37,709 bases of DNA, from positions 1 to 37,709 of the forward strand of contig REDI01000012.1 in assembly GCA_007693595.1 (NCBI GenBank). The letters are read 5' to 3'. Positions within the stretch are counted from its first letter, which is position 1; each line of letters begins with the position of its first letter. The DNA is from Deltaproteobacteria bacterium (GTDB lineage Bacteria > Myxococcota_A > UBA796 > GCA-2862545). Under the pieces are notes generated by a model. That model did no database searches. It was not told where the DNA came from and saw only the letters and a list, made by a program, of their open reading frames with translations. Of this stretch, positions 1-37,709 are shown piece by piece. The position numbers were made by a program, and so were the translations under genes.

Positions 1-56
1 CGGTGTCCGTGTCGGTGTCCGTGTCGGTGTCCGTGTCGGTGTCGGTGTCCGTGTCA
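1..56. repeat. Hexamer tandem repeat (GTGTCC/GTGTCG) coding for Asp-Thr
   Basis: About nine copies of a six-base unit, GTGTCC or GTGTCG on the plus strand, encode alternating Thr and Asp on the minus strand. The last base of the unit varies silently (ACC or ACG codons). The same unit recurs at 37650-37709. Confidence 0.95.
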
Positions 57-154
57 GACTCGGTGCTCACGGCCGTGTCGGAGTCGTCATCGGAACCGTT
101 GCAGCCCCAAAACGCGGGGAGGGTCAGGAGCAGGCAGATCGAGAGCTTCTTCAT
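1..154 (-). CDS. Lipoprotein with Asp-Thr repeat linker, N-terminal part only
   Basis: The gene starts at an ATG (152-154) and runs off the left edge. The visible 51 residues are a short Lys-containing signal peptide (MKKLSICLLL), a hydrophobic stretch ending in a cysteine (C18, preceded by FWG, so a loose lipobox), an acidic SDDDSD segment and then a Thr-Asp repeat to the end. DT-rich linkers after a lipidated cysteine are common in surface lipoproteins of Myxococcota, where they act as stalks between the outer membrane and a distal domain. The functional domain is outside the window, so no role can be given. The reading frame at base 1 is the same as that of the DT repeat at the right edge. 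The start is clear, but I see no strong ribosome binding site. Confidence 0.75.
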   Translation of the reverse strand, partial: MKKLSICLLLTLPAFWGCNGSDDDSDTAVSTESDTDTDTDTDTDTDTDTDT

Positions 155-519
155 GGTTCTAACTCACTGAAGATAGGTTGTGGGGTCGTCTTTGCATCTG
201 GCGGCTACGCTGGCGCAGCCCATTAGTGCAATACACTACGGAACCGAGAAACGCAAGGAGAAGGCTATTCTCTTCCCGCATCTTCCCCAGGTGATCCGAC
301 GAATCACTTGGGGCTGGGGCAGGCTCACGTTCATCAAAAATAACTGAACTTCGTACTTAAACACTCGATGCGGTTCGGACTCAGCGGGGCTTCTGCGCGC
401 CAGAGGCCACGGGTGACCGAGTTGGCCAAGCGATCGGTCGGTCGAGCCCATCACCCGCTCCTCGGCGACCCTCCGCCGCGTTACGCCGACTGCCCTCAGC
501 TCCCGTCGCAGGAGGCCCC
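155..519. other. Divergent intergenic region without a gene
   Basis: These 365 bases separate the leftward lipoprotein from the rightward LysM gene, so they should hold promoters for both. The stretch at about 325-365 is clearly richer in A and T than its surroundings and is the best place for the rightward promoter, though no clean -35/-10 pair can be named. An inverted repeat TAGTG-CAATA-CACTA lies at 224-238 and could be an operator for the leftward gene. A minus-strand open frame here (236-532) has no coding character. Confidence 0.45.
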
Positions 520-1239
520 GTGACCGAACCAACCGCCGCGCGATCGGGCCTGCGCATCTTGCTCGCCCTGGCGATCCTGACCCTGGGGAGCGCGACCGTC
601 GGTTATGCCGTGTGGCTCCAGCTGCAAGTGGTCGACACCTACACGGTCGTCCGGGGCGACACCCTCTCGGCGATCGGGCGCGCGCACGGCGTGAGCGTCG
701 AAGACCTCATGCGGTGGAACCAGCTCGACAGCGATCGGATCGAGGTCGGACAGGTGCTCCAGATCCACGCCTCCCAGACGACCCCTCCATCGCCAGGCCC
801 CGATGAGGCACCACCGCCCACCATGCTTCGAGCTCCGTCATCGCCCAGCGCTCGGCCAGCCAAAGGGGGCCGCCCCGCGCTGACCCCGCCCCCGGAACAG
901 CCCTGCTTGGATCCTCCCTCCGTCGACGAGGGCGAGGGGGACGAGGCGATGGTCGCGAGCCGGGGGCTCTCCTACGATCAGGTTCGCACCGCCATGGATC
1001 GCTTCGTTCCCGAGACCCTGGCCTGCGTGCCGGAGGGGCTCACCCCCAACGCCACGCTTAAGACCGAGATCCTGGTGGCTTGCACCGGCCGCGTGGCCCA
1101 CGTGCGCATCCTCGAGGACGCGGGCCTACCCTCCGAGATGGTAGAATGCGTCCGAGAGACTCTCATGTTCGCCCCGCTCCCTGCCCATGATCTTCCCAAC
1201 GGCGACCGCTTCCTCTACCCCTTGACCTACCGATTCTGA
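520..1239 (+). CDS. LysM-domain membrane-anchored protein with TonB-C/AgmX-like tail
   Basis: A 239-residue protein starting at GTG, chosen because AGGAGG sits at 510-515 just upstream. An N-terminal membrane helix (about 12-35) is followed by a LysM domain (about 41-83; YTVVRGDTLSAIGRAHGV, then a WNQL and a VGQVLQI segment), a Pro/Ser/Ala-rich linker (85-130) and a C-terminal domain of about 85 residues. That last part has paired cysteines and a closing LYPLTYRF strand, resembling the TonB C-terminal/AgmX-PglI tail found in myxobacterial envelope proteins. LysM binds the glycan of peptidoglycan, so the protein is probably anchored in the inner membrane and reaches into the cell wall. The LysM call is firm; the tail assignment is tentative. 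The gene stands alone. Confidence 0.85.
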   Translation: MTEPTAARSGLRILLALAILTLGSATVGYAVWLQLQVVDTYTVVRGDTLSAIGRAHGVSVEDLMRWNQLDSDRIEVGQVLQIHASQTTPPSPGPDEAPPPTMLRAPSSPSARPAKGGRPALTPPPEQPCLDPPSVDEGEGDEAMVASRGLSYDQVRTAMDRFVPETLACVPEGLTPNATLKTEILVACTGRVAHVRILEDAGLPSEMVECVRETLMFAPLPAHDLPNGDRFLYPLTYRF

Positions 1240-1338
1240 CAGGTCTGGCGTCACGCGCTGGGGCGGGGCGCGTCTGTCGGGCCGGCTTTGCCCGGACCGC
1301 GACAACAGCGTAAGAGGTGCCCTTCCCCGAGGTTCACC

Positions 1339-2328
1339 ATGACCCAGTCCGCCGATGTCCGACCTGAACCCTCCCTCCAGCGCAAGGCCGCGATCGCCCA
1401 TGGCGCTCCGCTCGACCACGCCGGCGCGGTCCAGATCCGTCCGATCCCCGACTTCGATCTGAACCAGACCATCTTCAAGACCCTCGAAGGCCGCCTGCCT
1501 CGCGCCATCATGAAGCGGCGGGTGGGCAAGCACGTCGCCTGGAAAGACGACGCGACGCACGACGTGCAAGCCGCCTATGAGCGCGCGACCTCCGAGCTCG
1601 AGCTGCCGCCTATCGCCCCCGAGCTCATGCGCTTTCTGGTCGAGGAGTGCGACTTCGATGTCGAGCACGCCGACGGCTCCTTCCTCGACCATCTCTACTT
1701 CTGCTACGAATACAGCGCGCTGCATTATCCGCAGCGCTCCCCTTTGGTCATGCTCCTACACTCCATCCTGGGCACCGGCACCAACACCTTCGCGATGCCC
1801 GCCCAGAAGATCCCCAACCTGCGCGATCTGCTCGACCCCTTCGACTTCGAGCACACGCAGGCGTTTCCTTCGGTTCTTCGGCTTCTTTACGCCGGTGAGC
1901 TCCGCGAGGAGCTACGGGCCAACGCCCATCGCGCCGACGCGCTCCGCTCGCTCTCCATGCACCGGGTGATCGACGATGCGCCCATCGAACTGACGGGCGA
2001 GAACATATGGATTTCCCTAAACTATCAGTTGATTCACCTGGTAGACTTCATGCCGGTGGCCAACTGGGCGCGTCACCGAAACGATACCTCGTTCATCCTC
2101 TTCCGCGACCTGTACGCCATCCTTCAGACCTGCGGGAAACTCGAGGCCAAGGTCGGCTATGACGCATCCAAGGCCCCGGCCCCGATCCAAGGGGAGACCC
2201 TCGACATGACAGGGTGGCTCGCAACCAAAGTGCCGGTGAGGGTCTCGGAGCGGATGGCGGCCAAGTCGGTCCGACGCTTCTCGGAGCAGATCGGGCACTC
2301 CCTCGGCTACGAGCTGACCTGGGACTGA
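1339..2328 (+). CDS. Conserved-looking cytosolic protein of unknown function
   Basis: I do not recognise this 329-residue protein. The ATG at 1339 is preferred over an in-frame upstream start at 1288 because it follows a GAGG (1329-1332) and the extra upstream residues look like non-coding DNA. There is no signal peptide and no membrane helix. The sequence is mixed alpha-helical, with a central block rich in aromatic and His residues (LDHLYFCYEYSALHYP, about 135-150) and a following LHSILGTGTNTFAM segment that look like a conserved core. Codon use is like that of its neighbours, with strong G/C at third positions. It converges on the TSUP permease gene, with only three bases between the two stop codons. 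Confidence 0.75.
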   Translation: MTQSADVRPEPSLQRKAAIAHGAPLDHAGAVQIRPIPDFDLNQTIFKTLEGRLPRAIMKRRVGKHVAWKDDATHDVQAAYERATSELELPPIAPELMRFLVEECDFDVEHADGSFLDHLYFCYEYSALHYPQRSPLVMLLHSILGTGTNTFAMPAQKIPNLRDLLDPFDFEHTQAFPSVLRLLYAGELREELRANAHRADALRSLSMHRVIDDAPIELTGENIWISLNYQLIHLVDFMPVANWARHRNDTSFILFRDLYAILQTCGKLEAKVGYDASKAPAPIQGETLDMTGWLATKVPVRVSERMAAKSVRRFSEQIGHSLGYELTWD

Positions 2329-2331
2329 GCC

Positions 2332-3102
2332 CTACTCCGGCCAGATCACTGCGGGGAGCTCCTGGCTGAGCAAGAAGACCGCCATGACGAGCACGAAGAT
2401 CCCAAAGCCCTTGCGAAGAAACGCTTGGGGGACCCGGTGGGCGAGCAGCGCCCCAAAGACGCTCCCCACGACCGCGGCGACGGTGACGATGCCCGCGAGC
2501 TGCCAGTCGATGGTGACGTGAGTGGCGTGACCCGCGTAGCCAGCGAAGCTCTTGAAGGCGATGACGACGAGCGATGTGCCGATGGCCTCGCGCATGCCCA
2601 ACCCCCCGAGCAGAACGAGGGCGGGCACCACCAAGAAGCCGCCTCCAGCACCCACAAGACCCGTCACCGCGCCCACGACGAGCCCCTCGATCACGGCGAG
2701 CCACCAGGGATGCTTCTTGGGGCCTTCGGCTCCCTCCTTGGGTGCCTTCTTGGGACGGAGCATCGCGACCGCCGTCGCGAGCATCATGGCGCCAAAGAGG
2801 AGCAGGAGCGCCGTGCCGGAGAAGTAGTCGGCCGCGTAGCCTCCGAGGTAGGCCCCGACCACGCTGGACGCGCCGAACTGGACCGCCACGCGCCAGCGCA
2901 CCGCCCCCTTCATCCCGTGCTGGATCGCTGAGAAGGCGGAGGTGGCTCCCACGACCAGCAAGCTGGTGGCGATCGCGACCTTGGCCTCGACCCCGAGGGC
3001 GTAGACCAGAATGGGCACGGTGAGGATCGAGCCCCCGCCGCCCAGGAGGCCGAGGGAGAGTCCAATGAGTAGGGAGAGGACAAGGGCAAGGACAAGCTGC
3101 AT
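2332..3102 (-). CDS. TSUP (TauE/SafE) family permease
   Basis: A 256-residue membrane protein with about eight helices and the two internally related TSUP signatures: GLLGGGGSILTVPILVY near the N-terminus and GLVGAGGGFLVVPALVLLGG in the second half. TSUP proteins are inner-membrane transporters, mostly for sulfite, sulfoacetate or other organosulfur anions. The substrate cannot be read from sequence. A Lys/Pro-rich cytoplasmic loop (KKAPKEGAEGPKK) joins the two halves. The ATG at 3100-3102 is preferred over a TTG six codons upstream. A TetR regulator lies 123 bases upstream on the same strand with a palindrome in the gap, so expression is probably controlled by that regulator. Confidence 0.92.
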   Translation of the reverse strand: MQLVLALVLSLLIGLSLGLLGGGGSILTVPILVYALGVEAKVAIATSLLVVGATSAFSAIQHGMKGAVRWRVAVQFGASSVVGAYLGGYAADYFSGTALLLLFGAMMLATAVAMLRPKKAPKEGAEGPKKHPWWLAVIEGLVVGAVTGLVGAGGGFLVVPALVLLGGLGMREAIGTSLVVIAFKSFAGYAGHATHVTIDWQLAGIVTVAAVVGSVFGALLAHRVPQAFLRKGFGIFVLVMAVFLLSQELPAVIWPE

Positions 3103-3197
3103 GGCGATCTCGGGTGGCAAGAGGGTCTACGCCCCTGAAAGCAAAGTCCGTTCCACACCCGAGGGTCATGGAGAAAGCTTGCTATACGCCCGTCGAC

Positions 3198-3210
3198 GTT
3201 TCAACGAAAC
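3198..3210. promoter_or_regulatory. Candidate TetR operator palindrome
   Basis: GTTTC-AAC-GAAAC is a perfect five-base inverted repeat with a three-base spacer, located between the TetR gene and the TSUP start. On the minus strand it overlaps a TTGAAA that could be a -35 element. Size and position suit a TetR-family operator, but short palindromes also arise by chance. Confidence 0.35.
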
Positions 3211-3225
3211 AAGACTATTTCAGCT

Positions 3226-3876
3226 CTAGCATGCATCGCCCTCGGCTCCAGTCGCTCCGCTCGTGGTCGAGATGTAGTCGTCCACCATGCTCATGAGGAT
3301 GGTGACCAAGGCGTCGACGCCGACCGTTTCGCGGAAGGCGGGATCGAGCCACTGGTGCAGGGTCCCGAGCCGAGAGGCGTGAAAGACCCAGGCAAAGGAC
3401 TGTGCCCGCCCATAGTCGGCTCGAAGGCTCTCGGGCATTCGGGCGACGAAGCTCGCGATCTCGAGCTGCTCAAGGTTTCGGATCATCTGACCCACGGGGT
3501 GCCGACTCTGCCGGTAGCGAACGTAGACCAACACACACCAAGGGACCTTCAGCACGTCGTCAAAGCCCTTGCGAGAGCCTGCGTCAATCCTGGCGCGCCA
3601 CGCCTCGGGGTCCTCGCTGGAGCCCTCGTCGGCTGGAGACGCGAAGGCTTCGCCAAAGAGCCTGACGGTGAAAGCGAGCCGCTCCTGCGGATCATCACCC
3701 ATATACTTATAGATCCAGGCCCTCGAAACCCCCGCCTTTCGGGCGAGCTCTGCGACCGTGACGTCGTCGGGGCTCGAGCGAAGGAGCGAGGTCGCCATAG
3801 CCCATGCGACCATATGAAAGCGCTCTTCCTTATCGCTCTCTGGAGGCTCAAGAAGATGTTGCCAGAGGTCGTCCAT
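3226..3876 (-). CDS. TetR/AcrR family transcriptional regulator
   Basis: A 216-residue protein if started at the ATG at 3874-3876 (MDDLWQ); an in-frame ATG at 3924 would add 16 residues, and neither has a convincing ribosome binding site. The N-terminal helix-turn-helix is clear (VTVAELARKAGVSRAWIYKY, about residues 39-58), preceded by the usual amphipathic helix. The rest is the all-helical ligand-binding and dimerisation domain, which gives no clue to the ligand. TetR proteins usually repress an adjacent gene until an effector binds. The neighbour on the same strand is the TSUP permease, so the likely role is substrate-responsive control of export. The methyltransferase gene starts divergently about 110 bases away and is an alternative target. 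Confidence 0.88.
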   Translation of the reverse strand: MDDLWQHLLEPPESDKEERFHMVAWAMATSLLRSSPDDVTVAELARKAGVSRAWIYKYMGDDPQERLAFTVRLFGEAFASPADEGSSEDPEAWRARIDAGSRKGFDDVLKVPWCVLVYVRYRQSRHPVGQMIRNLEQLEIASFVARMPESLRADYGRAQSFAWVFHASRLGTLHQWLDPAFRETVGVDALVTILMSMVDDYISTTSGATGAEGDAC

Positions 3877-3983
3877 GCAGGCATGGTGCCATGAACCCGC
3901 TGATTTGTCACGTCGAGGGATCATCCGGCCTGGCGCTCGCCAGCCGTGTCGAGGGGTTATGCGGCCGACCTAGGAGGCACCCA

Positions 3984-4844
3984 ATGATCAACCGACTCTT
4001 TCCTTTAGCCCTGGTGGGCCTGCTCGCCTGCGACAGCGCCCCCCCCGAGCCGGCCGAGCCCGAGCCACAACCTGAGCCCGAAGCCGACGCCACCCCCGAC
4101 CTCTCGGTCCTGCTCGACGCCGCCCTCGCCGCCGACCATCGCTCCGAAGACAACCGCGCCCGCGACGCTTTCCGCCATCCCAAAGAGACCTTGACCTTCT
4201 GCGGGCTTGAGCCCGACATGACCGTGCTCGAGATCTCCCCGAGCGCAGGCTGGTACAGCGAGATCTTGGCCCCGGTCTTAGCGGAGCGCGGCACCTTCGT
4301 CGCAGCCGCCCCCGCTGCCGACGGCGCGGCCGCCAAGTACCGCCAGCGCTTCGTCGATCGCGTCGAAGCCTCGCCCGAGGTCTTTTCCAAGGTCCAGCTC
4401 GCGACCTTCCAGCTCCCCGACGCCATCGAGATCGGCGAGCCCGGCTCCATCGACTTCATCCTGAACACGCGCAACACCCACGGCTGGGTGCGAGGTGGGA
4501 ACCACGACAGGGCCTTCGAGGCCCTCTTCGAAGCGCTGAGGCCCGGCGGGGTCCTCTGTCTGGTCCAGCACCGTGCCCCCGACGGCGACGATACCCCCAT
4601 CGAAGAGCGCGCGAAGAGCGGCTACCTTCCTCAGGCCTTCGTCGTCGAGGTCGCCGAGAACGCGGGCTTCGTGGTCGAAGAGACCTCCGAGGTCAACGCC
4701 AACCCCAAGGACACGGCGGACCATCCGAAGGGCGTCTGGACCCTGCCTCCCGGCTTGGCGCTGGGCGAGGAGGACCGCGAGAAGTACGTGGAGATCGGCG
4801 AGAGCGACCGCATGACCCTCCGTCTGCGCAAGCCCGCGGGCTGA
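3984..4844 (+). CDS. SAM-dependent methyltransferase-like lipoprotein (COG4798 type)
   Basis: A 286-residue protein; the ATG at 3984 follows TAGGAGG at 3971-3977. The N-terminus is a lipoprotein signal with lipobox LLAC (C16; Asp at +2) and then a Pro/Glu-rich linker (19-35). The remainder is a class I methyltransferase fold: a block with HRSEDNRARDAFRHP, the SAM-binding motif I region VLEISPSAGWYSE (81-93), and a later LRPGGVLCLVQH strand. This resembles the COG4798 family of predicted methyltransferases, many of which also carry export signals. The apparent export is odd because SAM is cytosolic. The family has no firmly known substrate as far as I know. Confidence 0.85.
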   Translation: MINRLFPLALVGLLACDSAPPEPAEPEPQPEPEADATPDLSVLLDAALAADHRSEDNRARDAFRHPKETLTFCGLEPDMTVLEISPSAGWYSEILAPVLAERGTFVAAAPAADGAAAKYRQRFVDRVEASPEVFSKVQLATFQLPDAIEIGEPGSIDFILNTRNTHGWVRGGNHDRAFEALFEALRPGGVLCLVQHRAPDGDDTPIEERAKSGYLPQAFVVEVAENAGFVVEETSEVNANPKDTADHPKGVWTLPPGLALGEEDREKYVEIGESDRMTLRLRKPAG

Positions 4845-4868
4845 GCCCCCCGAAGGAGCCCCGGCGGG

Positions 4869-4888
4869 CCCTCTCGTAGGGGTTTCTT
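4869..4888 (+). terminator. Weak candidate rho-independent terminator
   Basis: A short hairpin CCCT-ctcgt-AGGG is followed by GTTTCTT, 25 bases after the methyltransferase stop and just before the convergent ThrE gene. The stem is only four to five base pairs, so it is marginal. Confidence 0.3.
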
Positions 4889-4903
4889 ACGTCGTCTAGC
4901 CTG

Positions 4904-6139
4904 CTAGAGCGGGCGCCTCGGCGGAAGGATCACGTTCGCGACGATCACGCCTGCGGCGAGCCCCATGGCGGTGATCCCCGCTTGGATCGCCGTGTCGAGC
5001 CCCCCGTCCACGTCGGACGAGAGCAGGCTGACCAGACCGCGGAAGCCGACGCTACCCGGGACAAGGAGAAAGAGCCCCGGAACGAGCGCGAGGGCGGCGG
5101 GGCGGTCGCGGAGCCGCGCCGCCCCGTGCGCGACCAGGCTCACCGCCAGCGCCCCCGCCGCCGCGTCGAAGGGCGGAGGCATGACCTGCCCCGCCAGGAT
5201 CGCGGTGAAGTACCCGGCGAGTGAGGCGGTCGCGATGACGTGAAGGTCTCTTAGGGGCGCCTTGAGCAGCACGGTGAACGAGACGATGGCCACGGCGAGC
5301 GCCACGAGCAGAGACCACGGCGGTAAAGGCGACGAGGCATGAACCGGCGCGGGCCACCAGAGCCAGAGGGACATGCCTCCGACCGACCCCAAGGCCAGCG
5401 ACGCGAAAACGGAGAGCACCCCGCCCAAGCGCGCGGTGCCCGATGAGAGGTGCCGACTCCCGAGCTCCATCATCGCGGTGGTCAGGGAGAGCCCAGGGAC
5501 GAGAGCGATGATCCCAGCCAGGCTGACCAATCCGACGTCCACGGGCCAGACGATCCGGCTCACAGCCCCCGCGAGCGCCCCTGCCAGCGCGGCCCCGAGC
5601 AGGTCCGCCAGGGTCGAGACCCCAGGCCGCTGGCTCGCGCGCTCGATCACCGCACCCACCCCCAGGCCCGTGCCTGTCGCAGCGAGGACCTCGGGCAGGC
5701 CTCCTCCAAAGAGGACCGCGATGGCGCCCGAGGCCGCAGCGTACGCAGGGAGCGTAGCCCACAGAGGGTAACGGGCCCCCGCGGCGGTGATCTGCTCCAA
5801 GCGATGACGAGCCCGGTCCAGATCGAGCTGGCCCCCCACCAACTGCTTGACCAGATCATCGACCGCGTCGAGACGCCCTAGATCCAGGGCACCAGGGCCC
5901 GTGCGGAGCAGCACCGTCCTGGCTACCCGAGGTGAGCCAAAGCCCGCATAGATCGCGGTCGGTGTGCTAAAGACCCGCGCCTCGACGCCGAGCCGAGGGG
6001 CCAGGACCCCGACGACCTCTTCCAGGCGGTGCGCCGGCGCGCCCGCATGGTGGAGCCCCAACGCCAGATCACAGAGCAAGACCTCGGCGTCGGTCAGCGC
6101 GTGGGGTGATGGCTCAGACACGTTCATGCAGGGGACCAC
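4904..6139 (-). CDS. ThrE-type threonine/serine exporter family protein
   Basis: A 411-residue inner-membrane protein. The first 110 residues are a soluble domain (HHAGAPAHRLEEVVGVLAPR, then VFSTPTAIYAGF), the hallmark N-terminal region of the ThrE/DUF1212 family. About ten membrane helices follow, including the paired motifs PGLSLTTAMMEL (first half) and VPGSVGFRG (second half). Both ThrE halves, which some bacteria encode as separate subunits, are fused here as in the corynebacterial exporter. The family exports threonine and serine using the proton gradient; the actual substrate here is inferred from family only. The start may be the GTG at 6139 or the ATG four codons later; neither has a strong ribosome binding site. 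Confidence 0.9.
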   Translation of the reverse strand: MVPCMNVSEPSPHALTDAEVLLCDLALGLHHAGAPAHRLEEVVGVLAPRLGVEARVFSTPTAIYAGFGSPRVARTVLLRTGPGALDLGRLDAVDDLVKQLVGGQLDLDRARHRLEQITAAGARYPLWATLPAYAAASGAIAVLFGGGLPEVLAATGTGLGVGAVIERASQRPGVSTLADLLGAALAGALAGAVSRIVWPVDVGLVSLAGIIALVPGLSLTTAMMELGSRHLSSGTARLGGVLSVFASLALGSVGGMSLWLWWPAPVHASSPLPPWSLLVALAVAIVSFTVLLKAPLRDLHVIATASLAGYFTAILAGQVMPPPFDAAAGALAVSLVAHGAARLRDRPAALALVPGLFLLVPGSVGFRGLVSLLSSDVDGGLDTAIQAGITAMGLAAGVIVANVILPPRRPL

Positions 6140-6203
6140 GAAGACGGGAGCGAAGGCTCTTGGGCATAACCGGACTGCTGGCCCCCAAGCCCGTCCTCAT
6201 CGA

Positions 6204-6779
6204 TCAAGACTCCTGGGCCAGCCTCTTCCTACGACGGGCCAGCAGCAAGAAGATCACCGCGATCAAGGCCCATAAGAGGCTCGCGCCCGTCATGCTGAAG
6301 CCGGCGACGATCGCGATGCGGTTGCCCACCGGATTCTCGACGGCTCGGGCCTCCATGAAGAAGCTGCTGTCGAGCGGATCGACATAGATCTCGTAAGGGT
6401 GAGGGGCGTCGGCGGAGTGGTTCCGCCAACCGATGGTTCGCTCGTAGTTGATCGGCATCCGCTCGACGACCGTGCCCCGAGAGGGATGGTCCATGCGCAC
6501 GAGCCCGTAGTAGTTGAACCGATCGCGCATCGGAGCATCGTCGTCGTAGTGACGAGGGTTCCGCGGGACGGTCTCGACGCCGATGATCTCGGCGGTCAGC
6601 TCTACGCCATGCTCTCGGAGGTGCTCTCCCTTCATTTGGTACCAAAAGCCGAACACGACAAAGGCGATCCCAAGCGCCATGACGAGGAGCGCCAGAAAGA
6701 GCTGCAGCTCCGGCCCACCCCCCTCGGACTCCTTGGAGGCTTGGGCTGCGGCCTTGGTGATTTCGTCCTCTTCCTTCAC
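6204..6779 (-). CDS. DUF3592-like two-helix membrane protein
   Basis: A 191-residue protein starting at GTG (6777-6779) with GAGGAAG just upstream. A charged cytoplasmic N-terminus leads to a membrane helix at about 27-48 (LFLALLVMALGIAFVVFGFW). An extracytoplasmic beta-rich domain of about 105 residues follows, then a second helix at about 157-180 and a basic tail (RRRKRL). The layout, with a GxxL-type loop converting into a YGLVRM strand and a closing YVDPLDSS segment, fits DUF3592, a family of unknown function where the final strand resembles yVnP.dP. It lies just upstream of the ThrE gene on the same strand, 64 bases away, so co-transcription is possible. Confidence 0.75.
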   Translation of the reverse strand: MKEEDEITKAAAQASKESEGGGPELQLFLALLVMALGIAFVVFGFWYQMKGEHLREHGVELTAEIIGVETVPRNPRHYDDDAPMRDRFNYYGLVRMDHPSRGTVVERMPINYERTIGWRNHSADAPHPYEIYVDPLDSSFFMEARAVENPVGNRIAIVAGFSMTGASLLWALIAVIFLLLARRRKRLAQES

Positions 6780-6821
6780 GGCTTCCTCTTCGACTCGGCC
6801 AAACGGAGATGTCGCAGCCAG

Positions 6822-7043
6822 TCAATCGCTGGCGCGACTGGCGCTACCCTCTTCGGGACAGGTGTAGGTCTGCTCGCAGATCGGGGGAGGCTCTGGGGAG
6901 CGCGCTGCGAACTCTACTTCGCTCATCGGAGTGGACTCCGAGTCTTCGGCCGAGGAGGTGTCCGCATCAGTACCACCGCCTCCGATAAGAGAGCCGCAGA
7001 TCGCAAGACCAAAGAGGTGACGGAACCTCCTGATGGACAACAC
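6822..7043 (-). CDS. Small putative lipoprotein
   Basis: A 73-residue open frame beginning at GTG (7041-7043) or the following TTG, with GAGG a few bases upstream. A basic N-terminus (RRFRH) precedes a short hydrophobic run ending LAIC (C16), an imperfect lipobox with Ile at -1. The mature part is Gly-rich, then Thr/Asp/Ser/Glu-rich (TDADTSSAEDSES), the same style as the other lipoproteins here, and ends with a small Cys pair (ICEQTYTC). No domain is recognisable. It is 42 bases upstream of the DUF3592 gene and in the same direction. The short length leaves real doubt that it is expressed. Confidence 0.5.
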   Translation of the reverse strand: MLSIRRFRHLFGLAICGSLIGGGGTDADTSSAEDSESTPMSEVEFAARSPEPPPICEQTYTCPEEGSASRASD

Positions 7044-7321
7044 GCACCTCGGCTTTGTGTGGACGATTGGGACGAGCGGCCCCGGACTCCTCCCTTCTAC
7101 CTACCGCGGAAAGGCACGTCAATCGAGACCTCCGAAGACTTCCACCCTCTTGCCCTGTGCCGGCCGGCGTGAGGCCGCGCCCCATCTCCTCCTCCGAGGG
7201 CCCCGAGCCCAACCACCCTACCGCCTCCCCGCGCGGACTCTTCTGCAGGCTCTCGGGCGGGGCCGGTCCTCCCCCGCCCCCTCAGGAGCGTGATATAGAG
7301 CCGGTCCAGAGGGTGAACCCC
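7044..7321. other. Intergenic stretch between divergent genes
   Basis: About 280 bases separate the small leftward lipoprotein frame from the zinc-ribbon gene. The open frames here are Pro/Arg-rich shadows with no ribosome binding site. I see no clear promoter, hairpin or repeat. Confidence 0.4.
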
Positions 7322-8644
7322 GTGTCGACGATCCAACTTGAGTCCAAGGTCTGCCCAGGCTGCGGCGCCGCCATGCCTCCCATCGCGCCCGAAGCTGACC
7401 GGGTGAACTGCGTCTACTGCGGCCGGGACTTCACCGTGGTACGCAAGCGCTCCGTGGCCGAGCCCGCCCGGCCACCTCGGCCCTCCTCCGAAGCGCACCC
7501 TGGCAGGGGAGCAGCGCTGACAGGGGCCTTCATGTTGGCGATCGGCGCGGTTACGACCGTGCCGATCGTGATCGTGTTCGGCGTGATCGGGGTCCAGGAA
7601 GGGCTCCAACACGAGCTCGGCGTCGACCTCGGCAGGTTGGTGGGGCAGCCCTACGGAGCTACGGCGACCCTCCGCTGGTTGGATCAGTACGCGGCCCCTG
7701 CCCTGGCCGATGTCGATGGCGACGAGCGCCTCGATCTCCTCGCCCTCCACCGCCGCCGGGGGGACCCCGACGACCACTCCTGGCTCGGCGCATACAGCGG
7801 TCATGACCTGAGCGAGCTCTGGCTCTACGGGCCGATCCAGGGCGATCCAGTTCGTCAGGTCGGGCTGGTGGTGGTCGGTGACCGCGTGGTCCTCCAAGAG
7901 CCTCACGGCCTCGTGAGCGTGCTCGCCCTCAACAGCGGCGAGCGCCTCACCCAGCTTCAGCTCCCTAAGAACCCTCGCTGGGCGCGCCTCTGCGCTCCCC
8001 AGGAGGGCGAGCCGAGGGTCTTTCTCGACGACGTCGCCGTGCTCGACGCGCGCGCCCTCACCCTCCTCGACACGCCAGGGGCGAGACGCACGAGCTGGCC
8101 CGACTCCTGTCGCTTCCGCCGTCCGGCGAGCAACACCACCGAGACGGGCGACACCTACGCCACGGCCTTGACTCGTCGACGCGCCTCCCCCCGCGAGGGG
8201 ATCGAGGTCCAGAGCATCCTCCAGGACGGCGCCCACCAAGTCGTGATCGGGAAGAGCAACCGGGGAAAGCAACAGCCTCTCCTCATCGGAGAGTCCCCGG
8301 AGAGCTCCGAGGAGCTCTGGCGAATGCCCATCTCCGCGCTCGCCGACGGCCAAGACATCGAATACGTGCGCGCGACCGATCTGGGCGAAGGGACGGTCTA
8401 CGTCGCCTACGCCACCGACTTCCACGAGGCTTCGCGCTTCGCCTTTCTCGACGCGACGAGCGGCGAAGTCCTCGCCCGGGGCTCCTTGAGAGGCCGGTTC
8501 GGCGACACCGTCACCTTCGGGGATGGGCGCGCCTTCATCGTCGACTACGTCGGGGCCGACACCCGGATCGTCATCTACGATGTGCGCAGCGGGCCGGCGA
8601 TCGACACCTCGACCGAGGGGCCGCTGATCTTCGGGCGGCCCTGA
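7322..8644 (+). CDS. Zinc-ribbon membrane protein with beta-propeller-like extracytoplasmic domain
   Basis: A 440-residue protein. The GTG at 7322 is chosen because AGAGGG lies at 7308-7313, although the frame stays open much further upstream. A zinc ribbon occupies the N-terminus (CPGC at 11-14 and CVYC at 30-33). A basic Pro-rich linker and one membrane helix (about 63-88) follow, so the ribbon is cytoplasmic and the remaining 350 residues are outside. The outer part contains a DVDGDERLDLLAL segment of the FG-GAP/VCBS type and repeated short beta-strand blocks, consistent with a beta-propeller. No enzyme motif is seen. A role in sensing or surface binding is only a guess. The gene converges on the sugar dehydrogenase. 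Confidence 0.78.
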   Translation: MSTIQLESKVCPGCGAAMPPIAPEADRVNCVYCGRDFTVVRKRSVAEPARPPRPSSEAHPGRGAALTGAFMLAIGAVTTVPIVIVFGVIGVQEGLQHELGVDLGRLVGQPYGATATLRWLDQYAAPALADVDGDERLDLLALHRRRGDPDDHSWLGAYSGHDLSELWLYGPIQGDPVRQVGLVVVGDRVVLQEPHGLVSVLALNSGERLTQLQLPKNPRWARLCAPQEGEPRVFLDDVAVLDARALTLLDTPGARRTSWPDSCRFRRPASNTTETGDTYATALTRRRASPREGIEVQSILQDGAHQVVIGKSNRGKQQPLLIGESPESSEELWRMPISALADGQDIEYVRATDLGEGTVYVAYATDFHEASRFAFLDATSGEVLARGSLRGRFGDTVTFGDGRAFIVDYVGADTRIVIYDVRSGPAIDTSTEGPLIFGRP

Positions 8645-8678
8645 GCCCTGGCGATGAACGGGCCCGTGAGCTGTTCGA

Positions 8679-9842
8679 CTACTCGGCGGTGACCCGCCAG
8701 ATCGTCCCCGGATCGGCATCGAGAGCGACGTACAGCGCTCCATCCGGCCCCTGCGCGAGAGCGCGCAAGCGCGATCCGTGGGCCAAGATGGGCTCGGGAT
8801 CTTCGGTGAGGCCCGTGCCCTGGGCATCGATGCTCAGCACCATGGCCCGAAGGCCGGAAAGCAAGCCAACGACCAACCGCCCTCGCCAGCCCCCCCAGTG
8901 GGACCCGACGAGGAAGTCACAGTCGGACATGCCCTGGGAAGGAACGTGCTCATAGGTGGGCTCAACCGCACCGTCGATGCTCGGGTCGGTCATCAGGGCG
9001 CCGGTATACCCCGTGTAGTTACCCGAGCCATCGTTAGGGTCCCACCCTCCATTGCCGCCGATCACGATCTGCGTGACCTCGTCGAGTGAGCTGGGCCCGT
9101 GCTCGCAGAGGAAAGGCTCGCCGGTGCCTGGGCGGAAGGCGATCCCCTGGGGGTTGCGCACGCCCACGAAGGCGATCTCGGGGCGGCTGGAAGGGCCGAG
9201 ATCGGGGTTCCCCGGTGCCGGTTCGCCGTCGCGCGTGATCCGGAGCACCTTGCCTCCAAGCACCGAGGTGTCCTGAGGGACCGTGGCGCTGTGAATGTCG
9301 CCGGTCGTCACCCAGAGGTTCCCACCAGGCCCGAACCGAATGCGCCCGCCAGAGTGGGCACCGCTCGAAGGGTTGCGCGAGATCCCCGTGAGGATGTCGG
9401 TGTCCTCGGTCAAGGTCGAGACGCCTTCATCGAGAACCCACCGCCGTATCCTGTTATCGACGGTAGAATCGCGGCTAGATGACATATAGGTGTAGATGAA
9501 GCCATTGGTCTCGAAGTCGGGATCGACGGCGACCCCGAGCATGCCGCTCTGCCCTGTGGCCGCCAGATCTGCAGGTGGCTCAAGTAGAACCCAGGTCTCT
9601 GCCGTGTCGAGGTCGACAGCGCGGACGCGGCCCGTCCGTTCGGTCACGAGCATCGTGGTGTCGGGCAGAAAGGCGATGTCCCAGGGACGCCCGATCCCGG
9701 TGAGCCAGACCTCGCGCTCGAGACTGGGCGGCGTGTCGGTGACGTCGGACTCGGTAGACACGCGGTCGGAGAGGACCGGGTCGCTCGTTCCCGATTCGTC
9801 GAGGCAGGCCATGAGCGTGAGGACAGGGATAAGTCGATGCAT
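8679..9842 (-). CDS. PQQ-dependent sugar dehydrogenase-like (GSDH family) lipoprotein
   Basis: A 387-residue protein started at the ATG at 9840-9842, which follows GGAG by six bases; a longer frame exists but lacks support. The signal peptide ends in lipobox LMAC (C13). After a Ser/Thr/Asp-rich linker comes a six-bladed propeller of the glucose/sorbosone dehydrogenase family: RPWDIAFLPDTTMLVTERTG (52-71), LGVAVDPDFETNGFIYTY, SSGAHSGGRIRFGPGGNLWV with the family's catalytic-base His (H163), and VRNPQGIAFRPGTGEPFLCE. These enzymes oxidise aldose or sorbosone sugars in the periplasm using PQQ and calcium. The true substrate is not predictable, and some homologues have no demonstrated activity. 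Confidence 0.9.
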   Translation of the reverse strand: MHRLIPVLTLMACLDESGTSDPVLSDRVSTESDVTDTPPSLEREVWLTGIGRPWDIAFLPDTTMLVTERTGRVRAVDLDTAETWVLLEPPADLAATGQSGMLGVAVDPDFETNGFIYTYMSSSRDSTVDNRIRRWVLDEGVSTLTEDTDILTGISRNPSSGAHSGGRIRFGPGGNLWVTTGDIHSATVPQDTSVLGGKVLRITRDGEPAPGNPDLGPSSRPEIAFVGVRNPQGIAFRPGTGEPFLCEHGPSSLDEVTQIVIGGNGGWDPNDGSGNYTGYTGALMTDPSIDGAVEPTYEHVPSQGMSDCDFLVGSHWGGWRGRLVVGLLSGLRAMVLSIDAQGTGLTEDPEPILAHGSRLRALAQGPDGALYVALDADPGTIWRVTAE

Positions 9843-10115
9843 CGGGGCTCCAGGCCATCGGGGTGGGGGCGATGGACGGCGCACTTCGCTACGTCAGCTC
9901 GAAGGAAAGTCACCGTTCGCTCTTCCAAGACAAGGACTACCTGACGACCACCCCGTTCGCAACCTGCGCCCTCCTTGCACGTCCGGTTCGGCACAGGCGC
10001 CTCCAGCAGCCTCCGGGACCCAGGCCGCCGCCGGGCCACTCCACGCCCGAGGGGAGCCCGAGCGCTCGCTGGTCACAGACGGGTTCTCAAGCTACATCGA
10101 ACCCTTGGAGGACAC

Positions 10116-10772
10116 ATGGTTCGATCGGTCCCTATCGCCCTCATCTCCCTCCTCCTCGCCTGCGGTGGCTTGACCCCCGAGATCCCCGAGCCCGATCGCG
10201 CGCTCCGAGAGGCAGAAGAGGCCAGGATCCAAGAGCAGGAGCAGGTGGCCCCCTCCGGGCCCATCACCTTCGAACTCGAGGCCTATCCAGCCCCGGAGCT
10301 CCCCTGGGAAGCCGAGACCATCTGGGGCTGCTGTGGCGTCCCTCTTCAAGCGCTCACCGCCAGCAGCACCCTCCCCCCTCAAGGGCGCAACGCCTACGGG
10401 GTAGAACACCTCGGCGACGACGATCCCAAGACGGCCTGGGTCGAGGGAGCCGAAGGGCACGGCGAGGGGGAGCGACTGGCCTTCGAGTGGTATCAAGAGG
10501 GCGACATGGACTGCGGAGTCCTGCAGATCCGCAACGGCTACCAGAAGTCCAAGAAGCTGTTTCAGGCCAACGGTCGTGTCAAGGAGCTCAAGGTCCACCT
10601 CGACGGGGAGTTAGTGGGCACCGTGACGCTGAAGGACAGCTACCACGACCAGCTATTCCGCCCGGGCGCCAAGCCTGGACAGCGGGTCGAGCTCGAGATC
10701 GCGAGCGTCTATCCGGGCGCCAAGCACCAGGACACGGCCCTCTCCCAGCTCGTGCAGATCTGCGCCCCCTGA
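10116..10772 (+). CDS. Lipoprotein with NADase-type glycan-binding domain
   Basis: A 218-residue protein starting at ATG 10116, with GGAGGA at 10107-10112. The signal peptide ends in lipobox LLAC (C16). A short helical Glu/Arg-rich spacer (23-45) leads to a discoidin/jelly-roll-like domain (about 65-218) with the family's hallmarks: ASSTLPPQGRNAYGVEHLGD, the DDPKTAWVEGAEGHGEGE block and the RNGYQKSKKLFQANGRVKEL strand pair. This is the domain annotated as NADase-type glycan-binding, also present alone in many bacterial surface proteins. There is no NADase catalytic domain here, so the likely job is carbohydrate binding at the cell surface. Six cysteines could form disulfides. Confidence 0.85.
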   Translation: MVRSVPIALISLLLACGGLTPEIPEPDRALREAEEARIQEQEQVAPSGPITFELEAYPAPELPWEAETIWGCCGVPLQALTASSTLPPQGRNAYGVEHLGDDDPKTAWVEGAEGHGEGERLAFEWYQEGDMDCGVLQIRNGYQKSKKLFQANGRVKELKVHLDGELVGTVTLKDSYHDQLFRPGAKPGQRVELEIASVYPGAKHQDTALSQLVQICAP

Positions 10773-10803
10773 CCGGCGCCAGCCCCAAGGATGGGCGGGT
10801 CAG
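10769..10803. terminator. Candidate bidirectional terminator hairpin
   Basis: CTGACC at 10769-10774 pairs with GGTCAG at 10798-10803, enclosing an inner GCCC/GGGC stem. It overlaps both stop codons of the convergent glycan-binding and GT2 genes. There is no U-run, so it could work only as a structure that blocks 3' decay or pauses polymerase. Confidence 0.35.
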
Positions 10804-11669
10804 CGGTCTCGGAGGGTACGGACGGCCCCGCGCAGCAGCTCGACCGTGAGCGCGTACCCCCTGGGGTCTCGATGGCGGACCGCATGGGCCAGACCGATCG
10901 CCATGAAGGTGGGAAGGGCCAGGGCAACCCCGGGCGCTCCACGGTGTTTCGCGAGGTATCTCCCGGTGTTTCGGAACCTCCACCGCGCCGTGTGCCACCC
11001 GTCGACCTGCCGGACCCCTCCAGAGGCCAGCGCGTGATGGATCACCCCGCCCTCGGGTACGTACCGAAGCCGCCCTCCCGCTCGCCGAAGCCGGGTGGAG
11101 AGATCGGTCTCTTCGAGGAAGGAGCTACCGGCAAAGCCGACGTCGAAGCCTCCGACGGCCTGGACGACCTCGCGACGAAAGCCCATGTTGCAGCCCCGAA
11201 CCGACCGGACCTCCACCCCCGCCTCGCCGTCGAGCCGCACCCGGATCCGCCCGTCGAGCCCGACCCGGTTGACCGTGCGCCGAGCGTTCCAAGGCGCGCC
11301 CTGCTCTTGGATGCCGCCGACCGTACCCACGACACCGGACGCGCTGAGGGCGCGCCGGTGAGCGTCGAGGCAGCCTGGGCACACGGTCACGTCGTCATCG
11401 AAGAAGAGCACCAGCGGCGCTGACGCGAGCTGGAGAGCCCGGTTACGCGCAGCAGGGAGACCGCAGGCAGGTGCGGCCACGTGCTGGACCCGACGATCTC
11501 CGAGCGCAGCCAGGCGCTCGCGCAGCGGCTGAACCCTCCGAGACTGGTCGACGACGATGACTCGATCGGAGGGCCCGAGCTGAGGGAGCACCTGACCGAC
11601 CACGAGGAGCGCAGCGAGGCCACGCTCGTAGGTGCAGATCAGGACATCGAGGGCGGGGCCGGAGATCAT
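10800..11669 (-). CDS. Family 2 glycosyltransferase
   Basis: A 289-residue GT-A fold enzyme. The start ATG (11667-11669) follows AAGGGAG. The nucleotide-sugar binding start VLICTYERG (9-17) is followed by VIVVDQS, the metal-binding acidic motif FFDDDV (DDD at 91-93) and an acceptor-side EETDLSTRLRRAG block that supplies the catalytic-base region. A C-terminal hydrophobic segment (VALALPTFMAIGLAHAV) may sit on the membrane. GT2 enzymes transfer a sugar from a nucleotide donor with inversion; the donor and acceptor are unknown. The gene is 54 bases downstream of tenA on the same strand and may be carried on the riboswitch-controlled transcript, although no metabolic link is obvious. Confidence 0.92.
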   Translation of the reverse strand: MISGPALDVLICTYERGLAALLVVGQVLPQLGPSDRVIVVDQSRRVQPLRERLAALGDRRVQHVAAPACGLPAARNRALQLASAPLVLFFDDDVTVCPGCLDAHRRALSASGVVGTVGGIQEQGAPWNARRTVNRVGLDGRIRVRLDGEAGVEVRSVRGCNMGFRREVVQAVGGFDVGFAGSSFLEETDLSTRLRRAGGRLRYVPEGGVIHHALASGGVRQVDGWHTARWRFRNTGRYLAKHRGAPGVALALPTFMAIGLAHAVRHRDPRGYALTVELLRGAVRTLRDR

Positions 11670-11723
11670 GGATCTCCCTTACCCGATCCAGCCCCCGAGA
11701 TCCCAACCCCCGTCAGCCTTCGA

Positions 11724-12422
11724 CTAGATCGGCCACTCCTGACGCTCCCAGGCCTGCTGCCAGAACATCCACTCATAGCGGGCGCTGGTGACGAACTGCT
11801 CGACCGCTCGGACCCGAGCCGCTTCGTCAGCCTCGTTCGCGAAGCGCTCCAGGCGCTCCAGGAGCTCGGCCATGAAGGTGTGAAAGCCCGTGTCGGAGTA
11901 CATGCGCAGCCAATCGGCGTAGGGGTGGTCGTCTTGGATGGTGCCCAAGCGCTCCAACAGGTGCGTACCGAGGTCGATGTAGAGCCAAGGGCAAGGCGTG
12001 AGGGCCGCGACCGCCTCGACCAAGGTGCCCCGAGTGGCCTGGGAGACCATGTGGTCCTGGTAGGCCCGGTTGTTCGGCGTGAGCTCGATCGTCGCGACGT
12101 CCTTAGGCGTATAGCCAAGCTTTTCACCATAGCCGGCGTGCAGTTGCCCCTCGGTGACCAGCGCGATCCGCGCCGCATCGACGAACCAGAGCTTGTCGCC
12201 AGGCTCGGTGCAGCGGATGGAGATGAGGCACGCCGCATCCGAGAAGGCCTCGAGGTAGCGGGCATCTTGCATCTGGTAGAAGGCGAAGGTCTCGGGCGCG
12301 AGGGTGCCCTCGGCGAGCGCGAGGACGAAGGGGTGCTCGAAGGAGGCTCCCCACTGGCCCCGCGCTGCCTCGATGCAGCGCTGGGCGAAGGGGGGCACGG
12401 GGAAGGGTCGGGTCTGGGCCAT
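11724..12422 (-). CDS. tenA: TenA family aminopyrimidine aminohydrolase (thiaminase II)
   Basis: A 232-residue cytosolic enzyme of normal TenA length. It hydrolyses aminopyrimidine products of thiamin degradation for re-entry into thiamin synthesis, and can cleave thiamin itself. The active-site residues are all visible: Asp in YQMQDARYLEAF (D53), the nucleophilic Cys in LTPCPWLY (C144) and the C-terminal Glu in RYEWMFW (E217). The ATG at 12420-12422 is preceded by GAGAGAG immediately after the 3' end of a TPP riboswitch, which confirms both the pathway and the mode of control. No other thiamin gene lies in the window, so this is a solitary salvage gene. Confidence 0.96.
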   Translation of the reverse strand: MAQTRPFPVPPFAQRCIEAARGQWGASFEHPFVLALAEGTLAPETFAFYQMQDARYLEAFSDAACLISIRCTEPGDKLWFVDAARIALVTEGQLHAGYGEKLGYTPKDVATIELTPNNRAYQDHMVSQATRGTLVEAVAALTPCPWLYIDLGTHLLERLGTIQDDHPYADWLRMYSDTGFHTFMAELLERLERFANEADEAARVRAVEQFVTSARYEWMFWQQAWERQEWPI

Positions 12423-12431
12423 GGTCTCTCT

Positions 12432-12535
12432 CAGCTTTCCCTACGCCGGAATGATCCGGATCAGGTTCAATGGGTGTAATCTCAGCCCCCACGACAGCGG
12501 GGGCACCCCCCGGGGCACCACGCCCCGGCAAGCAG
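12432..12535 (-). promoter_or_regulatory. TPP riboswitch (THI element) upstream of tenA
   Basis: On the minus strand the conserved aptamer is unmistakable: GGGGGGTGCC, a P3 stem, GGCTGAGATTACACCC, then GAACCTGATCCGGATCATTC and CCGGCGTAGGGA. Stem P2 is GGGGT/ACCC. A P1 of CUGCUU/AAGCUG (one U-U mismatch) can form only if an extra seven-base-pair hairpin (CCGGGGC-GUGGU-GCCCCGG, about 12510-12528) is accommodated between P1 and P2. The tenA Shine-Dalgarno (GAGAGAG) directly follows the P1 3' strand and I see no terminator, so control is probably at translation initiation, with TPP turning tenA off. Confidence 0.96.
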
Positions 12536-12593
12536 CCTCGATGGGCCTCCCCTCGTAGGTCGCTGGCGACGAACGGCAACCCCTTCGGCCCCC

Positions 12594-12686
12594 CGCGCGC
12601 TCCCCGGTGGGAGCACGACCCCGCAGATCTACGTCAACGGCGCGCTGATCGGCGGGGCCGACGCGCTGATCGCCTGGCTCGGGTGA
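12594..12686 (+). pseudogene. Glutaredoxin C-terminal remnant
   Basis: The frame ending in TGA at 12684-12686 encodes STTPQIYVNGALIGGADALI followed by AWLG. This matches the C-terminal half of glutaredoxins, where TVPQIFI-NG-IGG-D-L binds glutathione with its cis-Pro and GG turn. The N-terminal strand and CPYC active site are missing: upstream the frame runs into the tenA riboswitch on the other strand and meets a stop at 12477. There is no start codon or ribosome binding site. It looks like a decayed or recombination-truncated gene. Confidence 0.55.
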
Positions 12687-12773
12687 GCCCACCTCGACCT
12701 GGACCGGGCGGTGGATCTCTCGCGATCCGAGCGGCGTGAGCGGAGGGTCGACGAGGCGCCCGCGACGGCGGAT

Positions 12774-13571
12774 CTACTGCTCGATGCAGAGCAGGCGTGC
12801 CATCGCGCGGCAATCGGTCCAATCGTGCTGGGTCCATGAGTCGGCGAAGGCGGTCTCGACCATGAGCCCCGTGGTGCCATAGGTCAAGTAGGCAGGGCCG
12901 GTCCAGCCCGAGCAGGTCTGGCTCGACGTCGCGCCGTACCGCGAGGTGCCGGTCCAGATCCTCCGAGCCGACTCGGGCAGCTCGCGACCAAACTCGTCGC
13001 GGTCGATAAGCTCGTTAGGCCCAGAGACCCACAAGCGCAGCAACGAGGAGATCGCGACGGTCCCTCCGTCGGTCAAGTGCCAGGGAGAGTGATCCTCCAA
13101 GCGATCGATGACCGGATCGTCTGGTCCAGACAACCAGGCGATCCAGCGCCCGTCGAGCCCCGCAGCCTCCGCATGCAGCTCGCAGAGCCGATCGGCGCTC
13201 TCGGTAGGGGTCGAGCCGAAGGGCGTGCGCAGGTCGGAGCTGTAGGTCTCCGAGGTGAGAAAGACCAGCTTCTCCCCCTCGCGCAGAGAGGAGGTTCCCC
13301 TGTTGGACTCCGTGTCCTCCGCGCGAGACCCTCCCTCTCCATCCTGGTCCGACCCAGAGGCTTCACCCCCCGCCGCTCCTGAGTCCCCGTGATCACCGCC
13401 ACCCCCTTCCTCGTCCTCCTCTCGGACCTCACCCTCCGAGTCCCACTCGGGATCTTCACCCGGGAGGACGACCCGGCCGAAGCCGTCCAGATCACCGCCA
13501 TCCTCGGCGTGGCAGCCGAGGCACAGCGCGACCGTGAAGGACAAAATCAATACGTCCAAGCGAGGCTTCAC
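12774..13571 (-). CDS. Lipoprotein with DUF1554 (endostatin-like) domain
   Basis: A 265-residue protein; the GTG at 13569-13571 follows GGGAGGA. The signal peptide ends in lipobox LGC (C20). A long acidic Gly/Glu/Ser/Asp linker (24-95) precedes a C-terminal domain of about 165 residues with LVFLTSETYSSDL, ADRLCELHAEAAGLDGRW, WHLTDGGTVAISSLLRLW, RIWTGTSRYG and a final DWTDCRAMARLLCIEQ. This pattern is DUF1554, related to the collagen XV/XVIII endostatin fold and common on the surface of Myxococcota and leptospires. Its molecular role is unknown; adhesion is plausible by analogy. Four cysteines in the domain probably form disulfides. Confidence 0.87.
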   Translation of the reverse strand: MKPRLDVLILSFTVALCLGCHAEDGGDLDGFGRVVLPGEDPEWDSEGEVREEDEEGGGGDHGDSGAAGGEASGSDQDGEGGSRAEDTESNRGTSSLREGEKLVFLTSETYSSDLRTPFGSTPTESADRLCELHAEAAGLDGRWIAWLSGPDDPVIDRLEDHSPWHLTDGGTVAISSLLRLWVSGPNELIDRDEFGRELPESARRIWTGTSRYGATSSQTCSGWTGPAYLTYGTTGLMVETAFADSWTQHDWTDCRAMARLLCIEQ

Positions 13572-13765
13572 GTCTTCCTCCCGATGGGTAAGGGATCAAG
13601 AGACGAGGAAGCGAAGCGGATCATCGATCCAAGGTGTCAAGGTCGGTCTTCGAGACAATGGCCGCCCTCTGATGTGTCATTTCACGCAGACACCAGACTG
13701 TCGATGGCCTCTCCTGGCCCCTGACCCTTCGAAGGGATGCGTGAAGAACCGCTTCAGAGTTCCCT

Positions 13766-14269
13766 TCAGCGACGCCGGGGCGGCTCGGGGACACAGGCGC
13801 CGTCACGCCATGCACAGGCGCGATGAGTGCGGCAAGAGAGCTCGGCCAGGCCCCCACAGCGGGTCGCGAGCTCCTGGCTTGCTCCGCTCGCTTCTGGCGT
13901 CGGAGTCGCGGGCGAGGCCGGCTCGCCCTTGGAGGATGAACCCTCGGACTTCGGGGCTCCCTTGGTCCCGGCATCGGCTCCGGCGGCCTCACCGCCAGAC
14001 CCGTCACCGGAGGGCTCGCGCTCCGTGTCCTGCTTTGCCGACAACGGGGGGGCCTCTTCGGCAGGAGGTTGCTGGGCGGCAGGGGGGTCTTCCGAAGGGG
14101 CTGACTCCGAGCCCGCGTGGACGGAGGGCGTGGACGTTTCGACCTCAGCCGGTTGAGCTCGCGGCGCCTCCTCGGCAGGAGGGGCTGGACTGGGCCCCGG
14201 AGCGTCACAGCCGACCATGCCGAGGAGCAACAAGGCGATGATGCCGGCGTATCGAGGGAAGGGGCACAT
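13766..14269 (-). CDS. Low-complexity lipoprotein with a small C-terminal Cys motif
   Basis: A 167-residue protein. The ATG at 14267-14269, preceded by GGAG, is chosen over a longer frame because it places the basic residue, hydrophobic run and lipobox MVGC (C21) in the right order. Residues 22-135 are almost entirely Pro, Ala, Glu, Ser and Gly and should be disordered. The last 30 residues hold four cysteines in a short module (CGGLAELSCRTHRACAW, then DGAC), reminiscent of the PSI-like motifs seen at the ends of Myxococcota lipoproteins. No function can be assigned. The sequence style suggests a surface stalk carrying one small disulfide knob. Confidence 0.75.
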   Translation of the reverse strand: MCPFPRYAGIIALLLLGMVGCDAPGPSPAPPAEEAPRAQPAEVETSTPSVHAGSESAPSEDPPAAQQPPAEEAPPLSAKQDTEREPSGDGSGGEAAGADAGTKGAPKSEGSSSKGEPASPATPTPEASGASQELATRCGGLAELSCRTHRACAWRDGACVPEPPRRR

Positions 14270-14506
14270 GAGAACTCCGAAACACGACGGGTCGATCAGT
14301 GGACAGTCCGCCAAGCGGAAGGGATCGCCCCGCGACTATACCCGCCACGAAGCTCGACGTGTCCGCGATCCGCAGACTCCTGACGACGCGCGACCAACTC
14401 GGAGCCATGGGACCCCAGCCGTGCTGAAGCTTCCTGAACCTGGACCCATGCCACTAGGAGGCGCGCAGGACCGATGGCGTGGCCAAGCTCCAAAAGGCAG
14501 AGGACA

Positions 14507-15496
14507 TCATGTGACTTCGAGCAGGGCCGCCCCCGCGGTGTAGCCTGCCCCCGCGGTGAGCACCATAACGCTGGAGCCCGCGGGCAAGGGGCGCCGACGG
14601 AGGGCGCGGTCGAGCACGATGGCGGCGGAGGCACCTCCGACGTTGCCGATCTGGTCGACCTCGATGGCGAACCGCTCCCGCGGGGCCCGCAGAATGCGCG
14701 CCACTCGCTCCAAGATGCGCAGGTTCGCCTGATGCGGCACGATGAGGTCGAGGTCTTCGGCACAGAGACCGAGGGGCTCAAGCAGCGCACGAGCGACATC
14801 GACCAGACCCTCCACCGCTTCGAAGAAGACGTGGGGCCCTTCGCGGATCTGAAGCGCGTGCTGGCCGGCGCGCAGGGTCTGCTCCGAGGTCGGCAAGCGG
14901 CTCCCGCCGGCAGGCACGATCACCGCGCCATGGCCTCGACCATCGGCCCCGGTGACGGAGGCGAGCAGGCGCAAGGAGCCCGGCGGGGCCCCCGCCGCTG
15001 GACCGACGATCGCGGCGCCTGCCCCATCTCCGAACAGGACGCGCACCCCCGGCGCGGCCGCTCGCAAGGTGCGCACCCGACACTCCCCGGCGCCGACCAG
15101 AACCGCCCGATCGCCGGTGAGCACGCACCGGGCAGCGAGATCAAGACCCAGCACGAAGCCCGCGCAGGCGCCTCCGAGGTCGATCGCAGGGACCGTCGGT
15201 AGACCCAGCCCGTGCTGCACGAGAGGGGCGGTGGCCGGGGAAGGATGGTCTGGCGTGACCGTCGCGACGAGCACCCGATCGATCGGCGGGCCCTCGTAGC
15301 CATCCAGCGCCCGCTCACAGGCGCGGATCACGAGATCCGACGTCGCGTGCGACGCGGGGGCGACGTGCCGTGTGCGCACCCCGGTCAGGTCCACGAAGGA
15401 GCGGTCGAGGCCCAGAGACTCGGTGGTTACCACCCGCTCGGGCAGGTGGTGCCCAAGCCCAAGCAGGGCGACATCGTCGAAGAGGGTGTGACGCAT
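14507..15496 (-). CDS. Beta-ketoacyl-ACP synthase III (FabH-like)
   Basis: A 329-residue thiolase-fold enzyme with a full KAS III triad: nucleophilic Cys in DLGGACAGF (C111), His in VPHQANLRIL (H255) and Asn in QIGNVGGASAA (N285). The early GLGHHLPERVV strand, the GVRTRH substrate-gate region and the VLFGDGAGAAIV block are also typical. KAS III condenses an acyl-CoA with malonyl-ACP to start a chain. The ATG is at 15494-15496. It stands apart from any fab operon and lies about 2 kb from an acyl-processing cluster that has its own KAS III-like protein, so it may serve that pathway rather than primary fatty acid synthesis. Both roles remain possible. Confidence 0.93.
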   Translation of the reverse strand: MRHTLFDDVALLGLGHHLPERVVTTESLGLDRSFVDLTGVRTRHVAPASHATSDLVIRACERALDGYEGPPIDRVLVATVTPDHPSPATAPLVQHGLGLPTVPAIDLGGACAGFVLGLDLAARCVLTGDRAVLVGAGECRVRTLRAAAPGVRVLFGDGAGAAIVGPAAGAPPGSLRLLASVTGADGRGHGAVIVPAGGSRLPTSEQTLRAGQHALQIREGPHVFFEAVEGLVDVARALLEPLGLCAEDLDLIVPHQANLRILERVARILRAPRERFAIEVDQIGNVGGASAAIVLDRALRRRPLPAGSSVMVLTAGAGYTAGAALLEVT

Positions 15497-15597
15497 GGGG
15501 GTCCTGACGTCCGCGGATCAGCCCCGCTGAACACCGCGAGCCCGTAGCACGATGCGTCGAGAGCGCTCGACCCCGAAGCGCCAGGGCGGCACGACGA

Positions 15598-16524
15598 CTA
15601 CGGCTCGAGGTCGATGACCAAGGACCGGCCATCGGTGAGCTTGATCTCGATGAGATCGAGTAGCGTCTGGGTGTCGGTGGTGGTCGAGCCCGAGCCGGTC
15701 TGGATCGAGACGTAGCGCATGAGCTCCGAACCGTAGTCGATGGAGGTCTGCGGCCAGACCTCGTCGACGGAGTTCCAGTCGAAGGAGGTGTCGTCGACGA
15801 GCTCGGGCAACGTGGGTAGATCAGGCCCCGAGAACGTACCGACAACAGGCTGATCGATGAAGACGATCTGCTTACCTGCGTCGGAGATGGTCCACTTGAC
15901 CCACACGCCGCCGTCGTCGACGTCGGTCCCAAGCTCCGACTTGCGCCCAGTGAGGCGATGCCCAAACCAGGTCGCGTGGTCGTCGACCCCGTCGGGCTGG
16001 GTGTAGAGCACCAGATAGATCGGGGTGCCGCCTTCGCCCTCGGGAGTCTTGGTCCAGTAGCTGATCTCTTCGATCTCCGAGACGGCGATGTCGCCGAGCC
16101 AGCCCTCGGGGGGCCGCCAGGGGGCGTCTTCGAGCAGGTTGGGATCGATGAGATCGGAGAAGTCGAACATGGGGATCATCAGGTTGAACTTGGCCTGCTC
16201 TCCTTCGCCGGAGGGCTGCCACGCGCCGGTGCCCGCCGGAGCGTCGTCGTCTTGGACGCCGACGGCGTCCAGCCCGGCCTCTTCGATGATCTCTTCGCCG
16301 GAGACGTCGAGGGTCTGCGTGGTGTTTGCGGTACAGTCCTCGAAGCAGTTGGCGTCGGGGCCGTTATCTTCGCCGTCGTCACACTCTTCGCCTTCGTCGA
16401 CGATGCCGTCGCCGCAGTAGCCTTCGGCGGTTTCGGTGCCGGTCTCGACGGCGGAGTCTTCGGTCTCGCCACGGCACGCGGCGAGGGTGAGCGCGCTGAG
16501 CGCGAGGAGGGTGAGTCGGTTCAT
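15598..16524 (-). CDS. Lipoprotein with DUF4215 Cys-rich repeat
   Basis: A 308-residue protein. The ATG at 16522-16524 is preferred over a frame 18 codons longer because it places a signal peptide with lipobox LAAC (C17) at the start. Next comes one myxococcal DUF4215 repeat (about 36-65): YCGDGIVDEGEECDDG, then DNGPDANCFEDC. The remaining 240 residues form an acidic, Trp- and Tyr-containing extracytoplasmic domain I do not recognise. It has beta-type segments such as TPIYLVLYTQPDG and GRSLVIDLEP. The single DUF4215 unit suggests a surface protein. It sits between the KAS III gene and the hexapeptide acyltransferase on the same strand, 73 bases after the latter's end region, but a shared pathway is not evident. 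Confidence 0.85.
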   Translation of the reverse strand: MNRLTLLALSALTLAACRGETEDSAVETGTETAEGYCGDGIVDEGEECDDGEDNGPDANCFEDCTANTTQTLDVSGEEIIEEAGLDAVGVQDDDAPAGTGAWQPSGEGEQAKFNLMIPMFDFSDLIDPNLLEDAPWRPPEGWLGDIAVSEIEEISYWTKTPEGEGGTPIYLVLYTQPDGVDDHATWFGHRLTGRKSELGTDVDDGGVWVKWTISDAGKQIVFIDQPVVGTFSGPDLPTLPELVDDTSFDWNSVDEVWPQTSIDYGSELMRYVSIQTGSGSTTTDTQTLLDLIEIKLTDGRSLVIDLEP

Positions 16525-16646
16525 GGGGTCCCCCGAGACAGGTGAGTGGTGGTCTTCCAAGCGTCGGTAACCTGCCACAAGACCGGGCGACGCGCAAGTC
16601 GGAATGCGAACCTTGGGTGGTGCGCCAGGACGGGTACCGCGAGAGC

Positions 16647-17441
16647 CTACACGTCCGAGGGGGCCGCGGAAACGACCTGCCCAGCGGCCACGACCTCGCC
16701 TGCCCCCACGCGGGCGCCGCGAAGCAAGATCGCTCCCTCGCCGATGATCGCGTTTTCACCTACACTTACGTCTCGCACAGCGATCGCCCCGGTCCCGAGC
16801 ACGGCGCCCCCCTCGAGCGTCGAGTTGGGCCCGAGGTTCGCCCCAAACCCGACCGTCGCCCCTGGACCTACCGTGCAGCCGGGGCCCAGCGCCGCGCGGC
16901 CAAAGATCTGGGCCCCTTGGGCGATGTGCACCGGGGCCAGGATCAGCCGACCGCCGACAAAGAGGTGCGCGCTGACGATCGCGCCGGTGCCCACCAGCGC
17001 GCCCGAGCCGATACGCACCAGGTAGGCCTCGGTGATCGCGGCGTCTGACGAAAGGTTGGCGGTGAGGGCCACCTTACCGCCGAGGGCGCTCAACGCGAGG
17101 GTACGCAGGACGACCGAGCCCATCACGATCTCGCGCCACGCCGCCTGGTGCACCACCCGCTGCAGCCAGAAGCGAACCAGCCACATCGCGGCATCGAAGG
17201 AGGGCAGGGCGTGCTGCCCAGGCCGAGGCTTCGGCAACACACGGTGGAGCAGGGCCACCTCGAGCAACAGCCCGAGGAGCACGCCGAGCGCCAGCGGAGG
17301 GACGGTCGCCCAACGCCAGACCCCAAGGGGCTGGTGGAGGAGGTCGAAGAGGATCCCGGCCCCGGCGAGCGGGAGACCGACCAGTACGGCCAAGGCGAGC
17401 AGGTAGGCGAGATCGACCGTGAGGATGAGCCAGCGAGGCAA
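16647..17441 (-). CDS. Membrane-anchored left-handed beta-helix (hexapeptide) acyltransferase
   Basis: A 264-residue protein. No ATG or GTG fits; the TTG at 17439-17441, preceded by CGGAG, gives a sensible start, while the upstream frame runs into the divergent ACP gene. Two or three membrane helices (about 5-28, 38-56 and a weaker one near 90-105) precede a region with DAAITEAYLVRIGSGALVGT. A left-handed beta-helix of hexapeptide repeats follows to the end (IAQGAQIFGRAALGPGCTVG and onward). The layout resembles the C-terminal region of the Pls/PosA-type NRPS terminal domain (TIGR02353). Transfer of an acyl group to a small substrate at the membrane is the likely activity. It is divergent from the ACP operon with only 72 bases between them. 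Confidence 0.8.
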   Translation of the reverse strand: MPRWLILTVDLAYLLALAVLVGLPLAGAGILFDLLHQPLGVWRWATVPPLALGVLLGLLLEVALLHRVLPKPRPGQHALPSFDAAMWLVRFWLQRVVHQAAWREIVMGSVVLRTLALSALGGKVALTANLSSDAAITEAYLVRIGSGALVGTGAIVSAHLFVGGRLILAPVHIAQGAQIFGRAALGPGCTVGPGATVGFGANLGPNSTLEGGAVLGTGAIAVRDVSVGENAIIGEGAILLRGARVGAGEVVAAGQVVSAAPSDV

Positions 17442-17513
17442 CGGGGCTCCGGACAGAGTGAGGTGGCGCGAGAGGCGTGTGTATCGTACGACAGACAGCG
17501 AGGAGAGGTGCCG
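17442..17513. promoter_or_regulatory. Short divergent control region of the acyl cluster
   Basis: Seventy-two bases separate the leftward acyltransferase start and the rightward ACP start, so both promoters must be here or overlap the coding ends. An eight-base palindrome TCGTACGA lies at about 17484-17491. AGGAGAGG at 17501-17508 is the ACP ribosome binding site. No -35/-10 pair is convincing. Confidence 0.4.
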
Positions 17514-17756
17514 GTGAACGAAGCGGACATCATGCAGCGGCTGCGAGCCACCCTGGTCGACGAGTTCGACGCTCCGGTTGAGGCGGTCGTGGCCGACGCC
17601 CACCTCCGGGCGGACCTGGGCTTCGACAGCCTCACCCTCACCGATCTCGCCTTCCTCGTGCAGGGTGACTTCGGGTTCAAAGCGACGGCCGAAGACTTTC
17701 GAGACGTTCGCACCGTGGGAGATCTCGCGGCGCTCATCGCGCGGCATGTCAGCTAG
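17514..17756 (+). CDS. Acyl carrier protein
   Basis: An 80-residue ACP starting at GTG with AGGAGAGG just upstream. The four-helix carrier pattern is present, with the phosphopantetheine attachment Ser in ADLGFDSLTLTDLAF (S39) followed by the acidic-hydrophobic helix II. A 4'-phosphopantetheine arm added here carries acyl groups as thioesters. It is the first gene of a rightward operon and overlaps the next gene, a carboxyltransferase-like protein, by 11 bases, implying translational coupling. I infer that it carries the substrate or product of that enzyme or of the downstream ligase and KAS III-like proteins. Confidence 0.93.
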   Translation: MNEADIMQRLRATLVDEFDAPVEAVVADAHLRADLGFDSLTLTDLAFLVQGDFGFKATAEDFRDVRTVGDLAALIARHVS

Positions 17757-19008
17757 CTCCCGACGCCCCATCCGGTGGTCCGCCCGCCAGAGGCTGGAGC
17801 GCCTGGTCGATCCGGGCAGCGAGGCGGGGACGTTCGACCCCACTGGCGCGCTGTGGGTCGGCACCGCCGAGGTCGAGGGTCGTGCGATCTCCCTGCTGGT
17901 GAGTGATGTGCAGGTGGATCGGGGGGCGCTCGGGGCCCAGGCGGCCGCGGCAGCCACCGCCGAGGTCCGGCGGGCGCGCTCGGTAGGGAGGCCGGTCGTG
18001 TGGCTCGTCGACAGCGATGGCGCGAGGACCTCCGAGGGACTGCCTGCGGTGGAGCGGTGCGCGGAGCTGCTCGCCGCCCTCGCCGAGGCGCGCGGGGAGT
18101 GCCTGCGCCTCGCGGTGAGCCACGGGCTCGCGGGCGGCGTGGCCGCCTATGGGCTGGCGTTGTGCGACCTGTCGGTGGGCATCGCGGAGCGGAGCTTCAC
18201 CTTCGTCGCAGGACCCGCGGTGGTACAGTCCGCGATCGGTGAGCGGACCCCTCTCGACGCGCTCGGCGGCACGCCGGTTCACCTGGCCGCGGGCACGCTT
18301 ACAGAGGCGGTCCCCGCCGACCCCGAGGCTCTGACGTGGGTTCGGACCGTCCTGGGCTTCGTTCGTCGCGCCGAGCCGATCCCCGCGACCGAGCGCTCCT
18401 TCGAGCTGCCCGAACCCCATCGGCCCTATCCGTCCGCGCGAGTTCGGCGGGCGATAGTCGACGAGGACACCTTCCTTCCCCTATACCGCGGCTTCGGATC
18501 GAGCGTCACCGTAGGACTCGCGCGGGTGATGGGGTGGCCGCTCTTGCTGATCCAGAGCGAGCCCACCCACCTGGGCGGCGCCATCGACGTCGAGGCGGCG
18601 CGCAAGGTGGCCAGGGTGCTCGACCTGGCCATCGGGCTCGACCTTCCGATCCTCACCTTGTGTGACACACCTGGCTTCTTGCCGGGGCGCGCCCAGGAGC
18701 GAGCAGGGGTCTTGGTCGAGGGCGCGCGCCTTATCCACGCCTATGCAACGGCGCGCGGTCGCGTGCCCACGGCCTCGGTCATCCTTCGTCGGGCGGTGGG
18801 GGCAGGAGCGGTTCTCGCGTTCGGATCAACCGTTCGCCTCGCACTTCCCGGTGCGGAGCTCATGCAGATGGGCGCTTCCGCGATGGCGGCAGCCTACCAG
18901 CGGAGCGGGACGCCCTCTGCCCCGCCTGCCACGGTCATCACCCCGGAGCATCTCCGCGCGCGTATCGCGACGTGGTTGGAGGCGGAAAAGGCCATCGCGC
19001 CCAGTTAA
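17746..19008 (+). CDS. Acyl-CoA carboxyltransferase beta-subunit-like (crotonase superfamily)
   Basis: A 420-residue protein of the PccB/MmdA carboxyltransferase family, about 100 residues shorter than the usual 510-540. The start ATG overlaps the ACP end. Family marks: RLERLVDPGS at the N-terminus, VWLVDSDGARTSEG (85-98), an oxyanion-hole GLAGGVAAYGLALCD, a FVAGPAVVQSAIGE block, and in the second half CDTPGFLPGRAQERAGVLVEGA (first and last residues near 306 and 327). Such enzymes move a carboxyl group between biotin and an acyl thioester, or decarboxylate malonyl thioesters with a biotin partner. No biotin carboxylase or biotin carrier is in the window. The tight link to an ACP suggests an acyl-ACP or malonyl-ACP substrate, which would be unusual. 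Confidence 0.88.
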   Translation: MSASSRRPIRWSARQRLERLVDPGSEAGTFDPTGALWVGTAEVEGRAISLLVSDVQVDRGALGAQAAAAATAEVRRARSVGRPVVWLVDSDGARTSEGLPAVERCAELLAALAEARGECLRLAVSHGLAGGVAAYGLALCDLSVGIAERSFTFVAGPAVVQSAIGERTPLDALGGTPVHLAAGTLTEAVPADPEALTWVRTVLGFVRRAEPIPATERSFELPEPHRPYPSARVRRAIVDEDTFLPLYRGFGSSVTVGLARVMGWPLLLIQSEPTHLGGAIDVEAARKVARVLDLAIGLDLPILTLCDTPGFLPGRAQERAGVLVEGARLIHAYATARGRVPTASVILRRAVGAGAVLAFGSTVRLALPGAELMQMGASAMAAAYQRSGTPSAPPATVITPEHLRARIATWLEAEKAIAPS

Positions 19009-19151
19009 CACCCGGCCGAGGCGATCCCAGCTCGGCACCGAGGAGGGTGCCCCACCAGTGAGTCGGATAAGGGAGACGCGTGGCGGTGTCGGGCTCATCA
19101 TCGTAGAGGAACCCCACAGCGTGAGGCGCGTCGCCGCGGAGCCCATCGTTC

Positions 19152-19166
19152 GTAGGAGGCCTTCTG
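19152..19166 (+). promoter_or_regulatory. Shine-Dalgarno that fixes a CTG start
   Basis: GTAGGAGG at 19152-19159 is followed four bases later by CTG at 19164. From the in-frame stop at 19122-19124 onward there is no ATG, GTG or TTG until 19473, well inside the conserved N-terminal half of the adenylation domain. CTG at 19164 is therefore the best initiator. Confidence 0.6.
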
Positions 19167-20795
19167 AGCGACACCCTGCTCGATCTACTCGACGCCGCAG
19201 ACCGGCATGGCGGGGAGGTCCGATTCGCGCTGGACAGCCGCGCGACGTCTGCCGATCTGGAGCGGTGGAGCTGGGATCAGATCCGCACTCGCGCAGCGCG
19301 GATCGCAGGCGCCCTGGTCGAGCGCCAAGCGCGAGGCGCCCCGGTCCTGCTGGTCCTCCCGAACGGGCCACCCCTCATCTGTGCGCTGTGGGGCTCGATC
19401 CTGGCCGGTGCGCTGCCAGCCGTCCTCACGCCTCCTCGCGCCTTCGGAGATGCCGAGACCTGGGCCCTGCGCTTGCGGGGTCTGCACGAGGCCTGCGAGG
19501 GGGCGCCGGTGTTGGGCTCAGCCTCGCTGGCCGAGCTACTGTCAGCCACACAGGCCGGTGCCGCCATCCCTTGCTGGCTCGTCGAGGAGCTCGACGCCGC
19601 CCCGGTCCCGGCGCCGCGCCCAGAGCCCTCAGACCCAGCCCTTCTTCAGCTCACAAGCGGATCGGTAGGTCGGCCCAAGGGGGTGGTCCTCAGCCACCGA
19701 GCCGTCGCACGCAACGCGCGGGCGATCGCTTCTCGAGGCGGGATGTCGGGTGAGGATCTCGCCGCCTACTGGGTCCCGATGTCCCACGACATGGCGCTGT
19801 TGTCGCACCTGGCGTGCACGGCGGCCGGGACTCCGCACATCGTCCTACCTACCGAGCACTTCGCGCGAGACCCCGCGGCCTGGCTCACCCTCTGCCCGGG
19901 TGAGCTCAGCCTGAGCGTAGGCCCACCCTTCGCCTTTGAGCTGGCACGTCCACGCTTGCTTCGGCGAGACCCCCTCCCCGATCTCTCGGCGCTCAGGGCG
20001 CTCATCGTCGGCGCTGAGCCGATCGACGCCTCCATCCTTCGCCGGTTCACGCGCGACCTCGCGCCCCTCGGCCTCCGGCCCAACCTCTTCATGCCCTGCT
20101 ACGGTATGGCGGAGGTCACCTGCGTGGCGACCCTTGGGGTCCCAGGCGAGCCCGTCGTCACCGAGCGGGTCTGCCGCCCCCTCTCCCTCGGGGGGCGCGC
20201 CACCCCCTCCACCGACGCCGCGGCCTGCGAGGTGGTGGGCAACGGGCCGCCCGTCGAGGGGGTCGAGCTGCGGATCGTCGACGCACAAGACCACCCGGTC
20301 CCCGAGGGGGGGATCGGACATGTGCAGATCCGAAGCGGCTCCGCCCTCGATCGATATTGGCGCGATGAGGAGCGAACCATCCACGTCTCGGCCGGCCAGG
20401 GGTGGATTCGAAGCGGCGATCTGGGCTGGAGACGAGGTGATCGCGTCTTCATCGCAGGACGACACAAGCACCTGATCATCCGTCGTGGCCGGAACCTCCT
20501 GCCCGAGGAGATCGAGGAGCTGGCGCTCAGCGTGCCCGGAGTGCGCCCGCGAGGCGCGCTCGCCTTTGGGGAGCCCGATCCCGCGGGAGGTCCTGAGCGG
20601 GTGGTCCTGGTGGTGGAGCCCGCCGCCGGCAGCGATCCGACCGCCTTGGTTCGGGCGCTGCGCATGCGCGTGGCCGACGCCCTGGACCTCGCCCTCGACG
20701 CCGTCGAGCTGGTCCCGCCCGGCACGTTGCCGCGAACCACGAGCGGCAAGCTCCAGCGCGGCGTGGCGCGCAAGAGATGGGGGAGCGCTCGGTGA
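19164..20795 (+). CDS. Fatty acyl-AMP ligase-like adenylating enzyme (probable CTG start)
   Basis: A 543-residue ANL-superfamily enzyme. From a CTG start the whole N-terminal domain is present, beginning LSDTLLDLLD. ATP-binding motif A3 is TSGSVGRPKG (164-173). Then come WVPMSHDMALL, A5 YGMAEVT (313-319), A7 RSGDLGW, A8 GRHKHLIIRRGRNLLPEEIE and the catalytic Lys of A10 in TTSGKLQRG (K529). The HDM and RGRN segments recall fatty acyl-AMP ligases, which pass acyl adenylates to carrier proteins rather than to CoA. With ACP genes on both sides, loading a carboxylic acid onto ACP is the likely role. It ends in a GTGA overlap with the next gene. Confidence 0.9.
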   Translation: MSDTLLDLLDAADRHGGEVRFALDSRATSADLERWSWDQIRTRAARIAGALVERQARGAPVLLVLPNGPPLICALWGSILAGALPAVLTPPRAFGDAETWALRLRGLHEACEGAPVLGSASLAELLSATQAGAAIPCWLVEELDAAPVPAPRPEPSDPALLQLTSGSVGRPKGVVLSHRAVARNARAIASRGGMSGEDLAAYWVPMSHDMALLSHLACTAAGTPHIVLPTEHFARDPAAWLTLCPGELSLSVGPPFAFELARPRLLRRDPLPDLSALRALIVGAEPIDASILRRFTRDLAPLGLRPNLFMPCYGMAEVTCVATLGVPGEPVVTERVCRPLSLGGRATPSTDAAACEVVGNGPPVEGVELRIVDAQDHPVPEGGIGHVQIRSGSALDRYWRDEERTIHVSAGQGWIRSGDLGWRRGDRVFIAGRHKHLIIRRGRNLLPEEIEELALSVPGVRPRGALAFGEPDPAGGPERVVLVVEPAAGSDPTALVRALRMRVADALDLALDAVELVPPGTLPRTTSGKLQRGVARKRWGSAR

Positions 20796-21760
20796 GCCCG
20801 ATGTCCCCATCGCTCGCCTTGGGGCCGGCACCCTGCCGGATCCTCGGAGCCGGGACGGCCTTTCCTCGCGCCTCGGTGGACAGCGCCACCTTGCTCGACA
20901 CCCTCACGCCCGGCCTCCCTCCGCGACGCCGGGCCGCCCTGCTCACCTTCGTTCACCAGGACCTCGGCGTGCGCCAGCGCGCTCATGTTCGCGACGCAGA
21001 GCGCGCGTGGACCTTGGCGGTCGAAGCGGCGAGCCAGGCGCTCGACACAAGCGGGCGACCGTCCCTCGTCGCGCACCTGCACGCCACCTCCACCCCTAGC
21101 CGGTGGACGGGCGCTGACGGCTCCCGCATCGGTCGACGGCTCGGCCTGCGGGTCGCCCATCACGACCTTCGCGGAGGCTGCACCGGCGGCCTTTGGGCCC
21201 TCGTCTACGCCGCGCGTCTCGCCCGCGATGCGGGTGGGGCCGTGCTGCTCACCGCCGCCGACGCCCTCTCTCTCACCTTTCCGACGCCCCAGGACGGCGG
21301 GGAACGCCTCCTGCCGCTGGCCATGGGGGACGGGGCCGCGGCGCTGGTGATCGCGCCAGCCGATCAGGGGGGCCTGGAGCGCGCGGTGTTCGGAGGAGAG
21401 CCCGACCTCTGCGACCTGAGCACCGTGGTCCGCGAGCTGCCCTTCGGAGAGGAGCCCTTGACCCTCACCGGCGATCCCCATCGCTTCTCCGACGCCACCC
21501 GAGCCGGCCTCCAGGCCGCCTTGGATGCCCTCCCCATCCCCGCTCGGTGCACCGTCGCGCTCCACGCCCGCGCCGATGTCGCGCGGGCGCTCACCGAGGA
21601 GCCCTGGTTGGCGTCGCTGGCGACCCACGGCATGCTCGGAGTGGCCTCGCTACCGACCGCACTGATCGAGCTGCGGGCGGCGGGGACCACGGGCACCATC
21701 GCCCTGGCGAGCGCCGGGGGCGGCCTCGGCTTCGGAGCCGCCCTCTGGGAGGAGGCGTGA
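20792..21760 (+). CDS. KAS III-like enzyme lacking the catalytic Asn
   Basis: A 322-residue thiolase-fold protein. The GTG at 20792 overlaps the ligase stop (GTGA) and follows GGGGAG. The nucleophilic Cys is kept in DLRGGCTGGLWAL (C130), as are the MGDGAAALVI block and a His in VALHARADV (H258). However, the usual PHQAN is reduced to LHARAD, and the GNTSAAS motif reads HGMLGVASLPTAL, with Met 281 where Asn should be. In FabH the Cys-His-Asn triad is needed for decarboxylation of malonyl-ACP. Loss of Asn suggests non-decarboxylative acyl transfer, as in KAS III-like acyltransferases that form esters or amides, or an altered condensation. It is clearly distinct from the canonical KAS III at 14.5 kb. 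Confidence 0.85.
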   Translation: MSPMSPSLALGPAPCRILGAGTAFPRASVDSATLLDTLTPGLPPRRRAALLTFVHQDLGVRQRAHVRDAERAWTLAVEAASQALDTSGRPSLVAHLHATSTPSRWTGADGSRIGRRLGLRVAHHDLRGGCTGGLWALVYAARLARDAGGAVLLTAADALSLTFPTPQDGGERLLPLAMGDGAAALVIAPADQGGLERAVFGGEPDLCDLSTVVRELPFGEEPLTLTGDPHRFSDATRAGLQAALDALPIPARCTVALHARADVARALTEEPWLASLATHGMLGVASLPTALIELRAAGTTGTIALASAGGGLGFGAALWEEA

Positions 21761-22995
21761 GGCTCGGCGATCTCCTCCACCCCCGCGCCTCCCTGTTCCT
21801 CGACGGCCGGCGCCTCGACCGCGACGCCATCCTTCGCTACGCCGCCGAGGTCCCACCCATCTCGTCGGTGGTCGAGGTCCCCGCACACGACCCGCTCACC
21901 GCGCTCGCGTACCTCGACGCGGCCTGGCGAGGAGGCGGGCTGCCCCTGCCGAGCCGAGGGGTGAAGGCCCCTCGACCCCTGCCCCCCTCCTCCTTCGACG
22001 CGGCGCTCCTCCTTCGGACGTCGGGGTCCACCGGCACCCCGCGATCGGCGGCCTTCACCGGCGAGGCGATCCGGTGGTCGGCCCGAACGATCGCCGACAC
22101 CCTCGGCTGGTCCACCGAGGACAACATCGGACTGATCGCACCGGCCGACCATGGTTTCGGCCTGGTTGGAGTCCTGCTGGCCGGGCTGAGCAGCGGGGCC
22201 GGGGTGACGGCAGGACAGGCGGCGTTCGCCGAGGAGCGCGCCCAGGCCCTTGAGGGCGCGGGCTGCACCGCGGTCGCCGCGGTGCCCTCCGTCCTCGACG
22301 GGGTGATCGAGGCGATGTCGACCACCGCCCGTCGTCGCCTGCGCCAGATCGGCTCAGCGGGCGGGCCGCTCACGACGGCAGTCGCCGCCCGCCTGCACGA
22401 GCGCTGTCCCCGAGCGACCCTCGTGAATCAGTACGGTTGTACCGAGGCCGGTCCCCGCTTGACAGCCTGCTTCTCTACCGATCCTAGCTTCGAGGAGGGC
22501 TCCGTCGGCCGCCCACTCGACGGGATCACCTTGGAGCTCCACGACGGGGAGGTCGTCTTCTCCAGCCCCGGGCAGATGTGCGGCTATCTGGGTGATCCTC
22601 AGGCCTCCACCCAAGCGCGCTGCGAGCTGTCGACCGGATCGGACGGCTGGCGCACCGGGGATCTCGGTCGTCTCGACCGAGGCCGACTCTACCTGAACGG
22701 GCGCCTCGATGACCGGGTCAAGCTCCGAGGGGCGTGGGTGGATCTGGCTGCCGTCACCGCGATCGTGCAAGCCGCGGGCGCGCGGGAGGCCTTCGCAACC
22801 ACCTCGCCGGATCACTCCAGAGAACCACGGTTGATCGTATTGTATACCGCAGAGAAAGCGCTGCGGCTGGTGGACCTATTGCCGACCCTCCCCCCAGGCC
22901 TCGTCCCCCGGCTCGTTCGGATCGAGGCGCTCCCCCACCTCCCGAGCGGCAAGCTCGATCGCCTGGCGGCCCAACGAATCGCGGAGTCCCGATGA
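21757..22995 (+). CDS. Second AMP-forming acyl ligase, compact form
   Basis: A 412-residue ANL enzyme, shorter than usual because the N-terminal domain is trimmed: motif A3 already appears at about residue 87 (RTSGSTGTPRSAAF, with Arg in place of the usual Lys). Other motifs are NQYGCTEAG (A5), WRTGDLGRLDRGRLYLNGRLDD (A7-A8; final 10 residues are the hinge) and PHLPSGKLDRL with the catalytic Lys (K399). The GTG start at 21757 overlaps the KAS III-like stop (GTGA), and the gene ends in ATGA with the second ACP. It probably activates a second acid for that ACP. The truncated N-terminal half makes the substrate pocket hard to predict. Confidence 0.87.
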   Translation: MRLGDLLHPRASLFLDGRRLDRDAILRYAAEVPPISSVVEVPAHDPLTALAYLDAAWRGGGLPLPSRGVKAPRPLPPSSFDAALLLRTSGSTGTPRSAAFTGEAIRWSARTIADTLGWSTEDNIGLIAPADHGFGLVGVLLAGLSSGAGVTAGQAAFAEERAQALEGAGCTAVAAVPSVLDGVIEAMSTTARRRLRQIGSAGGPLTTAVAARLHERCPRATLVNQYGCTEAGPRLTACFSTDPSFEEGSVGRPLDGITLELHDGEVVFSSPGQMCGYLGDPQASTQARCELSTGSDGWRTGDLGRLDRGRLYLNGRLDDRVKLRGAWVDLAAVTAIVQAAGAREAFATTSPDHSREPRLIVLYTAEKALRLVDLLPTLPPGLVPRLVRIEALPHLPSGKLDRLAAQRIAESR

Positions 22996-23207
22996 ACCCC
23001 CAGACCCTCGACGATCTGCTCCGCGCCATCGGGGTGCCCGACGGCGGCCCGGACGTCCCCTTGGAGCTCGAGTCGCTCCAGGTGATCACCTTGGTCGATC
23101 TGATCGAAGACGCGCTCGAAGGCCAGGTCGTGCTTGGCAGCGCCGACGTCACCCGCGCTCACTTCGCGACGCGGCGCACCTTGCTCTCGATGTTGGAAGA
23201 CCGCTAA
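22992..23207 (+). CDS. Second acyl carrier protein
   Basis: A 71-residue carrier protein whose ATG overlaps the preceding ligase stop (ATGA). The phosphopantetheine Ser lies in PLELESLQVITLVDLIED (S28), with Glu replacing the usual Asp of the DSL motif, followed by an acidic helix II. It is short at the N-terminus, where helix I seems compressed, and ends with the usual VTRAHFATRRTLLSML helix. Because the first operon gene is also an ACP, the pathway probably keeps two acyl chains on separate carriers. It is the last gene of the rightward operon and converges on the GH3 gene 36 bases away. Confidence 0.88.
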   Translation: MNPQTLDDLLRAIGVPDGGPDVPLELESLQVITLVDLIEDALEGQVVLGSADVTRAHFATRRTLLSMLEDR

Positions 23208-23243
23208 CGGGCGGTCGCGCCTCGGGACCGAGCCCCAGACGGC

Positions 23244-24842
23244 TCAGAGGGTCGGGCCCTCGCTGAGGTGCTCCAGCACCGCCTTCCAGCCAGGATCGCT
23301 CGTGAGCACCGGAGGCTTGACCTGGGCCTCGATCGCCCCTTGGGCTGCCTTGAGCTTTCGAGCCCGATCCCAGCTCCGGCGGGGGAGCGGATGGACGACG
23401 AGGGCTCCTAGCGCGCCGGCTCGCTGCTTGGGGCCGTAGTCGACGCACTCTCTGCGCAAGGCTTCTTCGAAGCACTCGGCGAAGGCCTGCGGCGCGTCGT
23501 GCTCGACGAAGAGGTGGTAGCGGGGCGGGGAGGACTCCTGGTCGGGGATCATAACCAAGAAGGCAGCATCTCCGGCGTGGGCGGCCGCGTTGAGCACCTG
23601 AGCTCCGTCGAGCAGCTCGCCGGCGAGATTGGAAGCGGCCCCGGCCTTTCGCACGAAGACCAGCTCGGGGGTCCGCCCCCAGTGGCCCGTGACCTCGACG
23701 ATGTCGCCGAGATCGTAGCGGTAGCACCCACCCGTCGTGCTCACCACCACTCGATAGCGCGCCCCGACTTCGGCTTGATGCAGCAGCAAAGCCTCGCCGC
23801 CCCCCTCGGGGACCAGCTCGATGAGGTGGGAGGTGAGCGCGGCTGGACCGCCGAGCGCCGTGTCGGAGAGGGGGACGTTCAGCCAACCCTCGGTGGCGGA
23901 GTAGATCGCGTCGCGGATAGGGAGGCCGGGAGCGAGGGCGGTGAGCTGCGGCAACATCGCGCCGGCGGCGGCGGCCTTCCAGCAAGAGAGCAGTCGAAGG
24001 TCCGGCCAGATCTCTGGCAGCGTCGCGGCGTCTTGCAGGAGGCGCTCGACCTCGGCGGCGCGCGTGGGGTCGGGCTCGATCGACGGCTGAAGCGCGAGGG
24101 GCGCGGCGGCGGCAGGGGCGCCGTGCAAGGTCCCATCACGCAGATCGCGCACCAGCTCTTCGGCGCGGGCGAGCATGGTCTGGTGCAGCCCTAGGAGCCC
24201 CGATGGCATGATCGAGACGGCGAAAGAGATCCGCCGCCGTAAGGCGCATCGGGCGATCAAATAGGTGGCGTCGTCGTGGTTGGCGGCCTCGACCGGAGCC
24301 GCGTAGCGGGCCTGGACGAACCCCGGCTGCACGCTGGCGTTGTACCCGGACATCGAGGCTAATGGCAGGCCATCGCGCGCAGTACCCTCGTAGGATGGAC
24401 CCGTCAGGTAGAGCACCCGATGGTCGAACGCTCGAGGGTGGTCGGCGGTGAGGTGCCACAGAAAGCTAGCGACCGTGCGAAGATATTGGCGTCGGTACGC
24501 AGCGGTGAGGGGGTAGAGCTTTCGGGTGCCTCCGCTGCCCGAGGTGCCCGCCCACGCCTTGATCGGATCATGAAAGAGCCGCTCCCGGTCCCCAGAGAGA
24601 ATGCGCTCGACCTCGCGCTGGTGATCCACCGGGGTCTGCAAGGGCACGGCGCGCTGCCAGTCGGTGAGACACCGAACGCGATCGAGGCGGTACTCCCGCT
24701 CAAAGCCCGTGCCACGCAGCCCGGCCAGGATCTCTTGGAGGACCTGCTCTTGGGCGCGCTCAGGGTCATCGCGGAGCGCGTGGAACCGTCGCACGGCCCG
24801 CAGGCGGGAGAGCTGGCCGAGCCAGCGCAGCCAGGGGATCAT
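23244..24842 (-). CDS. GH3-family acyl-amide synthetase
   Basis: A 532-residue cytosolic enzyme of the GH3 group, which adenylates a carboxylic acid and couples it to an amine, often an amino acid. Visible marks are the P-loop-like GTSGSGGTRKLYPLT (99-113), YSATEGWLNVP (314-324; GH3 consensus YxATEG) and GGCYRYDLGDIVEVTG (371-386). Plant members make jasmonoyl or auxin amides; bacterial members are largely uncharacterised. It ends against the second ACP gene of the acyl cluster, so release of an acyl chain as an amide is a reasonable inference. Its ATG overlaps the SUI1/YciH stop by four bases, so the two are co-translated. Confidence 0.92.
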   Translation of the reverse strand: MIPWLRWLGQLSRLRAVRRFHALRDDPERAQEQVLQEILAGLRGTGFEREYRLDRVRCLTDWQRAVPLQTPVDHQREVERILSGDRERLFHDPIKAWAGTSGSGGTRKLYPLTAAYRRQYLRTVASFLWHLTADHPRAFDHRVLYLTGPSYEGTARDGLPLASMSGYNASVQPGFVQARYAAPVEAANHDDATYLIARCALRRRISFAVSIMPSGLLGLHQTMLARAEELVRDLRDGTLHGAPAAAAPLALQPSIEPDPTRAAEVERLLQDAATLPEIWPDLRLLSCWKAAAAGAMLPQLTALAPGLPIRDAIYSATEGWLNVPLSDTALGGPAALTSHLIELVPEGGGEALLLHQAEVGARYRVVVSTTGGCYRYDLGDIVEVTGHWGRTPELVFVRKAGAASNLAGELLDGAQVLNAAAHAGDAAFLVMIPDQESSPPRYHLFVEHDAPQAFAECFEEALRRECVDYGPKQRAGALGALVVHPLPRRSWDRARKLKAAQGAIEAQVKPPVLTSDPGWKAVLEHLSEGPTL

Positions 24843-25180
24843 CCGCGCACGACTCTGGCCACACCCTGGCTCTCGAGCCAGCGCGCGACGCGCTCGACTT
24901 GGTCTCCGTGGATCACGACCTCGTCGCCTTCGAGACGGCCGCCGGTCCCGAGCTGCCGCTTGAGGGAGTCGACCAGCTCCGCGTGGCCAGCGGTGACGCC
25001 TTGGATAAGGGTGACGGCCTTGCCGCCGCGCCCCTTTTTGGTCTTGCGCACCACCACCTTTGGACCGAAGCTCGGCGCGTCGGGGCTTGGCGATGGCTCG
25101 GATGGGGTGACGGGAGGGTCGGCCGCTGGGGTTGGAGCCAGGCCGGCCTTGAGCAACTTGTCGCGCAGGGAGTCGGTCAT
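24839..25180 (-). CDS. SUI1/eIF1-like translation factor homologue (YciH family)
   Basis: A 113-residue protein. The SUI1 fold occupies residues 42-113 (VVVRKTKKGRGGKAVTLIQG, then LVDSLKRQLGTGG, VIHGDQVERVARWL and GVARVVRG), after a Pro/Ser-rich disordered N-terminus. Bacterial YciH resembles eukaryotic eIF1 and can discriminate against poor initiation complexes. The ATG is at 25178-25180, with no strong ribosome binding site. It shares a four-base overlap with the GH3 gene. A much longer open frame covers this gene upstream, but that extension is a shadow of the large membrane protein gene on the other strand. Confidence 0.93.
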   Translation of the reverse strand: MTDSLRDKLLKAGLAPTPAADPPVTPSEPSPSPDAPSFGPKVVVRKTKKGRGGKAVTLIQGVTAGHAELVDSLKRQLGTGGRLEGDEVVIHGDQVERVARWLESQGVARVVRG

Positions 25181-25327
25181 GGCGGAAGGATAACGGATCG
25201 CGGGGGACCGGACAGCTCCGGGGCCGCCGGCGAGGTCTCGCGCAGGGTTGCCGAGGCAGGCTCTACGACGGAAGAGGGCGCGATGGGCCCGACAGACGAC
25301 CGCGCTTTCCAGTGGTAGTCTCCAGCG

Positions 25328-28300
25328 GTGCTTCAGCCCCGCCACGCCGCCAGGGTCCTCGCCTTCACCTTGGCCCTCATCACCTCGCCCGCGGTCGTCT
25401 CCAGCGCCGCGCCGCCCGCGCCTTGGGGGGACCTCGCCGCGCCCGAGACCGAGGCGATCCTGGCTCAGGACCTCCTGCCGGCCTGGGCGGCCCGCGAGGC
25501 CTCGGCCAAGGCTCGGTCCCTCGCGCTCGAGGCTGTGTTCTCTGGCGACCGGCCCCTCCACGTCGCCGTCCCGCAGCTCGGAGCGATGGCCCTCGACGAG
25601 CTGCCGGTGGTGGAAGGTCGGCTCCGGTCGCTCGAAGGGGCCTCGGAGCGACGGGCTGGGGAGCGGGCGCGCCTCACCGCCGCCATCGTAGCGAATCGAC
25701 CGCTCGTGGGAGTGATCGAGCCCGCGTGGACGGCGATGGCCGACGCCGAAGACCGCGCGGATGCCTTGGAACGGCGGTTGTTGCTCGCCCTCAAGGGGTG
25801 GCTGCGCGAGCACGCTTGGGCTCGAGGGGAGGGGCGGGAGGCCCTCCTCGCCCCCCTTCGGCGACGGGTGGTCAACGCCCGCGCCACGCTCGACGCCCCG
25901 GACGCCGAAGCCCAGCTCACCAAGGCGGCGAGGGCGGCGCAAGAGATCGCCCGAACCGAGGAGCTGCTGCGTCGACTTCGAGACGTGGCGGTAGCGGGCG
26001 CGGCGCCGGTCCCAGAGCCCGACGAAGTGCTCCCTGTCGAGGCCCCGTTCGAGACGCGATACGGCACGGCGCTTCGCCTGGCGATGCTCGCGCAGTCGCT
26101 CCAAGAAGCCTCGGAGCAGGACCTGGTCCTCGCACGGCTGAAACAGGCGACCGAAGCCTTGACCCACGAACTCGAGCCCTTCGCCGAGCGAGAGCTGGAG
26201 GCGGCCGAGCTGTGGGACGAGGCCGTGCGTCACGCACCCGAGGGTCTTCGGCCGGCCCTTCAGGCTCTCGCCGACGCGATCCGCGAGCAGGTCGAAGCTC
26301 AAACGGCTCACGCCGAGGAGGTTCAGTCGACGGTGGCCGAGGCAGAGCAGGCCCGACTCGACCCCAACGCTGCGGCGGCCTTCACCGCGAAGCTGATCGA
26401 GGCGCGCCTCCCGGCAGAGCGGCGCTTGCAGGAGCGCACCGAGGCGAGCAAGGCGCAGCGCGAGACCCTCCAGCAGGCCTACGAGGACGCCCGATCGCGA
26501 CTCGAGGCCTCGCGGGAGACCTTGCTCAGCGCCATCGAGGCGGGGCGCGCGGCGGATAGGCAGGCGATCGACGAACGCTACCGGGCGCTGCCAGCGCTGC
26601 TCGCAGAGCTCCGGGAGCGCGCCCGAACGCTCGATGGCCAGCTCCGAGAAGCCCAGAGAGAGAGCATCGAGACCCTGCGACGGATCGAAGCGGAGCGCTC
26701 TCGGATCCGTGAAGAGAGGCAGGCGCTCCTCGGGGTGACCGAGGCCGATGTCCACCGTCGCAGGGCAGAGGCGCTCGATCGCTGGGAGGACGTGCTCGAG
26801 CGGGAGGAGCGCCTAGGCCGCTCCCGGCTGTCCGATCTCCAAGACGCGCGGAACCGGGTGCTGGCCCTCATTCCCGAGGTCGCGTCCGTCCGCAGCGATC
26901 TCTCGCGTTGGGCCAGCGCTAGCGCTCGGGCCGAGGACCGTTCAGGCTTGCTCCTCGAGCTGGTCGATGAGCTCTCGATGGTCCGCCCCACCTACGCTGC
27001 GACGGTCCGAGCGCGCTGGCACCGCATCCAAGAGAACCCCTACCAACTCCTGGATCTCGGGGTGATCTCCAGCTTCATCTTTGGGAGCTTCTCGTTGCTT
27101 CTCGGCGCGATCCTCTGGATCGCTGCACGTCGATATAGCGATGTCATCATTCAGGCGATCATCGGCTACCTGCACCGGGTTCGGCACATCGGGAGCCTCG
27201 ATCTAGAGAGACTCAAGCCCATGCTCCGCAGGGCGGTGGGTACGCTGGTCGACGTGCTGGGAGCGCTCTTGCTCCTGCGCTTCGTGCCGGCGGACCTGCC
27301 GGAGCTGTCGGTGCTGCTCCTCCTTCTCTTCGAGATCCAGCTCCTGCGGCTCGTACAAGCCACCTACGACCTAGCCTTCGCCAAGGCCCCCTCTCGGCGC
27401 CCGGCCTTGGGGTACCTCGAAGAGTCGGCGTGGAAGCTTGGGCGCCGCATGGCGCTCCTGGTCGCGCTGTGGGTCGCCATCCGAAGGGTGTTGTTGGCCT
27501 TCGCGAACGACCTCCTCGCTGGGTTCGCAACCGAGCACCTAGTCCGCGTCTTCGCAGGCTGGACGCTCGTGGCCATGATACTCCTCTTTGCCTACGCCTG
27601 GGCACCGCACCTGCGCAAGCTGGCGTCGCGGGAGGTCCAGGAGGGTTGGGTTCGCCGATGGGTCGCACTGCCTCCGCCCACCGTGCTCCTGAACGGTCCC
27701 CAGTCGATCGGCTCGATGCTTGTGATCCTCTACTTTGCGGGTCGACGGTGGACCTACTGGCTCGCGCGACGGAGCGCCGGCGCGCGGTGGCTCTCCGCCC
27801 TCGATGTGTTGCGCTTTGGCCGATCTTCCAGGGACGAGGCGAAGGTGGAGCGCACCCCCCTAACCGACGAGGTCAAGCAGAAGGTCCTCAAGGTCGCGGC
27901 CGAGCGGGTCTTCATCGACAGACCCAAGGCTCGCGAGGCCATAGCCAGGGAGGTCCAAGACTGGCACCGCGACGATCAGCAGGGTCTGATCGCGCTGCTC
28001 GGCGACGCCGGCGAGGGGCTCGACACGGCCATCGAGCACTGGAGCACGGCGTGGAAGGACCAGGGGTTTTCGCTCAGAAAGGTCATGATCGATCGTCGCC
28101 TCAAGACCAAGAGCGACGCCCTGTCCTGGCTCACCGAAGCGTTCGAGCTCCCCGAGGTCCCCACCGACGTCGAGCAGGCGGCGGAGCTGTTGGGGGTGAA
28201 ACTCGAGCCTGGTCTGATCGTCGTCGATCGCATGAACCACGCCTTCCTCCGGTCGGTCGGTGGGTTCGAAGCGGTGCGAACGCTCCTCGAGGTCTTCCAC

Positions 28301-28933
28301 GCCGACGGGTTCGATCGCTGCTGGATATTGGCCTTCTATCGACCCTCTTGGCGCTATCTTGAACGACTGGGAACCTCGGTGAACGTGCACCTGGTCCGAG
28401 CGGTGATCGATCTCGTTCCGCTCACGGCGCAGCAGCTGCGCGAGCTCGCCAAGGACATCGCCGAGCAGGTGGAGCTGGAGCTCGACTTCTCCGAACTCGC
28501 CCGCACGGGCGCGCTCGCGGCCTCGGCCGAGCAAGAGCTGGAGCATGCCATCGATGCCTATTATCGCTTGCTTCTAGGGGCTTCCGCGGGGAACCCCTCG
28601 GTGGCGATTGGCCTGTGGCTCGGGTGTCTGGACGACGTCGGAGAGGGTCGAGTGAAAGTCTACATCTCTGACGCTCTCCGAGGGGCTGGGCTGCCTGATC
28701 TCAGCGATGACCACCTCTTCGTCCTCGCCGCCATACGGACCCACCGTAGCTTGACCGAGGCGGAGCTCGTCGAGGTCTTGAACATGGCCCACATCCAGGT
28801 TCGCGCCATGGTCCGACAGATGATCGCCATGGGCTTGCTCTCTCGAGATCACTCGCGGATCGAGATCCGTCGGCTGCGCCTGCCGGCGGTCACCCTGCTG
28901 CTGCGCCGGCGTCACTTCTTGCACTGGAGCTGA
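25328..28933 (+). CDS. Giant coiled-coil membrane protein with degenerate AAA/STAND-like domain
   Basis: A 1201-residue protein starting at GTG with a signal peptide (1-27). Residues 30-560 are extracytoplasmic and mostly Ala/Glu/Arg-rich coiled coil. About six membrane helices follow (near 579-602, 634-652, 658-680, 705-728, 738-760, 785-810). The cytoplasmic C-terminus resembles an AAA+/STAND nucleotide-binding domain: LIALLGDAGEGLDTAI (about 886-901) sits where GxxGxGKT belongs but has Leu-Asp instead of Lys-Thr. A Walker B-like strand LIVVDRMNHAF (about 962) and a winged-helix-like end follow. The coiled coil plus helix layout recalls MscK-type channels without the pore. The MscS channel begins two bases downstream, so this is probably its partner or gate regulator. 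Confidence 0.85.
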   Translation: MLQPRHAARVLAFTLALITSPAVVSSAAPPAPWGDLAAPETEAILAQDLLPAWAAREASAKARSLALEAVFSGDRPLHVAVPQLGAMALDELPVVEGRLRSLEGASERRAGERARLTAAIVANRPLVGVIEPAWTAMADAEDRADALERRLLLALKGWLREHAWARGEGREALLAPLRRRVVNARATLDAPDAEAQLTKAARAAQEIARTEELLRRLRDVAVAGAAPVPEPDEVLPVEAPFETRYGTALRLAMLAQSLQEASEQDLVLARLKQATEALTHELEPFAERELEAAELWDEAVRHAPEGLRPALQALADAIREQVEAQTAHAEEVQSTVAEAEQARLDPNAAAAFTAKLIEARLPAERRLQERTEASKAQRETLQQAYEDARSRLEASRETLLSAIEAGRAADRQAIDERYRALPALLAELRERARTLDGQLREAQRESIETLRRIEAERSRIREERQALLGVTEADVHRRRAEALDRWEDVLEREERLGRSRLSDLQDARNRVLALIPEVASVRSDLSRWASASARAEDRSGLLLELVDELSMVRPTYAATVRARWHRIQENPYQLLDLGVISSFIFGSFSLLLGAILWIAARRYSDVIIQAIIGYLHRVRHIGSLDLERLKPMLRRAVGTLVDVLGALLLLRFVPADLPELSVLLLLLFEIQLLRLVQATYDLAFAKAPSRRPALGYLEESAWKLGRRMALLVALWVAIRRVLLAFANDLLAGFATEHLVRVFAGWTLVAMILLFAYAWAPHLRKLASREVQEGWVRRWVALPPPTVLLNGPQSIGSMLVILYFAGRRWTYWLARRSAGARWLSALDVLRFGRSSRDEAKVERTPLTDEVKQKVLKVAAERVFIDRPKAREAIAREVQDWHRDDQQGLIALLGDAGEGLDTAIEHWSTAWKDQGFSLRKVMIDRRLKTKSDALSWLTEAFELPEVPTDVEQAAELLGVKLEPGLIVVDRMNHAFLRSVGGFEAVRTLLEVFHADGFDRCWILAFYRPSWRYLERLGTSVNVHLVRAVIDLVPLTAQQLRELAKDIAEQVELELDFSELARTGALAASAEQELEHAIDAYYRLLLGASAGNPSVAIGLWLGCLDDVGEGRVKVYISDALRGAGLPDLSDDHLFVLAAIRTHRSLTEAELVEVLNMAHIQVRAMVRQMIAMGLLSRDHSRIEIRRLRLPAVTLLLRRRHFLHWS

Positions 28934-28935
28934 AC

Positions 28936-29784
28936 ATGCCCGAAGGAGCCGTAGACGTCGGGGAGGTCCTGCAGTTCGTCAAGTGGGAGCTCATCCCGTT
29001 CGCCCTTTTGGTGCTCGTGGGTGCGTTCGTCTTTCAGCAGATCTCACGGAGACTGCTCAACGATCTCGGGGAGCGCTTTACCGAGTGGCGACTGTCCCTC
29101 AAGAAGGTGAGCGCAATCGGGCGTCTGGTGGTCGTGCTCCTCGGTCTCGGGATCGCCATCGCGAGCGTGCTCGACCTCCGCAGCGAGGCGCTGTTCGCGC
29201 TCCTAGGGACCATCGGAATCGCGGTAGGCTTCGCCTTCAAGGACCTCCTCGCCTCGCTCATGGCTGGCGTCCTCCTCCTGGTCGATGAGCCGTTCCAGGT
29301 CGGCGACCGGGTCTCTTTCAAGGGCTACTATGGTGAGATCCAGTCGATCGGCTTTCGGTCGGTTCGCCTCGTCACCCTCGACGACAACCTCGTCACCATT
29401 CCGAACAGCGCGTTCCTCACCGAGGCCGTCGCATCCGCCAACGCCGGAGCGCTGGACTGCATGGTGGTCGTGCCGGTGTGCATCGCGCCGACCGATGACT
29501 TCGTGCTCGCCCGTCGCCTGATCGCCGAGGCCGGTGCGACCTCTCGTTATGTCTTCCTTCAAAAGCCGCTCGTAACCACGCTGCGCGACGAGTTCATCGG
29601 TCGCCACTACGTCACGGTGATCGATCTCAAGGCCTATGTCTTCGATGCTCGCTACGAAAAGGCCTTCGTCTCCGATGTGACCGAGCGAGTCAAGCTCGCC
29701 CTGCGCAGCCACGGGTTCATCACCCCAGACATCAACCGCTCCGAGATCCTCGCGAGCTCCGAGCGTGCGCTCCCAGCGGACTGA
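28936..29784 (+). CDS. MscS-type mechanosensitive ion channel
   Basis: A 282-residue inner-membrane channel of normal MscS length. The pore-lining third helix and beta domain are clear: LGTIGIAVGFAFKDLLASLM (about 94-113), then LLLVDEPFQVGDRVSF (first residue near 117), YGEIQSIGFRSVRLVTLDD and VTIPNSAFLTE. MscS opens when membrane tension rises and releases solutes during hypo-osmotic shock. Two helices precede the pore helix. The ATG lies two bases after the stop of the giant coiled-coil protein, so the genes are translationally coupled. The channel lacks the large N-terminal extension of MscK, which seems to be supplied in trans by that partner. Confidence 0.95.
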   Translation: MPEGAVDVGEVLQFVKWELIPFALLVLVGAFVFQQISRRLLNDLGERFTEWRLSLKKVSAIGRLVVVLLGLGIAIASVLDLRSEALFALLGTIGIAVGFAFKDLLASLMAGVLLLVDEPFQVGDRVSFKGYYGEIQSIGFRSVRLVTLDDNLVTIPNSAFLTEAVASANAGALDCMVVVPVCIAPTDDFVLARRLIAEAGATSRYVFLQKPLVTTLRDEFIGRHYVTVIDLKAYVFDARYEKAFVSDVTERVKLALRSHGFITPDINRSEILASSERALPAD

Positions 29785-29929
29785 CCCCCCCCTCCTTCCC
29801 ACTCGAGCCTCGGCCGAACAGTCCTACGGGTGGGGCCGCTTCGCGCAGAGCTGACGACCCTGAGGCCGTCGCGTTCCCCCACAAGCCCGTTAGGCCGCGT
29901 TTTCAACCGTCACCAACGAGAGACCTACC

Positions 29930-30559
29930 ATGAGTATCATCCTCCACCACCATCCCCTGACCCGCGCCCGACATGTGGTGTGGATGCTCGAAGAAGTCGG
30001 CGTCGACTACACCTTGAACTTCCTCGACCTCATGCAAGGCGAAGGGCGCTCTGCCGAGCATCTTCAGCGGAACCGCATGGGCAAGCTCCCGACCCTCGAG
30101 GATCAGGGGGTCTTCGTCAGCGAGGCGTCTGCGATCGGCATGTACCTCGCAGACCGCTACGCCCTCGGCCACCTCGCGCCGGCCTTCGATGACCCGCTTC
30201 GCGGTCCTTACCTGCGCTGGTGCGTCTTCGGACCTTCGGTAGTCGAGCCAGGCTGCATGGCGAAGGCGGCGGACTGGCCGTGCAGCCCGCAGCGGGTGGG
30301 CTGGGGCGCCTACGACGACATGGTCGCTACCCTCGAAGGGGCCATCGGGGAGGGCCCCTGGCTGTTCGGAGAGCGCTTCACCATGGCAGACGTGCTCCTC
30401 GGCGGGACCATCCGATGGATGCTCAAGTTTAAGATGCTCCAAGGCTCAAACGACATCCTGCGTTCCTACGGCGCGCGGCTGGGCGAGCGCGACGCCTCGA
30501 AGCGAGCCGAGGCCATCAACCAGAAGGTGTGCGTCGACCGTGGGCTGCCCACCGGCTGA
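29930..30559 (+). CDS. Glutathione S-transferase
   Basis: A 209-residue cytosolic protein with the two GST domains. The thioredoxin-like N-terminal domain reads IILHHHPLTRARHVVWMLEE (3-22), then the cis-Pro and glutathione-contact segment GKLPTLEDQGVFVSEASAIG (first residue about 51) and YLADRY. The helical C-terminal domain carries the N-capping motif GERFTMADVLLGG (about 147-159). The catalytic residue is probably Thr or Ser near position 11, as in beta/nu-like classes, but this is uncertain. The substrate is unknown. The ATG follows GAGAG by about eight bases. It stands alone, converging on the response regulator gene. Confidence 0.9.
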   Translation: MSIILHHHPLTRARHVVWMLEEVGVDYTLNFLDLMQGEGRSAEHLQRNRMGKLPTLEDQGVFVSEASAIGMYLADRYALGHLAPAFDDPLRGPYLRWCVFGPSVVEPGCMAKAADWPCSPQRVGWGAYDDMVATLEGAIGEGPWLFGERFTMADVLLGGTIRWMLKFKMLQGSNDILRSYGARLGERDASKRAEAINQKVCVDRGLPTG

Positions 30560-30567
30560 TGCGCCTG

Positions 30568-31218
30568 CTAGACCGAGACTGAACACGCGTAGCGGACGAG
30601 CTCGTAGCTGTTGCGCAGCCCGAGCTTCTTGCGCATGGACATCCTATGAACGTCGACCGTCTTGGTGCTCAGGAAGAGGGCCTTGGCGATCTCGGATGCG
30701 GACATGCCCTTGCCGACCAGGTGAAACACCTCGAGCTCGCGCTTGGTGAGCTTATCGAGCGGATCGGCGATCGGAGCGCGCACGGCGGACTCCCGCGCGG
30801 AGCGACGCTTCAGGACCGACGCTCCAAGGTACGGCAGACCGCGCGAGACCCTTGAGACCGCCTCATGGATCTCGCTGATGGGGGCCGACTTCTCAATGTA
30901 GCCCGCCGCGCCGCTCGCGATGGCTCGCTCGGCGTAGACCCGTTCGTTGAGCTGGGTGAGGATCAGCACGGTCATCGAGGGCGCGGCCTTGAGCACGGCG
31001 CGGATCCCGTCGAACTGAACGATATCTCCTAGGCATAGCTCCATCACCACGAGCGCTGGCGCCTCACCTTCGAGGGCTGGCGTTGCATCTTCAATACTAC
31101 CGAACCCACCGACGACTACGCAGCCACAAGAGCTCTCTAGGACGGAAGCAACACCGACGCGGACGACGGGATGGCTATCGATAATCACGGTGTTCAAGGA
31201 TTCTTCCAAGACTCCCAC
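30568..31218 (-). CDS. NarL/LuxR-type response regulator with Asp-to-Glu phospho-site
   Basis: A 216-residue two-domain regulator. The receiver domain (about 8-125) keeps VIIDSHP, the switch Thr in VLILTQL and the Lys in GYIEKSAP. But the phospho-acceptor position, usually VVMDxxLP, is VVMELCLG, with Glu 60 in place of Asp. Glu at this site often mimics the phosphorylated state, so the regulator may be constitutively active or signal-independent of a histidine kinase. The C-terminal LuxR helix-turn-helix is complete (LTKRELEVFHLVGKGMSASE, then TKTVDVHR). The start may be GTG 31218 or TTG 31197. It is the last gene of the minus-strand signalling operon, 187 bases after the Ser/Thr kinase. Confidence 0.9.
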   Translation of the reverse strand: MGVLEESLNTVIIDSHPVVRVGVASVLESSCGCVVVGGFGSIEDATPALEGEAPALVVMELCLGDIVQFDGIRAVLKAAPSMTVLILTQLNERVYAERAIASGAAGYIEKSAPISEIHEAVSRVSRGLPYLGASVLKRRSARESAVRAPIADPLDKLTKRELEVFHLVGKGMSASEIAKALFLSTKTVDVHRMSMRKKLGLRNSYELVRYACSVSV

Positions 31219-31405
31219 CGCCGACTGCTCGTCACCTCACCCAGGCCGGCCGACGATTGACGTAGCGTGTTGGAGCGGCGATCGCAGCTTAACGGGACCA
31301 GGACGGTGGAGCAGGACACATCAGGTCCCGCGGTAACCCCACGACACCCACGGCAGCTCCGAGCCACCGAGCCGCTCATAGGCTCAGGCGCGGGAGCGAG
31401 TCTTG

Positions 31406-33319
31406 CTACCTGCTGGCCAGGTCGCTCGAAACACACCAGCCCTCACCACAGCTTAGCCTGACCACCGAGTCGGCCCTCACGGCGATGCCTCCCGTGTCGT
31501 CCTGGTTGAGAATCACCCTATAGTCGCCCTCGGGGACCGCGCCTGGAACGTCCCATCTGTCTCCGTGTTGATCGAGCAGGACTACCGGCTTGCTGGTCCC
31601 ACCCAGCTGAACGATGCCTCGTCGCTCTTCGTGAAGCGCCGGGGCTCCAGTCGGGTCAGATCTGGTGGGTCGATCGCCAGCGACACTCTCCGTGGCGGCC
31701 GCGACAGCCTTGCCCGAAGACTCCCCTTGGGGGAGGACGCGGGCTGGGCGCTTGCCCGACGGGGCCTCAGGCTCCGCAAGCGGAGCCTGAGGCCCCATAC
31801 CCGATACTCCCCCGCGGTCTTCGAGGGGCGATCGCTCGGGGGGAGCGGGGGGAGGATCGTGAGCCTCGTGAACAGGCGTGGCCAACGACGTCTCTTCGAC
31901 TCCCGCGGCTCGACTCGTGAAGGGCTCCGGCCATGCATGCCGCGCGAGGACGCGCTGCGTTGCCATGGTGCTCGAGCCAACCGGCAGCTCCTCAGACCTC
32001 TCGAGCGCACCGACCTCCCGCCCATCCAAGCGCTGCTCTTGAGCGTCCGCGCGAACCCAGGAGGTCTCGCGCGTGTGGGGGACCTCGCCGGCCCGCTCCG
32101 AGTCGCCGGTCTCAAGGTTGGCGGTATGTTCGGAGACCAGAAAGGAAGTGTACCATGAGGGATCGACTTCAAGCCCGAGGAGTGGGACAAGGAGGATCCC
32201 CATCCATAGGACGGTCACGCCGACAGCCCAGGGAAAGATCATGGAAGGGGGCGAAACCGTTTTCGGAACGGCTGGTGCACTCTCGACCGAGGGGTCACGA
32301 AACTGAGGGAGGCCCACGTCGGAGGACGACCGGCCACCGAGGTGTCGCTCGTCGACGCTCAGCGCCCCGAGCGCTCGTGGGGTATCGTCCATTCGGGCTG
32401 GAGTCGCATGACCCTCACTGCGGATCCGTGCCCCCTCTTCAACGGGCGGAGCGGGGGGCGGAACCATGTCTCGGCACCACCCACGGAGGTTGACCTCAGC
32501 CCTCCGAGCCAGGGCGAGGGCCCGCTCCTCCACCTCGCCTGCCGAAGGACGCGCCTCTGGATCGAAGGTCAACATGTCCATGAGCAGATCGCGCACCGAC
32601 TCGCTGGTCGTATCGGGAAGCTCCGTCATGGCTCGATTCAGCCGCTCGACAAACGGCACCCGATCGTTCACGGCCCTACCGAACCGACGCCCCGTGAGAA
32701 GCTCCCAGAGCACCACGCCCAAGCTGTAGACATCGGAGGTTTGGTGTGACTTACGGCCCCACCTCTCCGGTGCCATATACCCCATGGACCCGTAGACGCC
32801 ATCGAGCGTCACGCTCTCTCGCGAGTCCATGCTCACGAAGGCCACGCCAAAGTCGAGCAGCTTCACGTCACCGTGATGGGTCAGCATGATGTTCGCCGGC
32901 TTGATGTCTCGGTGGAGCAACCGAAGCGGTCGCCCATTCGTTCCCAGCGTGTGAAAGGCCACGTGTAGCGCCCCGGCGATCTCGCCCACGACCTCGAGCG
33001 CGGCGCCCTCAGGCCATACCTTGCCCGAGACACGATCCAGGCCAACGCCTCGGACGAGCTCCATCACTAGGCCCCACCCGCCACCGAGCTCGATCAGATC
33101 TTCGACCTGAATGATCGCCCGGTGCTGAACAAAGGCGAGCATCCTTGCCTCATCGCGCAGTCTGCGCACGGCTTCGCCATCCATCTCGTCGATGACCTTG
33201 ATGGCCACGTCCTTGTGGAAACCCGCAGCTCCGACCCGTCGAGCTCGGTAGACCTTGGCGAAGTTGCCCTCTCCCAAGAGGTCGAGGAAGGTGTAGTTGG
33301 GTAATGCAAAGGCCATCAT
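31406..33319 (-). CDS. Transmembrane Ser/Thr protein kinase
   Basis: A 637-residue PknB-like kinase. All catalytic elements are present: glycine loop LGEGNFAKVY (15-24), VAIKVI Lys (K41), helix C Glu (E57), HRDIKPANIM (136-145, catalytic D138), DFG (D156) and GYMAPERW. A Pro-rich juxtamembrane region leads to one membrane helix (about 361-383). An extracytoplasmic, largely disordered segment of 180 residues ends in a small beta-rich domain with a Cys pair (LSCGEGWC). The start at the double ATG (33314-33319) lies four bases after the histidine-kinase-like stop. Embedded between a His-less kinase and an Asp-less regulator, it is the only intact phosphotransfer enzyme of this locus and may phosphorylate one or both partners. 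Confidence 0.93.
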   Translation of the reverse strand: MMAFALPNYTFLDLLGEGNFAKVYRARRVGAAGFHKDVAIKVIDEMDGEAVRRLRDEARMLAFVQHRAIIQVEDLIELGGGWGLVMELVRGVGLDRVSGKVWPEGAALEVVGEIAGALHVAFHTLGTNGRPLRLLHRDIKPANIMLTHHGDVKLLDFGVAFVSMDSRESVTLDGVYGSMGYMAPERWGRKSHQTSDVYSLGVVLWELLTGRRFGRAVNDRVPFVERLNRAMTELPDTTSESVRDLLMDMLTFDPEARPSAGEVEERALALARRAEVNLRGWCRDMVPPPAPPVEEGARIRSEGHATPARMDDTPRALGALSVDERHLGGRSSSDVGLPQFRDPSVESAPAVPKTVSPPSMIFPWAVGVTVLWMGILLVPLLGLEVDPSWYTSFLVSEHTANLETGDSERAGEVPHTRETSWVRADAQEQRLDGREVGALERSEELPVGSSTMATQRVLARHAWPEPFTSRAAGVEETSLATPVHEAHDPPPAPPERSPLEDRGGVSGMGPQAPLAEPEAPSGKRPARVLPQGESSGKAVAAATESVAGDRPTRSDPTGAPALHEERRGIVQLGGTSKPVVLLDQHGDRWDVPGAVPEGDYRVILNQDDTGGIAVRADSVVRLSCGEGWCVSSDLASR

Positions 33320-33323
33320 ATGC

Positions 33324-35723
33324 TCACTTCGCTCGCTTTGCACGAATACTCCCAAAGACATCCACTAGTCTATCTTCGTGCGGCACGTCCCGCAGCCACT
33401 TGGCGACCCTAGACTCCCCCTGCGAGTCACGGGGCGGGATGATCCAAATCTCTCGAGACTTCCACTCCTTCGATAAGATCTCACAAGCGCCTGGGCTCAG
33501 GGACGGGTCGCCCACGACCGTCGCCGGATCGTGCCGATCAAGAAGCTCACGAGCCGAAGCCGGATCAGACGTCGCCCGCACTTCCCAGCCCGCTCGCACC
33601 AGCTCCGAGACCAAGCGTTGACGATCCTCCCCTCGCTCGAGCATCACCAACGCAGAACGGGCCCCGCGCCGGGAAAAACGCTTGATGAACCCCGACAGCT
33701 GCGAAGGCTCGAAGGGACGGTAGAGCCAGGTGAGCGCCACCAAGCATGTGACCTTGCTCGCCTTGAAGTCCACGATGCAGATAGCTGGCGCTGTGGCGAC
33801 ACTTCGCTCCCTGAGCAGACGCGCCAGCAACCAGGGCGCGCCAGGGGCTGTCTTGGAGACAGGGACCACGACACAGCTCACAGAGTCAGTCAGAAGACCC
33901 GGTACGGCCTGAACATCTTGAGCTTGAACGGCACCCTTCCCCGCATGCTCGAACTCACGAGGTAGCTTCGAGCCCGGCGCCCGCCCGGTGACGAGTACAA
34001 ACCGTTCACTCTCATCAGGCGAATCGGACTCGTCCGATCCAGGCTTCGCCTCGATGACATCGACCGTGACGTCGCAGACTCGCCCCCAGCTACGGCGAAA
34101 GGATCCTACCTCGGGCCAGAAGTCGAGGTCCGGCTGACCATCCAGCGGATCGGCTGGGTCCGGGATGCCCACCGAGGCCGACTCGCTCGGGGGAGCCTGA
34201 CCACTGGGCTCGGCAGGCTGAGAGACGACGGTGAGCTTGGAGCCGCTGGCTACGGAAGTGCCTGGCGACCCACCGGGCTGCGACGTCGCCCCCGCGCCCG
34301 TACCCGACTGCGTCGACTTCTGCGTCGACATGGAGGGCGGCCGAACAGGGAGCACCACGCGAAAGCACGGCCACCCTTCCGGCGTCGTGAAGCGCCTCAT
34401 ACGGCCTTCGAGCCGAGCGATATACTCTTTGGCGATGGCTACCCCCAGGCCCGTTCCCCCGAGGATCCCCACCGTCTGGCCGTCGCTCGCAGCGCGCAGA
34501 GCCAGCTCGGGGTGGCTGAACGTAGCTGCCGCGCCGGGGCTCGCGATCCCGACATCGATCACTACCAGGTTCTCTCGTTGCTCTACTTGTATCTTTAGGA
34601 TGCTACAGTCAACGGCTCGGGTGGACGCCTCGAGCAAATGAAACATGGCCTGATGCAGGTGCACATGATCGGTCTCGATCCCGTCGAGCGCGTCGCTTAC
34701 CTCGAGCTCGACACGGTTGCCGTTGCGCTGGGTCCAGGGATCGCACTCCTCGATCACAGAGCTGAGCAGCTCGCCCAGGTCCACCTGGTCGAACACCAAG
34801 CTGTCGTTATCTCCCGCAGCCTGCGCGAAGTCGAGCACACGGTTGATCATGGTACCCAACTCTTCGGCAGCCTCTTCGATGCGAACCAGGTCGTGCACGA
34901 ACCGGGTGTCTTCCAGAAGCTCCATGTCTCGCTTCAACACGTTGACAAAGCCCGAGATGCCGATGAGGGGCCCCAGGAGGTCCTGGCCCATCGCCCCGAG
35001 AAACGCAGCTTTAGACCGTTGGGCCTTAGCCGCTTGGAGCCTGAGTTCCGTCAACAGGACGTCCTTGACTCGCTGCTGTTGCTCAAGGAGCCTCGGTTCG
35101 TGAAGGTCCCGGACCACGAAGAGCCTTAGGCAATCCCCCACTTCGGCGTAGCTAAGCTCGACATCGAAACTGTCCCCGTGAAGGTCTCGGGCCCGTGCGA
35201 TCCACACAGGGCCTAGGCTGGATCCGTCGTGGCATCGCCGGGGCCGAAGCACGGCAGCATCTAGGTACCCTGGGATGATATCGAGTATGGAGCTTTTTTT
35301 TAGCGCGCGGTCGCCAAAAAGGTGGGCCGCGCAATCGTTATACTGAACGACCGAGCCCGCCTGATCCACGACCAGCAGGGCATCCGGGAGGTCAGGGAGA
35401 TCTACCTTATCCCAGGGGGGAACCGCTCTACGGGGAGCCGCACCCGGCGCAGCTGGTCCTCTGCCTCTGAACGCCGCGACGACAACGAGACCCGTCAGGC
35501 CACCCGCGAGGGGTGCCAGCCCGGTGACCATCATGAAGGGGTACTCGTTATGAAGTCGAAGCAGCGCATCGAGTGACCAAGACAAGGACGCGGCCTCGAG
35601 GGCCATGCTCCACATCCAGAACGTGATCGCGACCCCGATCGCGACCCCCAGCGTCATCGCGATCCACCTCGACGGCAAGCGGCGAGGACGGGGCCGTTCG
35701 GGCCTTGCGATCAGGCTCGTCAT
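33324..35723 (-). CDS. Hybrid histidine-kinase-like protein with degenerate catalytic sites
   Basis: A 799-residue membrane protein whose ATG overlaps the OmpA stop (ATGA). Two membrane helices (about 20-44, 62-85) precede a PAS-like domain (about 108-205). The HisKA motif, normally SHELRTPL, is GQDLLGPL: Gln 247 replaces the phospho-accepting His, and the codon is CAG. The N-box reads HLLEAS (362-367) and has lost both conserved Asn, while the G2 glycine motif GGTGLGVAIAK (from 422) and a G1 Asp remain. A Ser/Pro-rich linker joins two receiver-like domains (about 555-685, with the terminal YRPFEP, and 690-799, with a possible acceptor Asp 739). It probably acts as a pseudokinase scaffold or sensor rather than an autokinase. 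Confidence 0.88.
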   Translation of the reverse strand: MTSLIARPERPRPRRLPSRWIAMTLGVAIGVAITFWMWSMALEAASLSWSLDALLRLHNEYPFMMVTGLAPLAGGLTGLVVVAAFRGRGPAAPGAAPRRAVPPWDKVDLPDLPDALLVVDQAGSVVQYNDCAAHLFGDRALKKSSILDIIPGYLDAAVLRPRRCHDGSSLGPVWIARARDLHGDSFDVELSYAEVGDCLRLFVVRDLHEPRLLEQQQRVKDVLLTELRLQAAKAQRSKAAFLGAMGQDLLGPLIGISGFVNVLKRDMELLEDTRFVHDLVRIEEAAEELGTMINRVLDFAQAAGDNDSLVFDQVDLGELLSSVIEECDPWTQRNGNRVELEVSDALDGIETDHVHLHQAMFHLLEASTRAVDCSILKIQVEQRENLVVIDVGIASPGAAATFSHPELALRAASDGQTVGILGGTGLGVAIAKEYIARLEGRMRRFTTPEGWPCFRVVLPVRPPSMSTQKSTQSGTGAGATSQPGGSPGTSVASGSKLTVVSQPAEPSGQAPPSESASVGIPDPADPLDGQPDLDFWPEVGSFRRSWGRVCDVTVDVIEAKPGSDESDSPDESERFVLVTGRAPGSKLPREFEHAGKGAVQAQDVQAVPGLLTDSVSCVVVPVSKTAPGAPWLLARLLRERSVATAPAICIVDFKASKVTCLVALTWLYRPFEPSQLSGFIKRFSRRGARSALVMLERGEDRQRLVSELVRAGWEVRATSDPASARELLDRHDPATVVGDPSLSPGACEILSKEWKSREIWIIPPRDSQGESRVAKWLRDVPHEDRLVDVFGSIRAKRAK

Positions 35724-37504
35724 GGCTGCTGCTTCACGATGACGAACTCGACGCGACGGTTCCGCTCCCACGCGTCGGAGGTCTCACCGGGGTCCAAGGG
35801 TCTCGACGGTCCGAACCCTTCGCTGCTGAGCCGCATCGGGTCCACGCCCTTGCTGATCAGGTAGTCGCGCACGCTGGAGGCGCGCCGACGACTGAGATCA
35901 AAGTTGTACTCACGACCACCTCTGCTATCGGTATGGCCTTCGATCCTGACCAATCGGATCTCCTCGTTGTCTAGGAGTATCGTGGCGACGTCATCCAACA
36001 CGCCGTAGCTCTGCTCCTTAATCGATGCTAGTGCCGTATCAAAGAATACTTTCTCGACAATCTCGATGCGGTCCTGCGCGACCTTGGCCTTGATCGGGCG
36101 CAACTGCACTTGCATCGCGTTGGCTACGTCCCGTTCGGCGACAACCGGGAAGCTCGCGGGTGCGAACCCCTGGCTCTTGACGGTGATGGAGTGTTCCCCG
36201 AGGTCAAGCCGTAGCTCGGCTGATCCGGCCGAGAAGTCTTGGGCGTCGTCGACCCCAACTCGAACGGAGCCGTCGAGGGGGTTGCCCTCAAGATCGGTGA
36301 CAACCAGCTCCAGCATCCCTTGCGCGACGGGCTTGGGTTGGAGAACCAGGACCTCGTGGATGGGAGGACCTGAGGGGACGCGCAGCGTCGCCGTGAGTGG
36401 CTCGAAGCCTTCCGAGATGACGTTCAGGGACCGCTCGCCATGCGGAAGATCCACCGTGATCCGGCCGGCGGACGTCGACCACTCCTGACCCTCGTGCTGC
36501 ACCTGAGCCTGGGCGATGACTCGCTCCTCGGGATCGACCACGGCCAAGGTCACGCTCGTCGTGTGTTCCGGGCAACCATCCTCATCCTGCCAGCCATCGA
36601 AGTCTTCTGCCTCGTGGGGACACCGATCCAGCTTGTCGGGTATGCCGTCTCCATCCGAGTCCTTCCCTCGTTCAGCTTGCCAACTGACCATCAGAAGAGC
36701 CCTCGCAGTCGGCGCCCCGATCCCCGTCGTCAGACCTCGGCCGACGCCTCCCCGGACCGACCAACCTGCTCCCAGCGCGCCCCATCCGCCCAGGATCGCC
36801 TCGATGGGGGCGCCGGCCATGGTCTCGAACGAAGAGAAGGGGACTTGCCCCCCGACATCGAGAGATAGCCCGAAGGACTCGGTCACCGCCCAGCCTGCAC
36901 CCAAGCGAGCCACCGCTCCCGGGCCCATCAGCACGTTTGGAAGATCCACCTCGGGCGTGAATCTCGCACCGAGGTTCGCGGCCAAGAGCAGGGGCCCGAC
37001 GTCGCCATCGACGATGGCCGAGACCTCGTAGCCCAGCCCGGCCAACCCCAAAGGTGCGTCGATCGTGGCGGTGGGGAACGAGCCTCTCGCCGCGAGAGCC
37101 ATCCCCACAGGACCCTTGTCACGGGAGACCAAGGTTGCTCTCAGGTCCACCGCCACGTCGCCCAGCCCGGCCACCTGGCCGACCGACTCGCCACGTGCGA
37201 AGCCGTAGACCGGGACATAGCCTCCGACGCGAAAGCGGCCCAGACTGTAGGCCGCGATCAGGTCAGCCTGGGCGACATCCTTCAGCATGCCGGAGAAGGA
37301 GCCCTCTTCTCGGAGCACCAGTGGATCCCTCTGATAGCTCAGCACCATCCTGGCGCTCGGCCCAGCGTTCAGCAGGCCCGAGTCGTCGGTCCACAAGGTC
37401 CGCTGAGAGTCGATGGAGGGACGGAACGTCTGCACGTTCATCGTCGGCAGCTCCACGTCACCGTCTTGGGCCAGAGCCATCAAGGTGAGCCACATGGCGA
37501 TCAT
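35720..37504 (-). CDS. OmpA-like outer-membrane protein with TSP3 repeat
   Basis: A 594-residue exported protein. A short signal peptide (MIAMWLTLMALAQ) precedes a beta-barrel-like region of about 265 residues with alternating polar/apolar strands. Then come a calcium-binding thrombospondin type 3 unit (DSDGDGIPDKLDRCP, then FDGWQDEDGCPE), two PEGA/CarboxypepD-like beta-sandwich modules and a C-terminal OmpA peptidoglycan-binding domain (VFFDTALASI, then VRIEGHTDSRGGREYNFDLS and RRRASSVRDYL). It links outer membrane and cell wall. It starts inside the stop of the MYXO-CTERM gene and ends inside the start of the histidine-kinase-like gene (ATGA at both joints). This placement suggests it is a structural or sensory part of the same signalling unit. 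Confidence 0.93.
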   Translation of the reverse strand: MIAMWLTLMALAQDGDVELPTMNVQTFRPSIDSQRTLWTDDSGLLNAGPSARMVLSYQRDPLVLREEGSFSGMLKDVAQADLIAAYSLGRFRVGGYVPVYGFARGESVGQVAGLGDVAVDLRATLVSRDKGPVGMALAARGSFPTATIDAPLGLAGLGYEVSAIVDGDVGPLLLAANLGARFTPEVDLPNVLMGPGAVARLGAGWAVTESFGLSLDVGGQVPFSSFETMAGAPIEAILGGWGALGAGWSVRGGVGRGLTTGIGAPTARALLMVSWQAERGKDSDGDGIPDKLDRCPHEAEDFDGWQDEDGCPEHTTSVTLAVVDPEERVIAQAQVQHEGQEWSTSAGRITVDLPHGERSLNVISEGFEPLTATLRVPSGPPIHEVLVLQPKPVAQGMLELVVTDLEGNPLDGSVRVGVDDAQDFSAGSAELRLDLGEHSITVKSQGFAPASFPVVAERDVANAMQVQLRPIKAKVAQDRIEIVEKVFFDTALASIKEQSYGVLDDVATILLDNEEIRLVRIEGHTDSRGGREYNFDLSRRRASSVRDYLISKGVDPMRLSSEGFGPSRPLDPGETSDAWERNRRVEFVIVKQQP

Positions 37505-37709
37505 GAACGCCTCCGACGGAAGAGCACCAGCCCGACCAGAGCCAGCAGCCCAAGGGCGCTCGGCGACGCGCTGCTAGCGCATCCACCGCATTGTGCGGCC
37601 CCACCCAAGAACTCCTCTGCACCTACATCGTCCGCGGAGGCGCTCGAGTCGGTGTCGGTGTCCGTGTCCGTGTCCGTGTCCGTGTCCGTGTCGCTGTCCG
37701 TGTCCGTGT
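37501..37709 (-). CDS. MYXO-CTERM sorting-signal protein, C-terminal part only
   Basis: Only the last 68 residues are in the window; the frame enters from the right edge. They are a DT repeat, a short Ser/Ala/Asp segment, and then a tripartite anchor: the Cys motif QCGGC, a hydrophobic helix (ALGLLALVGLVLF) and a terminal basic cluster RRRRS. This is the MYXO-CTERM type signal, found in Myxococcota, where proteins are thought to be processed and lipidated at the Cys and displayed on the surface. The stop overlaps the OmpA-like start (ATGA), making this the first visible gene of the signalling operon. The functional domain is outside the window. Confidence 0.9.
   Translation of the reverse strand, partial: TDTDSDTDTDTDTDTDTDTDSSASADDVGAEEFLGGAAQCGGCASSASPSALGLLALVGLVLFRRRRS
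37650..37709. repeat. Hexamer tandem repeat (GTGTCC/GTGTCG) coding for Asp-Thr
   Basis: About ten copies of the six-base unit, mostly GTGTCC on the plus strand, with one silent-looking interruption (TCGCTG giving Ser). It encodes the DT linker of the MYXO-CTERM protein and is the same unit, strand and frame as the repeat at 1-56. Confidence 0.95.

Follow-up and report, generated by a model that had tools for sequence, protein, structure and literature searches.

The window that we have analysed, i.e. the whole stretch of 37,709 nucleotides, corresponds to a single contig in a draft genome of 4.9 Mb from the phylum to which the Myxococcota MAGs that carry the cluster described here also belong. 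All eight genes of the first-pass annotation are present: a gene for a hexapeptide protein on the minus strand, a run of six genes on the plus strand (ACP1-CT-FAAL-KAS-ANL2-ACP2) and a GH3 gene on the minus strand; the identities given to them are borne out by Pfam and structure matches and by homologues. The extent first assigned to the cluster was one gene short on the left: the gene located at 14507-15496, which we refer to as KASd, is by homology a KAS2 gene and thus part of the cluster, which therefore begins left of position 16647. The nine genes are the following:

14507-15496, minus strand: KASd (KAS2), FabH-like ketosynthase (Pfam ACP_syn_III/_C; homology to cluster KAS2)
16647-17441, minus strand: hexapeptide (left-handed beta-helix) protein with a hydrophobic N-terminal part (Pfam Hexapep, 9e-11)
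17508-17756, plus strand: ACP1, acyl carrier protein with the motif LGFDSL (Pfam PP-binding, 7e-12)
17746-19008, plus strand: CT, carboxyltransferase of the acyl-CoA carboxylase beta family (Pfam Carboxyl_trans, 6e-52)
19164-20795, plus strand: FAAL (ANL1), fatty acyl-AMP ligase (Pfam AMP-binding, 3e-44)
20777-21760, plus strand: KASv (KAS1 homologue), KAS III fold (weak Pfam chalcone synthase/KAS III matches)
21757-22995, plus strand: ANL2, short adenylating enzyme (Pfam AMP-binding, 6e-28)
22992-23207, plus strand: ACP2, diverged carrier protein with the motif LELESL (homologues with PP-binding; invariant serine)
23244-24842, minus strand: GH3-family acyl-acid amido synthetase (Pfam GH3, 5e-46, with GH3_M and GH3_C)

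All nine frames are open and most of them overlap. In the rightward run, four of the five junctions are overlaps (ACP1/CT by 11 nt, FAAL/KASv by 19 nt, KASv/ANL2 by 4 nt and ANL2/ACP2 by 4 nt), the sole gap being the 155 bp from CT to FAAL; the hexapeptide gene is divergent from the run, while the GH3 gene is convergent with it and located 36 bp from ACP2, so that the arrangement originally described agrees with the coordinates. Two gene starts require comment: that of the hexapeptide gene, previously placed at 17957, has been corrected to near 17441, and the FAAL frame has no ATG, GTG or TTG upstream of 19473, its likely start being the CTG at 19164, which stands behind a perfect AGGAGG. No AT or TE domain has been seen in the cluster genes by Pfam or in the survey of the locus genes. 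A comparison with an empty site through the 1201-aa flank gene was set aside, as the flanks are not syntenic in relatives.

Conservation of the gene set has been explored through its ketosynthases. With KASv as the lone probe, a first genome scan gave no matches, while five genomes of the phylum matched at 34-38% identity; these matches were recognised as a family, KAS1, by reading their neighbours. A profile of five KAS1 proteins, scanned against about 85,000 genomes, has revealed 17 Myxococcota loci with all or part of a recurring set, KAS1-ANL-ACP2-KAS2-hex-ACP1-CT-FAAL, often accompanied by an SDR ketoreductase or GH3; the relatives are all draft MAGs, among them one of Nannocystis exedens and one of Sandaracinus, their gene starts come from a simple coding score, and the 17 loci derive from two sequence patterns. 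L068, L070 and L080 (the last being the same record as locus L010 of genome G188) each have all eight core genes in one run, and the gene order of the three is identical. L072, L081 and L083 have every core gene except ANL, which is also absent from L076, so that the source of the second acid would vary among loci. The locus closest to the window is L073, with KAS2, CT, KAS1, ACP1, ANL and ACP2 within 7.6 kb: its ANL is 38% identical to ANL2 over the length of the latter, its ACP2 38% and its KAS2 51% to the window counterparts. The CT and FAAL of the window are located on long branches, and the trees place neither firmly. Judged from these comparisons, the window cluster is a diverged, unusual copy of a set that is scattered across Myxococcota. 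The genes had been regarded as a cluster at first reading, with the reservation that they might not be conserved together; the 17 loci, with their three complete runs in distant Myxococcota and GH3 recurring nearby, refute that reservation, since the set is found together in relatives. The further claim that no described pathway has the same set also stands: in the open-access literature we have found no described cluster with these genes.

Each carrier protein is accompanied by an adenylating enzyme. ACP1 is located directly before CT in six of the seven loci that have it, and the FAAL gene adjoins ACP1-CT in the cluster loci; as FAAL matches the FAAL structure 3pbk across its whole length (E 3e-66), we propose that it loads a fatty acid on ACP1. 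The ACP2 of the window has no Pfam match of its own; PP-binding is matched by 11 of its 12 homologues (11/13 when the window copy is counted), and the carrier serine, Ser28, is invariant in all 13 aligned sequences, window included, so that both the family relationship and the modifiable serine of a carrier protein are found. ANL2 keeps the A10 lysine, and ANL directly precedes ACP2 wherever both sit in one run; ANL2 probably loads ACP2. It is not the 2-oxoglutaryl-ACP ligase AmcH by the curated NCBIfam model (87 bits against a cut-off of 370). The cispentacin cluster (AmcB, AmcH) likewise pairs a stand-alone ACP with a dedicated adenylating enzyme but has a type II KS/CLF pair that is absent here, and identity with the cispentacin/coronafacate systems has been rejected on scores below the cut-offs.

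The carboxyltransferases of the cluster are, by their residues, a distinct subfamily. CT matches structures of MccB and of PccB-type enzymes at E about 1e-48 and has the Carboxyl_trans domain (6e-52) of a carboxylase beta subunit, but its SGGAR-type motif is changed: the glycine is replaced by D or E in the cluster CTs, the motif being S/C-D/E-G across the whole subfamily, and a four-residue loop is missing. The seven cluster CTs tested, that of the window included, all have these two changes, and in all seven the position of PccB Asp421 is occupied by Val and that of the pocket Phe by Leu, Ile or Met; none of the four changes is seen in three PccB-like controls. The pocket Phe has been tied to enzymes restricted to substrates of <=4 carbons, while MccB of the stambomycin pathway, which is without both short-chain determinants (their equivalents being Ala and Gly), carboxylates medium-chain acyl-CoA (PMC5187497); the placement of MccB Gly161 in the pocket-Phe column is our own reading of the structure alignment. 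The cluster CTs share this absence of both determinants with MccB, but the substrate of MccB is acyl-CoA and its product goes to a modular PKS, whereas the cluster CT comes directly after an ACP, with no PKS. The window CT is also shortened at both ends (420 residues against about 490); with this shortening, the lost loop and the replacement of G by D in a motif of oxyanion type, its carboxylation activity could be altered or lost. Five biotin carboxylase genes are found in the genome, none of them within the cluster.

Two proteins of KAS III fold may be considered for the condensing step. KASd has an intact Cys111-His255-Asn285 triad and the Pfam domains of a KAS III (FabH) enzyme; it is 43-51% identical to the KAS2 of L080 and L073, and all KAS2 sequences that extend over the Cys-His-Asn triad retain it, window included. 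KASv, described in the first-pass annotation as a KAS III variant, does have that fold (its best Foldseek match is FabH, TM 0.71) and keeps Cys135, but its catalytic Asn is replaced by Met286, so that the Cys-His-Asn triad is incomplete; Asn is kept at this third position in 16 of the 16 KASv homologues covering the site. The presence of the catalytic His in KASv varies with the alignment used, and the AlphaFold model (mean pLDDT 68) is uninformative on it, much of the segment 211-285 having a pLDDT under 50. As KASv is without the catalytic Asn and has no ketoreductase beside it, KASd is the likelier condensing enzyme of the window, and KASv, which probably does not condense here, may be a partner or a transferase. 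The catalytic Glu of OleA/PpyS, sought about 24-26 residues before the Cys, is absent from 17 of 17 KAS1 and from 14 of 15 KAS2 in the alignments; this is expected of decarboxylating enzymes of the FabH type, for which the donor must be carboxylated, and joining of the OleA/PpyS head-to-head type fails this residue test.

The remaining genes would act after condensation. GH3 has the N, M and C domains and the three nucleotide-binding motifs of its superfamily and matches plant GH3 structures (E 5e-22). It is located near the core in five of the 17 loci (L068, where the contig ends within the gene, L070, L072, L078 and L081), i.e. five copies in 0.23 Mb of cluster loci where about 0.02 would be expected, given 11 GH3 matches over about 117.5 Mb of genomes of the family; the window GH3 groups with the cluster-linked copies, apart from the unlinked GH3 of its own family (split support 1.0). 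Given this recurrence beside the cluster and the grouping in the tree, we have rejected the idea of GH3 as a bystander; it does not adjoin the cluster in L080 or L073, and it is also found alone in other genomes. OlsH, a bacterial GH3 enzyme, converts free fatty acid into N-acyl ornithine (PMC12493201). This enzyme of the OlsH/OlsI ornithine lipid pathway joins an acid with an amine, as the window GH3 would, and the three nucleotide-binding motifs are common to both, but the substrates of OlsH are free fatty acids, its gene is not part of a cluster of this kind, and the window GH3 is without OlsI: olsI has not been found beside it, the neighbour there being SUI1-like by a reading of its translation. 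By the curated NCBIfam model, the window GH3 is not OlsH (43.6 bits against a cut-off of 620). Bacterial GH3 enzymes are mostly without a known role, and the cluster provides a gene context for them. The hexapeptide protein, a probable acyl or group transferase, is 31% identical to its counterpart in L080, which is there too divergent from ACP1-CT; the gene occurs in eight of the 17 loci, and in six of them it is divergent from ACP1-CT, as in the window. Nine loci have an SDR ketoreductase with the Ser-Tyr-Lys motif adjacent to KAS1 or close to it; that of L081 lies between CT and GH3 in one head-to-tail run, ACP1-CT-KR-GH3. This ketoreductase is missing from the window.

From the genes, their co-occurrence and the named residues we infer the following reactions, step order and product. 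The two halves of the operon point to separate modules: ACP1-CT-FAAL, for a carboxylated fatty acyl-ACP1, and KAS-ANL-ACP2, for the second acid and the joining. A free fatty acid would be adenylated by FAAL and put on ACP1 (step 1), and CT would carboxylate this chain, giving a 2-carboxyacyl (alkylmalonyl) thioester (step 2); the biotin carboxylase and the biotin carrier for this reaction would come from genes outside the cluster. A second acid, probably not an amino acid, would be placed on ACP2 by ANL2 (step 3). The cysteine of a KAS III enzyme, KASd here and KAS1 and/or KAS2 in relatives, would then hold one acyl chain and condense it with the carboxylated chain, with loss of CO2, to an alpha-alkyl beta-keto thioester (step 4). 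The ketone would be reduced by the SDR in many relatives (step 5); finally, GH3 would activate the freed acid with ATP and couple it to an amine or an amino acid (step 6), while the hexapeptide protein, alternatively or additionally, might release the chain by handing it to an acceptor; the released product would probably be an amide or an ester. That the cluster encodes, with all steps together, such a dissociated two-carrier condensation pathway to an acyl lipid or lipo-amide is the reading that we tentatively prefer, at somewhat less than an even chance. Against it count the lost Asn of KASv, the missing KR and the altered CT of the window, the usual preference of KAS III enzymes for plain malonyl over branched donors, the loci that have no ANL, and the occurrence of GH3 away from the core in L080 and L073 or alone in other genomes. 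The earlier idea of two carrier-bound acids leading to a small lipid or lipo-amide accordingly fits the gene anatomy and the active-site residues, its chemistry staying conditional. The recurring set of nine to ten genes, in scattered and mostly uncultured Myxococcota and with no product described for it, would represent a new lipid or natural-product family.

The closest parallel in logic is mycolic acid condensation (FadD32, Pks13, AccD4). The functions listed for mycolate condensation are FAAL, CT, ketosynthase, two carriers and reductase (PMC12845086); the cluster likewise has genes for a FAAL, a protein of the carboxylase beta family, a ketosynthase and two carriers, with the reductase in its relatives. 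Pks13 is a type I protein (two ACPs, KS, AT, TE), whereas the cluster has separate KAS III and ACP proteins; it also adds a second adenylating enzyme, GH3 and the hexapeptide protein, and its host belongs to Myxococcota. With type I Pks13, AT and TE all lacking, the likeness is one of logic, not of membership. Should the proposed condensation logic be right, mycolate-like C-C joining of two fatty acids would have evolved outside Actinobacteria, by separate small proteins that could be reconstituted one by one. A full type II counterpart, with alkylmalonyl-ACP, joining by stand-alone KAS III enzymes to a second carrier-bound acid and amidation of the alpha-branched acid by GH3 to an undescribed class of branched amino lipid, is unlikely on present evidence.

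Among the alternatives, the strongest is a simple extension: CT would only give malonyl-ACP1 (or decarboxylate it, in the manner of the biotin-independent malonate decarboxylase), a KAS III would add two carbons to one acyl chain loaded by FAAL or ANL, KR would reduce it, and GH3 would join the 3-hydroxy acid with an amino acid, as happens in ornithine-lipid precursors; the product would be a simple beta-keto or beta-hydroxy amide. This scheme is consistent with the closeness of KAS2 to FabH (288 bits for the KAS2 of L080 against a cut-off of 249), the linked KR, the fatty acid substrates of OlsH and a weak similarity of CT to malonate decarboxylase subunits; CT, however, is far closer to the families of acyl-CoA carboxylase and methylmalonyl-CoA decarboxylase, both short-chain determinants are gone in every cluster CT, and two loaders with two carriers exceed the needs of one extension. 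We consider it somewhat unlikely, though a serious contender to the two-carrier condensation.

It is improbable that the KAS proteins are acyltransferases or a heteromeric pair, with KASv shifting an acyl group from ACP2 to ACP1 or to a hydroxyl and no C-C bond being formed here. KAS III-fold acyltransferases such as CerJ and ChlB3 do exist (PMC9573744), and KASv retains the Cys without the Asn, but the KASv alignments do not have the Cys-His-Asp layout of CerJ/ChlB3, the FabH Asn site being Met in KASv and Asn, not His, in the homologues, and the KASd triad is full. The window copy might also be a decaying or repurposed remnant with a product unlike that of its relatives, to which the long CT and FAAL branches, the lost Asn of KASv, the short CT, the lack of an adjacent KR and the non-standard FAAL start would point; the open, mostly overlapping frames and the intact adenylation, carrier and three GH3 motifs make this quite improbable. 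Head-to-head joining of two chains, acyl or beta-ketoacyl, into a pyrone or a ring of similar type, as carried out by MxnB, CorB and PpyS, has a precedent in myxobacterial KAS III enzymes that join two chains, MxnB and CorB falling in the FabH clade and being without the Glu (PMC4578411); it is very improbable here, as no PKS for beta-keto chains is present, the PpyS/OleA Glu is absent, and CT, KR and GH3 would have no role. The cluster differs from MxnB, CorB, PpyS and OleA in its CT and its two loading pairs; common to all are the KAS III fold and the idea of joining two chains.

At related loci in Myxococcota MAGs, the core cluster is adjoined by a MacB-type exporter with its membrane-fusion protein, by an ICMT-type methyltransferase and by a conserved membrane protein of 350 aa that has no Pfam family. 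The cluster product may be exported. The genes next to the cluster at a further locus, L068, are possible tailoring genes:

L072, 2185-6303: cluster-adjoining genes
L083, 457-4575: cluster-adjoining genes
L076, 3-1474 and 8451-12590: cluster-adjoining genes
L068, 626-4631: MFS transporter, acyl-CoA dehydrogenase and cytochrome P450 in one row, next to the core cluster

At L083, the KAS1 gene is divided between two frames (5381-6374); this split is a frameshift or an assembly error in the MAG.

In two genomes of the source organism's family, matches to GH3 and to FAAL, the fatty acyl-AMP ligase, occur on one contig (G015:C146, 54592-65451; likewise G267:C441), with the FAAL matches located within long frames of PKS/NRPS size; GH3 may therefore occur in further clusters for acyl natural products in this family.

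In the window, no ATG, GTG or TTG start is found for FAAL (19123-19170), where a perfect AGGAGG is followed, four bases on, by CTG at 19164, a possible non-standard start codon. The window also encodes a 1201-aa protein (25328-28933) that has no Pfam family, with homologues in 11 of the 20 other family genomes (26-41% identity).
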